In this document: one piece after another, positions 1-64,000 of the stretch
Position numbering within the stretch: position 1 is the first letter of the stretch
Layout: each line of letters starts with the position of its first letter
Assembly: GCF_947499265.1 (NCBI RefSeq)
Contig: NZ_CANMNK010000006.1
Coordinates: forward strand, 124,001 to 188,000
Direction: 5' to 3'
Source of the DNA: an uncultured Roseobacter sp.
GTDB lineage: Bacteria > Pseudomonadota > Alphaproteobacteria > Rhodobacterales > Rhodobacteraceae
Length of the DNA: 64,000 nt
Translations under genes and position numbers: made by a program
The notes under the pieces: generated by a model
Databases searched by the model: none
What the model saw: the letters and a program-made list of their open reading frames with translations, nothing else
Told to the model about the DNA's origin: nothing

Positions 1-512
1 AAAACCTGCCAGCTTTCAAATGCGCCGCGCCCGGCCGTCGCCTGCCACAGGGCCTGACCCGCATCGAAATATCCCGCCGCCCACGCGCCGATCCGCGCAT
101 CAATGAGCGCAGGCCAGTCAAGGCCTGAGGCCCGAGCGGCCAAATCGGCAATAGTGGGCAGGGCGTCGATCTCTTCCTCCGCCTCCTGAGCCATCTCTTT
201 GAGAACTTCAATCGAAGTTGGTGCCGCCGAGGGTGCGTGCTGCAATGCCGCCGTTAAATCGCCGTCGGAAATCGTGCCATCCGCAATTCGGTCCGCATAC
301 CATGTTCGTGGCATGGTGAGGGAAGCCCCCGAGATCCGCGCAAGAAGGGCGGAGGTTTCGCTCAATGAAAGGTCGGTCTGGCCCAGAAACGGGTTGACCG
401 CGACGGAGGAGGAGAGCGGCCAGAGCGGCGGGATGGCGCGGCTCGCGGTCTCAGAGCCTGCAATCAGTTCAAGATGTGCGCCGGAATAGCCGGTATAGGT
501 GTCAGCCCTCAT
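1..512 (-). CDS. dabA: DabA (DUF2309) inorganic carbon transporter subunit, partial
   Basis: This reading frame starts at ATG 512 and runs off the left edge, so only about 170 N-terminal residues are visible. The segment around residues 25-50 reads IPPLWPLSSSVAVNPFLGQ, the characteristic opening of the DUF2309/UPF0753 (DabA) family. DabA is the zinc-containing, carbonic-anhydrase-like subunit of the DAB energy-coupled CO2/bicarbonate accumulation system and works on the cytoplasmic face of DabB. The start overlaps the dabB stop as ATGA, so the two are translationally coupled. The metal ligands lie in the missing part. Identity is judged from motif recall and the dabB neighbour. Confidence 0.85.
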   Translation of the reverse strand, partial: MRADTYTGYSGAHLELIAGSETASRAIPPLWPLSSSVAVNPFLGQTDLSLSETSALLARISGASLTMPRTWYADRIADGTISDGDLTAALQHAPSAAPTSIEVLKEMAQEAEEEIDALPTIADLAARASGLDWPALIDARIGAWAAGYFDAGQALWQATAGRGAFESWQV

Positions 513-2095
513 TGTGCGGCTCCTTTCTGGGATTTTGCGGGAATAGACCAGCCGCGCAGCAGACGATCTTCGACTGCGTTGATGTAGAACCCGTTGGTCA
601 GATGAATGCGCAGCCCCTGCGCGGCCGGGTGGTGTGACCAGAGCGGCAGTGTTGCCTGCGCCAGGGCAACCAGCCCGAAGCTCAAAAGCGCCAGCAGGAT
701 CAGCGCCCACTCCAGCGCGCCGGGCATTGGGGTTGGCGGCAGGCTGGATGCTGTAAGCCAATAGACACCTTTTTGCAGCACGACGTAGCTGATCGCCGCG
801 CCCAGCGACATCAGCGCCGTGCGCCATGTCAGCGCCCGGGGAGCCGCATCGGCCAGCCCTTGCGCCAGCAAATAGGCCACACCAAAAATCAGAATAGCGC
901 CAAGGGCCACACTTTGCGGTGAGCTTCCTGCAAACCCGAAGAGCATGCTGAAAGCGGTGTAAACCGCGCCATAGATGGCGATGGCCAGCACAAAAGCACG
1001 GCTCACGGCGGCAAGGTCGGGCACCGCTACCGGACCAGGCCGCGCGATGCTTGCGACGCGTTCCACCGCGCCCCCTGCCGCCAGAAACGCATGCGCTTTG
1101 TAGAGCGAGTGTGCAACGATGTGCAAAAGCGCCAACGGGAAAAGGGCAAGCCCGCATTGCAGGATCATGAAACCCATCTGGGCCACGGTGGACCACGCGA
1201 GGGAGACTTTGACGGTTGGTTGCGTCAACATGACCAGCCCGCCAAAGAGCGCTGTGAAACCGCCAATCAATACCAGACCGGCGAGTACCAGCGGTGACAG
1301 CAACATCACGTCGGCGAAACGGATCAAGAGGAATCCGCCAGCGTTCACCACGCCAGCGTGCAGCAGCGCGGACACGGGTGTAGGTGTCTCCATGACTTCG
1401 GTGAGCCAGCCGTGGGTCGGGAACTGGGCGGATTTCAACAAGGCGGCGAGCGCGAGGAAGGCAGCAGCGGTCGCTGCCAAACCACCGCCCTGACCGAGTT
1501 GGGCCGCTGCCATGATCTGGGAGATCTGCAGCGTTTCATAGCTTATCGTCAGCAACACCGCCGCCGTGATCAGAGCAATATCACCCGCCCGCGCGGTTAG
1601 AAATTTTTTGCGCGCAGCGCGCTGTGCCGCGATCCTCTCGGGGTAAAACAGAAGCAGTCTGTGCAAGCACAGGCTGGTCACAATCCAGGCACCGACGAAT
1701 TGAACCAGGTTGCCCGACTGCACCAAGAGCAGCACCGCGGCGAGCGTGCCCAGCAGCCAGATGGTAAACGGGGTCTGGCGTGCCTCCCCGTCGAGGTAGA
1801 CGCGCGCATACCGCACAACGATCCACCCGATGAAGGCGACCAGCAACAGCATGGTGGCACTGACAGCATCAAGCCGCGCGGAAATGCCGATGCCCGAGGC
1901 GCCGATCAAAAAGCTGTCACTTGCACCCTGAGCGATCAGCAGTCCAAGTGCCAAGAAAGCGACGAGCAAAGCGACAAGCGACACACCTTCGCCAATCCTT
2001 GCTGCCCGATCAGGGGTGAGATCGCGTCTGAGGTGCAGCCCAATCGCGGCGGTGGTCAGAATGGCAGGCGCCAGCAATGGCAAGGCATAGGTCAA
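509..2095 (-). CDS. dabB: DabB, proton-conducting NuoL/Mrp-type membrane subunit
   Basis: The product is a 528-residue polytopic membrane protein of the proton-translocating NADH-quinone oxidoreductase/Mrp antiporter family. The conserved block HGWLTEVMETPTPVSALLHA lies near residues 225-245, with an upstream lysine in the ALLKSAQFPTHGW stretch, as in NuoL-like channels. Next to a DUF2309 gene it is best read as DabB, which couples cation flow to CO2 hydration by DabA. The start is a TTG at 2095; an in-frame stop lies at 2120-2122, so no ATG start is available, and a G-rich stretch at 2105-2109 could serve as ribosome site. The gene is divergent from the LysR gene. A stand-alone antiporter subunit is the less likely alternative. 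Confidence 0.85.
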   Translation of the reverse strand: MTYALPLLAPAILTTAAIGLHLRRDLTPDRAARIGEGVSLVALLVAFLALGLLIAQGASDSFLIGASGIGISARLDAVSATMLLLVAFIGWIVVRYARVYLDGEARQTPFTIWLLGTLAAVLLLVQSGNLVQFVGAWIVTSLCLHRLLLFYPERIAAQRAARKKFLTARAGDIALITAAVLLTISYETLQISQIMAAAQLGQGGGLAATAAAFLALAALLKSAQFPTHGWLTEVMETPTPVSALLHAGVVNAGGFLLIRFADVMLLSPLVLAGLVLIGGFTALFGGLVMLTQPTVKVSLAWSTVAQMGFMILQCGLALFPLALLHIVAHSLYKAHAFLAAGGAVERVASIARPGPVAVPDLAAVSRAFVLAIAIYGAVYTAFSMLFGFAGSSPQSVALGAILIFGVAYLLAQGLADAAPRALTWRTALMSLGAAISYVVLQKGVYWLTASSLPPTPMPGALEWALILLALLSFGLVALAQATLPLWSHHPAAQGLRIHLTNGFYINAVEDRLLRGWSIPAKSQKGAAQ

Positions 2096-2172
2096 TATGA
2101 GATCCCCCGTTTGCGTCGTTCAGGAGGAGATACACAGGGCATAGCTGATATAAAAATTCATTGATAACAACA

Positions 2173-2193
2173 AATCGTTCACTTAAAACGAAT
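2173..2193. promoter_or_regulatory. Putative LysR operator in the dabB/lysR divergent region
   Basis: AATCGTT and AACGAAT flank a 7-base spacer, an imperfect inverted repeat with 6 of 7 positions matching and the T-N11-A geometry of LysR-type sites. It lies just before the LysR start and about 80 bp from the dabB start. Assignment is inference from position and symmetry. Confidence 0.35.
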
Positions 2194-2205
2194 GATATGC
2201 ACAGC

Positions 2206-3087
2206 ATGAATTACAATCACCTGCGCTATTTCTGGCATGTGGCGCATGATGGAAACCTGACCCGCACGGCGGCGCGCCTCAACCTGTCGCAATCGGCTTT
2301 GTCGGTGCAGATCCGTAAATTGGAGGATCGCCTTGGTCACCCCCTGTTTGAGCGGCGCGGTCGCCAATTGCACCTGACCGAAGCGGGCCGGATTGCGCTG
2401 GATCATGCGGATACGATATTTGGGGCAGGGCAGGACCTGCTCGCCACGCTCAGCCGCACCGGCAGTCCGCGTAAAGTGCTGCGGGTTGGGGCGCTGGCCA
2501 CCTTGTCTCGCAATTTTCAGATCGAATTCCTGCGCCCGTTGTTGGGCGCGCAAGATGTCGAACTGGTGCTGCGGTCAGGCACGTCCATGGAACTCATGCA
2601 GGGATTGGAAACGCTCAGTCTCGATGTTGTTTTGACCAACCGCGTGCCAACACCGGACGCGATGACCGATTTTATGGTCCATACGCTTTCGGAACAGAGC
2701 ATCGGTGTGATTGGCACGCCCAAAAGGCTGGACAATACCCTGACGCTCTCAGAGCTTTTGAGCACCCACCCGGTCATCGTACCAACCAGTGAAAGCCCCG
2801 TGAGGATCGGGTTCGATACACTGTGCGCACGATTGGGTATCGACCCGGTTCTGGCCGCGGAAGTGGATGATATGGCGATGATGCGCCTGCTGGCGCGCGA
2901 GGATATCGGCCTGGCCATCCTCCCGCCGATTGTGGTCAAGAACGAATTAGTGACCGGGCTGCTGAAAGAGGCGCAACATCTCATTGGTCTTACTGAAATC
3001 TTTCACGCTGTCACGGTCAAACGGAAATTTCCAAACCCACTGCTCTCCTCTCTGCTGGAGCGACCGGTGGCGGCTCAGGGTGCGTGA
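2206..3087 (+). CDS. LysR-family transcriptional regulator
   Basis: The product is a 293-residue LysR-type regulator. An N-terminal winged helix-turn-helix (residues about 4-63, with HLRYFWHVAHDGNLTRTAARL) is followed by a periplasmic-binding-fold effector domain. Such proteins usually autoregulate and control a divergent operon, here dabB-dabA, so control of bicarbonate uptake is the natural inference. I chose ATG 2206 because MNYNHLRYFWHV is the usual start of NhaR/CbbR-like members; ATG 2197 and a TTG at 2161 are possible upstream starts and none has a strong ribosome site. Confidence 0.85.
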   Translation: MNYNHLRYFWHVAHDGNLTRTAARLNLSQSALSVQIRKLEDRLGHPLFERRGRQLHLTEAGRIALDHADTIFGAGQDLLATLSRTGSPRKVLRVGALATLSRNFQIEFLRPLLGAQDVELVLRSGTSMELMQGLETLSLDVVLTNRVPTPDAMTDFMVHTLSEQSIGVIGTPKRLDNTLTLSELLSTHPVIVPTSESPVRIGFDTLCARLGIDPVLAAEVDDMAMMRLLAREDIGLAILPPIVVKNELVTGLLKEAQHLIGLTEIFHAVTVKRKFPNPLLSSLLERPVAAQGA

Positions 3088-3228
3088 GAACCAGCCCCAC
3101 CCGATGCGCTTCTGATCGATAGAAAGGTCTTGGAAGCGTTTCGGTAGATACCTGACACGCCCCGCAAACGCCCTGATTGACAATGGACATCGGCTGCATT
3201 TCTTTGACGCCCAGAAAGAGGTTCCGAC

Positions 3229-4026
3229 ATGACGCATCCGCTGATCACGGCAGACGACATCCAAAGCTACCAGAATGAAGGTGTGGTGCTGATCAAAGGT
3301 CTGTTCAAGGATCATATTGAAACGATCCGGGCGGGCATCGAACGCAACATGGCCGAGCCAGGGCCCTATGCCGCGGAAAACCTGAATGAGGGGGAAAGCG
3401 GCCGGTTCTTCGATGATTACTGCAATTGGACCCGCATTGCCGAATTTGAAGAGGTGATCCGCACATCTCCTGCGGCAGAGGTCGCTGCCGATCTCATGGC
3501 ATCCCAGCGGGTCCAGGTCTTTCACGATCACGTGCTGGTCAAGGAACCCGGAACCTCGAAGCCCACGCCCTGGCATCAGGATGGCCCCTATTATTTTGTC
3601 GATGGGAGGCAGAATGTCAGCTTCTGGTCACCGATGGATCCGGTGAAGGATGCCAGCCTGCGCTGCGTTGCGGGTAGTCATCTCTGGGAGAAACCGGTGC
3701 TGCCGACGCGCTGGCTGGCGCAGACCAGCTTCTTTCCCGACGAAGACGCCTATATGCCGGTGCCCGATCCCGATGCCGAAGGAATGGAAATCAGGGAATG
3801 GGAGATGGAACCGGGCGACGCGGTCGCTTTTAGCTTTGCGAGCTTGCATGGTGCGCGTGGCAATACAGCGCAGGCCCGCCGACGCGCCTTTTCCCTGCGG
3901 CTTGTGGGAGACGATGCGCGCTATGTGGCCCGGCCCGGACCGACATCTCCGCCGTTTCCCGGACATGGCATGCAGGCTGGGGACATCCTGCGCGAAGATT
4001 GGTTTCCCGTGATCTTCAACAGGTAG
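3229..4026 (+). CDS. Phytanoyl-CoA dioxygenase (PhyH) family oxygenase
   Basis: The product is a 265-residue Fe(II)/2-oxoglutarate-dependent oxygenase of the PhyH family. The iron site is seen as WHQDGPYYF (HxD) near residues 105-113 with a distal histidine in the FASLHGARGN segment near residue 207. The 2-oxoglutarate-binding arginine is probably in the RRRAFSLRL stretch. Bacterial members hydroxylate varied small molecules (ectoine, lipids, halogenated intermediates), so the substrate cannot be named. A GAGG ribosome site precedes the ATG. The gene stands alone between the LysR gene and a long intergenic region. Confidence 0.85.
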   Translation: MTHPLITADDIQSYQNEGVVLIKGLFKDHIETIRAGIERNMAEPGPYAAENLNEGESGRFFDDYCNWTRIAEFEEVIRTSPAAEVAADLMASQRVQVFHDHVLVKEPGTSKPTPWHQDGPYYFVDGRQNVSFWSPMDPVKDASLRCVAGSHLWEKPVLPTRWLAQTSFFPDEDAYMPVPDPDAEGMEIREWEMEPGDAVAFSFASLHGARGNTAQARRRAFSLRLVGDDARYVARPGPTSPPFPGHGMQAGDILREDWFPVIFNR

Positions 4027-4502
4027 GGTGCGATCTGCCGCAATTGGGTTCTGGCGTGATGTATAAAGTCAGCGTGATATCTGGTTTTCAAAACTCAATT
4101 GGATCTCTCTGTGAGTAACTCGAACAGAACGGCAGATTTTGGCTATAGTTCACATTTGTGACCTGCGCGCAAAGGTGCTTTTCGGCCCGACTGGAGCCCG
4201 AGGCGCCACAACCTTCCGGGGAGCAAGCAAAAATATGCTGGGCATTAAAAACCACCCATTGTTGAGCGAATTCGCGCCTATCGCATGAGCTCATCCGTTC
4301 AACCGCTTGAAATTGCTCGCTAATCGAGCCTTTAGTTGAGGTGCTACTTTGAAGTGAGGGTGTAGCAAATGCGCCACCAAATGGTTTTTGGCGCATGCTA
4401 CATTGTCGTTTCAATTGTTCGACTTTCTTGGTTTCCGGTTTCCGTAAAACAGAATTATCAAAACCATACTCCTGACTAATTATCACTTGGAGGCCAGGCA
4501 CT
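4027..4502. other. 476-bp intergenic region, no gene seen
   Basis: No coding frame with a ribosome site or recognisable product is seen on either strand. The right half is somewhat AT-richer (near 4440-4485) and probably carries the promoter of the following gene, whose GGAGG ribosome site is at 4487-4491. Confidence 0.4.
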
Positions 4503-5714
4503 ATGTCCGAAGGCATGAAGGATAACTTGGAATGCGCGCCCGGTACGACGGCGCAAAACGCTCTGTTCGAGCACCCGCTGAATACGTCAGATTGGGAAAA
4601 ACGGCTGTCCGAAGCGCGGGCACAACGCGAAAAGGTGCTGTCCAAGCGCACAGAGCCACCCTCGAAACCTGGCTTCAACCCGACCGCTCTAACCGGCAAG
4701 GCAGCCAAATGCGATACCATTTCCGAGCCTGTGTTAAATGCTGTGGTCGAAACGCCCGAACAGAAACCAGAAACCACTTCTGAAGTGAACCGTGCCATTC
4801 TGGATGACGAAGAAAAGGCTGATGCGTCTGAGCTGGCTTTTGTTTCGCGGCGCAACGCAACGCCTGAGATGCCGCAAAAAAGCCAGGGTTTTCAAATTCC
4901 AGGCTGGTTGAAAGTCACCGGTGCGTCGAAGCCACTTTACCTCGTGATGTGCAGCGTCGGCCTCGGGTTTGGTCTTGCCTTGGGTTTCGGTTTCTTGCTG
5001 GGCCTGGGCTGGCCACTGCTGCCCAACGGCCATCCCACTGCGGGTCAATTACAGTCTGAAGCCGTTCTGGCAGATGGTGGCACCGTAGTCCAAAGCGCCC
5101 CACCAATTGCCGTTGCACCCATCGCACAGAACACTTCCGACACCCAGGGCGTGACCATCGATCTGCCAGAGTTGCCACTGCCGCAATGGACTGCTGAAGC
5201 CTCGTCTAACATCACGCTGCCGAACATCACGCCGATTGCCTATTTGTCCTCCAACACTGAGGACGGCTTCGGCGCGGTCAGCGCCCTGCCGGTCATTGAA
5301 GCTCCGCGACAGACCGCCTCAAAGGTCGGTGAAGAACCTGATGCTTCAGCAATGTATGCGCAGACGTTGCAGTTTTTTGTGCATGCCCCGGAAAGCGTTT
5401 CAGATAAATCGCTCGAAGGGTACATAGCGCAACTTGAGGATACCGGCTTTCCCGTTGCCCGGATCGGTCGGGAAAGCGTGCGGGTCTCTGCGACGCATTT
5501 ACGGTTCTACAGCCCTCAGAACGCGGATGTCGCGCGCGCAATCGCCGCGAATCTGGGTGTAGAAGCAAAGGATTTCTCGCAAGATGCGGGCAATTCGTCT
5601 CGTATCGAGGTTTGGTTGGCCGGGGCGTCGCTTGAGACGATCGAGAACGAGAAGATTGCGCAGAGATCGAACTTCTTTTCAAGATGGCTCAAGGGCCGCC
5701 AGGAAGAACGTTAG
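4503..5714 (+). CDS. Unrecognised single-span membrane protein with periplasmic domain
   Basis: The product has 403 residues and no family I can name with confidence. Residues 1-140 are polar, charged and low in predicted structure. A glycine-rich transmembrane segment lies at about 144-173. The part after it is presumably periplasmic: a Pro/Ala/Thr-rich linker, then a compact C-terminal domain (about 280-390) alternating strands and helices, vaguely like LytR_C or SPOR-type envelope domains. A GGAGG ribosome site lies 11 bases before the ATG. The gene is followed on the same strand by the reductive dehalogenase 187 bp away, but a functional link is not shown. Confidence 0.6.
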   Translation: MSEGMKDNLECAPGTTAQNALFEHPLNTSDWEKRLSEARAQREKVLSKRTEPPSKPGFNPTALTGKAAKCDTISEPVLNAVVETPEQKPETTSEVNRAILDDEEKADASELAFVSRRNATPEMPQKSQGFQIPGWLKVTGASKPLYLVMCSVGLGFGLALGFGFLLGLGWPLLPNGHPTAGQLQSEAVLADGGTVVQSAPPIAVAPIAQNTSDTQGVTIDLPELPLPQWTAEASSNITLPNITPIAYLSSNTEDGFGAVSALPVIEAPRQTASKVGEEPDASAMYAQTLQFFVHAPESVSDKSLEGYIAQLEDTGFPVARIGRESVRVSATHLRFYSPQNADVARAIAANLGVEAKDFSQDAGNSSRIEVWLAGASLETIENEKIAQRSNFFSRWLKGRQEER

Positions 5715-5743
5715 AAGAGACCCTGACAGCGCGAAATCGAACC

Positions 5744-5761
5744 GCGCGTGGCGCCATGCGC
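5744..5761. promoter_or_regulatory. 18-bp palindrome upstream of rdhA
   Basis: GCGCGTGGC is followed directly by GCCATGCGC, an inverted repeat matching at 8 of 9 positions and centred on TGGCGCCA. It sits between the upstream membrane-protein stop and the reductive dehalogenase start. A TTGACA at 5833-5838 downstream could be a -35 box, although no convincing -10 follows. It may be an operator or the end of the upstream transcript. Confidence 0.3.
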
Positions 5762-5901
5762 GAAACGTCACATCCGTGTAGCGCCAACGGTTGTGATCCG
5801 AGGGAGCGACCGGGGTCGGGCTCGCATTGATTTTGACATTCCGCCGTTTGCGGGGCATTCCGGTGCTCAAAGAATGAGCGTTGTGTGCCAAAGGAAAAGA
5901 G

Positions 5902-8900
5902 TTGAACGCCCGGATTTTCTCTACACGAAAGCGGCCGTTCCACCTCGGCCCGTTCCCGCTGGAACGTTTGGCGCGGGTGTCGTCAGAACCTGATCTGGCC
6001 AACGTGCCCACCATGCAGCCGGTGCATTTTGACAACGCGGCCGTGCCGCAGTCGCTTGTGAACGCAATGGGCGAGTATCAGGCGATGCTTGACGCGATCA
6101 GGGACGGCCTGATCAATAAGGAAATTGCGGGCTGTCCGGAGGACCCGGATGAGCGGGCGCGGCATATAAAATCCTTTGGCTATTTCCAGGATGCACCGAT
6201 GGTCGGGGTCGGGCGGTTCGATGCCAGTCAGCTGCTGGCGACGCCGATCAGAAATCCGGAAATTGATCGCCTGGCCGAGCAGCTTAGAACCAAGCAGACC
6301 AAAACCCTTGCCGCCGGGATTGATACCATCATGGCGGATCTCAAGGACAGTATGACGGCGCCGCCACGCACTCTCGATGCTCACACGCACACGGTTGTCT
6401 TTTTGTACAATTACAACCGCGATCCTGCGCCGGATGAGCCCGGTTTCGACTGGATCGCTGATACGCACCCGCAACGGGCGAGCCTGCTGGGGGCAGAAAC
6501 GGCGATCATCATCGCGGGCTATTTGCGGGTCTTGGGATATGATGCCAAAGCGCATACGACAACCTCGTCCGAGGTGGATCTGAATAAGCTGGCGGTTGGT
6601 GCGGGGCTGGCCACAGTGGAAGAGGGTCGCCTGGTAAACCCCTACATCGGCGACAGATTTCAGGTTGCGGCCCTGACAACGAATTTCGAAATGACACCGG
6701 ATGCGCCGCTGGTGCCTTTGGCGAAACAACCAAAGTCCATCACAGGTAGCCTGGCATGGAAACTGGGTAAGGGGTCGCAGAAAAGCGCGCGTACGCTCGA
6801 CCCTTATGCAACACGGCACTATGCCCAAGGGGCCTATCCGTTTGAAACGCTCAAGCGGGTTGAGAAGCCGACCACCTATATCGACGAGGCGCGGGTGGCA
6901 CGTGTGCCCAAGCGCACCGACATGTTCGCGCGGGCGCAGTTCGGGGACCTGGGCAAAGCCAGCCAGGAAGCCGCCACTGGTGGGTATTTTGCGCAAAAGG
7001 CACCGATCAGCCGGGCGATCAGGCGTCCCTCGGGTGCGTTTCTGTTGCTGCAGAACGGCCCGGTTGCGCCAGAAATCTCGCCTGCTGCCAAAGACGCCGC
7101 CCGCAACGCCGAAGGGATCAAGGCCGCGAGCTACTTTCTGGGAGCGGATGCCGTGGGCATTTCGCGCTGTCCCGAATGGGTGTGGTATTCCCATGATGCA
7201 GTTGGCGAGCCGATTGTGCCCACACACACCAGCGCGATCAGCATGATCATCGACCAGGGGTTCGAGACCACTGAGGGTTCTTCCGGGGATGACTGGATTG
7301 CGGTTACGCAATCGATGCGTGCTTATCTGCGGTTCTCGCTGTTGGGCGGGGTCATCGGCAAACAAATCCGCAACCTTGGCTATGAAGCGCGGGTGCATAC
7401 CAACCTGGATGGGGAAGTCCTGCAACCGCCGCTGTTGCTGCTTGCCGGCCTGGGCGAGGTGAGCCGCATCGGCGAGGTGATCGTGAACCCGTTTCTGGGG
7501 CCGCGCCTGAAATCCGGATGTATCACCACGAACATGCCGCTCGCGCATGACAAGCCTATTGATTTTGGCATGCAGGCCTTTTGCGAGGCCTGCAACAAAT
7601 GTGCCCGTGAATGTCCGTCCGGGGCGATTACCGCCGGTCCGAAGCTCATGTTCAATGGCTATGAAATCTGGAAATCGGACAGTCAGAAATGCACCACCTA
7701 CAGGTTGACACAGCAGGGCGGTGCCATGTGTGGGCGCTGCATGAAAACCTGCCCCTGGAATGTCGAAGGCCTGCAGCACGAAAAACCTCTGCGCTGGATT
7801 GCGATGAACGTACCGGCCATGGCGGGCGTTCTGGCAAAGGCTGATGATCTGGTGGGCAATGGCCGCATCAATCCGCAAAAACGCTGGTGGTGGGATCTGA
7901 AGGTGAATGATCGCGGTGGTTTTGATGCGGTGTCCGACCCGAAAAACTACCGCGAGTTGCAGACCGATCTGGAACTGACCTACGAGGATCAGACCCTGGC
8001 GGTCTATCCGGCAAACCTTGCGCCACCGCCCTGGCCATTTCCGTTTCCGATGGATCGCGAAAAGGGGATCGAGGCCTATCAGGCCCTGATCACCGCGCAG
8101 GAATATCAGGCGCGGCTGGAACGCGGCGACACCGAAGGCTTGGCGCATGCTTACCTGGGGGCCGGGGATGCACCGGTTACCCGTGTGGGCATCCGCGCGG
8201 TCGAGCACCTGTCGGAGACCGTTGTCAAATACGAGTTGGCGTCGCTGGACGGTACACCCTTGCCCGAATGGCGGGCGGGTGCGCATCTCGACATTGTCGT
8301 GGCTCCAGAGTTCGTCCGGCAGTATTCGCTCTCGGGCAATCCTGCGGACCGGTCGACATACGAGATCGCCGTTCTGCGCGAAGAGGCCGGGCGCGGTGGA
8401 TCGAAACTGCTGCAAAAGATCTTTTCGCAAGGGCGCAAGATCTTTGTGTCCAACCCCATCAACCATTTCCCATTGGCAGACGAAGGCACGAAGCACATGC
8501 TGATGGGGGGCGGCATCGGCATCACGCCGATGATCGCCTTCGCCCATGAATGCCATGCGAAAGCGGTGGATTTCGAGCTGCATTATTCGGCGCCATCCCG
8601 CAGCAGCGCGGCCTTTCTAACCCATCTGACCGCACAGCCCTGGGCGGAAAAGGTACATCTGCATCTCTCGGATGAAGGCACCCGCGCCGATCTTGATCAG
8701 ACGCTCTCCGGCTACCGCGACGGGTGGCACGTCTATACCTGTGGGCCGGACAGCTACATGGCTGCGGTCATGACGGCGGCCCAGAAACAGGGGTATCCCG
8801 AAGAGGCACGGCATCTTGAATATTTCTCTGTGCCGGAGCTGCCTGAATATGAAAACCACGCGTTTACGCTGAAACTCGCGGGCTCGGGGCAGGAATTTGA

Positions 8901-9123
8901 GGTTCCCGCAGATAAATCCGTCACTGATGTTCTGGCCGAGAATGGAGTCAGCGTCGATGTGAAGTGTTCTGACGGGATTTGTGGCGTGTGCAAATGCGGC
9001 CTGGTTTCCGGTGAGGTCGAACACCGCGATTTCGTGCTGTCGAAGAAACAACGCGAAAACGCGATCATTCTGTGTCAGAGCCGAGCCGCCAAACCCGGCG
9101 GTTTGGTCGAGATCGATTTGTGA
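5902..9123 (+). CDS. rdhA: Self-sufficient reductive dehalogenase fused to flavin/[2Fe-2S] reductase
   Basis: The product has 1073 residues from TTG 5902, chosen because AAGGAAAAG lies six bases upstream; a TTG at 5881 is the longer option. Residues 1-560 form the corrinoid-binding dehalogenase part. Ferredoxin-like cysteines follow: C561, C564, C567, C571 for one [4Fe-4S] cluster and C597, C610, C613, C617 for the other. From about 760 comes a phthalate-dioxygenase-reductase module: flavin motif RQYSL at 806-810, pyridine-nucleotide motif GGGIGITP near 869, CGPDSYM near 947, and a plant-type [2Fe-2S] site (C1022, C1027, C1030, C1058). The architecture matches the catabolic BhbA/NpRdhA class, which removes halogen from haloaromatics in the cytoplasm using NAD(P)H. 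No Tat signal and no rdhB anchor gene are present. Y429 and K487 are positional candidates for the NpRdhA catalytic Tyr/Lys pair. Confidence 0.92.
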   Translation: MNARIFSTRKRPFHLGPFPLERLARVSSEPDLANVPTMQPVHFDNAAVPQSLVNAMGEYQAMLDAIRDGLINKEIAGCPEDPDERARHIKSFGYFQDAPMVGVGRFDASQLLATPIRNPEIDRLAEQLRTKQTKTLAAGIDTIMADLKDSMTAPPRTLDAHTHTVVFLYNYNRDPAPDEPGFDWIADTHPQRASLLGAETAIIIAGYLRVLGYDAKAHTTTSSEVDLNKLAVGAGLATVEEGRLVNPYIGDRFQVAALTTNFEMTPDAPLVPLAKQPKSITGSLAWKLGKGSQKSARTLDPYATRHYAQGAYPFETLKRVEKPTTYIDEARVARVPKRTDMFARAQFGDLGKASQEAATGGYFAQKAPISRAIRRPSGAFLLLQNGPVAPEISPAAKDAARNAEGIKAASYFLGADAVGISRCPEWVWYSHDAVGEPIVPTHTSAISMIIDQGFETTEGSSGDDWIAVTQSMRAYLRFSLLGGVIGKQIRNLGYEARVHTNLDGEVLQPPLLLLAGLGEVSRIGEVIVNPFLGPRLKSGCITTNMPLAHDKPIDFGMQAFCEACNKCARECPSGAITAGPKLMFNGYEIWKSDSQKCTTYRLTQQGGAMCGRCMKTCPWNVEGLQHEKPLRWIAMNVPAMAGVLAKADDLVGNGRINPQKRWWWDLKVNDRGGFDAVSDPKNYRELQTDLELTYEDQTLAVYPANLAPPPWPFPFPMDREKGIEAYQALITAQEYQARLERGDTEGLAHAYLGAGDAPVTRVGIRAVEHLSETVVKYELASLDGTPLPEWRAGAHLDIVVAPEFVRQYSLSGNPADRSTYEIAVLREEAGRGGSKLLQKIFSQGRKIFVSNPINHFPLADEGTKHMLMGGGIGITPMIAFAHECHAKAVDFELHYSAPSRSSAAFLTHLTAQPWAEKVHLHLSDEGTRADLDQTLSGYRDGWHVYTCGPDSYMAAVMTAAQKQGYPEEARHLEYFSVPELPEYENHAFTLKLAGSGQEFEVPADKSVTDVLAENGVSVDVKCSDGICGVCKCGLVSGEVEHRDFVLSKKQRENAIILCQSRAAKPGGLVEIDL

Positions 9124-9152
9124 CGCATCGCTGATCGCTGCTTTGTGACACG

Positions 9153-9180
9153 CGAAGGGGCCAGTTGCCCGACCCCTTCG
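9153..9180. terminator. Hairpin terminator between convergent genes
   Basis: CGAAGGGG and CCCCTTCG form a perfect 8-bp stem with a 12-base loop between the rdhA stop and the convergent PCuAC gene. There is no long T run on either side, so it may act in both directions as a weak or Rho-assisted terminator. Confidence 0.5.
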
Positions 9181-9185
9181 GCATC

Positions 9186-9671
9186 TCAGTTCGACATCGT
9201 ATGGCCGGAATGGTCCGTCTTGTCCTCGTGAGTGCGTTCTTCGACGTTGAACATCACGTCGATTTCGCCCGCATTTTCAAAGATCAGTGTCGCCGGGATT
9301 TTTTCACCCACTTCAAAGGGATCGCCGCCAAGCCCCATGAACATGACGTGAAATCCGCCGGGCTCAAGTGATACGGTTTCCCCGGCGGGGATCTCGATGG
9401 CATCTACATGCATCATGCGGGCAACGCCGTCTTTTTCTTCGGTGGTGTGCAATTCGACTTTTGGGAAGTCAGCCTTCACGCCGATGAGGCGATCTGCTGT
9501 GTCACCGGTGTTTGTAACCTCCAGATAGCCACCGCCTGTTTTTGCCGTGGCCGCTGTGTTGAAAGTCATCGGATGGTTGATCACAAGGTCGCCCAGCTTG
9601 AACTCATGTGCAAGCGCAGCGGTCGACAGCGACAGAAGGGCAGCCGTGGCTGCGATGATCAGGTTTTTCAT
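9186..9671 (-). CDS. PCuAC-family periplasmic copper chaperone
   Basis: The product has 161 residues with a signal peptide (about 1-21, ending LSTAALA). It belongs to the PCuAC (DUF461) family, which delivers Cu(I) to the CuA site of cytochrome c oxidase. The copper motif can be followed as a His/Met set: VELHTTEE, RMMHVD and GFHVMFMG. The C-terminus is also rich in histidine and ends HSGHTM. ATG 9671 was chosen because it begins the signal peptide and follows GGGAA; an upstream in-frame extension has no signal character. It follows the small exported protein at 9727-10098 on the same strand. Confidence 0.9.
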   Translation of the reverse strand: MKNLIIAATAALLSLSTAALAHEFKLGDLVINHPMTFNTAATAKTGGGYLEVTNTGDTADRLIGVKADFPKVELHTTEEKDGVARMMHVDAIEIPAGETVSLEPGGFHVMFMGLGGDPFEVGEKIPATLIFENAGEIDVMFNVEERTHEDKTDHSGHTMSN

Positions 9672-9726
9672 GATTTTTTCCCGTAGAATGCGCAGACATG
9701 GGTGCGCGCCGTTGTGTGAATGAAGG

Positions 9727-10098
9727 TCAGGCAATCACACGGGCTGGCGGTGCGCGGGACGGATGCGCCGTGTCGGGTCGCGCGGGGCGCAAGAGATCAC
9801 GGGCGGAGGCGAACGGGGCCGAGCATTCTATCGCAGCCGGGATCGGCGCAGAGTTGACCACCTCCTGCAACAGCACATTTTGCGTGATCAGGCAGGCGTC
9901 ACAGGTCGTGCTGAGGTGATGTGCGGGGTCCGTTTCGCCGCAGATTTCCGCCAGCGTCCCGCCCATGCTGAGATAGGCCAGCAATTCGGGCGAGGATCTG
10001 TCGTCGGAAAAGCGATGTGCAAAGCCCGTTGCCGTCATTGCGAAAGTCGCAATGAGCATCATCAAACTTGCCAGAAGTGTGAATCGGGCCCGCATCAT
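9727..10098 (-). CDS. Small exported protein (DUF2946-like), probable copper-locus partner
   Basis: The product has 123 residues, a clear signal sequence (about 1-27) and a CDAC motif near residue 68, resembling DUF2946-type proteins that often lie beside copper-handling genes. Family membership is tentative. ATG codons occur at 10098 and 10095. The gene is 55 bp upstream of the PCuAC gene on the same strand, so the two probably form an operon. The pair of cysteines and the histidines around them could bind metal, but no function is established from sequence. Confidence 0.6.
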   Translation of the reverse strand: MMRARFTLLASLMMLIATFAMTATGFAHRFSDDRSSPELLAYLSMGGTLAEICGETDPAHHLSTTCDACLITQNVLLQEVVNSAPIPAAIECSAPFASARDLLRPARPDTAHPSRAPPARVIA

Positions 10099-10248
10099 GG
10101 GCGAATTCTATGTGGTCCCAGGGGGGTGGTCCAGATGAGAAGCGCGCCCGCGCAGCTTTGCCGCATGATACCAGCGTCAGATAACCGGCTTGACCTTTGT
10201 GGGTTCGGGTGACCTGATCCTCGCGTGCCATCAAAAGGGGGCTTGAGG

Positions 10249-11703
10249 ATGACAGTGCGGCCGTTAGGGGTGGACCCGTCGGGATGTTTTATCGGTGGGC
10301 AGTGGCAGGCGAGCGCATCGGGGCAGACACTCGCGCTGGGCGATCCTTCGACCGGCGAGGTGCTATGTCAGATCGCGCGCGGTGGCGCAGAAGACATTGA
10401 CCAGGCGGTAGAGGCTGCCTCAGCGGCAATGGCAGGGGCCTGGGGAAAGACCACGGCGGTCGAGCGGGGCCGTGTTCTCTACCGGATCGGGCAATTGGTG
10501 CTAGAGCACATCGATGCGCTTGCTGAACTGGAAGCGCGCGATGTGGGCAAGCCGTTGAAACAGGCCCGCGCGGATGTTGTCGCACTGGCACGCTACATGG
10601 AGTTTTACGCCGGGGCCGCCGATAAAATCCACGGCAGCACAATTCCTTACCTGGACGGCTATATGGTTTACACGTTGCGGCAGCCCCATGGGGTCACCGG
10701 GCATATCGTGCCGTGGAATTACCCGATGCAGATCATTGGCCGCTCCGTCGGGGCGGCCCTTGCCATGGGCAATGCCGCGGTTTTGAAGCCTGCGGAGGAG
10801 GCCTGCCTGACGGCGCTGGCCTTCGCGGAACTGGCCCACCGGGCGGGTCTGCCTGCGGGGGCCTTGAATGTCGTGCCGGGTCTGGGGGCCGAGGCCGGGG
10901 CCGCACTGACGTCACACCCCGGCGTGCATCACATCTCCTTCACCGGGTCGGTCGGCGTCGGCAAACTGGTGCAGCAATCCGCCGCTCAGAACGTGGTGCC
11001 GGTGACGCTGGAGCTTGGGGGCAAATCCCCTCAACTGGTTTTTGAGGATGCCGATCTCGACGCGGCGCTGCCATTTCTGGTGGGGGCTGGCATCCAGAAT
11101 GCGGGCCAGACCTGTTCGGCGTCTTCGCGCATATTGGTACAGCGTGGCGTCTATGACCGGGTCGTGGCGGAAATGGCGGCCCGCTACAGTGCCTTGCAGG
11201 TTGGGCGTGCGATGGCGGATCTGGATGTCGGGCCGCTCATCTCCAACCGGCAAAAAGCGATTGTCGAAGGGTTTCTGAACGACGGGGATGACCTTGAAGT
11301 GGTCGCACAGGCGGCATTGCCTCCCGATCTTCCAGCAGGCGGCGCTTACGTGGCTCCGACGCTGTTTGCCAATGTGCCCAGCGATCACAAACTGGCGCAG
11401 GAGGAGATTTTTGGCCCCGTGCAGGTGATCATTCCGTTTGAAGATGAGGCTGAGGCCCTGGCGATTGCAAATGGCACGCACTACGGGTTGGTGGCATCGG
11501 TCTGGACGTCGGACGGGGCGCGGCAAATGCGGTTGGCCAAAGCGCTCAAGGCCGGTCAGGTCTTTCTGAACAACTATGGGGCTGGCGGCGGTGTGGAGCT
11601 GCCTTTTGGCGGGACCGGCTTCTCGGGACATGGGCGCGAGAAGGGGTTCGAAGCGCTTTATGGGTTCTCGTCGCTGAAAACGGTGGCTGCCCTGCACGGG
11701 TGA
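10249..11703 (+). CDS. NAD(P)-dependent aldehyde dehydrogenase
   Basis: The product is a 484-residue aldehyde dehydrogenase. Visible motifs are the cofactor-site PWN near 155-157, the general base in LELGGKS (E255), and the catalytic cysteine in GQTCS (C289). The start at ATG 10249 follows AAGGGGG by about eight bases; an ATG-less extension to 10225 is unlikely. The substrate is not evident. It resembles betaine-aldehyde and gamma-aminobutyraldehyde-type enzymes in general layout. It is convergent with the AEC transporter gene and their ends abut without a gap. Confidence 0.88.
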   Translation: MTVRPLGVDPSGCFIGGQWQASASGQTLALGDPSTGEVLCQIARGGAEDIDQAVEAASAAMAGAWGKTTAVERGRVLYRIGQLVLEHIDALAELEARDVGKPLKQARADVVALARYMEFYAGAADKIHGSTIPYLDGYMVYTLRQPHGVTGHIVPWNYPMQIIGRSVGAALAMGNAAVLKPAEEACLTALAFAELAHRAGLPAGALNVVPGLGAEAGAALTSHPGVHHISFTGSVGVGKLVQQSAAQNVVPVTLELGGKSPQLVFEDADLDAALPFLVGAGIQNAGQTCSASSRILVQRGVYDRVVAEMAARYSALQVGRAMADLDVGPLISNRQKAIVEGFLNDGDDLEVVAQAALPPDLPAGGAYVAPTLFANVPSDHKLAQEEIFGPVQVIIPFEDEAEALAIANGTHYGLVASVWTSDGARQMRLAKALKAGQVFLNNYGAGGGVELPFGGTGFSGHGREKGFEALYGFSSLKTVAALHG

Positions 11704-12639
11704 TCAGACGGTCTCCAGCAGGATGAGCCATACCCAGATCGTCAGGACGGAAATCCCCGTGGCCATCAGCACGGAGGAGGCGGCAACCCGTTTGGCGCGC
11801 CCATACATATTGGCGAAGATATAGGCATTGAACCCAGGTGCCATCGCAGCGGTCAGCACGCCGGAGCGGAACCCGTCGGTGGGTAGGTTTTGCACGGTGC
11901 CGAATAGCCAGACCAGCGCGGGGTGCAGCAGCAGCGCGATGCCGCAGATCATCACAACGACGCGGCTGTCGCCTTCGGGGCGGTATTGCACGAGAACCCC
12001 GCCGAGCGCAAAAAGGGCGGCGGGCAGAGCAGCGCGGGCAATCAGCGAGAGCGCATCATCCACAACCGTTGGGATCCCCAGGCCCGACAGGTTCACGATG
12101 AATCCCAAGCCGATGGCGAGGACAAGCGCGTTGCGAAACATCGCGCGCACGACAGCGCGGGCCATCACGGTGGCGGATTGGCCGCGATTGCGGGTGACTT
12201 CCATGACGGTGATGCCCAGCCCGTAGCAGAAAGGCGAGTGCAGCGCGACGATGGCGAAATTGCCGGTCATCGCATCCGCGCCATAGGCCCGTTCGGTGAT
12301 CGGCAGGCCCAGCAGCACGGAGTTGGAAAAGAGGCAGCAAAAGCCGATGGCGACGCAATCTTCCCAATCGCGCTTGAAGAGCGCGCGCGCCCCGAACATG
12401 CCAGTGAAAAAACAGATGCTGGCACCGGCATAGAAGCTGCTCAGCAGGGCCGGATCGAAGGAGCTGTCGAGGTCAAGCTTGGCGATGGCCTGAAACAGCA
12501 GGCACGGGATGGCGAAGTTCTGGGTGAAGCCCATGACGCCGTCGATGCCCGCAACCGGAAAGAGTTTGCGCCAGACGGAAACATAGCCGAAGCCGATGAC
12601 AAGAAACACGGGAAGGATGACATCGAGCAGGGTTTGCAT
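11704..12639 (-). CDS. AEC-family (auxin efflux carrier-type) transporter
   Basis: The product has 311 residues with about ten hydrophobic segments typical of the AEC family (bile/arsenite/riboflavin transporter superfamily). The N-terminal segment VILPVFLVIGFGYVSVWRKL is the usual opening. Members export or import small organic anions such as malonate or malate; the substrate is not predictable. ATG 12639 is the start. It is separated by 66 bp from the minus-strand MBL hydrolase upstream and may be read through from that operon. Confidence 0.85.
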   Translation of the reverse strand: MQTLLDVILPVFLVIGFGYVSVWRKLFPVAGIDGVMGFTQNFAIPCLLFQAIAKLDLDSSFDPALLSSFYAGASICFFTGMFGARALFKRDWEDCVAIGFCCLFSNSVLLGLPITERAYGADAMTGNFAIVALHSPFCYGLGITVMEVTRNRGQSATVMARAVVRAMFRNALVLAIGLGFIVNLSGLGIPTVVDDALSLIARAALPAALFALGGVLVQYRPEGDSRVVVMICGIALLLHPALVWLFGTVQNLPTDGFRSGVLTAAMAPGFNAYIFANMYGRAKRVAASSVLMATGISVLTIWVWLILLETV

Positions 12640-12705
12640 TGGGTGCCTTTGCGCCTGTGGCCCGGGCGGGAGCCTCCGGCGGGGATATTTTGTGCCAGAA
12701 GAAAT

Positions 12706-13506
12706 TCAGGGAGCGGGAAACGTCAGGGTCAGCCCATCGTAGGCCGGTTGAATGTGGGGGGGTGTTTCGGCCTGCAAAGTGTCGTAGTCGAGGTCGATGT
12801 GCATGTTGGTGAGCACAGCGCTTTTTGGTTGAACGCGGTCAATCCATTCCAGCGTGCGGGCGAGATGCGCATGGGTCGGATGGGGATCGCGGCGCAGGGC
12901 GTCCACGATCCAGCAGTCCAGGTTTGCAAGGATCGGCCATACGTTTTCCGGGATCTGTGCGACGTCCGGCAGATAGGCCAGATCGCCGATCCGAAAGCCG
13001 AGGGCATTCATGCCCCCATGCGCGACCTCAAAGGGAGAGAAGCGGATCGTACCGCCTGCGCCGTCAATGGTGACATCGCCCTCAATGAGGTTCATGTTGA
13101 GGATGGGCGGGTAGGCAGACCCCTCGGCCTGTACAAAGGCGTAGTCAAACCGCTGCATCAGCGCGTCGCGGGTGGGTGGATCGGCCCAGACCGGCAGGCG
13201 CGCCCGCATGTTGAAGACGATCATCCGCAGATCATCGATGCCGTGCACATGGTCCGCATGGCTGTGTGTGTAGATCACCGCGTCGAGCCGCCCCACATCG
13301 GCGGTGAGCAGCTGGTTGCGCACGTCCGGCGAGGTGTCGATCAGAACCGTCGTGGTGCCATTGTCGTTCTCGCGTTCGACCAGAAGCGAGCATCGCTGGC
13401 GTCTGTTCTTGGGATTGTCGGGGTCGCAGTCGCCCCAGTGTCCGCCCAAGCGCGGCACGCCGCCTGAGGATCCGCAGCCCAGAATGGTCGCGCGCAGTTC
13501 AGCCAT
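12706..13506 (-). CDS. MBL-fold metallohydrolase (PhnP-like)
   Basis: The product is a 266-residue metallo-beta-lactamase-fold hydrolase. The zinc-binding motif THSHADH is at about residues 80-86, with further ligands likely in VAHGG and NMHIDLD. The N-terminus ILGCGSSGGVPR matches the PhnP/cyclic phosphodiesterase branch. It lies downstream of tatD, overlapping its stop as TGATG, an arrangement common in alphaproteobacteria near holB. PhnP proper acts on phosphoribosyl cyclic phosphate in C-P lyase operons, but no phn genes are present, so a general nucleotide or ester hydrolase role is more cautious. Confidence 0.85.
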   Translation of the reverse strand: MAELRATILGCGSSGGVPRLGGHWGDCDPDNPKNRRQRCSLLVERENDNGTTTVLIDTSPDVRNQLLTADVGRLDAVIYTHSHADHVHGIDDLRMIVFNMRARLPVWADPPTRDALMQRFDYAFVQAEGSAYPPILNMNLIEGDVTIDGAGGTIRFSPFEVAHGGMNALGFRIGDLAYLPDVAQIPENVWPILANLDCWIVDALRRDPHPTHAHLARTLEWIDRVQPKSAVLTNMHIDLDYDTLQAETPPHIQPAYDGLTLTFPAP

Positions 13507-14312
13507 CAAGCGGGGGCCTGGTAATTTGCTGCCTTGGAGAACAGACGGTCAAAATTGGCCTGCGTGTGCGCCGCAAACGCACCATAGCTGATGCCCATGG
13601 TGTCAGCCCCGCGCTGTGCTGTGTGGGTTATATATGCGGGTTCATTGCGTTTGCCGCGATAGGGCGGCGGTGCAAGATAAGGCGCGTCGGTCTCCACCAA
13701 AATACGGTCCAGAGGAGCCGCCGCAAAGATATCGCGCAGTTCGGACGATTTGGGGAAAGCTGTAATCCCCGACATCGACAGATAAAACCCCAGATCCAAC
13801 GCCGTGCGCGCCAGATCGGCGGATGAGGAGAAACAGTGCATCACACATGTGAATGCGCCCTGGCGGTATTCTTCTGTCAGGATGCGTGCCATATCGGCAT
13901 CGGCATCACGGGCGTGGATGATCAGAGGCAACCCGGTGGCTCGCGCGGCCTCGATGTGTACGCGCAGGGAGGTCTGTTGGATTTCTGCCGTATCCGCCGT
14001 GTAGTGGTAGTCGAGGCCGGTCTCCCCGATGCCCACCAGTTTGGGATGCTGTGCGATGGTAATGAGTTTGTCCACGCTTGCCTGGGGTTCGCTGGCGACG
14101 CTCATCGGGTGGGTCCCTGCGGCATAGAAAACCGGCGCGTGGGCTTCGGCGATTGCGCGCACGGCGGGTTCATTTTTCAGCTTTGTGCAGATCGTCACCA
14201 TGCGGGACACGCCAGCATCCACCGCGCGGGCAACGATTTCCGCGTGCTGGCCATCGAAATCCGGAAAGTCGAGGTGACAATGGCTGTCTGTGATCTGAAG
14301 TTTGTCGGTCAT
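13506..14312 (-). CDS. tatD: TatD-family metal-dependent DNase/hydrolase
   Basis: The product has 268 residues in the TatD family. The HxH metal pair is in ITDSHCHLDF (H11, H13), a glutamate in GIGETGLDY, later histidines in LIIHARD and VMHCFS, and a final aspartate in VETDAPYL. These proteins are Mg-dependent 3'-5' exonucleases or D-aminoacyl-tRNA hydrolases. ATG 14312 fits the family start. An alternative ATG at 14345 directly follows the holB stop and has a better AGAGGG ribosome site, which would add 11 residues; translation could use either. Confidence 0.9.
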   Translation of the reverse strand: MTDKLQITDSHCHLDFPDFDGQHAEIVARAVDAGVSRMVTICTKLKNEPAVRAIAEAHAPVFYAAGTHPMSVASEPQASVDKLITIAQHPKLVGIGETGLDYHYTADTAEIQQTSLRVHIEAARATGLPLIIHARDADADMARILTEEYRQGAFTCVMHCFSSSADLARTALDLGFYLSMSGITAFPKSSELRDIFAAAPLDRILVETDAPYLAPPPYRGKRNEPAYITHTAQRGADTMGISYGAFAAHTQANFDRLFSKAANYQAPA

Positions 14313-14345
14313 GCCGGTCCGGTCGTGCTGGCACCAGATCGGCAT

Positions 14346-15452
14346 CTACCCTCTGGCGGTTTGACTTATCTTGATCAGGGTATCTAGGACCAGAGCGGCA
14401 GGGTCAAGGTTCACCGCGCGGCCATGTCGCGCGCGTGCGCCGGTTTCCTGCGCGACCTGTGCCCAGGCACGGCCCGCGGTTTGATCAGGTGCCAGGCGCG
14501 CGAGAATTGCCGCTTCATTCGGGGCGGCCTCAACGGTTGACCCGGTGCCGGACGCGCCCCGGTGGGCGAGGCGCGACAACAGCAGGTCGATGAGTTCAAA
14601 CAGCAGGTCGCGCTTGGCCTCGGCACCGCGTGCGGCAGCGGCTTCTGCGAGTTTCAGGGCGGCAGCGCGGTCAAACTGCGGCAGGGTCTGGATCAGCGCC
14701 ACCAGCTCCGCATATGTCTTCAACCCATCCAGCAAGGACAGCCGCATGGCCGCCCCCACCGATCCGCCTGACAGTTCCGCCAGGGCATCCGTCCGCGCGC
14801 CCACATCGATGCCTGCCTGAGCAAAGGCGCGCGCCATATCGTCCGGCGACAGCGTATTCAGGCGCAGCGTGCGACACCGGGACCGGATGGTGGGCAGGAG
14901 CCCGGAAGGGTGATGGCTGATGAGCAGCAGCGTGGCGCGGTCCGGGGGCTCCTCCAACATTTTCAGCAGGGCGTTGGCCGCCGACGGGTTCATGTCGTCC
15001 GCTGCATCCACGATGACAACACGACGCCCGCCATCGGCTGCCGACAGCTGAAAAAACCCCGCAAGGGACCTGATGTCATCGACGACAATCTGATCGCGCA
15101 TCCTGTCGGTGGTGGGGTTCGGGGTGCGGGTGATGGATTTCAGGCCCGGTTCCGCCCCCGCCGCGATCCGCCGTGCGACCGGGTGTTCGGGATCGATGGC
15201 CAGCGCGGTGGGGGGCGGCGGCGCGCCGAAGAGCCCGTCGTCGTCAAGCGGCGGGGTGGCCAGCAGGAACCGCGCCATGGACCAGGCCAACGTCGCCTTG
15301 CCAATGCCGCGCGGGCCGGTCAGCAGCCAGGCATGGTGCAAACGCCCGGTGCCAAAAGCATCCAGAAACGCTTGCTGTGCAGCGTCCTGACCAAAAAGCT
15401 GAGGGGTGTCCCGCGGATGCGGGGCGCCTTCGATCTGATCGGGCGTGCTCAT
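14346..15452 (-). CDS. holB: DNA polymerase III subunit delta'
   Basis: The product is a 368-residue clamp-loader subunit. The ATPase core starts with HHAWLLTGPRGIGKATL (P-loop at about 46-54), and the VVIVDAADDMNPSAANALLKMLEEPP stretch is the sensor region of HolB/DnaX-type AAA+ proteins. HolB is part of the complex that loads the beta clamp onto DNA. It overlaps tmk by four bases, the standard alphaproteobacterial order, and is followed by tatD. Confidence 0.93.
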   Translation of the reverse strand: MSTPDQIEGAPHPRDTPQLFGQDAAQQAFLDAFGTGRLHHAWLLTGPRGIGKATLAWSMARFLLATPPLDDDGLFGAPPPPTALAIDPEHPVARRIAAGAEPGLKSITRTPNPTTDRMRDQIVVDDIRSLAGFFQLSAADGGRRVVIVDAADDMNPSAANALLKMLEEPPDRATLLLISHHPSGLLPTIRSRCRTLRLNTLSPDDMARAFAQAGIDVGARTDALAELSGGSVGAAMRLSLLDGLKTYAELVALIQTLPQFDRAAALKLAEAAAARGAEAKRDLLFELIDLLLSRLAHRGASGTGSTVEAAPNEAAILARLAPDQTAGRAWAQVAQETGARARHGRAVNLDPAALVLDTLIKISQTARG

Positions 15453-16087
15453 GCCAGCTCTGCGCTCACAAGATCCGCAATGTCGCCTGCCACCGCGTCC
15501 ATGTCTCTCGCGCCATCGATGACCCGGAAACGGTCGGAGAATTCGCGGGCCAGATCCAGAAAACCTTGCCGCATCGCTTTTTGCAGGTCTTCACCAAAGG
15601 CTTCAAATCGCTCGTCCACGGTTTGCCGCGACAAGGCGCGCGAGAGACCGACGCCCGGGTCCATATCGATCAGAATGGTCAGGTCGGGTTCATGGCCGAT
15701 CATTAGTGTGTGCAATTGATCGACAACCCCCCGCAGATCGCCCCGCGACAGTCCCTGGTACATGCGCGTGCTGTCGGCAAAACGGTCGCAGATCACGATC
15801 TTTCCCGCGGCCAGTGCGGGCAGAATTGTCCGTTCAAGGTGATCGCGGCGCGCAGCGGTAAAGAGCAGGATTTCCGTTTCAGCCGACCACCTGTCAGGGT
15901 CCCCCTGCAAGACTAGGGCGCGGATCTCTTCGGCCCCCGGGGAGCCCCCAGGCTCGCGGGTCAGGACAACTTCGTGCCCGTTTGCAAGCAGATGATCAGC
16001 CAATCGCTTGACCTGAGTGGATTTGCCTGACCCGTCTATGCCTTCGAAGGTGATAAAGGTGCCGGTACCGCGCGCGGCTGCGGTCAC
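15449..16087 (-). CDS. tmk: Thymidylate kinase
   Basis: The product is a 212-residue dTMP kinase that makes dTDP for DNA synthesis. The P-loop FEGIDGSGKST is at about 14-24, the DR(Y/F) substrate motif appears as ICDRFADST, and the lid carries SRQTVDERFE. The start is GTG 16087, preceded by GAGGGGG and overlapping the upstream dacA stop as GTGA. Confidence 0.95.
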   Translation of the reverse strand: MTAAARGTGTFITFEGIDGSGKSTQVKRLADHLLANGHEVVLTREPGGSPGAEEIRALVLQGDPDRWSAETEILLFTAARRDHLERTILPALAAGKIVICDRFADSTRMYQGLSRGDLRGVVDQLHTLMIGHEPDLTILIDMDPGVGLSRALSRQTVDERFEAFGEDLQKAMRQGFLDLAREFSDRFRVIDGARDMDAVAGDIADLVSAELA

Positions 16088-17253
16088 GTCGCCCCCTCGG
16101 GTCCCTGAATGAATTTTGTGAACAGCACCAGCGCTGCGGTGCTCACGCGGCTGACAAAGCCACCACGTTCAATCGCACGATCCGCCACCAGCGGCAGGCG
16201 CGTTTCAGGCAGGCCTTCAAGCGTAAACACAAACTCGGCCAGCTGATCACCCGCGGCGATGGGGGCGTTAATCGGCCCGGTGTAGATCACTTCGCCCTCG
16301 ATCTCATTGCCTGCCAGCGCGGGCATCAGAATGCTGATGTCCTCTGCGGCCACCAGACCGACTGAGGCCTCGCTGCCCATCCACACATCCGCTTGCGCAA
16401 ATTGCTGACCTTCTTTCGCCAGAGGGCGCATGGCAAATTGACGGAAGGCCCAGTTCACGATGGCCTGGGATTCCTGAGCGCGTTCGGCCACGGTGTCCAT
16501 GCCGGAGATCACAAAGATCACACGCCGGTCGCCCTGTTTGGCCGACCCGGTCAGCCCATAGCCCGCCTCTTGCGTGTGACCCGTCTTCAGGCCATCGGCC
16601 CCAATGCCCATGGTCAGCAGCGGGTTGCGATTCAAACGGTTGCTGGGCACCCGGTTGTCGAATTCAAATTCGGTTTCTGCAAAGAGCGGGTAGAACTCCG
16701 GGAAATCCGTGATCAGGCGATCCGACAGGGTGGCCAGATCGCGCATCGACATCAGATGCCCGGGCTGCGGCCAGCCGTTCGAATTGGTGAAAGTCGAGTT
16801 GGTCATGCCCAGTTGTTGCGCACGCTGTGTCATCAGGCGTGCAAACCCGTATTCCGTGCCATCTGGCGACAGTGCCTCGGCGATGACCACGCAGGCATCG
16901 TTACCGGAAAGCACGATGATGCCGCGGATGAGGTCCTCGACGGTGACGGTTTCACCCGACCTCAGGAACATGCTGGAGCCACCATAGGACTGCGCGTGTT
17001 CGGAGACAGGCAGTTCTTCATTCAGATCAAGCCCGCCGTCGGACTTGCCACGCCGAATGGCCTCAAACGCCATATAGAGCGTCATCAGCTTGGACATGGA
17101 CGCGGGTGGCATCGGTGTTTCGCCATCCTTGTTCAACAGGACAGTGCCGGTCGTCTGATCAAGGACAAAGGCGGTCTGTGCCTTGGTATCAAAGGCCAGG
17201 CTCATGGTGGTGGAGGCGATCAAAGCCAGAAGGGCTGCGGCAAGACGGATCAT
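16084..17253 (-). CDS. dacA: D-alanyl-D-alanine carboxypeptidase (PBP5/6 type)
   Basis: The product is a 389-residue exported penicillin-binding protein of the S11 peptidase family that trims the terminal D-Ala of peptidoglycan stem peptides in the periplasm. A signal peptide spans about 1-20. The active-site set is complete: SMSK (S52, K55), SGN (S116-N118) and KTG (K223-G225). A C-terminal PBP5_C-like beta domain follows. The gene is upstream of tmk with a GTGA overlap and 21 bp downstream of the SPOR lipoprotein gene. Confidence 0.93.
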   Translation of the reverse strand: MIRLAAALLALIASTTMSLAFDTKAQTAFVLDQTTGTVLLNKDGETPMPPASMSKLMTLYMAFEAIRRGKSDGGLDLNEELPVSEHAQSYGGSSMFLRSGETVTVEDLIRGIIVLSGNDACVVIAEALSPDGTEYGFARLMTQRAQQLGMTNSTFTNSNGWPQPGHLMSMRDLATLSDRLITDFPEFYPLFAETEFEFDNRVPSNRLNRNPLLTMGIGADGLKTGHTQEAGYGLTGSAKQGDRRVIFVISGMDTVAERAQESQAIVNWAFRQFAMRPLAKEGQQFAQADVWMGSEASVGLVAAEDISILMPALAGNEIEGEVIYTGPINAPIAAGDQLAEFVFTLEGLPETRLPLVADRAIERGGFVSRVSTAALVLFTKFIQGPEGAT

Positions 17254-17274
17254 AGCGACACGCTCCTGAGTAGA

Positions 17275-18171
17275 TTAATTGGTCACGGCGTAGGCATCCG
17301 AGAAGCCCTCGCCCTTGATGGTGGCAAGCAGTGTTTTCTGCTCATCGGACGTGGTGGCTGGGCCAACGATCACACGCCAGAAGGGTTTACCGCCCGCCTC
17401 TTGTTCCTTGACGGTCGGTATCAAACCCGCGCCACGCATTTGTTTCGCCGCGCGCTCGGCATTTGCCTCCTGGCTGAATATACCGATTTGGACGAAAGGC
17501 TTCTTCAAGGTGGATTTCGGCAAGCTGGATTGGATTACCGGTGTGGCGACCGCTGGGGCAGGGGCCGCTGAGGTTTCAGCAGCGGTTGGCTCTGCGGCGT
17601 CAATCGCGGCGCCTGCGGCTGCAATCGGGTCAAGCGCGGTTTCGGTGATGTCGTCCGTGGCTGCGACGGTTTCCTCAGCGGGTGCTACGGGCTCCGGTGT
17701 CACCACCTCTTTGCGCAAGGCTGTCACGTCGAGCTCCACCGGTGCCCCGGCAAGCACGCCTAGAGCTTCCGCCGCGTCAGAGGACATCTGCAGTCTTGGC
17801 CCGGGAATATCGCGTTCGCGGCGGAAGAGCGCGCCAACGACGAACTGCCCATTGGTCTGGTTGCGGATGATTACCCGCTCCGGTTCGGTCACGTCCGGAT
17901 GTGCCACCCAAACACCGCCCAGCGAAGGCCGCCCGTCCCAGAGGCCAGGTTCCTTTGCGGAAAACACTTCCGGCGCTTCGACGTCGCGCTCGGTCACGGT
18001 GCCGCTCTGGGCGGCAACGGGAGCTTCGGCTTCATCCGTGGGCTTTGGCTTGAACACCTCGCCGAGATTGAAAGAGCCTGCATCGTCGCAAGCAGTCAGA
18101 ACGCTCAAGGCGAACAGCCCCGCAAAAAGTCGAAAAGCTGGAGAACGATGGTGGATGATGTCGCCGCTCAT
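17275..18171 (-). CDS. SPOR-domain lipoprotein
   Basis: The product has 298 residues. The N-terminus is a lipoprotein signal with lipobox LTAC, giving a mature diacylated cysteine. A Pro/Ala/Thr-rich linker leads to a C-terminal SPOR domain (about 225-295, starting KPFVQIGIFSQEANAER), which binds denuded peptidoglycan glycan at the septum. The middle contains an RlpA-like segment VWVAHPDVTEPERVIIRNQTN. Together this fits an RlpA-type septal lipoprotein. The start ATG 18171 was chosen because AAGGACAG precedes it and the lipobox then sits at the right distance; the upstream in-frame extension lacks these. Confidence 0.88.
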   Translation of the reverse strand: MSGDIIHHRSPAFRLFAGLFALSVLTACDDAGSFNLGEVFKPKPTDEAEAPVAAQSGTVTERDVEAPEVFSAKEPGLWDGRPSLGGVWVAHPDVTEPERVIIRNQTNGQFVVGALFRRERDIPGPRLQMSSDAAEALGVLAGAPVELDVTALRKEVVTPEPVAPAEETVAATDDITETALDPIAAAGAAIDAAEPTAAETSAAPAPAVATPVIQSSLPKSTLKKPFVQIGIFSQEANAERAAKQMRGAGLIPTVKEQEAGGKPFWRVIVGPATTSDEQKTLLATIKGEGFSDAYAVTN

Positions 18172-18364
18172 GTATCTGTCCTTGCCTGTTATCCGGTTGT
18201 CCGGCGTCTTTTTCGCCCGCATGTAGCGGGTCTTTGCCGATACTCTACCCCGGCTGACGCGGCCTGGGAAGATCTTCCGGATCAAATCGGCGACATTCCC
18301 CAGAGGTATTGTGGCGTTTTTTGTGGTTTCAGAATCATTTGCGGGCAACTAGGACGGTCAGACC

Positions 18365-18454
18365 GGAGGAGTGGCAGAGTGGTCGAATGCACCGGTCTTG
18401 AAAACCGGCGTGCGTGAAAGCGTACCGTGGGTTCGAATCCCACCTCCTCCGCCA
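18365..18454 (+). tRNA. tRNA-Ser (UGA)
   Basis: The 90-base sequence folds as a class II tRNA: acceptor GGAGGAG pairs with CTCCTCC, the anticodon stem CCGGT/ACCGG encloses loop CTTGAAA with anticodon TGA at 18399-18401, a long variable arm follows (GTGCGTGAAAGCGTAC), and the T arm is GTGGG-TTCGAAT-CCCAC. The CCA end is encoded (18452-18454). Serine tRNA genes are frequent integration targets, which agrees with the relics directly downstream. Confidence 0.97.
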
Positions 18455-18614
18455 TCATTAACTTATTGAACAATTTCAATGATTTACGTAAACTCATTGA
18501 CCGCAGTTGACCGGCGTATTGACCAATGGAAAGCTCATTAGGATTAGTCCACAGTAGCGATGGAAGAACGAATACCAATAACGATACGCTTTCAAAGGCT
18601 CGGGGTTGTGAAAA

Positions 18615-19162
18615 GTGACCACCGCTGACTGGGCAATTACTATCTCGTTGGCATCGCTAGCTCTTTCCATTGCTGGTTTTATTTGGAATGTTTGGTCTAA
18701 GTTATCTATCCGAAAGCCCGGCTAAGGGTTGGCATCTCAAACAGAATTGCTTTTGGCGAAGGATGGGACCACAACCCGGAAAGCATTTGCTTGAGCGTGA
18801 TAGACCATGGTCCCGGTGAAGTAACCTTGGACAACACTGTTGCGCGTCCTCGGCGGCGCTGGCTGGGACTTAGAAAGCCCCGCACCTATGCAATGCTGAA
18901 CCCATCTAGCAACTGGCCATATAGTGGGACCTCAGAAGGGCCATTTAGCGGTGGGCTTCCTAAGACCATAAAGTTGGTTGAGACTTTCTACGCCCACTTC
19001 CCTCGCTCTCGGCGATGGTTTGATGAAGCAAGACTGGTTCGATTTGGCTTTACGGACAACTTCGGGCGCATTCACTGGGCACCTCGAAAGCAATGCAAAA
19101 AGATAAGAGAACAACTATTGTGTGATGCTTCCCTTGAGAGGTTTAACAAAAGCAGAGAGTAG
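18615..19162 (+). pseudogene. Frameshifted N-terminally anchored membrane protein, unknown family
   Basis: GTG 18615 opens a 36-codon frame containing one hydrophobic helix (ADWAITISLASLALSIAGF) and stops at 18723-18725 just after IRKPG. In another frame the sequence continues without stops as RLRVGISNRIAFGEGWDHNP and on to 19162, about 145 further residues. Joined at the CCCGG near 18718, the two give one protein of about 181 residues with an N-terminal anchor and a soluble domain. A one-base indel is the simplest explanation. The product is not recognised; similar small anchored proteins occur in phages and islands. A programmed shift is not supported by any slippery site. Confidence 0.6.
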
Positions 19163-19368
19163 CTCCTCTTGGGCGCTCCGCTAAGGAATTCGCTGCGGTA
19201 ATTGGTGAAGAACTGATCGAAGTGAAAAAGAAGTTGGCCACGGCTGCATCGAACTTATCCAACAAACTTATGAAACACGTCAAAGCCGAAAATGAGGGAA
19301 ACAGAAAGATTACAGTCGACTGCCTGTGCCATAAGCTACTGGATAAGTTACCTGACGTAGGTGCCTAA
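19147..19368 (+). pseudogene. Open fragment without a start codon in the tRNA-Ser relic zone
   Basis: This frame stays open for about 73 codons, ends at TAA 19366-19368 and has protein-like composition (KEFAAVIGEELIEVKKKLA and on). It has no start codon or ribosome site before an internal ATG. It may be the end of the upstream broken gene after a second shift, or a separate truncated gene. Not recognised. Confidence 0.3.
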
Positions 19369-19745
19369 GAACGGTGTGTGTCGGCCTGATCATCAGCAAC
19401 GCCTAGCGCTTCCCCCCACCGTTTGAAACGCTTTCCATATGTGTCAGACGCATTTCCCATGCTCGCTAGTTTGTGGAATAGGAGGTTTTGACCTGCCTTA
19501 CCTTTCACTCTCTCTCGGACCATCGACACAAGGGAACTATGAACGGGCACTCTACGGGCCGCTGAGGGGTTCTTACCTTGCTGTAAATTGAAGGTGAGTT
19601 GATCACCATTCTCCTCAACCTCTTCGGCCCACAATATCACGATTTCTGCCTGTCTCATCCCAGACAACAAGGCCACCTTGAACACGTCCTTCATGACGCT
19701 TTGCGGTCTCCCACATATAGCTTCCACTCCGATCACGACACCCAC
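19365..19745 (-). pseudogene. Tyrosine recombinase/integrase C-terminal fragment
   Basis: The 126-codon frame carries the first catalytic arginine region of tyrosine recombinases (LLSGMRQAEIVILW) and the following beta-hairpin with KTK-like contacts (QGKNPSAARRVPVHSSLV). It stops at DTHRS, exactly where the HxxR box should begin, so the second arginine, the histidines and the nucleophilic tyrosine are gone. The N-terminal DNA-binding part is missing too. It points towards the tRNA-Ser gene and is the decayed integrase of an element that used that site. Confidence 0.75.
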
Positions 19746-19765
19746 ATCAGGCTCAGCATTAATTT

Positions 19766-19797
19766 TAGTATTTGGTATTCCAAAATATCAAATACTA
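19766..19797. promoter_or_regulatory. GntR/FCD-type operator upstream of the sugar-acid operon
   Basis: TAGTATTTGGTAT, six bases, then ATATCAAATACTA form a 32-bp inverted repeat matching at 12 of 13 positions. Embedded at 19772-19783 is TTGGTATTCCAA, one base from the TTGGTATACCAA consensus known for UxuR/ExuR-type GntR regulators. It lies about 55 bp before the tctC start. The likely ligand-responsive partner is the FCD-type GntR protein encoded at 24908 in the same operon. Confidence 0.6.
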
Positions 19798-19850
19798 GTT
19801 TACAAGAATCGAGGGTGCGATAACTGCGCACCGTCAAGGGAGGAAAACCA

Positions 19851-20795
19851 ATGAAGATAATGTTCGCCATTGCTGCGGTGGCTGCCATAGTTGGCGGTGA
19901 CCTTGTCGCTGAAGGCTACCCATCCAAAACCATCGAGGTCATCACCCATGCCGGTAACGGCGGCGGCACCGATGTGACCACGCGCATGATGATGATCCGC
20001 GCGCGGCGCGAGCTGGGAACCGACATGGTTGTGGTCAACAAGCGCGGTGGCGGTGGGGCCTCGGCGATGGATTACTACCTGACCCAAGAGGCTGACGGGC
20101 ACAGCATTTTGACCTTCACCATCGGTCACTCGGCCACGGTTGCCTTGGGCAAGACCGATATGACCTTGGAAGATGTGCGGCCCATTGCGCGCGGCACCGA
20201 TGATCCGCAGATCCTGATGACCCGTTGCGGTGTTTATGAGAGCGCCGAGGCCTTCGTTGCGGCGCAGAAAGACACTCCGCTGACCTATGGCACCACGCAT
20301 CTGGGCGGTATCGATGATGTATCGGCCTTTATGTTTGCGCGCCGTGGCGAGTTGGCGACGCCCAAGATCGTGCCCTTTGAAGGCGGCGGCGAACTGGCCA
20401 CGCAATTGGTGGCGGGCGCAGTTGATGTGGCGGTTCTGAACCTGGCCGAAGCCGGATCGCAGATCGACGCGGGCGATATCTGTCCGATCGTCGTACTTGC
20501 TCCGGAGCGGATGAGCGGGTTACCGGATGTCTCGACCGCGCAGGAGCTGGGCATTGATGCAAATTTCTCCACCGTGCGCGGCTTTGTGGTGCATAAGGGC
20601 ACGCCAGATGATGTGGCGGCCAAGATCGAAGAGGCGCTGCTGAACGCCATGGGACACACCGTCTACCAGGGTTTCCTGACCTCGGTGGGGCTGGACGCAA
20701 GTTCGGTGGCAGGTGCTGACGTCTGGGGCAATCAGCTGGCCTCAATGCAGTCGGACATGGATGCTGCGCTGCGTGAATTGGGCTTTATCGAATAA
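19851..20795 (+). CDS. tctC: TTT transporter substrate-binding protein (TctC), system 1
   Basis: The product is a 314-residue periplasmic binding protein of the Bug/TctC family, with an N-terminal signal and the family opening YPSKTIEVITHAGNGGGTD. These proteins bind carboxylates such as tricarboxylates, uronates or aromatic acids and hand them to TctAB. GGGAGG precedes the ATG. It is the first gene after the 32-bp operator and is followed by a strong hairpin before tctB. The neighbours suggest a sugar acid as ligand. Confidence 0.88.
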   Translation: MKIMFAIAAVAAIVGGDLVAEGYPSKTIEVITHAGNGGGTDVTTRMMMIRARRELGTDMVVVNKRGGGGASAMDYYLTQEADGHSILTFTIGHSATVALGKTDMTLEDVRPIARGTDDPQILMTRCGVYESAEAFVAAQKDTPLTYGTTHLGGIDDVSAFMFARRGELATPKIVPFEGGGELATQLVAGAVDVAVLNLAEAGSQIDAGDICPIVVLAPERMSGLPDVSTAQELGIDANFSTVRGFVVHKGTPDDVAAKIEEALLNAMGHTVYQGFLTSVGLDASSVAGADVWGNQLASMQSDMDAALRELGFIE

Positions 20796-20808
20796 AGCCC
20801 ATCTCCCC

Positions 20809-20838
20809 GGGGTCGGCCCCTTCGAGAGGGCTGACCCC
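20809..20838 (+). terminator. Intra-operon stem-loop after tctC (system 1)
   Basis: GGGGTCGGCCC and GGGCTGACCCC form an 11-bp stem with one G-U pair and an 8-base loop, 14 bp after the tctC stop and with no T run. It probably stabilises the tctC transcript or lowers read-through into tctBA, making the binding protein more abundant than the permease. Confidence 0.5.
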
Positions 20839-20873
20839 ACCTATGCTTCTTTAACCTGTTTGGGGACGACAAG

Positions 20874-21314
20874 ATGACGCGTTACGCGGTTCCGTGCGGC
20901 ATAATCGTCTTTTGCCTGCTGGCCTATTGGCTCAGCACGCAATTCGACCGGGTGCCCCCCATCCTGTTGCGCGGCATGCAGCCTGCGGACTTCCCGCAGA
21001 TGGTGATGTTGCTGATCATGGCCCTGGCGGTGCTGGTGGTGGTTTTTGACAAGCCCATTGCGCATGATCCGATCCCGCCGACTGTGTGGATCAGCCTGGG
21101 GTTGTTTGTCGTCTTCGTTCTGGCGGCGCAGGTGGATCTGTTTCTGGGCCTCGGCGTCTTTGCGGGCGCGCTGGCCTGGGTCTGGGGCGAACGGCGGGCC
21201 TGGGCCATTGCGCTGGTGGCTGTGCTCAGCCCGGCGTTGATCTTTTTACTCTTTGATCAGGTGTTCAGCATCCGCTTTCCGCGCGGTCTGCTCACCAGTC
21301 TTTGGTACGGGTGA
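20874..21314 (+). CDS. tctB: TTT transporter small membrane subunit (TctB), system 1
   Basis: The product has 146 residues and four hydrophobic segments, the size and layout of TctB, the small inner-membrane partner of TctA. The sequence is poorly conserved in this family, so the call rests on size, topology and position between tctC and tctA. Its stop lies a few bases before the tctA ATG. Confidence 0.82.
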   Translation: MTRYAVPCGIIVFCLLAYWLSTQFDRVPPILLRGMQPADFPQMVMLLIMALAVLVVVFDKPIAHDPIPPTVWISLGLFVVFVLAAQVDLFLGLGVFAGALAWVWGERRAWAIALVAVLSPALIFLLFDQVFSIRFPRGLLTSLWYG

Positions 21315-21319
21315 CACGA

Positions 21320-22819
21320 ATGGAACCGTTGATTGCTGGCCTTGTTGCGCTGATGGACCCGAACCTGCTGGTGCTGCTGTTCGCGGCAACTTTGGGCGGG
21401 GTGATCATCGGTGCGCTGCCGGGGCTGAACGCCACCACGGGGGCTGCCCTGCTGTTACCCTTTACCATCACAATGGACCCTATCCCGGCGATTGCGATCC
21501 TGACGACGATATACTGTGCGGCCACCTTCGCGGGCGCAATCACGGCGATCCTGATCAACACGCCCGGGACCTCGGCCAGCGCCACGACCTGTCTGGATGG
21601 GTATCCGCTGGCGCAGCGGGGCGAGGCCGGGCGCGCCCTGGGCATGGCCACGATTTCCTCCACCATTGGAGGCATCATCTCGGTCATCTGCCTGATGCTG
21701 GCAGCACCCTTGATGGCCCGCATGGCCTATAACTTCGCGCCACCGGAATATTTCGCACTCACGGTCTTTGGCATTTCGATGCTGGCCACCATCGGTGACG
21801 GTACGCCGTTGAAGAACATCATCGCGGGCGCCTTTGGTGTGCTGCTGGCGACGGTGGGCAAGGACCTTCTGACCACGGTCGAACGCTTCACCTTCGGGTT
21901 CAATGAGCTCTCTGAAGGGATTGGGTTTGTGCCGGTGATGATCGGCATCTTTGGCATCTCCGAGCTTTTGGTCCAGGCTGAACGTTTGAGCGTTGAGCGG
22001 CGGCAGGTGTTTATGAAAACCATCAAACTGCCGTCGCGCGCGGATTATGCAAGGGTGTGGAAAACCATCCTGCGCAGCTCCGGCATTGGCACCTTTATCG
22101 GCATCCTGCCCGCAGAAGGGGCCACCGTGGCCTCAATGATCGGCTACAATGAGGCGCGCCGCTGGTCCAAAACGCCGGAAGAGTTCGGCAAGGGTTCTGT
22201 CGAAGGCATCGCCGGGTCCGAGGCTGCGAACAACTCCGCCACGGGCGGGGCCATGGTGCCGACGCTGGCGCTCGGCATCCCCGGCAGCCCGACAGCGGCA
22301 GTTATTCTGGCGGGGCTGATGGTGCATGGGTTGCAGCCGGGCCCTACCATGTTCACCGAACAGGCCGAATTCGCCTATGCGATCTTCTGGTCGATGCTCT
22401 TGGTCAATGTCATGTTCATTTTCGTGGGACTGTTCGGGGCCAAGATTTTTGCCCGCGTCACCTTTGTACCGGTGCAAATCCTCTGGCCCATCGTGTTCAC
22501 CTTTTCGATTGTGGGGGCCTATGCGCTGGATCAGTCGATGCTGGACGTCTACATCGCTATCGGCGCTGGCGTGATCGGCTACTTCATGCGCCGTTTCGGC
22601 TATTCGGTTGTGCCGCTTGCCATCGGGTTGATCCTGGGCGGCATGCTCGAAAAACGCCTGGGTCAATCGCTGATCATGCTCGACGATCAATGGTGGCTGA
22701 TGTTCACCCGCCCCCTGACGCTTTTGTTTTTTGTGCTCACCATTCTCGCGCTGTTCGGGCCGCTGTTCTGGCGCCGGCTGTTCAACCAGCGTGACCCTAT
22801 GGTTTCCACCGGAGAGTAA
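21320..22819 (+). CDS. tctA: TTT transporter large permease (TctA), system 1
   Basis: The product has 499 residues and about twelve transmembrane helices. The TctA signature GALPGLNATTGAALLLPFT is near the N-terminus and the second repeat contains GILPAEGATVASMIGYNEA with GIPGSPTAAVIL. TctA carries the substrate across the inner membrane, driven by an ion gradient. ATG 21320 is preferred; a GTG at 21311 overlapping the tctB stop is an alternative. The dehydratase gene follows three bases after the stop. Confidence 0.92.
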   Translation: MEPLIAGLVALMDPNLLVLLFAATLGGVIIGALPGLNATTGAALLLPFTITMDPIPAIAILTTIYCAATFAGAITAILINTPGTSASATTCLDGYPLAQRGEAGRALGMATISSTIGGIISVICLMLAAPLMARMAYNFAPPEYFALTVFGISMLATIGDGTPLKNIIAGAFGVLLATVGKDLLTTVERFTFGFNELSEGIGFVPVMIGIFGISELLVQAERLSVERRQVFMKTIKLPSRADYARVWKTILRSSGIGTFIGILPAEGATVASMIGYNEARRWSKTPEEFGKGSVEGIAGSEAANNSATGGAMVPTLALGIPGSPTAAVILAGLMVHGLQPGPTMFTEQAEFAYAIFWSMLLVNVMFIFVGLFGAKIFARVTFVPVQILWPIVFTFSIVGAYALDQSMLDVYIAIGAGVIGYFMRRFGYSVVPLAIGLILGGMLEKRLGQSLIMLDDQWWLMFTRPLTLLFFVLTILALFGPLFWRRLFNQRDPMVSTGE

Positions 22820-22822
22820 CTC

Positions 22823-23998
22823 ATGACCAAGATCAAATCTATTCGTACCCGCGTTTGGAACTGGACCGGCCCGACCGTCCCGCCCCAGGGAAATTTTTGC
22901 ACCAATGCCTCCGATGCGCTGTGGATGAAGGGCGATGCGATGGCGTCCTTCCGGTTTCACCAGTGGCTGACCTGCGAGGTGGAGGCTGAGGATGGCACCA
23001 TCGGCATCGGCAACGCCGCCCTTGCCCCCACGGTGGTCAAACAGGCGATTGATGACTGGTACGCGCCGCTGGTGATCGGCGAGGACCCATTCGATTATGC
23101 CTACATCTGGGAAAAGATGTACCGCCGCACCCATGCCTGGGGTCGCAAGGGCATCGGCATGACGGCGATCTCGGCCATCGACATTGCGATCTGGGATCTG
23201 ATGGGCAAGCTGGTGGGCAAGCCGGTGTTCAAACTGCTGGGCGGGCGCACCAAAGAGAAAATCCCGGTCTATTACTCCAAGCTTTACGCAGCGGATATTC
23301 CGACGATGCAGGCCGAGGCAGTAGAAGCGCAAAAGCATGGCTATCAGGCTTATAAATCGCGCTTTGGCTTTGGCCCAAAGGACGGCATGCAGGGGATGCG
23401 CGAGAATCTCAAGCGCGTCGAAGCCCTGCGCGAGGTGCTGGGCTATGACGTCGATCTCATGCTCGAATGCTACATGGGCTGGAACCTTGATTACGCCAAG
23501 CGGATGCTGCCGAAGTTGGCGAAATATGAACCGCGCTGGCTCGAAGAACCGGTGATCGCCGACGATGTGGCGGGCTACGCCGAGCTCAACGCCATGGGCA
23601 TCGTTCCGATTTCGGGTGGGGAGCATGAGTTCAGTGTGATGGGCTGCAATGACCTGATCCAGAAAAAGGCCGTGAGCATTCTGCAATACGACACCAACCG
23701 CGTCGGCGGCATTACGGCTGCGCAAAAGATCAACGCCATTGCCGAGGCCGCGCAAATCCCGGTGATCCCCCATGCGGGGCAGATGCACAACTATCACCTG
23801 ACCATGGCCAATACCAACTGCCCGATCAGCGAATATTTCCCGGTTTTCGATGTCGAGGTGGGCAATGAGCTCTTCTACTACATCTTCGACGGCGACGCAG
23901 AGGCGGTGGAGGGCTATCTGCAGCTCGATGATGAGACGCCGGGCCTCGGCATCTCTATCACCGACAAACACCTCAAACATTTCGAGATCACAGAATGA
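22823..23998 (+). CDS. Enolase-superfamily aldonate dehydratase (rhamnonate dehydratase-like)
   Basis: The product has 391 residues of the mandelate racemase/muconate lactonizing subgroup. Metal ligands are seen at E215 (LMLECYMGW), E241 (WLEEP) and E267 (SGGEHEF), and the catalytic histidine at H317 (IPHAGQMHN). The GEHE and PHAGQMHN arrangement is that of L-rhamnonate dehydratases, so the likely reaction is removal of water from an aldonate to give a 2-keto-3-deoxy acid. The next genes can carry such a product to 2-oxoglutarate, so a pentonate or a 6-deoxyhexonate is possible. The exact sugar is not decided by sequence. Confidence 0.85.
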
Positions 23999-24906
23999 GC
24001 AAATACACCGGCATATGGCCCGTCGCCCCTACGCCCTTCAACGACGATGGTACGCTGGACTTGAAGGGCATGAAGCGGGTACTCGATTGCCTGATCGATC
24101 AGGGGGCAGACGGGATTTGCATACTTGCGAATTTCTCTGAACAGTTCCTGATCTCGGACGCAGAACGCGAGACCCTCGCGCGGTTGAGTGTCGAACATAT
24201 CTCAGGTCGGGTGCCGGTGATTGTCACGATCAGCCACTACGCGACCCAGATTGCCGTAGAGCGCGCGCAGTTCGCCAAAGACCTTGGTGCCGACATCGTG
24301 ATGATGATGCCGCCCTATCATGGCGCGCTACTGAAAGGTACGCCGGAGCAGAGTTTTGAGCAGTTCGCGGTCGTGGGGGAGGTGGGCATTCCGATCATGG
24401 TACAGGATGCGCCGCTGTCGGGTGTTGATCTGCCGGTGCCGCTGCTGGTGCGGATGGCGCGTGAGATCGAGGCGGTGAAACTCTTCAAGATCGAATCCCC
24501 GCGGGCCGCCAACAAGATCCGTGCGCTGATTGAGCAGGGCGGGGAGGCCATTGAAGCGCCGTTTGACGGCGAGGAAGCGATCACGCTGCTGGCCGATCTC
24601 GATGCGGGGGCCACCGGCTCCATGACCAGCGGCATGATCGTCGATCAGATCAAGCCGGTGATCACCAAACACCATGCGGGCGATGTGGCGGGTGCGACCG
24701 AGGCTTACGGCCGGGTCGCCATGGCCATCAACCACGAAAACCGGCAATGTGGCTGGCAATCCTGCAAGGCCGCGATGGTCGAGGGTGGGGTGATCAGTTC
24801 CGAGTTCTGCCGTCACCCGATCCCGCCCCTTCACCCGGCGATCCGCTCCCGGTTGATTGAGCTTCTGCGGCCTCTGGAGCCACTGGTCCTAAGATGGGGA
24901 AGATAA
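23995..24906 (+). CDS. DapA/NAL-family keto-deoxy-acid dehydratase or aldolase
   Basis: The product has 303 residues with a DapA-type TIM barrel. The Schiff-base lysine is probably K165 in LFKIES. The overall pattern is closest to L-2-keto-3-deoxyarabonate dehydratases, which convert 2-keto-3-deoxy-pentonate to 2-oxoglutarate semialdehyde; a downstream semialdehyde dehydrogenase fits this. Odd point: where relatives carry the catalytic tyrosine (QDYP), this protein reads QDAP with A139. It could still be active with another general acid, or it could be an aldolase. The start overlaps the dehydratase stop as ATGA. Confidence 0.8.
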
Positions 24907-24907
24907 G

Positions 24908-25621
24908 ATGAGTGAGAGCGCCTGGACAAACGAACTGCGCGAATTTGTTGAGCTGAAACCACGGCAGTCTCTGGCGATGGAGGCAGCTGACAACCTGCGC
25001 GAATTCATCATGCTGGGCAGGCTGGCGCCGGGGATGCCGGTGCGCGAACGGGACCTGGCCGAGGCCTTTGGCATCAGCCGCACCCCCCTGAAAGAGGCCC
25101 TGCGCATTCTCGAAGCTGAAGGGTTGATTGTCTACGGACCCACTCGTCGCCCCCGCGTGGCCGACCCGTCGCTGGATGAAATCAACGACTGGCTGCGGGT
25201 GCAGGGGGCGCTGGAGGCGTTGGCGGGAGAGTTGGCCTGCGCAGAGGCGACCGACGCGCAACTGGCCAGGATCGCGGAGATCAACACCTCGATCAAAGAG
25301 GCGCGGGACACGGACGGGCAACTGGAGGCGTTCCGAATGGATATGCGGTTCCACGAGGCCATCGTCGCCGCCTCTGGCAATGAGGCCTTGGCTGAAACCC
25401 ACGCGACCTACAATGCGCGTCTGTGGCGGGTGCGGTTTTTGTCCTCGCAACGGGTGGCCAGCCGCGAAGCGACGCGGAACGAACACCTGGAAATTGTCGA
25501 AGCGCTCACCGCCCGCGACGCCACTGCCGCGCGCAAGGCGCTGAAGAACCACCTGCGCACGGCGGAGACCAACATCGCCGCCGCAGTTGCCGAGATTGAA
25601 ACCGCCAAGGAGACCGATTGA
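24908..25621 (+). CDS. GntR-family regulator with FCD domain
   Basis: The product has 237 residues. A winged helix-turn-helix (about 20-85, with ERDLAEAFGISRTPLKEALRILEAEG) is joined to an all-helical FCD ligand-binding domain. That domain has the metal-site pattern DMRFHEAI, then HATYN and NEHLEIV. FCD regulators respond to sugar acids and organic acids and usually repress. The gene lies inside the operon, so it would control its own expression, most plausibly through the palindrome at 19766-19797. Confidence 0.88.
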   Translation: MSESAWTNELREFVELKPRQSLAMEAADNLREFIMLGRLAPGMPVRERDLAEAFGISRTPLKEALRILEAEGLIVYGPTRRPRVADPSLDEINDWLRVQGALEALAGELACAEATDAQLARIAEINTSIKEARDTDGQLEAFRMDMRFHEAIVAASGNEALAETHATYNARLWRVRFLSSQRVASREATRNEHLEIVEALTARDATAARKALKNHLRTAETNIAAAVAEIETAKETD

Positions 25622-26622
25622 TGCGTCCCAGACTTGCCATTGTCCCCGGTGATCCCTCCGGCATCGGACCAGAACTGATCGCGAAGCTCTTGCAGGAAGA
25701 CGGCGTATGTGTCGCTGCCAATATCCTGCTGGTTGGTGACGCGCATCTGTGGCAACGCGGCGCCGAGCAGGCCGGGGTCGAGGTGCCGCTGAACACGGTT
25801 GACGAAGCGGATGTCGCTGCGTTCGAAGGTCTGGCGCACTTGCACCTTGCGACCATCGCGCCCGGTGACGTGAAAGTCGCTGAGGTGACCGTTGCGGGCG
25901 GCACCACATCGCTGCGCTGTCTGGACAAGGCGCTTGACCTGGCGCAGGCGGGCCATGTGGATGGCGTGCTCTTTGCGCCCTTCAACAAGGCCGCGATGAC
26001 CTCCGCCGGGCTCAATGCCGAGGATGAGCACCGCTACATGGCGCGCTATCTGGGCTTCGAAGGGTATCATTCCGAAATCAACGTGCTTGATGAGCTGATG
26101 ACCACCCGCGTCACGAGCCATATCGGCTTGAAGGATGTCGCGGCGAACATCGATGGCCCCGGCATTATGCGCGCGGTCGCGTTGGCTCATGACACGCTGG
26201 CCCGGTCCGGCAAGACGCGGCCCCATGTGGCGGTCGCAGCGCTGAACCCGCATGCGGGTGACAACGGCAAGTTCGGGCGCGAGGAGATCGATGTGATCGA
26301 ACCCGTCGTTAAGGCCTGCCAGGACAAGCAGATGAATGTGACCGGCCCCTGGCCTTCGGACACCGTGTTCCTCAAGGCCAAGCGGGGCGAGGTTGATGCC
26401 GTGGTGACCATGTATCACGACCAGGGTCAGATCGCGATCAAGCTGATGGGGTTCGACCGGGGCGTGACCGTGGCGGGTGGCCTGCCGATCCCGGTGGCAA
26501 CCCCTGCCCATGGCACGGCCTTCGACATTGCGGGCAAGGGCATCGCCAATGTGAGCGCGACCCGACAGGCTTTTGAATTGCTTTTGCGCATGGCTGAAAA
26601 CGCAAGGAACGCGGCGGCGTGA
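25621..26622 (+). CDS. PdxA-family NAD-dependent dehydrogenase
   Basis: The product has 333 residues of the PdxA family, with the opening IVPGDPSGIGPELIAKLL and the C-terminal MYHDQGQIAIK metal/substrate motif. True PdxA acts in pyridoxal phosphate synthesis; catabolic PdxA2 paralogues next to GntR and transporter genes oxidise phosphorylated four-carbon acids such as 4-phospho-threonate or -erythronate. No kinase gene is nearby, so its substrate is unclear. It starts at ATG 25621, overlapping the GntR stop as TGATG. A housekeeping role is unlikely in this context. Confidence 0.8.
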   Translation: MRPRLAIVPGDPSGIGPELIAKLLQEDGVCVAANILLVGDAHLWQRGAEQAGVEVPLNTVDEADVAAFEGLAHLHLATIAPGDVKVAEVTVAGGTTSLRCLDKALDLAQAGHVDGVLFAPFNKAAMTSAGLNAEDEHRYMARYLGFEGYHSEINVLDELMTTRVTSHIGLKDVAANIDGPGIMRAVALAHDTLARSGKTRPHVAVAALNPHAGDNGKFGREEIDVIEPVVKACQDKQMNVTGPWPSDTVFLKAKRGEVDAVVTMYHDQGQIAIKLMGFDRGVTVAGGLPIPVATPAHGTAFDIAGKGIANVSATRQAFELLLRMAENARNAAA

Positions 26623-26662
26623 TGCCGTTCGAACTACACATCGGATAACGGGATACCCCAAG

Positions 26663-28162
26663 ATGAGCTTTAAACCGCATGGAAAACATCTGATTGCCGG
26701 AGAGTGGGTCACAACCGACCAGACTTTTCTTTCTGATCCGGCCCATGGCGCCGCCCATACCTTTTGCATCGGCACGACCGAAATGGTGGAGCGCGCCTGC
26801 GCAGCAGCAGAAACTGCCTTTGAAACATTTGGCACCACCGCCCGCGCAACCCGCGCGGCCCTTTTGAACGCGATTGCCGGTGAGATCGAGGCGCGCGGCG
26901 ATGCCATTACCGAGATCGGTACGCAGGAAACCGGCCTGCCTGAGGCGCGGCTTCAGGGGGAGCGCGGGCGCACGACCGGGCAGTTGCGCCTGTTTGCGGA
27001 CCATATCCTGAAGGGGGATTATCTGGACCGTCGCCATGATGCCGCCTTGCCCGATCGCGCGCCGCTGCCGCGCCCGGATTTGAAGATGTTGCAGCGCCCC
27101 ATCGGGCCGGTCGCCGTATTTGGTGCGTCTAACTTTCCACTGGCCTTTTCGACGGCAGGCGGGGATACGGCGGCGGCGCTTGCAGCGGGATGCCCGGTTG
27201 TCGTTAAGGGGCATTCGGCCCATCCCGGTACGGGCGAGATCGTGGCCGAGGCCATTCACGCGGCAATCCAGAAAACCGGCATGCCCGCAGGCACTTTCAG
27301 CCTGATCCAAGGGGGCAAACGCGACGTGGGCACCGCACTGGTGCAGCATCCGTTGATCCGTGCCGTAGGCTTTACCGGCTCGCTGGCCGGAGGCCGTGCG
27401 CTTTTTGATCTCTGCGCTGCGCGACCGGAACCGATCCCGTTCTTTGGCGAGCTTGGGTCCGTCAACCCGATGTTCCTCTTGCCCGAGGCCACTAAGGCCC
27501 GCGGTGCCGAGATCGGCACGGGCTGGGCAGGCTCTCTAACTATGGGGGTTGGGCAGTTCTGTACCAACCCCGGCATCGCGGTGGTTTTGCCAGGCGCCGA
27601 TGCCTTCGTCGCTGCCGCTGCGGCCGCTTTGAAAGACGCAGGTGCCCAGACGATGCTGACCGACGGCATTGCGGATGCTTATCGGCAGGGCGTGGCGCGG
27701 GTTGCAGACGGCGCGACGGAGCTGCTGGGCACCGCCTCTGACGGGCGCGCGGCGAAACCGTACCTCTTTAAAATCTCGGCCCAAGATTGGCTGGCCAACC
27801 ACGATCTTCAGGAAGAGGTCTTCGGTCCCCTGGGCATCATTGTCGAGGCGGAAAGCCTGGATCAAATGGCCGATATCGCCCGTGCGATCCAGGGCCAGTT
27901 GACCTGCACGCTGCATATGGACGAAGGCGACACTGGGGCGGCGCAGACCCTGCTGCCGCTGCTCGAGCGCAAGGCGGGCCGCATCCTGGTCAACGGCTTT
28001 CCGACGGGTGTCGAGGTCTCCGACACGATGGTCCATGGCGGGCCATACCCGGCCTCCACCAACTTCGGGGCCACATCGGTGGGCACCCTGTCCATCCGTC
28101 GCTTCCTGCGCCCGGTTTGCTACCAGAACCTGCCCGATGCGCTTTTGCCGGAGGCGTTCTGA
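26663..28162 (+). CDS. 2,5-dioxovalerate (2-oxoglutarate semialdehyde) dehydrogenase
   Basis: The product has 499 residues of the aldehyde dehydrogenase superfamily. The catalytic cysteine lies in GQFCTNPG (C300), the general base in FFGELGSVNP (E263), and N157 in FGASNFPLAF. These variants are diagnostic of alpha-ketoglutaric semialdehyde dehydrogenases, the last step of non-phosphorylative pentose and hexarate pathways giving 2-oxoglutarate. This anchors the interpretation of the operon as a sugar-acid route. The ATG is chosen at MSFKPHGKHLIAGEW; the upstream extension overlaps the pdxA-like gene and has no ribosome site. Confidence 0.9.
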   Translation: MSFKPHGKHLIAGEWVTTDQTFLSDPAHGAAHTFCIGTTEMVERACAAAETAFETFGTTARATRAALLNAIAGEIEARGDAITEIGTQETGLPEARLQGERGRTTGQLRLFADHILKGDYLDRRHDAALPDRAPLPRPDLKMLQRPIGPVAVFGASNFPLAFSTAGGDTAAALAAGCPVVVKGHSAHPGTGEIVAEAIHAAIQKTGMPAGTFSLIQGGKRDVGTALVQHPLIRAVGFTGSLAGGRALFDLCAARPEPIPFFGELGSVNPMFLLPEATKARGAEIGTGWAGSLTMGVGQFCTNPGIAVVLPGADAFVAAAAAALKDAGAQTMLTDGIADAYRQGVARVADGATELLGTASDGRAAKPYLFKISAQDWLANHDLQEEVFGPLGIIVEAESLDQMADIARAIQGQLTCTLHMDEGDTGAAQTLLPLLERKAGRILVNGFPTGVEVSDTMVHGGPYPASTNFGATSVGTLSIRRFLRPVCYQNLPDALLPEAF

Positions 28163-28168
28163 CACAAG

Positions 28169-28196
28169 CCGCGCCTGGTCGCCACGCCGGGCGCGG
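28169..28196 (+). terminator. Stem-loop between the semialdehyde dehydrogenase and tctC system 2
   Basis: CCGCGCC and GGCGCGG form a 7-bp stem with a 14-base loop, followed by TTGCTC but no real T run. It could partly separate the enzyme genes from the second transporter. Confidence 0.35.
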
Positions 28197-28228
28197 TTGC
28201 TCTACGAACCGTGGCATGGGAGGATAAA

Positions 28229-29191
28229 ATGACATCATTCAAGTTCACTTTCGCCGCTGGCCTGTCGGCGCTCGCAAGCCTTGTTGCCGCGCCGGTGCTG
28301 GCTGATTACCCTGAACGCCCGGTGACCATCATCGTGCCCTGGGGGGCAGGCGGTGGCACCGATACCATCATTCGCATCTTCGCCGTGGGCTTCGAGAAGG
28401 AAATGGGCCAGCCCATCAATGTCATCAACCGCACCGGCGGCTCTGGTGTGGTGGGGCATTCGGCCATCGCCAATGGCAAGGCTGACGGCTACACGCTGGG
28501 CGCCTGCACGTCCGAAATCACCTATTTCGAGACGGTTGGGTTGGCGGACATCACGCCCGCCAGCTACGATTTGATTTCACGGCTTGCAACGATCCCGGCG
28601 GGGGTCACCGTTGCGGCCGATAGCCCCTATGCTTCGGTGAAAGAGGTGATCGACGCGGCCCAAACGGGCACGTTGACTTCCTCCGGGTCCGGGCTCGGTG
28701 GGCCATGGCACATGGCCGTTGCGGGCATGATGAAATCTGCCGGCGGGGCGGCTGACACGGTCAAGTTCATCCCCTCCAAAGGCGGGGCGCCGGCACTGCA
28801 GGATTTGGTCTCCGGTGGCATCAGCATGTTCACCGGCTCCCCCATTGAGGCCCGCGCGCTGGCCGATGCAGGCGAGGTGAAAATCCTTGGTGTCATGGCC
28901 GATGAACGATCCCCTGCCTTCCCGGACGTCCCGACCTTGAAAGAAAGCGGGGTGGACTGGTCGCTGACCAACTGGTTCTCGCTCTGCGCCCCCAGTGGAT
29001 TGCCGGAGGAGGTCAAAGCCAAGGTCGAGACGGCTGCCAAAGCCGCCCATGGCTCGGACGCCGTGCAGGACGCTTTGGCACAGCGCGGCATCACACCGCT
29101 CTTTGATGGCTCCGAGGCCTTTTCGGTCTTTGCGGACGAGTTCTCCGATGCGGCCAAAGAGCTGCTGACCGATCTCGGCATCGCCAAGTAA
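28229..29191 (+). CDS. tctC: TTT transporter substrate-binding protein (TctC), system 2
   Basis: The product has 320 residues with a signal peptide ending LVAAPVLA and the Bug-family start YPERPVTIIVPWGAGGGTD. Unlike the first TctC protein it keeps the typical PWGAGGGTD loop that binds the ligand carboxylate. GGGAGG precedes ATG 28229. Its presence with its own TctB and TctA gives the operon a second full TTT system, probably for a related sugar acid or its lactone. Confidence 0.92.
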   Translation: MTSFKFTFAAGLSALASLVAAPVLADYPERPVTIIVPWGAGGGTDTIIRIFAVGFEKEMGQPINVINRTGGSGVVGHSAIANGKADGYTLGACTSEITYFETVGLADITPASYDLISRLATIPAGVTVAADSPYASVKEVIDAAQTGTLTSSGSGLGGPWHMAVAGMMKSAGGAADTVKFIPSKGGAPALQDLVSGGISMFTGSPIEARALADAGEVKILGVMADERSPAFPDVPTLKESGVDWSLTNWFSLCAPSGLPEEVKAKVETAAKAAHGSDAVQDALAQRGITPLFDGSEAFSVFADEFSDAAKELLTDLGIAK

Positions 29192-29203
29192 GCAAGCGCT
29201 TTC

Positions 29204-29224
29204 GGGCAGGGCGCACCCCTGTCC
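29204..29224 (+). terminator. Intra-operon stem-loop after tctC (system 2)
   Basis: GGGCAGGG and CCCTGTCC form an 8-bp stem with one G-U pair and a 5-base loop, 12 bp after the tctC stop. Its 3' arm touches the GGAGG that serves the next gene, so it may lower tctB translation as well as protect the upstream mRNA. Confidence 0.45.
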
Positions 29225-29240
29225 GGAGGCATGTCACACT

Positions 29241-29699
29241 ATGCAGTTTTCAAACCGCTTCATCGGCATCGTCGCCCTGATTGGCGCAGCCGCCATCTTC
29301 TACGGCACCTTCGGGTTTCGCGCGGTGCCGGGCCAGCAGTTTGGCTCGGGCTTTTTCCCGCGCATCACTGCGGGCTGCCTTGCGCTGACGGGCTGTGCGA
29401 TGATCCTGTCCTCCGGGCCGAGCCCCTGGATGACGGTGCCGGAGTGGATGCGAACAGCTCAGGCATTCAAAGCGGCAGCGCTGCCCCTCGGCGGCATCGC
29501 ATGGGTTCTTGTCGCGCCGTTCCTGGGGTTCATACTGACCACGGCCCTGCTGATCCTGACGCTGGTCATGCTCATGCGCGGCCGCTTCCTCTTCGGGCTT
29601 GGCGTGGCCGTCGGGCTCAGCCTTTTGCTACATGTTGTTTTCAGCGTACTTCTGCGTATCCCGCTGCCCTTCGGGGTCGTTGAAGGCTGGCTGGTGTGA
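29241..29699 (+). CDS. tctB: TTT transporter small membrane subunit (TctB), system 2
   Basis: The product has 152 residues with four hydrophobic segments, matching TctB in size and topology. The N-terminal FIGIVALIGAAAIFYGTFGF followed by a GSGFFPR motif is typical of this family. GGAGG at 29224-29228 is a somewhat distant ribosome site. The stop overlaps the tctA GTG start. Confidence 0.85.
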   Translation: MQFSNRFIGIVALIGAAAIFYGTFGFRAVPGQQFGSGFFPRITAGCLALTGCAMILSSGPSPWMTVPEWMRTAQAFKAAALPLGGIAWVLVAPFLGFILTTALLILTLVMLMRGRFLFGLGVAVGLSLLLHVVFSVLLRIPLPFGVVEGWLV

Positions 29700-31171
29700 G
29701 TGTCCTGACCGACGCCCTGACGCTGGTTTTTCAACCGGACGTTCTGATCACCGTGATCCTTGCCAGCCTTTTGGGGCTGACCATCGGGGCCATTCCGGGG
29801 CTGACGGCGGTGATGGGGGTGGCATTGCTGATCCCGATCACTTTCTTCATGGATCCCGTCCCAGCGATTTCCGCCATTGCGGCGCTGGCAGCCATGGCGA
29901 TCTTTGCCGGCGACATTCCTGGAGCGCTGCTGCGCATTCCTGGCACACCCGCCTCGGCGGCCTATGTGCAGGACGCCCATGTCATGGCAAAGGAGGGCTG
30001 CCCGGAACGTGCTTTGGGATTGTCCATGGGCGCGGCCTGCTTCGGTGGCGTGGTCGGGGTGATCCTGTTGATGGTTGCTGCGCCGTTGTTGGCGAGATTT
30101 GCGACCAACTTCTCATCAGTGGAGTATTTCTGGCTGGCTCTTCTGGGTCTGAGCTGTGCCGCCATTATCTCGACCGGCGCGCCGCTGAAGGGCATCTTGT
30201 CGCTTTTATTCGGTCTCTGGGTCGCCTCCATCGGCATTGATGAGGTAGCGGGGCAGCCACGCTTCACCTTCGGCTCGACTGAATTGATGGGCGGGGTCAG
30301 CTTTATCCCCGCGATGATCGGCATGTTTGCGATCCCGGAGATCCTGCGCAACGTGGCGCTTCCCCAAGGCAAGATCACCCCGCCCCGCATGGGGCCGGTG
30401 TTTCAGGGGCTTGGTGCAAATCTGAGGCGACGCAGAACCAATCTGCTGCGGGGTAGCCTCGCGGGCTCCATGATCGGCGCTCTGCCGGGTGCAGGAGCCG
30501 ACATCGCTGCCTGGGTCGCCTACGCGGTGGCCAAGCGCCGTTCGAAAACGCCGGAAAAATTCGGTCATGGCCATGACGAGGGCATTGTGGAGGCGGGTGC
30601 CGCCAACAATGGCGCGCTTTCCAGTGCCTGGGTGCCAACGCTGGTCTTTGGCATCCCTGGCGACAGCATCACGGCCATCGTGATCGGTGTTCTCTACCTC
30701 AAGGGGCTCGAACCCGGGCCGATCATTTTCACCAAAACGCCCGAACTGGTCTATGCGATCTTCATCGCCTTCTTTCTGGCCAACCTGCTGCTCATTCCCT
30801 TTGGCTGGCTGATCATCCGCGCCGCGCGCCACCTGCTGACGATGAAGCCCGCCTACTACCTGCCGGTCGTCTTTGCCTGCTGCATCGTCGGCAGCTTTGC
30901 CATCAACAACACAGCATTCGGCGTGGTGGTGATGCTGGTTTTCGGCCTGATCGGCTGGCTTTTTGAGGAAAACGGTATCCCGGTCGCCCCCGCCATCCTT
31001 GGCATCGTCTTGGGGGGCATGCTGGAGTTCAACTTTGTCACCTCCATGCTGAAATCCGACGGCAACCTGATGATCTTTGTGTCGCGACCGGTTGCTGCCG
31101 CCTTGGCGCTGACCGTTCTGGCCGTTTGGGCCTGGCCCATTGTGAAACACATCCGCGGGGGCCGCGCATGA
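29696..31171 (+). CDS. tctA: TTT transporter large permease (TctA), system 2
   Basis: The product has 491 residues and about twelve membrane helices, with the TctA signature GAIPGLTAVMGVALLIPIT and the second-half repeat GALPGAGADIAAWVAYAVAKR and GIPGDSITAIVIGV. The start is GTG 29696, overlapping the tctB stop as GTGA, and the end overlaps the amidohydrolase start as ATGA, so transporter and enzyme are translationally linked. The TM-loop sequence differs clearly from system 1, arguing for a different ligand. Confidence 0.92.
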   Translation: MSVLTDALTLVFQPDVLITVILASLLGLTIGAIPGLTAVMGVALLIPITFFMDPVPAISAIAALAAMAIFAGDIPGALLRIPGTPASAAYVQDAHVMAKEGCPERALGLSMGAACFGGVVGVILLMVAAPLLARFATNFSSVEYFWLALLGLSCAAIISTGAPLKGILSLLFGLWVASIGIDEVAGQPRFTFGSTELMGGVSFIPAMIGMFAIPEILRNVALPQGKITPPRMGPVFQGLGANLRRRRTNLLRGSLAGSMIGALPGAGADIAAWVAYAVAKRRSKTPEKFGHGHDEGIVEAGAANNGALSSAWVPTLVFGIPGDSITAIVIGVLYLKGLEPGPIIFTKTPELVYAIFIAFFLANLLLIPFGWLIIRAARHLLTMKPAYYLPVVFACCIVGSFAINNTAFGVVVMLVFGLIGWLFEENGIPVAPAILGIVLGGMLEFNFVTSMLKSDGNLMIFVSRPVAAALALTVLAVWAWPIVKHIRGGRA

Positions 31172-32061
31172 GAGTGATCGACGCGCATCATCATTTCTGG
31201 GACCCGGAGCGGAATTATCATCCATGGTTGCGGGACGAGCCGATGATCCCGTTTCGCTACGGGGACTATGCGTGCATCCGAGGGCGGTTCATGTCTGAGG
31301 AATATGATCAGGCGTCCCGGGGCTGGGATGTTGTCGCCAGTGTCACGATGGAGGGGGAGTGGGACCCGTCCGACCCCACCGGGGAAGCCATCTGGATGCA
31401 AAAGATCGCCGATGCAACCGGGCGTCCGGCTGCCCATGTGGCGCAGGCCTGGCTGGACCGCGACGATCTCAGCGCCGTGCTGGACGTGATCGGCCCGTTG
31501 CCCATCGTCAAATCGGTTCGCCACAAACCGCACGCCAACGCGGCCCCTGGTCAGGCGCCCGGCGGTATGAGTGATCCGGCCTACTGCCAGGGCTTCAGAA
31601 AGCTGGCCGAGGCGGGGCTGATGTTCGATCTGCAAACCCCGTGGTGGCACTTGGGTGAAGTGCCTGCGATGGCCGATCTGGCGCCAGAAGTGCCGATCAT
31701 TCTTAACCACACTGGCTTGCCCTCCGACCGCTCCCCCGAAGGACTGGCAGGCTGGCGCGCGGCGATGGAGGCGATTGCAAAGCTGCCTCAGGTGGTCGTG
31801 AAAATCTCAGGCCTCGGCCTGCCGGGGCGTCCCTGGCGCCTTGAGGACAACCGCGACATCATCCGGCAGACCATCGACATCTTTTCGCCTGATCGCGCGA
31901 TGTTTGCCTCGAATTTCCCGGTCGATGGGCTCTGCGACTCCTTTGACACGATCTTTTCCGGCTTCGACCTCGCCACCCGTGACTTGAGCGAGACCGAGCG
32001 GGGCGCGCTGTTTTCTGGCACTGCGGCCCGCATCTACGGCATCGAGGAGGTGCCGACCTAA
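31168..32061 (+). CDS. Amidohydrolase-family sugar lactonase (COG3618-like)
   Basis: The product has 297 residues of the amidohydrolase_2 family. The metal site opens with RVIDAHHHFWD; later ligands include H in ILNHTGLP and the aspartate region ASNFPVDGL. Members near sugar-acid genes hydrolyse aldono-lactones such as L-fucono- or L-rhamnono-lactone. That would supply the acid used by the enolase-superfamily dehydratase. A 2-pyrone-4,6-dicarboxylate-type hydrolase is an alternative from the same fold, but no aromatic-ring genes are nearby. Confidence 0.82.
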   Translation: MRVIDAHHHFWDPERNYHPWLRDEPMIPFRYGDYACIRGRFMSEEYDQASRGWDVVASVTMEGEWDPSDPTGEAIWMQKIADATGRPAAHVAQAWLDRDDLSAVLDVIGPLPIVKSVRHKPHANAAPGQAPGGMSDPAYCQGFRKLAEAGLMFDLQTPWWHLGEVPAMADLAPEVPIILNHTGLPSDRSPEGLAGWRAAMEAIAKLPQVVVKISGLGLPGRPWRLEDNRDIIRQTIDIFSPDRAMFASNFPVDGLCDSFDTIFSGFDLATRDLSETERGALFSGTAARIYGIEEVPT

Positions 32062-32079
32062 CCATCAGTGGAGGACGAC

Positions 32080-33069
32080 ATGAAACAACGTACACTTTTG
32101 AACACCATCGGGCTGGCCATGGCCGGTGCCGTCATGGCAGGCGCGTCTTTTGCGCAGGAGGTCACCTTGCGCTTTGGCCACTACGCCAAACCCGGCGATA
32201 CCGCCTATCTGGCAGCGGAACACTTCAAGTTCACGGTCGAGAACATGACCGGCGGAGAGGTCGAGATTTCGCTGCACCCTGCGGGCGAGTTGGGCAATTC
32301 CCCGACCATGCTGGAAGGGGCACGCCTTGGCTCGATCGACCTAGTGCTGGTCGGCAACCCCTATTTCACCGCCTTCGCGCCGCAGGTGAACCTGCTTGAT
32401 CTGCCGTTCCTGTTCCAATCGGCGGAACACGCCTATGCGGTGATGGACGGAGAGGTGGGTGAGGAGTTAATGGCCTCGATCAACCAATCGAACCTGCAAG
32501 GGCTCGCGTTTTGGGAGATCGGGTTCCGCAACCTGACAAACAACACCCGTGCGGTGGAAACGCCCGCCGATCTGGCCGGTCTAAAACTGCGCACCACACC
32601 GAACCCCGCACATCTTGAAGCCTTCAAGATCCTCGGCGCCAACCCGGCCCCAATGCCTTTCTCGGAGGTCTATTCGGCCTTGCAAACCGGCACCATCGAC
32701 GGGCAGGAGAACCCGGTCAACCACATCTACGCGTCGAAACTGCATGAGGTGCAAAAGCATCTGTCGCTGACCGCCCATGCCTATACGGCGGCCCCGCTGG
32801 TGGCGAACTATGGTAAGTTCGCGCGGCTCAAGCCTGAGTATCAGGAGGCTTTGCGGATCGCGGCCAAACTTTCGGCCTCTTACGAACGGGCGCTGAATGC
32901 GGCCAAGGAGGCCGGCAGTCTGCAAGCAATGATAGACGCCGGTGTCGAGGTTGTGAAAGAGCCTGACGTCTCCGCCTTCCGGGCGGCTGTCGCAGAGCAG
33001 ACGCGTGTGGCCTATGTCGACCAGTTCGGCGATGACCTGCTGAACAAAGTCGACGCGTTGGCCGAATAA
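32080..33069 (+). CDS. dctP: TRAP transporter substrate-binding protein (DctP)
   Basis: The product has 329 residues with a signal peptide (about 1-25, ending AGASFAQ) and the DctP fold. The conserved arginine that salt-bridges the ligand carboxylate is expected in the LKLRTTPNPAHLEAFKILGANP stretch. GGAGG precedes the ATG. It is the third binding protein of this operon. The ligand is probably another acid of the same pathway. Confidence 0.92.
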   Translation: MKQRTLLNTIGLAMAGAVMAGASFAQEVTLRFGHYAKPGDTAYLAAEHFKFTVENMTGGEVEISLHPAGELGNSPTMLEGARLGSIDLVLVGNPYFTAFAPQVNLLDLPFLFQSAEHAYAVMDGEVGEELMASINQSNLQGLAFWEIGFRNLTNNTRAVETPADLAGLKLRTTPNPAHLEAFKILGANPAPMPFSEVYSALQTGTIDGQENPVNHIYASKLHEVQKHLSLTAHAYTAAPLVANYGKFARLKPEYQEALRIAAKLSASYERALNAAKEAGSLQAMIDAGVEVVKEPDVSAFRAAVAEQTRVAYVDQFGDDLLNKVDALAE

Positions 33070-33522
33070 ATGGTAGGCCTTGTAAATCTGGTGGTGCGCC
33101 TGTGGCGCATCACCGTGGGCGGGCTGATGCTGGCGGTCGTGGTTCTGACCGTCAGCCAGGTCTTTGCCCGCTATGTGCTGAACAGCTCGATCATCTGGGC
33201 GGAGGAGGCCAACCGCCTGCTCTACGTTTGGGTGATCCTTCTGGCGGCCATCGGGGCCGATCACATGCGCATCGGGCTGATGGCGGACAAACCGCGCTGG
33301 CGCCCGGTCTTGGCACAGGTTGGCGTGATCGCGGGCGTCGCGGCACTGGGGCTGGTCGTCTGGGGCGGCTGGACCATGAACGCGGTCTTTGGGTCTGACC
33401 GCTACGTGACGCTGGGCCTCTCCAAAGCCTGGTACTTCTGGGCGGCCATCGCGGGCGGAGCCGCCTGGGCCGTCGTGCTGCTCTGGCGCGGCTTTCTGCC
33501 TGAAAAAGAGCCCAAGACATGA
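33070..33522 (+). CDS. dctQ: TRAP transporter small permease (DctQ)
   Basis: The product has 150 residues with four transmembrane helices and the DctQ-typical block SSIIWAEEANRLLYVWVILLAA. It starts directly after the dctP stop and overlaps dctM by four bases. DctQ forms the scaffold part of the TRAP membrane domain. Confidence 0.92.
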   Translation: MVGLVNLVVRLWRITVGGLMLAVVVLTVSQVFARYVLNSSIIWAEEANRLLYVWVILLAAIGADHMRIGLMADKPRWRPVLAQVGVIAGVAALGLVVWGGWTMNAVFGSDRYVTLGLSKAWYFWAAIAGGAAWAVVLLWRGFLPEKEPKT

Positions 33523-34805
33523 CGCTTCTGGTTCTGCTTGGCACGATGATCGGGCTGTCGCTGCTGGGCGTGCATCTGGTTTTTGCGATCCTGCTGTCCT
33601 CGACCCTGGCGTTGCTGATTTATCGCGACTACGTGCCGCTGGAAATCATCGCACAGCTGTTCCTGTCGGGGATCGACAATTTTCTGCTTCTGGCAGTGGG
33701 GTTCTTCTTCCTGGCCGGGGAATTGATGAACCGGGGCGGGGTGACGCGTCGCATCGTAGCCCTTGCCGAGGCCTGCGTTGGCCATATCCGAGGCGGGCTG
33801 GGTCATGTGAACGTGGCCTCATCTGTGTTTTTCTCAGGCATTTCCGGTTCTGCCGTAGCCGATACGGCCGCCATTGGGTCGGTGATGGTCCCGGCGATGG
33901 AAAAGGCCGGGTTCTCACGCGGATTTGCGGCTGCGGTGACGCAATGTTCCAGCGTCATTGGTCCGATCATCCCGCCGTCGATTCCGATGATCGTCTATGC
34001 CGTGCTGGCGCAGCAATCGGTGGGCAAGATGTTTCTGGCAGGTATCCTGCCCGGGTTGCTGGTCGCGATCTGCCTGATGGTGATGGTCTATGTGGTCGCC
34101 ATGCGGCGTGGCTATCCAGCGGGCCGCTGGCAGGGTTTTGGAGCCATCCTGCGCGCAGGCTCATCGGCGCTTGTGGCACTGGCGACGCCGGTGATCATCG
34201 TCGGCGGTATTCTGGGCGGGGTCATGACGGCCACAGAAGCAGGTGCCGTCGCCGTGACCTACGCCTTTGTCATCGGCAAGTTCTGGTTTCGCGAACTGAC
34301 CTGGACGGCATGCGGAGAGGCTCTGGTCGCCGCGGCCAAGGGCAGTGCGACCGTTCTGGTCATCGTTGGTGCATCGTCGGTCTTTGCGTGGATCGTGGCA
34401 GATCTGAAAGTCTCCACCACCGCGGCGGAGTTGATTTTTTCCATCAGTGATAATCCGTTTTGGGTTCTGGTCATGGCTATGATCTTCGTGCTTTTGATCG
34501 GTCTCTTCATGGACCCGCTGGCAGGGCTGGTGGTGACAGTGCCGGTTCTCTTGCCGATTATGCAGGACATCGGCGTTGATCCTATTCATTTCGGCGTTTT
34601 GATTGTGCTGAACCTGATGATCGGACTAACGACGCCACCGGTGGGATACCTAATCTACCTGTCAGCCTATATTGCGCGGGAAAAGCCCGAAGTGGTCATC
34701 CGGGAAAGCCTGCCGTTTCTCGCGGCGCTTTTTGCAGCCCTGATCCTGTGCATATGCTTTCCGGCTCTGGTTCTGACCTTGCCACAGCTCTATTCCGGAG
34801 GATGA
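33519..34805 (+). CDS. dctM: TRAP transporter large permease (DctM)
   Basis: The product has 428 residues and about twelve helices, with the DctM signatures SGISGSAVADTAAIGSVM and IGPIIPPSIPMI that build the sodium and substrate sites. It drives uptake by a sodium gradient. It overlaps the following cyclase-family gene as ATGA. Confidence 0.95.
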   Translation: MTLLVLLGTMIGLSLLGVHLVFAILLSSTLALLIYRDYVPLEIIAQLFLSGIDNFLLLAVGFFFLAGELMNRGGVTRRIVALAEACVGHIRGGLGHVNVASSVFFSGISGSAVADTAAIGSVMVPAMEKAGFSRGFAAAVTQCSSVIGPIIPPSIPMIVYAVLAQQSVGKMFLAGILPGLLVAICLMVMVYVVAMRRGYPAGRWQGFGAILRAGSSALVALATPVIIVGGILGGVMTATEAGAVAVTYAFVIGKFWFRELTWTACGEALVAAAKGSATVLVIVGASSVFAWIVADLKVSTTAAELIFSISDNPFWVLVMAMIFVLLIGLFMDPLAGLVVTVPVLLPIMQDIGVDPIHFGVLIVLNLMIGLTTPPVGYLIYLSAYIAREKPEVVIRESLPFLAALFAALILCICFPALVLTLPQLYSGG

Positions 34806-35470
34806 CCGTGATTTATGATCTGACCATGCCCATGGAAAGCGGCCATTTCCGCTGGCCGCTTGAGCGAGACAAAAAGGGTGATTTCAAGGCTGGCGATATC
34901 TTCGAAGTCACCTCTTTCGGTGTCTCCTGTCACGCGTTCACGCATCTCGACGCACCGTGCCATATGGTGCCGGGCGGGCCGACAACGGATGCGCTGGAGC
35001 TGTCGCGCGTGATGGGAACAGCGGCGGTGATCGACCTGTCGGATATTGTGCCAAACGAGGAAATCACCGCCCGCCATCTGGATCGGGCCGCGCAACACTT
35101 GGTGCCGGGCCAGATCGCCCTGTTTCGCACTTGTTGGGACGAGCAACGGGACTGGCGTACGCCAGCGTACTGGCACGACGCGCCGTATCTTTCTGCCGAA
35201 GCTTGCCGTTGGCTACGGGATCGAAATCCAACCTCGGTCGCCTTTGACTTCCCGCAAGATCACACGATCCGCCGGGTGCTGGATGGCGAGATGCCTCCCA
35301 TCGAAGAGCATGTCTCTCACGATATTCTGCTGCGTGACGGGATCACGCTGATCGAATACCTGATTGGCACGGCACAGATCACGGAACAGACTGTTCAATT
35401 TGTCGCGCTGCCGCTGAAACTGCCCGCCAGCGATGGTGCTCCTGCACGCGTGGTTGCGTGGAACGGTTGA
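34802..35470 (+). CDS. Cyclase-family (kynurenine formamidase-like) hydrolase
   Basis: The product has 222 residues of the PF04199 cyclase family. The metal motif is present as HAFTHLDAPCH (H44, H48, D50, H54), the HxxxHxDxxxH form. Family members open or close amide, ester and lactone bonds, for example N-formylkynurenine formamidase or isatin hydrolase. Being the last gene of the sugar-acid/TRAP operon, it may hydrolyse an imported lactone or amide. No tryptophan-pathway genes are present. Confidence 0.82.
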   Translation: MTVIYDLTMPMESGHFRWPLERDKKGDFKAGDIFEVTSFGVSCHAFTHLDAPCHMVPGGPTTDALELSRVMGTAAVIDLSDIVPNEEITARHLDRAAQHLVPGQIALFRTCWDEQRDWRTPAYWHDAPYLSAEACRWLRDRNPTSVAFDFPQDHTIRRVLDGEMPPIEEHVSHDILLRDGITLIEYLIGTAQITEQTVQFVALPLKLPASDGAPARVVAWNG

Positions 35471-35593
35471 ATGTGGGTGAATTCCGGTCACGGCATCGCT
35501 TGCACGCGCCAAACCGATGGATTCGAGGAGTGCAGTCCTGCAGATCGCTACCAGGGGTCTCGCGATAAATGCCCTCTCACAAGATGCGCGTGG

Positions 35594-36616
35594 CTAAGAC
35601 GTGTTGCCTCTGGACAGTTCCACACGGAAAACCTCACGCCTTTTTTCGGTCGATCTGGTGTCGATGGCCTCGAGCAATGTTTTTGCCGCGACCTGGCCCA
35701 GTTTCAGGCGTTCGATGGGCACGGTCGTCAGGCGCGTTCGTATGGCATGTGCCAAAGACGTTCCGTTAAACGCGGCAACCGCCACTTGGTCGGGCACCGA
35801 AAATGAGGCCTCGTGCAGCCAGGATAGACCACCGGTCGCCATGGCGTCGTTCAGGAAATAGATCGCATCCGTGTCCGCTTGTTTTCGCATCAGGTCGGCG
35901 ACAAGCGTACGGCCTGCCTCCGGCTGCCGGGGAAGCTCCTGATCAATCACTTCGGTGAGCTGCAAACCGGCCTCGCAGATTGTCCGTTTGAAGGTCTCGA
36001 ACCGGCGGGCCGCACAGATGTCTTTTCTCAGCTCTGCACCAATATACGCCGGGCGTCTGACGCCCCGGTCGATGAAGTGCTGTGCTGTGAGGCGACCGGC
36101 CTTGGCGTGATCGGGCGCAATGCAGCCGTCATAGTGTTCGTCTTCCTCGTCCCAGATTTGAATGATCGGACAGGCCCAGCTTTTCAGCAACTGACCGGCT
36201 TTCGCTGTTCGGTGAATCCCACCGGTGAGGATAATTCCCGCTGGCTGCATCGACAGAACCGTTTGAATAATCTTCTCTTCGCTTTCTGGGTTCAAATGCG
36301 ACTCGCCGATGAAGGTCACATATCCCTCAGGTCGAAGCACATCGTTGATACCTGCCACGACCTCGCCAAAAACGGCGTCGTTGATCGAGGGGAGAACCAC
36401 GGCGACGATGTTACTGGACCTTGAACTCAACGACCCGGCAAAGAGGTTGGGCACATATCCCAGATCGCTTGCCGCCTGTTTGACGCGTTTCCGCGTCTCT
36501 TCGGAAATACTGCCGGTGCCGCGCAATACCTTCGACGCGGTCATCTGACTGACACCTGCACGTACCGCGACATCGGCCAATGTTGTTCGCTTTTTGGGAC
36601 CTGCAGTTTCATTCAT
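35594..36616 (-). CDS. LacI-family transcriptional repressor
   Basis: The product has 340 residues. The N-terminal DNA-binding domain reads TTLADVAVRAGVSQMTASKVLRG with the hinge helix LFAGSLSSRSS, and a periplasmic-binding-like effector domain follows. It resembles the GntR/IdnR branch of LacI regulators. It is divergent from the first binding-protein gene of the ABC locus. TTATCGATAA-centred operators lie 78 bp upstream of its own start and before the second binding-protein gene, so it is the probable repressor of both. Confidence 0.9.
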   Translation of the reverse strand: MNETAGPKKRTTLADVAVRAGVSQMTASKVLRGTGSISEETRKRVKQAASDLGYVPNLFAGSLSSRSSNIVAVVLPSINDAVFGEVVAGINDVLRPEGYVTFIGESHLNPESEEKIIQTVLSMQPAGIILTGGIHRTAKAGQLLKSWACPIIQIWDEEDEHYDGCIAPDHAKAGRLTAQHFIDRGVRRPAYIGAELRKDICAARRFETFKRTICEAGLQLTEVIDQELPRQPEAGRTLVADLMRKQADTDAIYFLNDAMATGGLSWLHEASFSVPDQVAVAAFNGTSLAHAIRTRLTTVPIERLKLGQVAAKTLLEAIDTRSTEKRREVFRVELSRGNTS

Positions 36617-36944
36617 GGGCGCACCGTAGTCTCAATTCCGGTGCCCGACAACATATCGCGTAATCGCCTTGCCGTGCCGTTGACTTTGCGTAAGGTTATC
36701 GATAATCCTATTCCTTGGGAGGACGTAGATCGCATCGGAACTAAACCGTGCAATCAGGCGGCATATTGGTTCTGAATATCGCACTGCTCCTGATCGACGG
36801 AACCGAGATCGCGACCGTAGTTTTAGTGACGCCGGTGTCCGCAAACGCGCATAAGCCGCGTTTCGATTTTGTCAGTAAGAGAACCGACCTGAGCGATCTC
36901 GACCGAAAGACGTAGCCAAGGAAATGCACTGGGAGGAAAGATAA
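36617..36944. promoter_or_regulatory. 328-bp divergent control region, lacI / binding-protein gene 1
   Basis: The region holds the LacI operator and promoter described separately and no coding frame. The 230 bp between the operator and the start at 36945 would form a long 5' leader for which I see no clear structure. Confidence 0.5.
36680..36708 (+). promoter_or_regulatory. Promoter with overlapping LacI operator 1
   Basis: TTGACT at 36680-36685, 17 bases, then TAATCC at 36703-36708 give a sigma70-like promoter towards the binding-protein gene. The 15-bp operator GGTTATCGATAATCC at 36694-36708 covers the -10 region. It has the central CpG palindrome of LacI-family sites. Confidence 0.6.
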
Positions 36945-38549
36945 ATGAGACTTCTTGAAAGCGCGGGAGTGCCGATAAAATCGGCGTTAGCGGGCGCGAT
37001 TGTGGCGTTGTGCATGTCAACGTCTACCTTTGCCGGGGAGCGCGTGATTTTCGCGACGACCGTACCGCAGAACGAATCCAATCTGTTCTGGGGCGGTACC
37101 GGGGAGAGATTGCCCTCGTTTCAGGCGCTCGTCGGGCATGATCCGATCACCGGCAAATATGACAATTCCGAACTCGCAGAAGAATGGTCCGCCGATGAGA
37201 CATTCACGGAATGGACCTTCAAGCTGAAGAAAGACGCCGAGTTTCACTATGGCTGGGGCCCTGTCACGGCGGCGGATGTGCTGCACAGCTATGAGCTGAC
37301 AACCGGACCCGACAGCACGATCAACTCGCTGGAGCTGCTGCGTGCGCAATCGGTTGAGGTGATTGACGATCATACGATCGTTTTCAAGTTTGACACGCCC
37401 CGGACGGACTACGCGTTCCAACATGCGGGTCGTGGGTCCTTGGTGATCTACAGCAAGGCGCAATATGAAGCTGAAGGGCTTGATGGGTACAACACGCGTC
37501 CGGCAGGTACCGCGGCCTATCAATACATCGAGCGTAAGCCTGGTGTCGGGGTAACATTCGAGCGTGTCACCGATCACTGGCAAGGCGAGCAGCCGGACTT
37601 TGAGGTGCTGGAAATACGCTATGTGCAGGAGCAGGCCACCATCCTCGCCCTCCTGCTGTCGGGTGAGGCCAGCATCGCCAGCATTCCGCGCGAGTTGCAG
37701 GGGCAGGCGCTGGACGCGGGCAAGAAGGTGATTTCCTCGAAAAACCCGGCCATGGCGACGGGGGCGATTTTCAACGGCATGTACGGCAAATCGGGGGACC
37801 CTGCGTTCAACCCAGACCTGCCCTGGTCCAATGTGCTGGTACGTGAGGCGATGAACCGGGCGCTCAACCGTCAGGAAATGATTGATGTGCTCTATGACGG
37901 CCGCGCCGAGCCTGCGGTCAGCTGGCTGATGGATTCCCGGAACGAAGGTTTCGTGCCTGAGCTCTTTGACCGTTTCGAAGAGATGTATGGTTACGACCCT
38001 GAAAAAGCCAAGGCGCTGTTGGAAGAAGCAGGCTATCCGGATGCTTTTGCAGACCCGGTTATTCCAATCGTCTCTTCCACGCTGAACGGCAACCCGGAAT
38101 TCCCGGTCATGTCGGAGCTGTTGCAGGTCTATTTCGATGCGATCGGTCTGCAAACCAAGATCGTGGAAATGGACTGGCCAACGCTGGGTTCCATGGGCCG
38201 CGCGCGCGAAAGCTATATGATCAGCCCCGTGCGCAACGCGCCTTTGCGTCCGACCGAAGCGGCTCTGGTCAACTTTCATACCGAGCGCGGCACGCCCTAT
38301 GGTGGCTTTGAGGATGACAAGATCGAAGGTCTTGCCAACACGTTGGAGGCGACCATTGATCCAGACAAACGTCATGCCATAGCGGCCGAAGGCTTCACCT
38401 ACCTGTTCGAGCAATATGCCGATATGCCGCTTGCGACGGTGCATGCGGAGGTTGCGGTCGATCCGACGGTTGTCGCCGATTGGACCTTCCCCGGTGTGAC
38501 GACCAATAGTGTCAGCCATTGGCACCTGATCAAAAGCGCTCAGAAGTAA
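36945..38549 (+). CDS. ABC transporter substrate-binding protein (family 5), paralogue 1
   Basis: The product has 534 residues of the SBP_bac_5 (peptide/nickel/opine) class with a signal peptide ending near STSTFAG. Hallmarks include LVGHDPITGKYDNSELAEEWS, WTFKLKKDAEFHYGWGPVTAADV and RGSLVIYSKAQYE. It is a clear paralogue of the protein at 41831 along its whole length. No permease gene adjoins it, so it presumably delivers ligand to the permeases encoded at 43503-47249. GGGAGG precedes the ATG. The ligand may be non-peptide given the lactonase and hydrolase genes that follow. Confidence 0.9.
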   Translation: MRLLESAGVPIKSALAGAIVALCMSTSTFAGERVIFATTVPQNESNLFWGGTGERLPSFQALVGHDPITGKYDNSELAEEWSADETFTEWTFKLKKDAEFHYGWGPVTAADVLHSYELTTGPDSTINSLELLRAQSVEVIDDHTIVFKFDTPRTDYAFQHAGRGSLVIYSKAQYEAEGLDGYNTRPAGTAAYQYIERKPGVGVTFERVTDHWQGEQPDFEVLEIRYVQEQATILALLLSGEASIASIPRELQGQALDAGKKVISSKNPAMATGAIFNGMYGKSGDPAFNPDLPWSNVLVREAMNRALNRQEMIDVLYDGRAEPAVSWLMDSRNEGFVPELFDRFEEMYGYDPEKAKALLEEAGYPDAFADPVIPIVSSTLNGNPEFPVMSELLQVYFDAIGLQTKIVEMDWPTLGSMGRARESYMISPVRNAPLRPTEAALVNFHTERGTPYGGFEDDKIEGLANTLEATIDPDKRHAIAAEGFTYLFEQYADMPLATVHAEVAVDPTVVADWTFPGVTTNSVSHWHLIKSAQK

Positions 38550-38689
38550 CGCGCTTTGATTTAGTGGTCCCGGGCGTGGCAGACGACCCGCCATGGCCGG
38601 TGCCGCATCTTTTTCCCTAATTGCGCAGAAGCAAGGACAGCTATGATGTGGCGTGCTCACCTTTGGCGTAACCTAAGACAGGACTGCAG

Positions 38690-39742
38690 GTGACAGACGG
38701 GTACCGCTACACCGCCTACGTCTCCTGCCTGTCGGGCAATGAGGTCGACGTGTTTTCGGGCGATGAGATGACCGGCGCTTTGGAACATGTCCAGACGATC
38801 ACGCTCCCCGGGCGGGGAAACGGTCTGGTTGGACGGGGGCTGCCCCTTGCACATGCGCCGAACCGACGACGGCTTTACGCAGCGGTCTATGGCGATCAGA
38901 CCACGCCTGAAAAAGATCTTGTCGACACCTATGCCATCGACCCGATCACAGGTCTTTTGACCCATATGTCCAGCACGCCTGTGATGGCGCAACTGTCGCA
39001 TATCTCGGTGGATCGGACGGGTGGGTTCCTGCTGGGGGCTTCTGAACCCTCCGGGTTGGTGGTCGCCTATCCGATCGGAGACCACGGCCACGTGCAGGCC
39101 CGCGCAAGCGGGACAGTGGTGCCTCTGCCCGGCGCGCATCAGATACAGACCGACTACACGAACCGCTATACCTTTATCCCCAGCCTGAGCGACGATGTTC
39201 TTGTCAGTCTGCTGTTTGACGAACGGATCGGCAGTTTCACAGCGAATTCACCGCCCGAGGTTGCGTTGCAGACGGGGGCAGGGTGCCGTCATCTCGCCTT
39301 TCACCCGAACCGCCGGTACATGTATCTGCTCAACCAGCGAGACGGCAGTCTGGTGTGTTACCGGCTGGACCCGGCAGACGGTGGCCTGTGCGCGCTGATG
39401 CGTGTGTCCATTCTGCCGGAGGATTTTGAGGGCGCCCCCTGGGGTGCGCAGATCAAGGTATCTCCCAGGGGGGACCGGCTCTTTGCCTCCGAACGCCGAA
39501 GTGACACGCTGGCCGTCTGGGATATCGACCCGAACAATGGGCACCTGTCCAGCCGCCACATCGTTTCGACCCCCAAGAACCCGCGCTGTTTTGATGTGAC
39601 CCCGAACGGGCGCTTTGTTGTTTTGAGCGCGCTCAAGGGCGATTGCATCGCGCTATACGACGTGTCGGAAAGGTCTGCACCGCCGCGACATGTGATGGAA
39701 CTGCCCACAGGTGGAGAACCGGGATGGGTGGAAATCCTGTAA
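38690..39742 (+). CDS. Seven-bladed beta-propeller lactonase-family protein
   Basis: The product has 350 residues resembling the 6-phosphogluconolactonase (Pgl/YbhE, PF10282) beta-propeller family. Repeated blade motifs such as CRHLAFHPNRRYMYLLNQ, QIKVSPRGDRLFASER and PRCFDVTPNGRFVVLSA recur at regular spacing. Family members hydrolyse sugar or other lactones in the cytoplasm. No signal peptide is seen. The start is GTG 38690 with AGGA upstream. It lies between the binding protein and an alpha/beta hydrolase on the same strand. Confidence 0.8.
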   Translation: MTDGYRYTAYVSCLSGNEVDVFSGDEMTGALEHVQTITLPGRGNGLVGRGLPLAHAPNRRRLYAAVYGDQTTPEKDLVDTYAIDPITGLLTHMSSTPVMAQLSHISVDRTGGFLLGASEPSGLVVAYPIGDHGHVQARASGTVVPLPGAHQIQTDYTNRYTFIPSLSDDVLVSLLFDERIGSFTANSPPEVALQTGAGCRHLAFHPNRRYMYLLNQRDGSLVCYRLDPADGGLCALMRVSILPEDFEGAPWGAQIKVSPRGDRLFASERRSDTLAVWDIDPNNGHLSSRHIVSTPKNPRCFDVTPNGRFVVLSALKGDCIALYDVSERSAPPRHVMELPTGGEPGWVEIL

Positions 39743-39797
39743 CTGCCGACGCGGCGCACCCGGCGTCCCGCACTCAAAACACATAGAGAGGCCCAAA

Positions 39798-40637
39798 ATG
39801 AAAAATGGCGACCCGCGCTTTATCGAGATCGATGGTGATAACGCCATTCATGCAATCCATAGCTCTCCACAAAAGGGCAAGGCGACCTTTGTCTTTTTGA
39901 ACTCCATGGGCGCCTCTACGGCCGTTTGGGAGGATGAGATTGCCCCGCTTTTGCGGTCCGGTGGGCTTGGCACGCTGTCGTTTGACTATCGTGGTCAGGG
40001 CCAGTCAACATACGGGGCTGCCGCCAGGCTGGAACCTGCCGAAATCATCTCCGACATTGGGTTCACGCTGGCGCAGGAGCGCCCCGAACATCCGATCTTT
40101 GTAGGCCTGTCCATCGGCGGTCTTTTTGCGGCGCGGGCCTGGCTGGAGGGCGCCGCGGCAGATGCAATGGTGCTGGTGAACACGCTGCGTAAACCCAGCG
40201 CGCAGGTCGATTGGATCAATGAGCTGGAGGCGCGGCTGATTGCCATGGGAGGCATGCCGCTGGTGCTCGATGTGCTGCGCCCGGTTCTGTCGGGCTGCGA
40301 TCAACTGGAGACGTTACGCCCGTCGCATTTGCCCAAACAGGGCTATACCCCATGGCCCCCCGAACATCCGCGCCGCCGCCTGGCGGAAGGGGTCCACAAG
40401 GCCGATTGGGGTTTTCCCTGGCCGGACCTGTGTATCCCGACGCTGGTGTTCACGGGCCTGCATGATCGGTTGTTCCGCATCCAGAGCGATGTGGATGACA
40501 TTCTGGTGCAGATCCCTGATGTGCAAACCATCATCTATCCGGATGGGGGGCATTCGCTGCATGCGGAGTATCCCCAACGTTTTGTCGGTGATCTTGTGCG
40601 TTTTGCAGATGACCTCGCCACTAGAAAGAGCGGTTAG
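39798..40637 (+). CDS. Alpha/beta hydrolase
   Basis: The product has 279 residues with the alpha/beta hydrolase fold. The nucleophile elbow is GLSIGG (serine near residue 102), the acid is probably in FTGLHDRL, and the histidine in PDGGHSLHAEY. It resembles 3-oxoadipate enol-lactonase-like esterases in length and motif order. ATG 39798 follows GAGAGG; the upstream extension overlaps the lactonase gene. With the propeller lactonase it suggests that the imported compound is an ester or lactone. The end overlaps the convergent reductase gene by four bases. Confidence 0.82.
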   Translation: MKNGDPRFIEIDGDNAIHAIHSSPQKGKATFVFLNSMGASTAVWEDEIAPLLRSGGLGTLSFDYRGQGQSTYGAAARLEPAEIISDIGFTLAQERPEHPIFVGLSIGGLFAARAWLEGAAADAMVLVNTLRKPSAQVDWINELEARLIAMGGMPLVLDVLRPVLSGCDQLETLRPSHLPKQGYTPWPPEHPRRRLAEGVHKADWGFPWPDLCIPTLVFTGLHDRLFRIQSDVDDILVQIPDVQTIIYPDGGHSLHAEYPQRFVGDLVRFADDLATRKSG

Positions 40638-41629
40638 GGACTTGCCTGCGGGTAGCCTCCGGCGAGGCGGGCGCGCAGAATTACAAGGCCGATCACAACA
40701 TCCAGGGTTGGTGTCGGCACGCCTACCTGTCGGCCAAAATCCTGTACGATGCGAAGCATGGTATCGATCTCCATGGGACGCCCGAGGTCTACATCCTGGC
40801 TCATCGAGGGTTTTTGGTGGGCACCCGCACCGGGCGCAAAGACCTTGTCGACATCATCGCCGAGCCCGTCAAACCCATGTGCCTGGGCCACCGCTGCCCC
40901 CTCCAGAAACAGTGCCCGCGCGACGGGGTGTGCGTCAGGATCGTTCAGCACCTCATAAGCCATGCCCCCGGTCAAGACGGATGCAGGTGCGGTTGAGAGA
41001 TTGCGCAATAGCTTATGCCACATGGGGCGTCGCAGGTCCTCTTCAAGTTCGAACCGGGCGCTTGGAGTTTGCAGGGACGGCAGCATCGCCCTGATCTGAT
41101 CCGCGCCTGCTGGGGTGGCCGCCCCGATCACAAAGCGATTGCGCGCAGAACGGTTTTGGATCAGCCCGGGTTCCACAACCTGATTGGTCGAGTGAATCAC
41201 CATGCCCACCGCCTGATCTGCCGGTACAAGGTTTGCCAACGTCCCATCTGGATCGAGCCGTGTGCAGTCGGGCGCCTCGCCACCGCCACTGAACCCTGTG
41301 CCGTACCACCAGAACACGCCGTTCATGGCCGTGATGACAGGCGTGCCCCGTCGCAGCAGATGTGCGCAGGAGGTGAGTACACCTGCAAGGGCCGGGGCTT
41401 TGAGCGTGGTGAGGATCAGATCCTGCGGGCCCAGATCACCGGGGGTATCCGTCGCGGTGACGGCACAGGTGATCACATGGCCATCCGGGTTCCGTACCCG
41501 CAGGCCACCGGACTTGATCGCGGCAAGATGCGGTCCCCGTGCCAGTACGCTGACGTCGTGGCCTTTTTCATGAAAGACCCCGGCCAAAAAACCTCCGACC
41601 GCCCCGGCCCCAAGAACTAGAATGCGCAT
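40634..41629 (-). CDS. 2-dehydropantoate 2-reductase (PanE/ApbA) family protein
   Basis: The product has 331 residues. The N-terminal Rossmann motif is RILVLGAGAVGGFLAG and the C-terminal domain carries the ApbA_C helices, with a lysine in the MWHKLLRNLSTAPAS stretch that fits the catalytic lysine of ketopantoate reductases. It may be a true PanE, but its place inside the LacI-controlled uptake locus suggests a catabolic 2-oxoacid reductase. It is divergent from the second binding-protein gene, so the operator at 41711 may also control it. Confidence 0.8.
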   Translation of the reverse strand: MRILVLGAGAVGGFLAGVFHEKGHDVSVLARGPHLAAIKSGGLRVRNPDGHVITCAVTATDTPGDLGPQDLILTTLKAPALAGVLTSCAHLLRRGTPVITAMNGVFWWYGTGFSGGGEAPDCTRLDPDGTLANLVPADQAVGMVIHSTNQVVEPGLIQNRSARNRFVIGAATPAGADQIRAMLPSLQTPSARFELEEDLRRPMWHKLLRNLSTAPASVLTGGMAYEVLNDPDAHPVARALFLEGAAVAQAHGFDGLGDDVDKVFAPGAGAHQKPSMSQDVDLGRPMEIDTMLRIVQDFGRQVGVPTPTLDVVIGLVILRARLAGGYPQASP

Positions 41630-41710
41630 GATTGCTCAGGTTTGAACGGCAATAAGGTCGTTTCTGACAAGTGTGTTGACATAAGCCGCATGTCTCCTAA
41701 AGTTAACAGA

Positions 41711-41722
41711 GTTATCGATAAC
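41711..41722. promoter_or_regulatory. LacI operator 2, upstream of binding-protein gene 2
   Basis: GTTATCGATAAC is a perfect 12-bp palindrome sharing the TTATCGATAA core with operator 1 at 36694-36708. It lies 109 bp before the gene at 41831 and 82 bp before the divergent reductase. A TTGACA at 41676-41681 upstream may be the -35 box. Confidence 0.6.
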
Positions 41723-41830
41723 CTAATCGAGCAGCAAAGAAACTGCAAATCTTGACATTGAACCCCTGGGAGGCGGGTTCGGTCAACTTGCGGCACCTGA
41801 GGACATAAACAAGCGATCTGGGAGGATACT

Positions 41831-43426
41831 ATGTTTGCATCAAAACTCGTGCGTTTGGCCGCGATCAGCTCTTTGCTAGTGTCGGCGGCGGCAATCATGC
41901 CGGCGCAGGCACAGACCATCGAGATGGTCATGAGCCCGCCCGCCGTAGAGACCAACCGTTACTGGAACACGCCGGGGGACTTTGCCCTTGGCCCGTCCAT
42001 GCAGGGGCTCGTCGGTCATGACCCGGTTACCGGCGCCTATGACAACAGTGGTCTGGCCGAAAGCTGGAGCCATAACGATGATTTCACCGAATGGACCTTC
42101 AAGTTGAAACCCGAGGCTGAGTTCCACTTTGGCTGGGGGCCTGTGACGGCAGCGGATGTGGTGCACAGCCTTGCCTTACACACCGGTCCTGACACGACGT
42201 TGAATGGTATCAGCCAGTTGGAAGGGGCAGTGGCGGACGCCCTTGACGATCACACGGTGAAATTCACGCTGCCTGCGCCGCAGGTCGACTTTTTGTTCGT
42301 GCACGGTGGTCGCGGGTCTCTGGTGATCTACTCCAAGGCGCAGTTCGACAAGGAGGGACTTGAAGGTTACGATGCGAAACCCGCCGGCACCGCCAATCTG
42401 CAATATGTGGCGCGCAACATCGGCCAGGGGCTGACCTTTGAGAAGGTTGAAGGCCACTGGTCGGGGCAGGACGCCCAGTTCGACCGGCTAGAGCTGAAGT
42501 TTGTGGCGGAGCCTGCAACGACCCTCGCGCAGCTTCTCTCCAAGGAAGCCGATATCGTCATCCTGCCACGCGAGCTTCAGGGTGACGCGCTTGGGGCAGG
42601 GTTCCAGGCGATCCCGTCGACCAATGCATCGAACCAGACCACAATGCTCTTTAACGGCACCTTCCTTTTGCCCGGATACGACGGTCTTGATGAAACGCTG
42701 CCCTGGCTCGACATTCGTATCCGCGAAGCCATCAACCGCTCCATCGACCGTCAGGCCGTGATCGACGTGCTCTATGACGGGCGCGCCGAAATCCTGCCCG
42801 TCTTCGGGATGGACCCCCGCCACGAAGGTTATGTGCCTGAGTTGGCCGAGCGCTTTGAAGCGGCATACGGCTATGATCTGGAAAAAGCACAGGCGCTGAT
42901 GGCTGAGGCCGGGTATCCGGAGAACTTCTCGAACCCGGTGATCCCGATCCTGTCGTCCACGCTGGCGGGCAACCCGGAATTCCCGGCAATGGCGGAACTC
43001 ATGCAGGTGTTCCTCGATGAGGCGGGCTTTCAGACCGAAATCGTCGAGATGGATTGGGCCAGTCTGGGCGGCTTGCGCAGCGCGCGCGAGGCCAGGATGT
43101 TCCATCCGATGCGCAACCTGCCGGTGAAACCCAGCGCTGTGGGCATCCGCAATTACTATTCCGCGACTGGCGGGCCTCGGAACAATTATGAAGACGAGGT
43201 CATCGAAGGACTGATGGAGAAATACATGGTCTCCATCGACGTGGATGAACGCAATGAACTGGCTGGCGCGATTTTCACCCGCGTGTTCGAACAATACGCC
43301 GTGGCGCCCTTGGCAAGCATCTCGGCGGAGGTCATTGTAAACCCCGAGACGGTCAGCGCATGGACCTTCCCGGGCACCACATCCGTGGGGGTCAGCCATT
43401 TCGGATCCATCGTTCCGGCGAATTGA
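41831..43426 (+). CDS. ABC transporter substrate-binding protein (family 5), paralogue 2
   Basis: The product has 531 residues of the SBP_bac_5 class with a signal peptide ending PAQAQT. It shares long blocks with the protein at 36945, for example LVGHDPVTGAYDNSGLAESW, EFHFGWGPVTAADVVHSLAL and GGRGSLVIYSKAQF. Unlike its paralogue it is directly followed by permease and ATPase genes. GGGAGG precedes the ATG and a perfect hairpin follows the stop. The pair gives one transporter two ligand-capture proteins. Confidence 0.92.
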   Translation: MFASKLVRLAAISSLLVSAAAIMPAQAQTIEMVMSPPAVETNRYWNTPGDFALGPSMQGLVGHDPVTGAYDNSGLAESWSHNDDFTEWTFKLKPEAEFHFGWGPVTAADVVHSLALHTGPDTTLNGISQLEGAVADALDDHTVKFTLPAPQVDFLFVHGGRGSLVIYSKAQFDKEGLEGYDAKPAGTANLQYVARNIGQGLTFEKVEGHWSGQDAQFDRLELKFVAEPATTLAQLLSKEADIVILPRELQGDALGAGFQAIPSTNASNQTTMLFNGTFLLPGYDGLDETLPWLDIRIREAINRSIDRQAVIDVLYDGRAEILPVFGMDPRHEGYVPELAERFEAAYGYDLEKAQALMAEAGYPENFSNPVIPILSSTLAGNPEFPAMAELMQVFLDEAGFQTEIVEMDWASLGGLRSAREARMFHPMRNLPVKPSAVGIRNYYSATGGPRNNYEDEVIEGLMEKYMVSIDVDERNELAGAIFTRVFEQYAVAPLASISAEVIVNPETVSAWTFPGTTSVGVSHFGSIVPAN

Positions 43427-43443
43427 TCCGCTCACATGCCACT

Positions 43444-43469
43444 GTCCGGGCCCCCCTATCGGCCCGGAC
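43444..43469 (+). terminator. Intra-operon stem-loop between binding protein and permease
   Basis: GTCCGGGCC and GGCCCGGAC form a perfect 9-bp stem with an 8-base loop, 17 bp after the stop and before dppB-like DNA. No T run follows, so it more likely protects the upstream mRNA or attenuates than fully terminates. Confidence 0.6.
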
Positions 43470-43502
43470 GTTCAACACCGCACCACTGCTGGGACCACAT
43501 GA

Positions 43503-44423
43503 ATGCTTCGTTTCATTTTTACACGGCTGACGCATATGCTGATCGCCCTCTTTGTGATCACCGTGATCGTCTTCAGCCTCAGCCATCTGACGGGCAGCCC
43601 GATCGATGCGCTGTTGCCGGATGACGCGACGCAGCAGCAGATCGATTCTTTGACCGAACATCTGGGGTTGGATCGGCCCTATTACGTGCAGTACCTGACC
43701 TTTCTGCAAAACGCAGCCGTGGGGGATTTTGGCGACTCGACCAAGTGGAAAGGCAATACCGCCGCCGCGGTTGTGCTGGAACGTCTGCCCGCGACGCTTA
43801 AACTGGGGGGGCTTGCTGTTCTGATCAGCGTGGTGGTGGCCATTCCGCTGGGTGTGCTCAGTGCGATCTGGCGTGGTTCGATCTTTGATCGCATGGCCGG
43901 GATCATTGCGCTGTTGGGGCAGTCGTTCCCGGCGTTCTGGCTGGGCATCATCCTGATGTGGATTTTCGCCGTGACTCTGGGCTGGTTTCCCACCTCGGGT
44001 TACGGAGGGCTGTCTTACATGATCTTGCCCGCCATCGCGATGGCCTGGTTCCAGATCGCCGCGCTGACCCGGTTGACGCGTTCGGCCATGCTGGAAGTGC
44101 TCGATACCGAATATGTCAAACTGGCGCGGGTCAAAGGCGTGAACGAGCGCGCGGTGATCTGGAAGCACGCCTTTCGCAATGCGGCCATTGTGCCCGTGAC
44201 CTATTTCGGCGTGCTGGCGGGGTCCTTGCTCACCGGCTCGGTGGTTGTGGAAACGGTCTTTGCCTGGCCGGGGACCGGTCTGCTGGCCATTGATGCGATC
44301 CGCGGGCGGGACTTCCCGGTCGTGCAGTCCGTCGTCATGTTCTTTGCGGTCTTCTACCTGCTGGCGAACTTCCTTGTCGATGTCCTTTATGCGGTGGTCG
44401 ATCCCCGCATCCGCTTTAGTTGA
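43503..44423 (+). CDS. ABC transporter permease (DppB type)
   Basis: The product has 306 residues with six transmembrane helices. The family features are the N-terminal LRFIFTRLTHMLIALFVITVIVF, the periplasmic loop DSLTEHLGLDRPYYVQYLTFL, and the EAA loop DTEYVKLARVKGVNERAVIWKHAFRNA that docks onto the ATPase. It is the first membrane component of the LacI-controlled importer. Confidence 0.93.
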   Translation: MLRFIFTRLTHMLIALFVITVIVFSLSHLTGSPIDALLPDDATQQQIDSLTEHLGLDRPYYVQYLTFLQNAAVGDFGDSTKWKGNTAAAVVLERLPATLKLGGLAVLISVVVAIPLGVLSAIWRGSIFDRMAGIIALLGQSFPAFWLGIILMWIFAVTLGWFPTSGYGGLSYMILPAIAMAWFQIAALTRLTRSAMLEVLDTEYVKLARVKGVNERAVIWKHAFRNAAIVPVTYFGVLAGSLLTGSVVVETVFAWPGTGLLAIDAIRGRDFPVVQSVVMFFAVFYLLANFLVDVLYAVVDPRIRFS

Positions 44424-44436
44424 CGGGGGCTGCAAA

Positions 44437-45282
44437 ATGACAAAAACACCTAAATTCCTGGGCCGACTGCCCATCTTGCCCATCGCGGTTTTGATGATCG
44501 TGCTCGTCATTCCAGCGCTCTTTGCGGATTTCATCGCGCCGCATGACCCGTTTAAGGCCTATCTGCGCAACCGTTTGCAGCCGCCGCTGTTTTTCGGCGG
44601 CACGACCGAGTTCATCCTCGGTACCGACCGGCTGGGCCGGGACATCCTCAGCCGGATCATGCATGGCGCGCGCTATGCGCTGGTGATCTCGCTGGTCGGG
44701 ATCATTTTGGGGGCCATTGTCGGTACCGTGCTGGGCCTGATCGCCGGGTATATGCGTGGTGTGGTCGACGCGCTGATCATGCGGGTGGTCGATATCACAT
44801 TTGCACTACCCAGCATCTTGCTGGCCCTGGCCTTGGCGGCCGTGTCCGGCCCGAGTTTCCAACTGGTCATTCTGGTGGTCATCTTCGTGATCTGGGGTTT
44901 TTTTGCACGGCAGGTGCGGGCCGAAACGCTGATCTTGCGCGAACGTGATTTCGTGGCGCGCGCGCGCGTGGCGGGGGCCTCTGACATTCGCATTCTGCGC
45001 AAATACATCCTGCCCAACATCATCAATACCATTGTTGTTCTGGCGACGTTGCAGATTGGCGTTGTGATCGTCCTTGAGGCGACGCTGAGCTTTCTGGGCA
45101 TCGGCATTCCGCGCCCGATCCCGGCCTGGGGGCTGCTGGTCGCGGATGGCCGTCAGCTTATCGTTTCCAGCTGGTGGATTTCGTTTTTCCCCGGCACGGC
45201 CATTTTGCTTACCGTCTTGTCCGTCAACATGCTGGGCGACAGCCTGCGTGACTGGCTCGACCCCAAACTACGGCAGGTGTGA
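44437..45282 (+). CDS. ABC transporter permease (DppC type)
   Basis: The product has 281 residues with an N-terminal OppC-like helix followed by five membrane helices. The loop FGGTTEFILGTDRLGRDILSRIMHGARYAL is the OppC/DppC hallmark and the EAA loop is RERDFVARARVAGASDIRILRKYILPN. It pairs with the DppB-type subunit. The start ATG 44437 lies 13 bp after the upstream stop; a longer frame extending into that gene is a shadow. Confidence 0.93.
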   Translation: MTKTPKFLGRLPILPIAVLMIVLVIPALFADFIAPHDPFKAYLRNRLQPPLFFGGTTEFILGTDRLGRDILSRIMHGARYALVISLVGIILGAIVGTVLGLIAGYMRGVVDALIMRVVDITFALPSILLALALAAVSGPSFQLVILVVIFVIWGFFARQVRAETLILRERDFVARARVAGASDIRILRKYILPNIINTIVVLATLQIGVVIVLEATLSFLGIGIPRPIPAWGLLVADGRQLIVSSWWISFFPGTAILLTVLSVNMLGDSLRDWLDPKLRQV

Positions 45283-45285
45283 TCC

Positions 45286-46275
45286 ATGAGTGCCTCAGTT
45301 CTTCAGGTGAAAAATCTGCGCACGGTTCTGGACCTGTCCAGTGGATCCGTGCCCGTTGTCGATGATGTGAGTTTTGATGTCGGCGCGGGCGAAACGCTGG
45401 GCATCGTCGGGGAGTCGGGCAGTGGTAAATCGATGACGGCGCTGTCGATCATGCAGGTTTTGCCCCAACCGATCGGACGTATTGAGAGCGGGGAAATACT
45501 GCTGGAGCAGACCGACCTGGTGGGCCTGTCCGATGAGGAGATCGCCAAAGTGCGCGGGCGTGAGATCGGCATGATCCTGCAAGACCCGCACACCTCGCTC
45601 AATCCGGTGTTCACGGTTGGCAATCAGGTGATCGAAGCGCTCCAGATCAACAATCCGGGCACATCACGCAAATCGCTGTTTGGTCGGGTCGTTGATCTGC
45701 TCAAAAAGGTGAACGTTGCGGACGCGGAACGCCGTGTCCATGCCTATCCGCATCAGATGAGTGGGGGCATGAAGCAGCGCGTGGTAGGGGCCATCGCCAT
45801 AGCAGGAGCGCCCAAGGTCATCATCGCGGATGAGCCGACAACCGCGCTCGATGTCACGATCCAGTTGCAATATCTGGAACTGCTGCGCGACATTCAGGAA
45901 GAAACCGGCACCGCAATCATCTTTATCACGCACGATCTCGGGATTGTTGCCAACCTTTGTCACAAGCTGGTGGTAATGTACGGCGGCAAAATCGTCGAGT
46001 CCGGCACGGTCGCAGAGGTGTTCCGCGCACCCTCGCACCCTTACACCGAGGCCTTGTTGAAATCGGTCCCCAGTGTCGATCAAAAGGTGGACAGGCTTTA
46101 CGCCATCGAGGGCCAGCCACCGGCGCTCTCCGCGGACCGCAAGGGCTGCAGCTTTGCGCCGCGCTGCCCCTATGCCCGGGACATCTGCACGCGCGAGGTG
46201 CCACAACAGGAAGCAGGATTGAGCGGTGGAGACACGCACCTTGCCAGCTGCTGGAATATGGGAAGAGACACGTGA
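45286..46275 (+). CDS. ABC transporter ATP-binding protein (DppD type)
   Basis: The product has 329 residues. Walker A is GESGSGKS (about 42-49), the signature is MSGGMKQRV, and Walker B is [14 protein letters not shown]. The C-terminal oligopeptide-transporter extension has the cysteine cluster [14 protein letters not shown], which in relatives holds a [4Fe-4S] cluster. It provides one of the two ATPase subunits. Its end overlaps the next ATPase as GTGA. Confidence 0.94.
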
Positions 46276-47249
46276 GCCATCCGCCGATTTTGAACGTCTT
46301 CGGGCTGACCAAGCATTTTCCGATCCCGCACGGGCTGCTCGGTCGGCAGGAGCACATTGTGCGCGCCGTCGATGACGTGAGCTTCAGTCTGGAACACGGG
46401 CAGACACTTGCTCTGGTGGGGGAATCCGGTTGTGGCAAGACTACATTGGCACGCATGTTATTGCGACTGCTGGACCCTACCTCTGGCACTGTGGAGATCG
46501 AAGGCAAAGACATCGCAACCATGTCAAAGGCTGAGATCAAAACGTTTCGGACCAATGTTCAGGCGGTCTTTCAGGACCCCTGGGCATCCCTAAGCCCGCG
46601 CATGCGTGTCTTCGATATCGTGGCCGAAACACTGGTCGTGAACGACAGCCTGACCAAAGGGGAACTGACGCGCCGCGTGGATGAGGCCCTGATTGCAGTG
46701 GGCCTGCGGCCGGAGCAGGCAAAATACTATCCGCATGAGTTTTCCGGGGGTCAACGCCAGCGGATTGCCATTGCCAGCGCGATCATCGCCAAACCCAAGC
46801 TGATCATTTTGGATGAGCCGGTTTCGGCCCTTGATGTCTCGATCCGGTCCCAGATCATGAACCTCTTCAAGGATTTGCAGCAAGACGTGGGCTGCAGCTA
46901 TGTCGTGGTCGCGCATGATCTTGGGACAACACGTTTCATGGCGGACCGGATCGCGGTGATGTATCTGGGCAAACTGGTGGAGATTGGCCCGACCGACCAG
47001 ATGTTCGACACGCCTCAGCACCCCTATACCAAGGCGCTTTTGTCTGCAGCCCTGCCGTTGAGGGTTGATACCCCGCATGAGGCGATTGTCCTGCGCGGCG
47101 ACGTGCCGTCCCCTGTTAATCCACCAGCGGGCTGCCCGTTTCACCCCAGATGCCAGAGTGTTATAGGCGACATCTGCAAAACCAAGCTACCCCGGCTGAA
47201 AGACCTTGGATCGCCCGACCACGTGATGAGCTGTCACCTAGATCCCTGA
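46272..47249 (+). CDS. ABC transporter ATP-binding protein (DppF type)
   Basis: The product has 325 residues from GTG 46272, which overlaps the dppD-like stop. Walker A is GESGCGKT, the signature FSGGQRQRI, Walker B LIILDEPVSALDVS, and the C-terminal cysteine motif CPFHPRCQSVIGDIC. It closes the five-component importer operon. A longer in-frame extension into the preceding gene is not the real start. Confidence 0.93.
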   Translation: MSHPPILNVFGLTKHFPIPHGLLGRQEHIVRAVDDVSFSLEHGQTLALVGESGCGKTTLARMLLRLLDPTSGTVEIEGKDIATMSKAEIKTFRTNVQAVFQDPWASLSPRMRVFDIVAETLVVNDSLTKGELTRRVDEALIAVGLRPEQAKYYPHEFSGGQRQRIAIASAIIAKPKLIILDEPVSALDVSIRSQIMNLFKDLQQDVGCSYVVVAHDLGTTRFMADRIAVMYLGKLVEIGPTDQMFDTPQHPYTKALLSAALPLRVDTPHEAIVLRGDVPSPVNPPAGCPFHPRCQSVIGDICKTKLPRLKDLGSPDHVMSCHLDP

Positions 47250-47513
47250 CTGTTGAAGCATGCGCCCACCTATAACCAAACGACTAAAAGGGACACGCGC
47301 AAATTATCTCTGGAAGCTGACATTTGCTAGTCATTTGGCAAGGCCGGCTTTAGGTCTGCTTGCTGTCTTCGAAAGAGTTGCGCCGCCGACGTCCGGAAGG
47401 AGCCCAAAACATGCTGGTGTGGAGCAGAATGTCCGAGAATAAAAACGACCTTGACCTCAAGTTAAGTTGAGATTCTAGGCTTGTCTTGAACTCATAATCT
47501 TGGACTCAAGTTT

Positions 47514-48410
47514 TTGACATCATTCTGGATATTTGCAGCTATCGGAACGGCAACCTGTTTTGCAATTTCGAGCCTTCTTGCCTACGATGCAGCTAGATCT
47601 TTGGGCGCTGTAGTTTTCAGTTTCGTACGAATGTCGATTGTCGCAGTCGGCTTCGCCTTATTGGTTCTTATCTCGGATTTCGATCCATCGCTCGATTTTT
47701 GGGATATCTCGCTACTTATCGTATCAGGTATTTTGGGCGTCTTCTTTTCAAACACGCTGCGCTACTCGTCGTTGGCGCGTGTCGGGCCTTCGCTTCAATC
47801 ACTACTGAACACGACCACTGCACCTTTCGCATTGGCGCTTGGCTTTCTGGTTTTGGGACAGGTCGTGAGCGGGCTCTCTCTAATCGGCGTTGGCATAGTA
47901 TTCGGCGGCCTCGTTTTGGCTATTTTTTCGCGCAACTCCGATGCTCTAGTGCGTTTCTCGGGGGAAAGCGGCAATGTCACTAGCGGAATCCTATTTGGCT
48001 TAGCATCCGCGCTTTCGCGGGCAGGAAGCGTCCTCGTCGCAGCACCCGTCATGTTTGACGGTACTGATCTGATTTCGGCAACATTCGTTCGGTCTTTAGC
48101 CGGATCGCTCAGTTTGTTGCTTACTGTGGTCCTTTCCACGGAAAGAAAAGCGCAGATCAGGTCGATGCCGATGCCGATCGCACGTTAGGTGTTCTCGAGC
48201 GCAGTGATTGGTACCGGTCTCGGAATGACTTTGCAGCTATACGCACTCAGTGGCGGCCCAGTTGGTGTCGTCTCCACGCTTACAGCAACCACTCCGTTAA
48301 TCATTCTGCCTCTGATTTGGTTCTTTGGCAAAGCACGTCCGCCAGGGTTGGCCTGGGTCGGCGCGATCTGCACGGTTGCCGGGGTGGCACTGATCGTCAA
48401 TGCAGGGTGA
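47514..48410 (+). pseudogene. EamA/DMT-family transporter interrupted by an in-frame stop
   Basis: The frame from TTG 47514 encodes EamA-type helices and stops at TAG 48186-48188. The same frame continues immediately as VFSSAVIGTGLGMTLQLYAL and on to 48410, giving the last three helices of a ten-helix drug/metabolite transporter. The join would restore a protein of about 298 residues, the usual EamA length. A tryptophan TGG to TAG change would explain it. There is no good start codon or ribosome site either. Codon use and lower GC differ from the neighbouring ABC genes, suggesting foreign origin. Read-through or a split functional pair is possible but unlikely. Confidence 0.75.
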
Positions 48411-48914
48411 TTTTGCTCGGAAGCGCGGAACATGAATGGCAGCTAAGCCGTGCGATGCGGTCATGGGCTCATGTCGCGGCGAAGGTTTCGAAAGAGCCCA
48501 TTTTGATCAATGATGCCAGATCAACCGACGGCGGCCTTCATTTCACACTTTGATCCGGGACGAAGCCTGGAGGACGCCCCATGATATCCAAGGCAAATTC
48601 CGATGCTCCACATCGCTGGTCTGCGGGCTAGACGCTTGCATCAAAGAACGATCGTTTCCGGGGGGCAAAGGGCAGCAAAGTCTTGCGATCTGTGAGTTGG
48701 TCATGCCTTGGGCTTCGCGCTTGCGGCAAATGTCTCCCCTGAAGGGCGTATCGCAGCGGCATCTTGCCCTGCTGGAAGGCGGCTTTGGGCCGGCGAGGCG
48801 CTGTAACCAAACGAAGCTGAATTCAAACCAAGCAAGGGCCTTTGGCGCCAAAAGTAGCCTTCATCTGACTATTTCTACCTGCGACTGTCGTCGTTCCAAA
48901 GGTACCGGTCATTT
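48411..48914. other. 504-bp region without an assignable gene
   Basis: Short frames exist on both strands (for example 48550-48918 plus and 48543-48851 minus), but neither has a ribosome site, domain or normal composition. Lying between a broken EamA gene and an HxlR gene, it looks like decayed accessory DNA. Confidence 0.4.
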
Positions 48915-49322
48915 CTAGTCCGTCTTCCGCACAAACTGTGATCGGTAGGCATCGATCCGATCCAGCGTCGTTTCATTTTTAAGGGCCCAGTCGCAGAGCA
49001 TGGCCACGGGGACATACAACTGTCGTCCGAGAGGTGTAAGCTCGTAATCCGTTTTTGGCGGCACTGCCCTCAAGACCCGTCTGGTCACCAATCCGTTGGC
49101 TTCCAGCCGCCGAAGGACCTGGGTGAGCATTTTGCGGGAAAGCCCGGGAATTCGCTTTTCCATCTGTCCGAAATGCCGCGTGCCGGACGCAAGGCAGTAA
49201 AGCACGATCGGGGTCCATTTGTCCGCGATGATGCCTATAATCCGGCGCGCCGGGTACTTTTCGTCGAGTATATCGGATCTGGGATCATTGCCTGAGTTGG
49301 ACTGTTTGGAATCATCGGACAT
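48915..49322 (-). CDS. HxlR-family transcriptional regulator
   Basis: The product has 135 residues with the HxlR winged helix: IIGIIADKWTPIVLYCLASGTRHFGQMEKRIPGLSRKMLTQVLRRLEANGLV and the wing PPKTDYELTPLGRQL. Many members sense reactive electrophiles or quinones through cysteine; here C43 is in the DNA-binding domain. It is divergent from the flavoprotein pair, the usual arrangement for a regulator of a neighbouring oxidoreductase. Confidence 0.92.
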   Translation of the reverse strand: MSDDSKQSNSGNDPRSDILDEKYPARRIIGIIADKWTPIVLYCLASGTRHFGQMEKRIPGLSRKMLTQVLRRLEANGLVTRRVLRAVPPKTDYELTPLGRQLYVPVAMLCDWALKNETTLDRIDAYRSQFVRKTD

Positions 49323-49368
49323 TTGTCTTGCCTTCCGGGTTCATAGGTCAGAGCGCGCTGCTTTTCAC

Positions 49369-49384
49369 GTTACCAAAAGGTGCC
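49369..49384. promoter_or_regulatory. Candidate HxlR operator
   Basis: GTTACC, four A, GGTGCC form an imperfect inverted repeat (4 of 6 positions) in the 139-bp region between the HxlR gene and the flavoprotein gene. Position and symmetry are the only support. Confidence 0.3.
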
Positions 49385-49461
49385 TACTCGCCCTTTGGTT
49401 CCTTAGGTGATATCAGACTCCCAACCCAACTCAAAACGCAGATCGTTCAGGAGCTTCATTG

Positions 49462-50694
49462 ATGACGTCACCAAAGAACGTGTCGGCAGACAATCGGCAA
49501 GACACCATTAAGCTCCGTGGCAGCAAAAGCGATGCGAAGGGTTATGAAATGCGCGATTTCCTGCAACGCTCCGGTATCAGTTTCGAGTGGGAAGAACAGA
49601 GTGGGACGCTGACAGCGGAGATTTCCGCCGGAAAAACACTGGATGATCCCAATGTGACGGATCTGGCAAGAGCACTGGGATTGGTGATCGAGCCCAGTTG
49701 TGCCGAATATGACGTTTCGATTTATGGCGCTGGTCCTGCAGGTTTGTCCGCCGCTGTTTATGCGGCGTCAGAAGGGCTCAGCACCGTTCTGATCGAAAAA
49801 CACGCTGTCGGCGGTCAGGCTGGTACGACATCGAACATCGAAAACTATCTGGGCTTTCCTGAAGGGCTGGCAGGTGTAGAGCTTGCGTCGCGTGCGCGCG
49901 AGCAGGCACTGAAGTTCGGCGTCGAAATTCTGATGATGCGTGAGGGTGTGAAGGCTGAATTTCAAGACAATCGCATTCACGCCGAACTGGCCAACGGCAA
50001 AACAATGGTCGCCCGGTCGAATATCTGCGCAACGGGAGTTGAGTGGCACCGGCTCGGACTGGAGCGAGAGCAACACTTTCTGGGATCAGGTCTGTACTAC
50101 GGAGCCGGAGTAAGTGAAGCGCCACTATGCAAGGGCGAACACGTCTACGTCGTAGGCGGCGGCAATTCCGCTGGTCAGGCTGTCATGCATCTCGCCGATC
50201 ATGCGGATCAAGTCACCATGGTGGTCCGGGGGCCAGGACTGGCCGCCTCAATGTCGCGTTATCTGCAGGAACGGATTGAAAAGACCAGCAATGTATCGGT
50301 GATTTACAACGCCGAGATTACGGCGCTCGACGGAGATGATCGCTTGTCCCGGATTGAATTGACGCGTGACGGTGAGAAGACGTCATGGTGGGACACCGGT
50401 CGACTTTTTGTCGCCATCGGGGGCGTCCCTCATACGGAGTGGGCTAAAGATACCGACATCATCCGCGACAAGGCGGGGTACATCATCACGGGACCGGATC
50501 TGCTCAAAAATGGAAAGCCACCGGACTGTTGGAAGCTTAACCGCCCGCCACATTTTCTTGAAAGCAGCGTACCTGGCTCCTTTGCTGCGGGTGATGTCCG
50601 GCATCGATCAATCAAGCGTGTCGCAACTGCGGTCGGCGAAGGCGCGATGGCGGTGGCATTCGTGCATCGCTACCTTAGCGAAACGTACGGATAA
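49462..50694 (+). CDS. Thioredoxin-reductase-like flavoprotein lacking the redox CxxC
   Basis: The product has 410 residues. Residues 1-80 resemble a small glutaredoxin-like domain without a CxxC. From residue 85 comes a two-domain FAD/NAD(P)H fold: FAD motif SIYGAGPAGLSAAVYA, VGGQAGTTSNIENYLGFP, NAD(P) motif VYVVGGGNSAGQAVMHLA and terminal SFAAGDVR. Where thioredoxin reductases carry CATC, this protein reads YYGAGVSEAP, so it cannot reduce thioredoxin by the usual dithiol. It is nearer to TrxR-like ferredoxin/flavodoxin reductases and could feed electrons to a partner. GGAG precedes ATG 49462. The monooxygenase gene follows after seven bases. Confidence 0.82.
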   Translation: MTSPKNVSADNRQDTIKLRGSKSDAKGYEMRDFLQRSGISFEWEEQSGTLTAEISAGKTLDDPNVTDLARALGLVIEPSCAEYDVSIYGAGPAGLSAAVYAASEGLSTVLIEKHAVGGQAGTTSNIENYLGFPEGLAGVELASRAREQALKFGVEILMMREGVKAEFQDNRIHAELANGKTMVARSNICATGVEWHRLGLEREQHFLGSGLYYGAGVSEAPLCKGEHVYVVGGGNSAGQAVMHLADHADQVTMVVRGPGLAASMSRYLQERIEKTSNVSVIYNAEITALDGDDRLSRIELTRDGEKTSWWDTGRLFVAIGGVPHTEWAKDTDIIRDKAGYIITGPDLLKNGKPPDCWKLNRPPHFLESSVPGSFAAGDVRHRSIKRVATAVGEGAMAVAFVHRYLSETYG

Positions 50695-50701
50695 CAGCAC
50701 G

Positions 50702-51841
50702 ATGGATAGGTATCCTTTTAAAGCTGCCATCATAGGCGGGTCCGTCGGCGGCCTTGCAACGGCGATTGAGCTTTCGGAAAGTTTGGGGGCCGAGGTCCGC
50801 GTTTTCGAACGCTCCGCCGGAGAGATGCAAGCGCGCGGGGCTGGTGTTGTCATGCAGCCTGAGGTCGATGATCTTTTGCGACGCATAGACATCGACACCG
50901 CGTCTGTCTGTGTCGCCTTGAGGGAACGTGTCAGCCTTTTACAGGACGGTACCGCGCGTGCGCAAGCGGCCCCTCAACTGATGACCGCATGGGACACGCT
51001 CTATCGGTCACTGTGCGCACGGCTTGATCCGGCGTCATACGTGCAAGAACACGAGCTGACAGATTTGACCCCGCAGGACGACCGTGTCGTGGCCACCTTC
51101 TCAAACGGTGCATCCGCAGACACGGACCTCGTGATCGGTGCCGATGGTGTCAATTCGCAATGTCGGGCCCTTTTGACAGGCGACGGCGCCGCCGCACGCT
51201 ATTCCGGTTATGTCGCCTGGCGTGGGCTGGAAGACGAAATGGCCTTGCCGTCTCATCTGGTTGAGGCGCTCACGGATCGCTTCACGTCCTATACAAATCC
51301 TGGAATGCAGATGCTGTGCTATCTTGTCCCCGGGGCCGATGGCGCGATCGAGCCGGGCCGTCGCAGGGTCAATTGGGTGTGGTACTTCAATACCCCCGAA
51401 GACCAATTGACGGACGTTATGACGGGCGCGTCGGGTAAGAGCTATCGCTCATTTCTGCCGGCGAGCGATGTCTCGAAAAGCGTCAGGACCGCGGTGCATA
51501 ACCTTGCCGACAGAACGCTGCCCCCTGTTTTTCAGGACCTGGTCAGCGCTTCGAAAATATTTGCACAACCGGTTCAGGATGTGGCGGCGCAGGACCGCGT
51601 TTACAGCCGCGGCCTGCTGGTCGGTGACGCCGCCGGGACCGTAAGACCCCACACGGCGGCCGGAACGTCAAAGGCCTTCGGGGACGCCAGATCCCTCGCA
51701 CAAGCATTGCAAAACTGGTCGAGACAAAAGTCGTTGCCGACTGACAGGTTGGCCCAATGGGCGCTTTTGAGAAATCGAGAGTTGTTGGCGACAGCTGCTC
51801 GCGGCAAACGGCTGGCTGCAAGTTCAGGTTTAGGGTTTTAA
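50702..51841 (+). CDS. FAD-dependent aromatic hydroxylase (2,6-dihydroxypyridine hydroxylase-like)
   Basis: The product has 379 residues of the class A flavin monooxygenases. Motifs are the FAD-binding AAIIGGSVGGLATAIELS, the DG motif LVIGADGVNS and the GD motif GLLVGDAAGTVRPHTAAGTSKAFGDA. The last is typical of the 2,6-dihydroxypyridine 3-monooxygenase branch, which hydroxylates N-heteroaromatic or phenolic substrates with NADH. It follows the TrxR-like gene closely, so they form a two-gene unit probably under the HxlR regulator. The substrate is not established. Confidence 0.85.
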   Translation: MDRYPFKAAIIGGSVGGLATAIELSESLGAEVRVFERSAGEMQARGAGVVMQPEVDDLLRRIDIDTASVCVALRERVSLLQDGTARAQAAPQLMTAWDTLYRSLCARLDPASYVQEHELTDLTPQDDRVVATFSNGASADTDLVIGADGVNSQCRALLTGDGAAARYSGYVAWRGLEDEMALPSHLVEALTDRFTSYTNPGMQMLCYLVPGADGAIEPGRRRVNWVWYFNTPEDQLTDVMTGASGKSYRSFLPASDVSKSVRTAVHNLADRTLPPVFQDLVSASKIFAQPVQDVAAQDRVYSRGLLVGDAAGTVRPHTAAGTSKAFGDARSLAQALQNWSRQKSLPTDRLAQWALLRNRELLATAARGKRLAASSGLGF

Positions 51842-52194
51842 GCACGGATCGCAAAAACCAGAGGGATGCCGCAATTCGAAGGCTACGGCGCGGCATCAGG
51901 TCGGCCCGCCAAGATCCGGCAATGCGCCGAAATACGCAAAGCATGCATGGGAATGATCCGTGGCGCTTGACTTGGGCGTACCGCTGGCCTTAACAACATC
52001 CTAGGACATGACATTGCAAGGAGGGCGAACATGATGATGACCACGCGTTTCCTCCCGGGCAACTCCCGTTTCGGAGTTCCCGTATCCTGACGATATTGGG
52101 CGATTATCGCCTCTGACGTCAGCCGCAACGTTCCACTAGCTGGACATTTCTTCATTCAGATTCAGGGCGCGGTGTCCTTGTCCGCGATCATTCC
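51842..52194. promoter_or_regulatory. 353-bp leader region of the ABC exporter gene
   Basis: The region holds a weak promoter-like TTGACT at 51967-51972, then the leader ORF and hairpin listed separately, and no longer gene. Confidence 0.35.
52031..52090 (+). CDS. 19-residue leader ORF with internal hairpin
   Basis: AAGGAGG is well spaced before three ATG codons, and the frame MMMTTRFLPGNSRFGVPVS ends at TGA 52088-52090. The coding bases 52057-52081 form a 9-bp stem (GGG, bulged C, AACTCC against GGAGTTCCC) with a 6-base loop. A strong ribosome site feeding a tiny frame that contains a hairpin is the layout of a translational or transcriptional attenuator. It sits 104 bp before the ABC exporter start. 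It could also be the remnant of a gene start; no family is known. Confidence 0.4.
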   Translation: MMMTTRFLPGNSRFGVPVS

Positions 52195-53952
52195 ATGTTC
52201 CGTCCACCCATCAAAGGCGCCTTTGCGCGCGTTCTCACTTTCGCCACTCGCCTTTGGATGCGAAGGTGCGGGCTTGTTGCCGCGGTGCTGTTGCTCGTGC
52301 TCACGTCGACAGCAGCCGACGTCATGATCCCTGTGGTAACGGGCCACCTTGTTGCGGCCGTCGCAGAGGCGGCCTCGCCCTGGGGCGCGTTCGGGCTTTT
52401 GCTTGGTCTTGGTGTCATCTCCATCGCGGCCAAGATCCTGAGCTATTTTGCAATCATCGCCCTGACCGTCCCAACCATGCAGGCGGCTGAGGCCGAAGCA
52501 TTTGCGCGCGTTCAGCGCCTGCCGGCTGATTGGCACGCCAACGCTTTCGCCGGATCGACCGTGCGGCAGATCACTCGTGGTGCCTGGGCGCTTGATGACA
52601 TGGCGGACGTGTTGCTGCTGGCGCTCCTGCCATCAACGCTTGTGTTGCTGGGGACCATTGGCACGCTCACCGCCTTCCGATGGGAGGTTGGCCTCGTTGC
52701 TGCTTTGGGTGCCATGATGTTTCTTGGACTTTCTCTGACGCTGACGCTTTTCTGGGTGGCCCCCGCCGCGCGGCTGTCGAACGCGCAGGACAGTCGGGTA
52801 TCCGGTGCGCTCGCCGATGCGATCACGTCGAACGCTGTCGTGCGTGCGCATGCCGGCGAGGCGCGCGAGGATGATCGGCTCGGGCAGGTCTTGTCGAAAT
52901 GGGCGCATCGGACCCGGAGGACATGGCGGCGCGGCACCTGGTCTGGTCTGGCGCAAGACACGTCGCTATGGTGTCTGCGGGCCGCAGTATTGGGCGGCGC
53001 GTTGCTGGCCTTTGCCCGAGGTCTCGCCGGCCCGGGCGAAATTGCCTATGTCGTCGCAGCACTTGGCGTGCTGGATGGCTATCTGCGGCAAATCGGTCAT
53101 CACGTACGGATGCTTCAGAAATCCATAAATGACGCAGAGGAACTGGTGGACCTGATGTCTGCGACACCAGAGAGTGAAGTGGTCCGTCTTCCCGCGCGCG
53201 CATTGTCCTCGCGTGCAGCTGCCTTGGCCTTCGATCATGTTGATTATGGTTACACAGGCGCGCCTACGCCGCTCTTTGCCGATCTGCATGTCGCGATACC
53301 CGCCGGGCAAAAAGTAGGGCTGGTAGGCCGTTCGGGGTCAGGCAAGACGACATTCGTAAAGCTGATCCAGAGGATCCACGAAGTCACGGATGGCGCGATC
53401 ACGCTGGGCGGCGTTGACATCGCGCAGGTACCGCTATCCGAACTGCGCCAGCACATCGCAATAGTGCCGCAGGAGCCAATTCTGTTTCATCGGTCACTTG
53501 CCGAGAATATCGCCTATGCGCGTCCCGGTGCCACCTTGGCGGAAGTGCATGAGGCCGCCGCGCGGGCGGGCGCTGCCGAGTTCATCGCGCAATTGCCGAA
53601 GGGCTACGGCACCGCGGTTGGCGAACGTGGCGTGAAGCTGTCTGGTGGCGAGCGTCAGCGGGTCGCCATCGCACGTGCATTCCTTTCAGATGCGCCTGTT
53701 CTGGTCATGGACGAGGCAACATCTTCGCTCGATTCCGAGGCAGAGGCGCGGGTCGCCGAAGCCGCGGAGCGGTTGATGGAGGGGCGCACGACACTGGTCA
53801 TCGCACACCGTCTGGCGACCGTCGAAAGGATGGACCGCATCCTGGTCTTTGACCGCGGCAGGATTGTGGAGGATGGTACACCCGCCGATCTGATGGCCCG
53901 AAAAAATGGTCTTTATCGTGCGCTGCGTAAACGCCAAACACTAGCAGCCTGA
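52195..53952 (+). CDS. ABC exporter, fused permease-ATPase
   Basis: The product has 585 residues in the half-transporter layout. Six membrane helices (about 1-310) include the exporter coupling segment SNAVVRAHAGEAREDDR. The nucleotide-binding domain has Walker A GRSGSGKTT (about 377-385), the Q-loop in IAIVPQEPILFH, the signature LSGGERQR, Walker B VLVMDEATSSLDSEAEARV and H-loop VIAHRLATV. It is probably a homodimeric exporter of a lipid, peptide or drug; no adaptor or substrate gene is near. ATG 52195 is used; no ribosome site is obvious, consistent with leader-dependent translation. Confidence 0.92.
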   Translation: MFRPPIKGAFARVLTFATRLWMRRCGLVAAVLLLVLTSTAADVMIPVVTGHLVAAVAEAASPWGAFGLLLGLGVISIAAKILSYFAIIALTVPTMQAAEAEAFARVQRLPADWHANAFAGSTVRQITRGAWALDDMADVLLLALLPSTLVLLGTIGTLTAFRWEVGLVAALGAMMFLGLSLTLTLFWVAPAARLSNAQDSRVSGALADAITSNAVVRAHAGEAREDDRLGQVLSKWAHRTRRTWRRGTWSGLAQDTSLWCLRAAVLGGALLAFARGLAGPGEIAYVVAALGVLDGYLRQIGHHVRMLQKSINDAEELVDLMSATPESEVVRLPARALSSRAAALAFDHVDYGYTGAPTPLFADLHVAIPAGQKVGLVGRSGSGKTTFVKLIQRIHEVTDGAITLGGVDIAQVPLSELRQHIAIVPQEPILFHRSLAENIAYARPGATLAEVHEAAARAGAAEFIAQLPKGYGTAVGERGVKLSGGERQRVAIARAFLSDAPVLVMDEATSSLDSEAEARVAEAAERLMEGRTTLVIAHRLATVERMDRILVFDRGRIVEDGTPADLMARKNGLYRALRKRQTLAA

Positions 53953-53956
53953 GGTG

Positions 53957-53971
53957 GCCACAGATTGTGGC
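53957..53971 (+). terminator. Short hairpin after the ABC exporter gene
   Basis: GCCACA-GAT-TGTGGC is a perfect 6-bp stem with a 3-base loop, five bases after the stop. There is no T run. Confidence 0.35.
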
Positions 53972-54150
53972 GCACTCAAGTAACCTGGTGCGCCGTCGTG
54001 TCAAGCAGCAGGAGCTTCGAGCAGCGACTGCGAGGCCGGTCAGTCCAGCAGCGGGCCCTAGATTGAGCAAAAAGGTAGAAGGTCGGTCGAAGGCCCGCGC
54101 TGGCGATGCTGCATCGCGGAATGAGCGAGCTTGGTCAACACCCGCTTTGG
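53972..54150. other. Intergenic DNA left of the recombinase relic, nothing recognised
   Basis: No coding frame, repeat or regulatory motif could be supported here. Together with the recombinase relic and the promoter region on its right it makes up a 909-bp gap between intact genes. Confidence 0.4.
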
Positions 54151-54171
54151 ACGGTCCGCTAGACGGACCGT
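54151..54171. terminator. Perfect hairpin beside the recombinase relic
   Basis: ACGGTCCG-CTAGA-CGGACCGT is a perfect 8-bp stem, followed by GTCGTTAAATTTT. It may be a terminator, or the inverted-repeat core site of the decayed recombinase just to the right. Confidence 0.45.
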
Positions 54172-54178
54172 GTCGTTA

Positions 54179-54400
54179 AATTTTAATCGCTTCGGCGATA
54201 GCAAGAGCATCCTCAAGTTCCAACGCCAAGATATCGAACGGTGCTATCCATCTTGGTATGCCCGAGCAGAAGCTGATCGGCGCGCAGAGTGCCGGTATTT
54301 TTTGTAGATCTGAGCCACCTTGGTTCGTCGCATTGAATGATTGCCAAGCTCGACGCTTATTGACGATGAGGGGCATGTCTTTGAAACATTGAAACGCGAT
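54179..54400 (-). pseudogene. Tyrosine recombinase C-terminal relic, frameshifted
   Basis: Three minus-strand frames read successively as NHSMRRTKVAQIYKK (54342 down to about 54298), then LLLGHTKMDSTVRYLGV, then LEDALAIAEAIKI ending at a TAA at 54176-54178. Joined, they are the C-terminus of a small XerC-like recombinase: the HxxR box, the LGH box and the catalytic tyrosine in VRYLG. At least two indels separate them, so the gene is dead. The part upstream to about 54560 may contain more of it but is not legible. It lies immediately left of the DyP/P450 operon. Confidence 0.75.
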
Positions 54401-54758
54401 GCCAAGCGGGACGACCGTGGCGAAGAGGAGTATCGCGGGCTAACTCGGGCAATAGACTGAAGCCGCCTGAAACGGGACCTGCCAGCTGTACGTATGACCA
54501 AGCCAAGCGTGGCCGACTTGGCCCATCGCAATCCCGAAGGGCCAATGCGCGCCGTTATACGGCTCCTTGCAGATGATTGATCTGTTTTATCACAGGACTG
54601 CAAGGAGGCTGGGTCCTCGCCTTGCTGTGCATAACACGGTTTGCAGGTTGCGGATCAGACGGCCTTTGCTGATCATACCAGCACGCCCGGCCGCAATCAG
54701 GGGATCTGCTCCTGACCACATGAATTCGTCATCCAATCGAGACCTTCGTCACGCCAAG

Positions 54759-54775
54759 GTTGAATTTTTTTCAAC
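54759..54775. promoter_or_regulatory. Palindrome in the promoter region of the DyP/P450 operon
   Basis: GTTGAA, five T, TTCAAC is a perfect inverted repeat, 87 bp before the first gene. The only other readable DNA from 54401 to 54861 is the recombinase relic. The palindrome may be an operator, but no regulator gene adjoins the operon. Confidence 0.4.
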
Positions 54776-54861
54776 TCTGGGTCACCATCAGTGCATTGAT
54801 ATTTCTGACGACACGGGTGGCTCGACTGGCAGCTGCTCAAATTTGATCAAAGAGGTTTTTT

Positions 54862-55557
54862 ATGTCGAACATTGCAGGCAAGGCATATGCGATGAATGTG
54901 GTGACGCCAAGTAATCCGAAGGTTACCTGGATCAATCGCTTGCTTTTCATGGCCTCGCGCGGCCTACCAAGTAACCTGCTGGGACTGTTGGGTCTGTCGT
55001 TGATCCACTTTGCCCGCTGGGTGATCATCAAGCCCGGCGACTGGCCCAATCTTGGCCAGGGCCAAGAGCGGTTGAAGAACGACTATGTGCTCTTTTGCTC
55101 GAATTTCAACGGCACCTGGGATCAGTACATCGACGCCTTTTCGGACGGGATTCCCAGCGGTCTGGACCTCTTCTGGTACTCATCGATCAAATACCCCAAA
55201 TCGATCCCGATCACGCCGTTCAAGGACTACATCACCTTCAATCAGGTCAACACAGACTATTACTACAACGCCACGCCCGGCTCGGCGCAGCGCGACGTCA
55301 AGACCAGTCTCTTGGTCTATGATCAGGTGCTGAAGCTTGCCGAAATGCATGGGTCCGCCACGCCTGAGGCCTTTGCCGCCGCTTACGAAAAAGCCGCGCT
55401 GAAGATGCAGGCCGGGCTTGGAGACCCGGGGTTTGGCCCCGTCGCGAGCCTCGACACGGAGCGGGCAGAGGTGAACCGCCGGGACTACATCGAGGCCGCG
55501 CAAATGGCCTATGCCAGCCGCCGCGCCACCGCCGGAAAGGAGCAGCCCGATGCCTGA
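54862..55557 (+). CDS. Unrecognised protein, first gene of the DyP/P450 operon
   Basis: The product has 231 residues; I cannot name its family. Residues 35-56 are hydrophobic and could be a membrane-associated helix. The core from 73 to 165 reads DYVLFCSNFNGTWDQYIDAF, FWYSSIKYPKSIPITPFKDYI and NQVNTDYYYNATPGSAQRDV. It looks like alternating strands and helices rich in aromatic residues, perhaps a ferredoxin-like alpha/beta fold as in the chlorite dismutase/DyP/EfeB group, which is inference only. AGAGG precedes the ATG. The end overlaps the next gene by eight bases, which ties it to the operon. Confidence 0.7.
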   Translation: MSNIAGKAYAMNVVTPSNPKVTWINRLLFMASRGLPSNLLGLLGLSLIHFARWVIIKPGDWPNLGQGQERLKNDYVLFCSNFNGTWDQYIDAFSDGIPSGLDLFWYSSIKYPKSIPITPFKDYITFNQVNTDYYYNATPGSAQRDVKTSLLVYDQVLKLAEMHGSATPEAFAAAYEKAALKMQAGLGDPGFGPVASLDTERAEVNRRDYIEAAQMAYASRRATAGKEQPDA

Positions 55558-56596
55558 TCTTGATTCCGGACATATCTTCCTGAACACGATGGCGCCGATC
55601 AAACCCGGGGCGCCAAAGGACAATCCGCAAACCTCCTATGAGCAGCGCGTGCGCATCGCACTGGCCAAGTTCCCGACCGCCAACCAATCGCCCGCAACGG
55701 TGGAGGACCGCTACAACAGCCCCTTTGCGCGCAATCTGCGCAACCATCTGGCGCGGATGTTTGTGCTGAATGACACCATCTACAACGGGCGTATCACGCA
55801 GAACCCCTTGCTCGCCCAGCTGACAGGAAGCAAGCAGAGCGTGCCGCAACCGGTGGACCGGCTGAACGCGCCCTATCTTATTTTCTGTGCGGACGTGGAC
55901 GCGGTGACCGAGGTTGGTGACCCGTTGCCCACCGAACTCAGCCCGCCTCAGGCGCGCGCGGTGCGCGACGTCTATGCCCGCACGCTGTGGGAAACGATGG
56001 AGGAGGAGCTGAGAGACGTCTACTCCAACTGCTACGGTTTCAACGATGTCAATTCTGCGGAGGATTTTGCCAGCTACCTCAATCGCTGCCATGTCGAAAC
56101 GACCATGCCGTTTCACGACTATTATCTGGAGCTGGAGACGGCGAAATTTCATAATCTGCCACTGACACCGCTGCTCGTCGGGGTGCTGGCACCCTTGGCG
56201 TTTGGCCTACTGACGCTGGCGCTATGGCTGTTTGGCGTTGGCACCGTTCCGATGCTGGGGTGGCCAACATTGCCCACCTGGATCCTGTCCATCGGGCTGG
56301 GGATCGTGCTGGCTGTGCTAGCGATCAAATTCGCCATCTCGAACGGTGAAAAACCCCTTGCCCCGGCCAAATACGACGATCTGCCATCGGTGCTGAAAGG
56401 GCTCTATATCCAACAGAAGTTCTCGCAGTTCTTCATCGAAAACCAGGGGCTGCCGCCCGATCAGTTGCATGCAGCATTCGGCACCTTTGTCGCGGAGCAT
56501 GAGCCCGGCAACCTGCACGCCATGACCCAGAAGCCGGGGGTGATTTCCTCTGCCGATCCCACGAATGTCACATTGAAAGACGCGAGCCCGACATGA
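55550..56596 (+). CDS. Unrecognised membrane protein, second gene of the DyP/P450 operon
   Basis: The product has 348 residues from ATG 55550, with GGAAAGGAG upstream. Residues 1-200 are soluble and include APYLIFCADVD (108-117), TLWETMEEELRDVYSNCYGF (145-164) and a conserved-looking histidine pair (CHVETTMPFHDYYLE). Two transmembrane helices follow at about 206-229 and 243-263, then a polar C-terminal tail of about 80 residues. The APYLIFCAD strand echoes NDYVLFCSN in the first gene, so the two may be distant relatives. It overlaps the peroxidase gene as ATGA. It could anchor the enzymes to the membrane. Confidence 0.7.
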   Translation: MPDLDSGHIFLNTMAPIKPGAPKDNPQTSYEQRVRIALAKFPTANQSPATVEDRYNSPFARNLRNHLARMFVLNDTIYNGRITQNPLLAQLTGSKQSVPQPVDRLNAPYLIFCADVDAVTEVGDPLPTELSPPQARAVRDVYARTLWETMEEELRDVYSNCYGFNDVNSAEDFASYLNRCHVETTMPFHDYYLELETAKFHNLPLTPLLVGVLAPLAFGLLTLALWLFGVGTVPMLGWPTLPTWILSIGLGIVLAVLAIKFAISNGEKPLAPAKYDDLPSVLKGLYIQQKFSQFFIENQGLPPDQLHAAFGTFVAEHEPGNLHAMTQKPGVISSADPTNVTLKDASPT

Positions 56597-58275
56597 CACG
56601 TAAATTGAACCTCAACGACATTCAGGGCAATGTCACCCGCGCCTATGGCCGCTATTCATTTCCATTTGCCCGATACATTTTTTTCCATTTCCCTGATCGC
56701 AAGGCGGGTCGCGGCTTTATTGAGAAAATCCGCCAAAAGGTAACCACCGCCGCGCGTTGGCCCGACCAGGCATCGCGCCCGAAATGCACCACAAATATTG
56801 CCCTGACGTTCCCAGGCCTGTTGGCGCTGCAGCTGCCGGTGCGAACGCTTCAGGCGATGCCTGACGAATTTATCGAAGGCATGAAACAGCGGGCCTTTAT
56901 CCTCGGCGATCGGGATCAGACGAAGACCGAGGAGGAAGTTAAGCAGGAGAACTGGGACGCCCATTGGGATCCGATCTGGCAGAAAAGCCGGCAGCCGGGC
57001 ACGCTGGGTTTCGGCAAGGACGACGTGCATGTGATGGTGACGCTGAACGCTCAGTGCGAAAGCCAGGATGTTTTGGACAAGCCAAATGCCGAGCTCGAGG
57101 CCCGGACCAAGTGGGTTCTGGCGACCGCGAAGGACTGTGGTGTCACGCACATCACGGGTGTCGGTAAAGATGGGGATCAACCCTATCAGGAGGCCAGCGC
57201 CGTCTTCGAGGATGTGGGTGGGACCATGCGGCCCACGCCGAAGGAGCACTTCGGTTTCACGGACGGCATCGGGAACCCGGTCTTCGAGGGGCAATTGCCG
57301 CTGGAAGTCGAGGCTGATGCGGTGATCGGTCGCGGCAAGCTGATGGGTGATGGCTGGGAACCTCTGGCGACGGGGGAGTTCATCCTTGGTCACCCCGATG
57401 AGAGCCAGGAACTGCCCCCGACGGCACGACCGCCCGAGTTCATGCACAACGGCACCTTCTTTGCCTTCCGCAAGCTGCACGAGAATGTCGGCAGCTTTGA
57501 CACGGTGGTCAAGGAAGAGGCCGAGCGCTACGCCGCCGTCATGGAAATCTCCGTCGAGGAGGCTGTCGAGACGATCCGCGCCAAGATGTGCGGGCGCTGG
57601 TCTGACGGTGTGCCCCTGTCGAAGGTTCCGACCTATCAGGAATGGATCGCCTTTGGCACGAGCAAGGGGTGGCGCGGTGAAGGCGTGGACCCCAAGACGG
57701 GGTATCTGAAAAACCTTGCCTATGTCGCGTCACCAGAGGCGCGCGACTTCCGCTACGCCGACGATATGGCGGGCCTGAAATGCCCGGGCGGCGCCCATAT
57801 GCGGCGGATGAACACCCGCGACTACCTCGACCCCTTGAACGAGACCGGGGTGTCGGACAGTGGCGCGCAGCCGGAGAATGCCAAGGCCACCAGCGCCCTG
57901 AACAAGCGCCGGCGCATTCTGCGCCGCGGGCTGCCCTATGGGCCATCGGATAACAGCAAAAAGACGGACAGCACCGAGCAGGGCGTGATCATGATCATCA
58001 TGGGTGCCAGCCTCTTCCGCCAGTTCGAGTTCGTGCAGCAGCAATGGATCCAATACGGGCTGGATTTCCACCAGGGCAACAACACTTGCCCCTTGCTTGG
58101 CAATCACGAGGAGCACAAGCGGTTCACGATCCCGTCGGACCCGAAGTCAGGCAAACCGCCCTATGTCATGAGCAAGCTCAAGACCTTTGTTGAATGTCGC
58201 GGTGGGGATTACTTTTTTGCTCCGTCGATGACCGCGTTGCGGATGATGGCGATGGGCATCGTCGATCCGACCTGA
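56593..58275 (+). CDS. DyP-type heme peroxidase
   Basis: The product has 560 residues of the dye-decolorizing peroxidase superfamily, longer than the bacterial A/B forms and nearer to the large C/D (fungal and cyanobacterial) forms. It begins with the DIQGNVTRAYG motif. The GxxDG motif is GFTDG (221-225) with D224 as the acid that helps cleave hydrogen peroxide. The heme-ligating histidine is H402 in CPGGAHMRRMNTRD, and the distal arginine is near R444 in RRRILRRGLPYGP. There is no Tat or Sec signal and no encapsulin tail, so it works in the cytoplasm or at the inner face of the membrane. The P450 gene follows 30 bp on. Confidence 0.93.
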   Translation: MTRKLNLNDIQGNVTRAYGRYSFPFARYIFFHFPDRKAGRGFIEKIRQKVTTAARWPDQASRPKCTTNIALTFPGLLALQLPVRTLQAMPDEFIEGMKQRAFILGDRDQTKTEEEVKQENWDAHWDPIWQKSRQPGTLGFGKDDVHVMVTLNAQCESQDVLDKPNAELEARTKWVLATAKDCGVTHITGVGKDGDQPYQEASAVFEDVGGTMRPTPKEHFGFTDGIGNPVFEGQLPLEVEADAVIGRGKLMGDGWEPLATGEFILGHPDESQELPPTARPPEFMHNGTFFAFRKLHENVGSFDTVVKEEAERYAAVMEISVEEAVETIRAKMCGRWSDGVPLSKVPTYQEWIAFGTSKGWRGEGVDPKTGYLKNLAYVASPEARDFRYADDMAGLKCPGGAHMRRMNTRDYLDPLNETGVSDSGAQPENAKATSALNKRRRILRRGLPYGPSDNSKKTDSTEQGVIMIIMGASLFRQFEFVQQQWIQYGLDFHQGNNTCPLLGNHEEHKRFTIPSDPKSGKPPYVMSKLKTFVECRGGDYFFAPSMTALRMMAMGIVDPT

Positions 58276-58305
58276 CCCCAACTCAAGACAAGTCGAGGTG
58301 TCGCC

Positions 58306-59649
58306 ATGATTACCGCCGTCCTCAATATCTTCGTCTCGATCTACCAGCGCCTCGCGGTCTGGGGCGAGGCGCTCTTTGCGCTGGTCAGTCTCCTAATTGG
58401 CGGCATCCGTGCGCTGTTCGCCGGAGGGGTGGGGAGTTTCTTTCTCAAACCCGCCACACAGCGCCAAGTGTTTGCGCTGCTCAGAGGGGTTTGGCCAAAC
58501 ATCTCGCTCAGCCGGGTTGTCATGAAATGCTATGACAACACCGGCACCGCGCTCGTCACCCGGCGCGCCGATGTGGTGGATGTGCTGAACAGAAATGCCG
58601 ATTTCGAGGTGGTCTACGGCCCCCGTATGCGGGAGCTGACCGAGGGGGACAATTTCTTTCTCGGGATGCAGCCCGGTTGGGACTACACGCGGGATACCTC
58701 CGCGATGCGCCTTGCCGCGCGGATGACCGATGTCGCGGAGATCGTTCAGCCACGCGCGGCGGAGCTTGCCACCAAGATCGTCGCAGACAGCGGCGGCAGC
58801 ATCGATATCGTTCCCACACTCACGCTCGAAGTGCCCTGGGACATGACGGACACCTATTTTGGCTGCGGTGGTGAACGTCAGAGCATGCAAGACTGGACGA
58901 CGACGCTGTTCTGGTACCTGTTCCAGGATCTCGGCGCCGATGCCGAAAAAGGGGCCGTTGCATTGCAGCAGGCGGCGGAACTGCGGACCTACCTCGATGC
59001 CCATATCGCAGACCGCAAGGCCAACCCGACGGCAGCGCCCGATATCCTGAACCGGTGTCTGGCGCTGCAATCATCGGACACGCCCGGGATGAGCGATCTG
59101 GGCATCCGCAACAATCTCCTGGGCTTGCTGATCGGGGCGATTCCGACAATCTCCAAGGCAAGCTGCCTCGTGCTGGATGAACTGCTCAACCGCCCAGACG
59201 CGCTCGCCTCGGCGCAGCGCGCGGCGCAGGAGGATGACGATGCCCTGCTGGCCCAGCATTGCTGGGAAGCGTTGCGTTTCAACCCGTTCAACCCCGTGAT
59301 TTACCGTAGGGCAACTCATGACACGGAAGTGGCGACCTCGACGCTGCGCCGCGTTAAAATCCGCAAGGGCCAGATCGTCTTTGCCGCCAACTTCTCGGCC
59401 TGTTTTGACCGCTTCGAGATCCCTGAGCCCACCAGCTTCCGCACTGATCGGCCATGGGAAACCTACATGATCTGGGGGTATGGCATGCACAACTGTTTTG
59501 GCGATCAGATCAATCAGGCGGTGATCCCTGCGATCCTCAAACCGTTGCTGAAACAGAAAAACCTGCGACGGGCGAGCGGTGAGGCTGGCCAGATCAGCAC
59601 CGGAGACCTCGGGTTTCCGGCACATTTTCACCTCGAATTCGATGCGTAA
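58306..59649 (+). CDS. Cytochrome P450 with atypical I-helix and N-terminal hydrophobic segment
   Basis: The product has 447 residues. The heme site is WGYGMHNCFGDQI with C397, and the ExxR pair is E321/R324 in EALRFNPFNP. The I-helix reads LLIGAIPTISKAS (275-286) and lacks the acidic-residue/threonine pair that most oxygen-activating P450s use. Such helices are known in P450s that rearrange peroxides (CYP74, CYP8) or use hydrogen peroxide. The first 45 residues are unusually hydrophobic for a bacterial P450, suggesting membrane contact. No ferredoxin or reductase gene is in the operon, in line with oxygen-independent chemistry. The GST gene follows 11 bp later. Confidence 0.9.
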   Translation: MITAVLNIFVSIYQRLAVWGEALFALVSLLIGGIRALFAGGVGSFFLKPATQRQVFALLRGVWPNISLSRVVMKCYDNTGTALVTRRADVVDVLNRNADFEVVYGPRMRELTEGDNFFLGMQPGWDYTRDTSAMRLAARMTDVAEIVQPRAAELATKIVADSGGSIDIVPTLTLEVPWDMTDTYFGCGGERQSMQDWTTTLFWYLFQDLGADAEKGAVALQQAAELRTYLDAHIADRKANPTAAPDILNRCLALQSSDTPGMSDLGIRNNLLGLLIGAIPTISKASCLVLDELLNRPDALASAQRAAQEDDDALLAQHCWEALRFNPFNPVIYRRATHDTEVATSTLRRVKIRKGQIVFAANFSACFDRFEIPEPTSFRTDRPWETYMIWGYGMHNCFGDQINQAVIPAILKPLLKQKNLRRASGEAGQISTGDLGFPAHFHLEFDA

Positions 59650-59660
59650 AAGGCAGCGGC

Positions 59661-60452
59661 ATGGCAGGCAAACCTCTCCTCGTAACGCTTCTGCCATCGT
59701 CCGGGGTGGATCTTGGCCGCTGGCTCCTGGCCCATTACGGTGTCGACTATACAGAGCGGCCGCATGCGCCGATTTTTCATGTGCTGGCGCTGAAATCCTG
59801 GGGGCAGGGCAAGGATGACTATCCGCTCTTCGTGCATTCAGACGGCAAAACCAAGACCGCCGGTTGTCTGCAGATCGCCGAACTCTTTGATCCGGACGCT
59901 CCGGCGGAATACCGGCTTTTGCCCGATGCCAAGGCCGAGCCGAACCACGCGCAGCAGGTCGATGACATTGTCAAATATGCCTATTGGACGCTGGGTGACG
60001 ATGTGGTGAATTGGTCGTATTGGAACTTCCTCAAGCACAAATCGGTTGTCTGGCCCTCGCTCACGACAAGTGTGCCCTGGTACGAAAAGCTCACCTGCGC
60101 TTTGGCCTTCGGGACCATTCGCACGTTGATGTACAAGGGGCTCAAGCTGAACCAAGGCGTGGCGGATACGTCTTTGCAGAGCATCTATGACGGCTGGGAC
60201 AAATTCGATGTCATGCTGGCCGACGGGCGCCGTTATCTGGTGGGGGACCGGCTGTCTTATGCAGATCTGGCGACCGCGGCGGCTTTGGGCCCGATGATCC
60301 TGGCGCAGGGATATCATGGGATGCTGCCCAATGAGGCCAAGTGCCCCGTTTTCATGCAGCAGGTCTATAAGGAGCTGCGCCAACGCCCGACAGGTCTCTT
60401 TATCCAGCGCATCTACGATACCCACCGTCCCGCGCAACTGCTCTGCATTTAG
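59661..60452 (+). CDS. Glutathione S-transferase-like protein
   Basis: The product has 263 residues with a thioredoxin-like N-terminal domain (KPLLVTLLPSSGVDLGRWLLAHYGVDY) and an all-helical C-terminal domain containing the GST capping motif region RRYLVGDRLSYADLATAAALGPM. A serine pair S13-S14 is the likely glutathione-activating position. The role could be conjugation or isomerisation of the electrophilic product of the peroxidase/P450 pair. It is the last gene of the operon; a strong hairpin follows. Confidence 0.85.
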   Translation: MAGKPLLVTLLPSSGVDLGRWLLAHYGVDYTERPHAPIFHVLALKSWGQGKDDYPLFVHSDGKTKTAGCLQIAELFDPDAPAEYRLLPDAKAEPNHAQQVDDIVKYAYWTLGDDVVNWSYWNFLKHKSVVWPSLTTSVPWYEKLTCALAFGTIRTLMYKGLKLNQGVADTSLQSIYDGWDKFDVMLADGRRYLVGDRLSYADLATAAALGPMILAQGYHGMLPNEAKCPVFMQQVYKELRQRPTGLFIQRIYDTHRPAQLLCI

Positions 60453-60473
60453 GGCTGCGATTGCAACCGATGG

Positions 60474-60502
60474 CTTTGCCGGGCCGTATTGCCCGTGCAA
60501 AG
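60474..60502 (+). terminator. Terminator of the DyP/P450 operon
   Basis: CTTTGCCGGGC and GCCCGTGCAAAG form an 11-bp stem with one bulged T and a 6-base loop, 21 bp after the GST stop. There is no T run, but position and stability support a transcript end. Confidence 0.55.
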
Positions 60503-60907
60503 GACGCAGTGGTCTCAGAAAGATGGACAGTTGGTCAAGCCTTGTCCCAAAACCGCCAGTGACCTGTCCCATATTCCGCCCTTGGGACTGGTGATTTGGG
60601 GCAGATCACTGGCCTCAGGGAAAAAGACGGTTGCACACCGCTCCGACGGCTCGGGAACATGATGTTCCGAAGCTCCCGGCCTTCACCCAACCGGCTGAAG
60701 GAGATCATGGAGAAGGGCACCCGCTAGTCCGTCGCTCCGAAGGAGCGAGCTTATTTCGAGTATGAATGACGGTTTGACGGAGCTCTTCTGCGGTCTGCCT
60801 CTCATGACATTGCTATCTCAATACACTGCCGGTCAGCGGGACCCTGCGCTTTGGGAATGTCAGGCTTTCCCTTTCAGCGAATGCACGTATTCGCCTGCCG
60901 GGATCGT
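60503..60907. other. Degenerate DNA, no intact gene
   Basis: Only short frames without ribosome sites are seen. A perfect hairpin TCGCTCC-GAA-GGAGCGA lies at 60732-60748, followed by GCTTATTT on the plus strand, and may be a terminator of something now lost. Confidence 0.35.
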
Positions 60908-61060
60908 TGGAAAATGGGCTTGTCCGGTTCTAGCTCCGCGGCGATCCTCCTCAGTCGAGCATTCTCATTCTCCAGGCTCTTCGTATCCATAATTGCGGGC
61001 GTTCCATCCCGCAAAAACGCTTGCGCCAGCTATATCAGCTCACATCGCTGATCCTGACAC
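60908..61060 (-). pseudogene. IS3-family transposase OrfA relic
   Basis: On the minus strand one frame reads ISDVS, stop, YSWRKRFCGM and, after a shift, DTKSLENENARLRRIAAEL followed by EPDKPIF. This is the C-terminal half of an IS3/IS407-type OrfA: VS-YYRWRKxYGGM, the leucine zipper LExENARLRR and LDKLI. Stops and a shift make it nonfunctional, and no OrfB is seen. It marks the right side of the DyP/P450 operon. Confidence 0.7.
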
Positions 61061-61219
61061 TGCTGCACGCCGATGGGATCACCGGAATTGGATGGCCCCA
61101 TAGCGATGACTGCTGAAGCCCGTGCGCGCGGCGCGGAGCTGTCCCGATTGAGCCGGCCATGGCGGGACAGTTTTAGGGTCTTTTTGGTCCTGTTTTGTGG
61201 CGGGATCGTCCATAGAGAC
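61061..61219. other. Intergenic DNA, nothing recognised
   Basis: No gene or repeat was seen between the IS3 relic and the inverted-repeat element. Confidence 0.35.
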
Positions 61220-61338
61220 GCAAATTTCCGCCACTTTTTATTACGCATTGACACAATAATTATACTATAAATATCGGTGTTTTGTGAGTTTTGGGATGAC
61301 TGATCAATTTTAACGTGTATAGATAAGCGGAAATTTGC
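61220..61338. repeat. 119-bp AT-rich segment bounded by perfect 12-bp inverted repeats
   Basis: GCAAATTTCCGC at 61220-61231 and GCGGAAATTTGC at 61327-61338 are exact inverted copies, and both are followed by CAC. The 95 bp between them is far AT-richer than the surroundings and contains TTGACA at 61248-61253 followed by TATACTATAAATAT. It may be a MITE-like element or a promoter with paired distant operators for the outer-membrane protein gene 70 bp downstream. Confidence 0.5.
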
Positions 61339-61407
61339 CACCTGAGTAACTCGTCCTAGCGGGGCGCCGCCTTCCTCTCTGATCCAGCTATCCCAAGTGC
61401 CCATGTC

Positions 61408-62460
61408 ATGAAAAAGACCCATGTCCATAGCGGTATGTACGCGGCAGTCTTATCACAGGCGGTGGGGCGGGCTGTGTTGCGGTGGTGTGCGATTATCCTG
61501 GCCCTGGTCGTTTGGCTGTTTGGCATGGCTGACATCAGCGCGCGGGCCGACACGGTTGAGACCCAGAAGCTGATGTTTCAGTTTCAAAATGCCCGTACGA
61601 AAAAGCTGGTTCTGCATCAGCCGGATCTGGTGGCCTTTCTGTCGGGGACCGGATCCGGCGCGTTGAACGCCGATATTACCGACCATCGCGGTACCTTGAC
61701 CTTTTCCAGTAGCGTGGATCGGCGTTTGTGGGCGCGGGTGAACGGGCGGTGGGGCGAGGACGGCCAACGCAAGGACAAATACGGCTTTGGCGCGATGGGT
61801 CTGCATGCCTATGTTAGGCCCAGCCTGATTGTCGGCGGTATGATCGAGGCGGACTATCTATCCCAAGCGAGCACCGCGTCCGACAAGGAGGGCCTGGGCG
61901 CGATGGCCGGACCCTATTTTCTGGCCCGGAATGCCAATCACCCCCTGTTTTTCGAGGGGCGTTTTTTGTACGGGCGGGCCTCCAACGGCGTACGGCTTTT
62001 AGGTGACAGCAAGGAGCGGCCGGAGACCCGCCGTACTTTGGCGCAACTGAAGATGTCAGGCCAGCTTCGCTATGGCATCACGACTCTGATCCCGAGCATT
62101 CTGGCGTCATACGCGACGGACGATGTGTCACCGCGCGGGGGCGGATCGCTTCCGGAGCAGGGCATTCGGCTGCGCCAGATCAAGATGAGGTTGGGCTTTC
62201 GACACACGCTGCGCCAGATGAACGGAGCCCCTTTCACTCTGAATGGCGGCGGCGCGCTTTCGAGCACATCGACCCGCCGCTATGGCAGCGACGCATTGGC
62301 GACGCCGAACCAACGCGACGGTCACGGTCGGGTGAATCTGGGCGTCAGCTATTTCACGCAGGCGGGTGGCGCGATTGTGATCGACAGCTTTGTGGATGGT
62401 CTGGGTGCATCTACCTCCCAGAATTATGGCCTGAAGGCTGCGTTCAATATCCGGTTTTGA
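61408..62460 (+). CDS. Outer-membrane beta-barrel (autotransporter-domain-like) protein
   Basis: The product has 350 residues. A long signal sequence spans about 20-48 (AVLRWCAIILALVVWLFGMADISARA). The rest alternates short beta strands with turns, such as TLTFSSSVDRRLWARVNGRW, HAYVRPSLIVGGMIEADYL and MKMSGQLRYGITTLIPSI-like repeats, and it ends in aromatic FNIRF as outer-membrane barrels do. Size and layout fit an autotransporter beta-domain without a passenger. The function is unknown. It lies alone between decayed DNA on both sides and is preceded by the AT-rich inverted-repeat element. Confidence 0.7.
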   Translation: MKKTHVHSGMYAAVLSQAVGRAVLRWCAIILALVVWLFGMADISARADTVETQKLMFQFQNARTKKLVLHQPDLVAFLSGTGSGALNADITDHRGTLTFSSSVDRRLWARVNGRWGEDGQRKDKYGFGAMGLHAYVRPSLIVGGMIEADYLSQASTASDKEGLGAMAGPYFLARNANHPLFFEGRFLYGRASNGVRLLGDSKERPETRRTLAQLKMSGQLRYGITTLIPSILASYATDDVSPRGGGSLPEQGIRLRQIKMRLGFRHTLRQMNGAPFTLNGGGALSSTSTRRYGSDALATPNQRDGHGRVNLGVSYFTQAGGAIVIDSFVDGLGASTSQNYGLKAAFNIRF

Positions 62461-63242
62461 CCGGCCTGCGACAGTGTTCAATGTTCCAGTAGGATTTGAT
62501 TTTGAACGCCTCAATTGCGTCAAACCTCATGGGCGGAATAGGGCTCAGCCATCCTTTTCTCAGACAGCAACAGCAAACAGACCCGCGAAGAACTGACCTC
62601 GTAGAGAGCCCTCTTAGTTGTTTGTACAGCAACCCTTCACTCGGCGATGGTCGCTGTTGGCCAACAGATGCGCAAATCTCTTTCTACGAGTGGCGGATGG
62701 AAGACGAACCGGTACTGACGGTGTTCAAGGCGCTCCTAACTTCGTCCAAAGCCGATAACCTTGTTTTGAACGCCCAATTGGACCCAGAGCGCTTTAGGCT
62801 CTGGCCCGCCAAAGATCGATCAACAACGCATATTTAGGTCGCAACATGGACATGCAGGCGCGATTGCCAATCCACCAATCAGCACCCTAAAAGACCAAAT
62901 GCGCTTGATCTTCCTGGCCTGAAAGGTGGCTCATTCACAGGGGCGCAAATTGAAAAATCCCCCGAAGAATTGAGCGACACCGCGCTTCGCGCAAAAGAAT
63001 TCAGGTTTCCACAACTTGTCCACTCGCCGACCTCGGATGCACTGCAGCATCTTCACCCATGGGGGCGACCGGCGTGCAACGGCCCAAACCAGATACTGAT
63101 TTTGCCTGTCAGCGCCGCAATGCAGCTTAACCAAAGCGGATTTTTGGCTCCTAGATTTTTGCTATCTGTTTCTCCTCGCCGCTAACCTCGCATCTTCGAG
63201 CTCAAAGAGCTCACATCAATGCAATTCAGCCACTTCTTGAGG
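62461..63242. other. 782-bp region without an assignable gene
   Basis: A 113-codon frame at 62496-62837 plus and a 67-codon frame at 62931-63134 minus have no ribosome site or recognisable domain. A 7-bp hairpin CCAGAGC/GCTCTGG lies at 62784-62804 inside the first. I see nothing else. Confidence 0.35.
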
Positions 63243-64000
63243 CTAAATAGCATGCCTAGGCTCATTCAGCTGCAATGCAATGGGACCGGTATCTTCGTCG
63301 GCCTCACCAAACCCTTTAGACACCGGCAAATCAGGTAGGCTTGCCGTACGTTTCTGCAAAGCGCGGCCGATCACAACTCGCCTGATTTCAGTGGTTCCGT
63401 CCACGATCCGCAGCATCTGCGCCAGGCGGAACAGACGGTCCAGACCGTAGGGTTGCAACAGCCCCCTGCCACCCAGACCCTACGCACAGGTGTTGGCCGC
63501 CTTCACTGCGGCGTCGGGCAGAAACCGTTTGGCGTGCGCGGCCATCAACGGCCCCTCTGGTGTGCCAAGCGCCTCGGCGGCTTTGCGATAGAGCAACCGG
63601 GAGAGCCCGAGATCGGCCGTGACCTCGCCCAGCATCCGCTGGATGCCGTCCAGATCAAGGCTACGGCCACTGAACATCTTGCGGTTCTTGGAATAGAACA
63701 GCGCGGTATCCAGCGCAGCTTGCATCAGCCCGACGCAATCGAGAAACGCGCGACGTCGATCGCCATGAGCGCGCCCTGAAAGCCCTGACCGATGGGCAGG
63801 ATGATGTTGTCGTCGCTGACGGCAACCTTGTCGAGATATATCTCGGACATGGGCGGGAAGTTGTAAGACGGCGTCTCATACATCGGGCCGAAGCTGATCC
63901 CCGGCGCATCATCCGGAACGGCGATCATGGCCATATCCTTGTGGCCGCGTGCGTCGCTGGTCTTCACGACGGTGAAATAGATGCCGGCCTCCCCCGAGAG
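63243..64000 (-). pseudogene. Acyl-CoA dehydrogenase, broken by frameshift and amber stop, partial
   Basis: From the right edge the minus strand reads [20 protein letters not shown] and on to LMAIDVARFSIASG, stopping near 63725. A second frame resumes at VGLMQAALDTALFYSKNRKMF and runs to NTCA, then TAG at 63480-63482. The same frame continues as GLGGRGLLQPYGLDRLFRLA and MLRIVDGTTEIRRVVIGRAL to 63243. Together these are the C-terminal two-thirds of an acyl-CoA dehydrogenase, with the flavin/CoA segments intact in sequence. One frameshift and one CAG-to-TAG-type change disable it. The N-terminus lies beyond the window. Confidence 0.85.

Follow-up and report, generated by a model that had tools for sequence, protein, structure and literature searches.

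What process would bring together, on one strand and with hardly a gap, a DyP-type peroxidase, a cytochrome P450, a GST-like protein and two proteins, here P1 and P2, of no known family? The five genes lie in the window, by which we mean the whole stretch of 64,000 nucleotides from an uncultured Roseobacter sp. that was analysed (Table 1). An earlier note on this DNA had described them as overlapping or at most 30 bp apart, between a palindrome and a hairpin, and this description holds: the first three genes overlap by 8 and 4 bp, the following gaps measure 30 and 11 bp, and both flanking elements are present. The palindrome was considered as a conserved promoter element and rejected: of the 71 upstream sequences, at most 6 had any one 8-mer in common, and L027, the closest relative, was alone in showing, by eye, a similar symmetry. 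Beyond the hairpin lies a terminator-like site (60732-60748); the region holds 8 such sites against 5.8 ± 2.2 in shuffles, and 1 promoter-like site against 2.5, so neither exceeds chance.

Table 1. Features of the five-gene operon and its flanks (positions within the window).
Feature	Position	Strand	Remarks
Five-gene operon	54862-60452	+	every gene runs from ATG to stop
Gene 1 (P1)	54862..55557	+	231 aa; DyP partner protein, no known family
Gene 2 (P2)	55550..56596	+	348 aa; P1 homologue with inserted two-helix membrane hairpin
Membrane spans of gene 2 (residues ~202-267)	56153..56350	+	Kyte-Doolittle and structure model
Gene 3, DyP-type peroxidase	56593..58275	+	560 aa
Gene 4, cytochrome P450	58306..59649	+	447 aa
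Gene 5, GST-like protein	59661..60452	+	263 aa
Imperfect palindrome, GTTGAA-N5-TTCAAC core	54754..54780	.	11-nt arms, 82%; 82-108 bp 5' of gene 1
Imperfect hairpin 3' of gene 5	60555..60613	.	20-nt arms, 85%; without T tail

A scan of contigs with gene 1 confirmed 256 relatives, of which the best 80 were analysed, a sample that favours close kin. Within these 80 loci gene 2 follows gene 1 in 79 and a DyP gene is found in 76, and all missing cases (four for DyP) fall at contig ends. The P450 follows DyP in 53 of the 71 loci with room for it, and the GST follows the P450 in 27 of 50 with room and is absent from 23; the 18 loci that lack the P450 have, by eye, no common replacement gene. P1 itself stands beside DyP, or is fused to it, in every locus with room. 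Gene order is, across these loci, kept far beyond chance, and the comparison shows the conserved core to consist of P1 and P2 together with one particular subtype of DyP, the P450 with its lost I-helix acid to be the usual further enzyme of that core, and the GST to be an optional fifth part. The conserved neighbourhoods that the earlier note had proposed to look for therefore exist, with the partner proteins repeatedly beside DyP and P450; its coherent five-gene unit with two haem enzymes and a membrane-anchored part stands, with the core narrowed to three genes, to which P450 and GST are often, but not always, added. Complete open frames numbered 72 for P1, 72 for P2, 73 for DyP, 52 for P450 and 27 for GST, and a length filter left 71, 71, 73, 51 and 26 rows, respectively.

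Neighbours outside the operon were clustered with blastp (E 1e-15, at least half of the shorter frame covered), a procedure that scattered families would escape, and none of the top 60 clusters, judged by coordinates and unannotated, was common to more than 7 of the 80 loci; by these clusters, no shell or EfeU/EfeO gene that would mark an encapsulin or EfeUOB setting is a conserved neighbour, and no lipid genes stood out among the neighbours. In class and phylum samples, all 19 genomes other than the window's own that have a P1 match carry DyP adjoining or fused to it, in sets that overlap with the 80 loci, some of which (e.g. L033, L015) are the same contigs. In the reverse direction, a gene-1-like partner was found in 27 of the 29 genomes with the operon's DyP type, using a broad P1 model whose training set included distant partners known beforehand to lie beside DyP; in one of the 27 (G820, locus L192), ~0.9 kb separates the partner from DyP. 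The DyPs of the two exceptions (G630 and G706) match PF21105 strongly and so may be another subtype, which was seen after the fact, and both stay counted.

P1 is the best conserved gene of the operon, with a mean pairwise identity over 40 loci of 0.686, against 0.474 for P2, 0.571 for DyP and 0.573 for the P450, and carries the motifs IHFARW and SNFNGTWDQYIDAF. Both partners are indeed, as previously stated, without an assignable family: nothing in Pfam or NCBIfam scored above cut-off for either, Apo-CII (E 0.02) staying below it for P2, and there was no significant PDB relative, with no PDB sequence match at all for P1 up to E 5. Judged by profile comparison, P1 and P2 are homologues of each other, since P1 aligns with six TM-less P2 forms at a probability of 99.3 (hhalign, E 4.7e-20, 197 columns). 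The two membrane spans ascribed to one of the proteins belong to P2, which has two strongly hydrophobic stretches on the Kyte-Doolittle scale (residues 202-238 and 238-267, peaks 2.26 and 2.57), modelled as helices 205-227 and 240-266 (AF2). Structure predictions had been suggested for both partners; with 62 of the 71 P1 rows and 58 of the 71 P2 rows as input besides the window, P2 was modelled at an AF2 pLDDT of 91.2 (pTM 0.83) and P1 poorly (pLDDT 69.8). Neither model had a Foldseek match at E <= 0.001, and profile comparisons with DyP's own domains were not significant (hhalign probability 0.4 for P1, 0.1 for P2 and 11 for the fused middle part), so that kinship of P1/P2 with the DyP fold is unsupported. 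No known anti-phage defence system was recognised: PADLOC models gave 0 matches to the five operon proteins at E 0.01.

Gene 3 carries GFTDG, GAHMRR and LRRGLPYG, which we take to be the GXXDG, proximal-His and distal-Arg motifs. All 73 homologues keep the motif Asp as well as the His and Arg motifs, with GXXDA replacing GXXDG in 12 of them. Against TIGR01413 gene 3 scores 82.3 bits (E 3.7e-23, cut-off 100.5), against PF20628 18.7 bits (cut-off 20) and against PF21105 19.5 (cut-off 27.5); falling below all three cut-offs, it probably represents a divergent DyP subtype. Its best PDB sequence match is the DyP of Deinococcus radiodurans (8re3/8re2, E 1.7e-38), which the DyP gene of the Deinococcus plasmid record that we opened matches over its full length.

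Gene 4 matches PF00067 clearly (E 1.3e-12, 47.7 bits against a cut-off of 22.8) and has a hydrophobic N-terminus together with EALR and GYGMHNCFG; ExxR and GxHxC recur in all 51 operon homologues. The P450 had been called atypical, and is so in having Pro in place of the I-helix acid (GAIPTIS), a replacement found in 51 of 51 operon homologues. The acid is lost in 22 of 24 other DyP-linked P450s (Gly in L142 and Ala in L200, the alignment being poor at both), and L141 and L144 retain Asp, so that DyP and acid loss do not always go together. By comparison, Glu is retained in all five opened relatives without DyP, two of which are identical; near-copies among the 24 and the five are L140/L203, L134/L204 and L113/L160, and of 13 plasmid records with P450 relatives, 6 were opened. 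Near one of the DyP-free relatives (L111, with Glu) lies an An_peroxidase gene, and near L113, L114, L158 (by model) and L160 (by eye) a di-haem CytoC_perox gene. The I-helix acid-alcohol pair, our criterion for an electron-driven monooxygenase, is absent from the window P450 and its 51 homologues; CYP74 and CYP152 are not known to have this usual pair either. Just as the operon itself holds no ferredoxin or reductase, no redox-partner gene was found among the conserved neighbours of the 80 loci. Among solved structures, gene 4 comes closest to those of other bacterial P450s (best E 3.1e-12). Gene 5 matches the GST C-terminal domain (PF13410, E 1.2e-5, 25.8 bits against a cut-off of 24.9) and no GST N-terminal domain model, and its N-terminus keeps, by eye, the stretches PSS/PST...RW and HAP[IV]FH.

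In nine loci the P450, a gene-1-like region and DyP are joined in a single frame of 1410-1643 codons; as parts of one polypeptide, they serve one process and probably touch. WP_011907039 is an example of a natural fusion. The nine fused P450s form one group in a 41-row tree, which has several long branches and was used for its starred groupings of the fused and Glu rows only. One locus has a DyP-P450 frame, whose reversed order suggests that fusion happened a second time, separately. By eye, the alignment of the fused frames suggests a second P1-type domain, the counterpart of P2, which is significant only in L203 (5.9e-6), non-significant in L197 (0.036) and L201 (0.96), and not seen in the others. 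On sequence grounds, the operon belongs to a real and widespread bacterial gene set, in which two unrelated haem enzymes, a DyP and an oddly mutated P450, are linked by two partners that fit into no known family.

As to what this set does, the reading that we favour, if tentatively, is a relay between peroxidase and P450 that is tethered to the membrane and works on a (hydro)peroxide. The P2 hairpin and P1/P2 would anchor both haem enzymes to the cytoplasmic membrane; P1/P2 may also set the activity or substrate access of DyP. DyP would turn a lipid-like substrate into a peroxide by peroxidase- or oxygenase-type chemistry, or handle a membrane peroxide; the P450, having neither the usual proton-relay acid nor a conserved redox-partner gene, would act on the peroxide O-O bond as an isomerase, lyase or peroxygenase, in place of electron-driven O2 activation; and the GST might isomerise or conjugate the electrophilic product. 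The oxylipin-like peroxide pathway guessed at in the earlier note is indirectly favoured by the lost I-helix acid and by the P450 relatives near animal-type or Rox-like di-haem peroxidases; the mechanism is one that we infer. Counting against a relay, the core must act without the P450 in the 18 of 71 loci that lack it, and the sole job of DyP might be H2O2 removal. A lipoxygenase search of the window's own genome gave 0 matches, but as control genomes gave none either, this carries no information. More doubtful than the relay is the proposal of a new haem-enzyme machine, in which the DyP subtype would work not by itself but with a dedicated partner family, the often membrane-bound P1/P2, and hand its peroxide directly to a P450 that does not activate O2.

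Alternatively, the P450 could be an H2O2-driven peroxygenase on a hydrophobic substrate, with DyP removing excess H2O2 or one-electron-oxidising the product and P1/P2 serving only as anchors. The lost acid, the conserved neighbours free of redox-partner genes and the intact DyP motif residues agree with this, but it leaves unexplained why P1 is so highly conserved and why DyP and P1/P2 stay constant where the P450 is missing, and we consider it unlikely. Ranked next, and unlikely as well, is a detoxifying role: DyP and P450 would break down peroxides and the GST conjugate electrophiles, the target being a lipid hydroperoxide or a xenobiotic soluble in the membrane. It accounts for the GST beside the P450 in 27 of 50 loci but not for the 23 without one; P1-like/DyP pairs do adjoin genes annotated as 'catalase family' in Sphingomonas and Deinococcus (Pfam Catalase below cut-off), although strict partner conservation and fusion exceed, in our judgement, what general detoxification needs. 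P1/P2 could also be maturation or activation factors of the DyP subtype (haem loading, distal-site opening), with the P450 as another client, in line with the partner in 27 of 29 genomes and with the D. radiodurans DyP gene, which lies one base from a P1-like gene. By itself, the recombinant D. radiodurans enzyme shows no activity at physiological pH, and control by other proteins is a speculation of its authors (PMC10820274). Since a permanent P450-DyP fusion is more in keeping with a structural component than with a chaperone that binds in passing, we regard this reading as improbable. Chance assembly of unrelated genes, for which only the patchy distribution speaks (12 of 198 genomes in the family, two of them weak, and 16 of 398 in the phylum, with the window's own counted in both), is refuted by the conserved order and the fusions and keeps next to no probability.

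If the proposal of a new haem-enzyme machine is true, it would be a bacterial, cyclooxygenase-independent relay from peroxidase to P450, invented with DyP, and would provide a physiological setting for this DyP subtype, to which the D. radiodurans enzyme belongs. Pro in place of the I-helix acid offers a sequence mark of P450s that probably use peroxide. In the literature searched we found no published gene set resembling the operon, in agreement with the earlier statement that no system with these exact genes is described. Functionally, it would resemble the fungal dioxygenase-P450 fusions, yet not be a member: linoleate diol synthases (CYP6001-CYP6005) join a haem peroxidase/dioxygenase to a P450 handling its hydroperoxide, and oomycete CYP5619 belongs to a peroxidase/dioxygenase-P450 type with the P450 N-terminal, as in our nine fused frames (PMC13049297, PMC4486971). 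Their peroxidase domain is of the animal-peroxidase/cyclooxygenase type, a superfamily unrelated to DyP (PMC4420034); the An_peroxidase domain (PF03098) matched none of the five operon proteins, and the window system adds two partner proteins and a membrane hairpin. The oleate-diol synthase of P. aeruginosa (PA2077/PA2078, Rox-related di-haem) likewise makes and converts fatty-acid hydroperoxides with peroxidase-family enzymes, PA2077 being a fatty-acid 10S-dioxygenase that groups with RoxA, and Rox-like proteins are encoded near relatives of the window P450; as far as the account in PMC4496055 goes, that operon includes neither DyP nor P1/P2 nor a P450. Plant AOS, PGIS and TXS (PMC13049297) and the CYP152 peroxygenases (PMC3937522) also handle or use peroxides without a redox partner, whereas the window P450 has its nearest solved relatives elsewhere among bacterial P450s.

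Among DyP systems, EfeUOB iron uptake, DtpA copper oxidation and encapsulin cargo provide dedicated genetic partners (PMC8197335), but these are not P1/P2, P450 or GST, and 'P450' occurs 0 times in the main text of that review. The DyP of D. radiodurans (DR_A0145; 8RE2, 8RE3), the closest PDB sequence to gene 3, differs in having GXXDM for GXXDG (PMC10820274), and at its locus a 'catalase family' gene comes next, with no P2 or P450 within the 12.6 kb opened. What DyP peroxidases do physiologically, and on which substrates, is described as still unclear (PMC10820274). A partner family can now be named for this DyP type, P1/P2, two related proteins without a match in the Pfam copy used; it adjoins the gene of the D. 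radiodurans enzyme, and the DyP-P450 operon that carries it gives a handle on the role of this kind of peroxidase in the cell.

The operon holds together as the tight, same-strand unit described in the earlier note; it lies on contig 6 of a 5.2-Mb source genome in 28 contigs. With Pfam and NCBIfam, gene 3 is DyP-like, gene 4 a P450 and gene 5 a protein with a GST C-terminal domain, and the products of genes 1 and 2 (P1 and P2, the partner proteins of DyP) had no match above cut-off. One place in the genome matches the window DyP, and one matches gene 1. An ABC-exporter-like gene precedes the operon (table).

Coordinates and layout of the operon, of features at homologous loci (L-numbers) and of fusion proteins on public plasmids
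Feature	Sequence	Coordinates	Strand	Details
Five-gene operon	window	54862-60452	+	all five genes +; overlaps 8 and 4 bp, gaps 30 and 11 bp
ABC-exporter-like gene	window	52195-53952	+	585 aa (by eye); ~0.9 kb before operon
Catalase-type neighbourhood	L115	4853-8053
Catalase-type neighbourhood	L116	5950-9183
Catalase-type neighbourhood	L025	3380-6741
Long DyP frame	L195	7499-8716		911 codons; last ~400 residues without Pfam match
Split DyP	L021	7267-8912		three pieces in different frames
Tandem GST pair after P450	L048	12840-14384
Tandem GST pair after P450	L073	11848-13419
P450-DyP fusion	Novosphingobium aromaticivorans			WP_011907039, 1443 aa
P450-DyP fusion	Pararhizobium qamdonense			WP_276121424, 1423 aa
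P450-DyP fusion	Sulfitobacter sp. SK025			WP_114865663, 1620 aa

Gene 1 is present in 12 of 198 same-family genomes, own included, two of the 12 being weak matches. In the strong set (ten loci in nine genomes, own genome left out), P1, P2 and DyP occur together at 10/10 loci, a close P450 follows at seven and a GST at four; at L019 a distant P450 stands in front instead. The DyP of L021 is broken (table), by decay or sequencing error, with P1, P2 and P450 open. We then scanned a gene-1 alignment against genome contigs described as 84,980 species and used the best 80 of 256 confirmed relatives, from hosts that, judged by record titles, include Alpha-, Beta- and Gammaproteobacteria. Of these 80, 79 have P2 and 76 have DyP, and all 321 matching pieces lie on the same strand as gene 1; in the misses (L081, L088, L097, L102) the contig ends inside P1 or P2 or shortly after. 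At the 74 loci with a complete DyP, a P450 comes next in 53 (aligned pieces -3 to 187 bp apart) and is absent in 18, absence being scored only with at least 1.5 kb of sequence after DyP; the sequence of the other 3 loci is cut short. Behind these 53 P450s a GST is next in 27 and absent in 23, the remaining 3 loci being cut short. Reading-frame clustering gave no gene outside the operon common to more than 7 of the 80 loci. The chance assembly that the earlier note had considered, should P1 and P2 homologues never occur near DyP or P450 genes elsewhere, is thus contradicted by DyP in 76/80 and P450 in 53/74 of these best-matching loci. The three-gene core is also found on an acidobacterial plasmid, there lacking both P450 and GST.

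The P1-DyP pair reaches further. Profile searches with P1 matched 6 of 289 class genomes and 16 of 398 phylum genomes, own included in each, and in all 19 other matching genomes a DyP adjoins the match or is fused to it. In reverse, this DyP type occurs in 29 of the 398 phylum genomes (E <= 1e-10), 27 of which have a P1-like partner, some recognised with a broad P1 model partly trained on distant partners found earlier (own, G023, G304, G448, G527, G530, G543, G547, G571, G580, G634, G655, G658, G661, G693, G699, G705, G717, G728, G743, G745, G750, G787, G804, G820, G827, G830); no such partner was found in G630 and G706. In another neighbourhood type, DyP is accompanied by a catalase-family gene and a P1-like gene, with neither P2 nor P450; the catalase call comes from annotation in L115 and L116 and by eye in L025, Pfam Catalase scoring below cut-off.

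Among PDB sequences, gene 3 matches 8re3/8re2 best, described in PMC10820274 as the Deinococcus radiodurans DyP and its M190G form. That paper reports no activity of this enzyme at physiological pH, and its authors speculate about control by other proteins; the words 'operon', 'adjacent' and 'partner' do not occur in PMC10820274. The DyP gene on an annotated D. radiodurans plasmid matches both structures over their full reach, differing from 8re3 at two residues, one of them the engineered M190G, and a P1-like gene stands in front of it with one base between.

P450 and DyP also occur joined in one protein. All three plasmid fusions (table) run from P450 through a part with hydrophobic segments and a P1-like part to DyP, as do the frames of six further genomes, by sample family f160 (L139, L140, L197, L203), f159 (L201) and f13 (L196). 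The nine fused P450s form one tree group (support 100/99); among the fusions, only L203 has statistically clear evidence of a second copy of the P1 domain, one resembling P2. In Rhizobium sophoriradicis a single 974-aa protein, lacking P450, joins DyP to a P1-like part. L142 reverses the order: its 1014-aa frame runs from DyP to P450 and is preceded by a P1-like gene.

Profile comparison shows that P1 and P2 are homologous: the P1 model picks up P2 genes without the membrane insert (L131, 1.9e-11; Granulicella L014, 2.9e-15; L135, 1.0e-14), and hhalign aligns P1 with insert-less P2 over 197 columns (prob 99.3, E 4.7e-20), the match to the full-length P2 set with insert being weak (prob 34, E 4.2e-4). 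Across 40 loci having all four genes, P1 is the best conserved, with mean pairwise identities of 0.686 (P1), 0.474 (P2), 0.571 (DyP) and 0.573 (P450). P2 was modelled with confidence (pLDDT 91.2, pTM 0.83); the model consists mainly of strand-helix-strand-strand-helix plus a helical hairpin at 205-266, and Foldseek returned no PDB match for it at E <= 0.001. The P1 model is poor (pLDDT 69.8), and its Foldseek result therefore means little.

The window P450 and its operon homologues keep the ExxR motif and Cys loop intact, and the acid of the I-helix acid-alcohol pair is replaced by Pro in the window and in 51/51 operon homologues. In 24 other DyP-linked P450s (fused, or within ~1.3 kb of DyP on either side) this position is Pro in 20, Asp in two (L141, L144), Gly in L142 and Ala in L200. 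Five opened relatives without DyP nearby retain Glu (L111, L113, L114, L158, L160), one being a duplicate since the P450s of L113 and L160 are identical. In L111 the P450 gene and an An_peroxidase gene (PF03098, E 1.5e-44) overlap. The other four have an intact Glu-Thr pair and a Rox-like di-haem peroxidase gene next to them or close by: a CytoC_perox gene (NF040606, Rox-like parts) directly upstream in L113 and L158, one separated by a regulator gene in L114, and one of this kind by eye in L160. L113 also has a gene annotated as oleate hydratase, ~3 kb before the peroxidase. With DyP, An_peroxidase and CytoC_perox as neighbours, this P450 branch is therefore met beside three unrelated haem peroxidase families. 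The operon includes no ferredoxin or reductase, as the earlier note had remarked, and no redox-partner gene is among the conserved neighbours at the 80 loci. Because of these three neighbour families, the lost acid and the lack of a conserved redox-partner gene, we propose that the P450 would act on a peroxide.

The Rox-like neighbours are suggestive because the Pseudomonas aeruginosa fatty-acid 10S-dioxygenase PA2077 is grouped with RoxA in PMC4496055. As one class V DyP apparently oxidises beta-carotene in the absence of H2O2 (PMC8197335), oxygenase-like work by DyP is, by analogy, thinkable. In the literature searched (full text, with few subscription journals; titles, abstract beginnings and passages) we recognised no description of a DyP-P450 operon or fusion, nor a published cluster of the same genes, which by the earlier note would have meant that the set is not new. 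The closest logic is that of fungal and oomycete dioxygenase-P450 fusions (PMC13049297, PMC4486971), whose An_peroxidase domain is, however, absent from the window operon proteins. The pairing of a peroxidase with a P450 is a known kind of system, and the enzymes of the DyP-P450 set come from known superfamilies; the P1/P2 partners may be more novel as a family.
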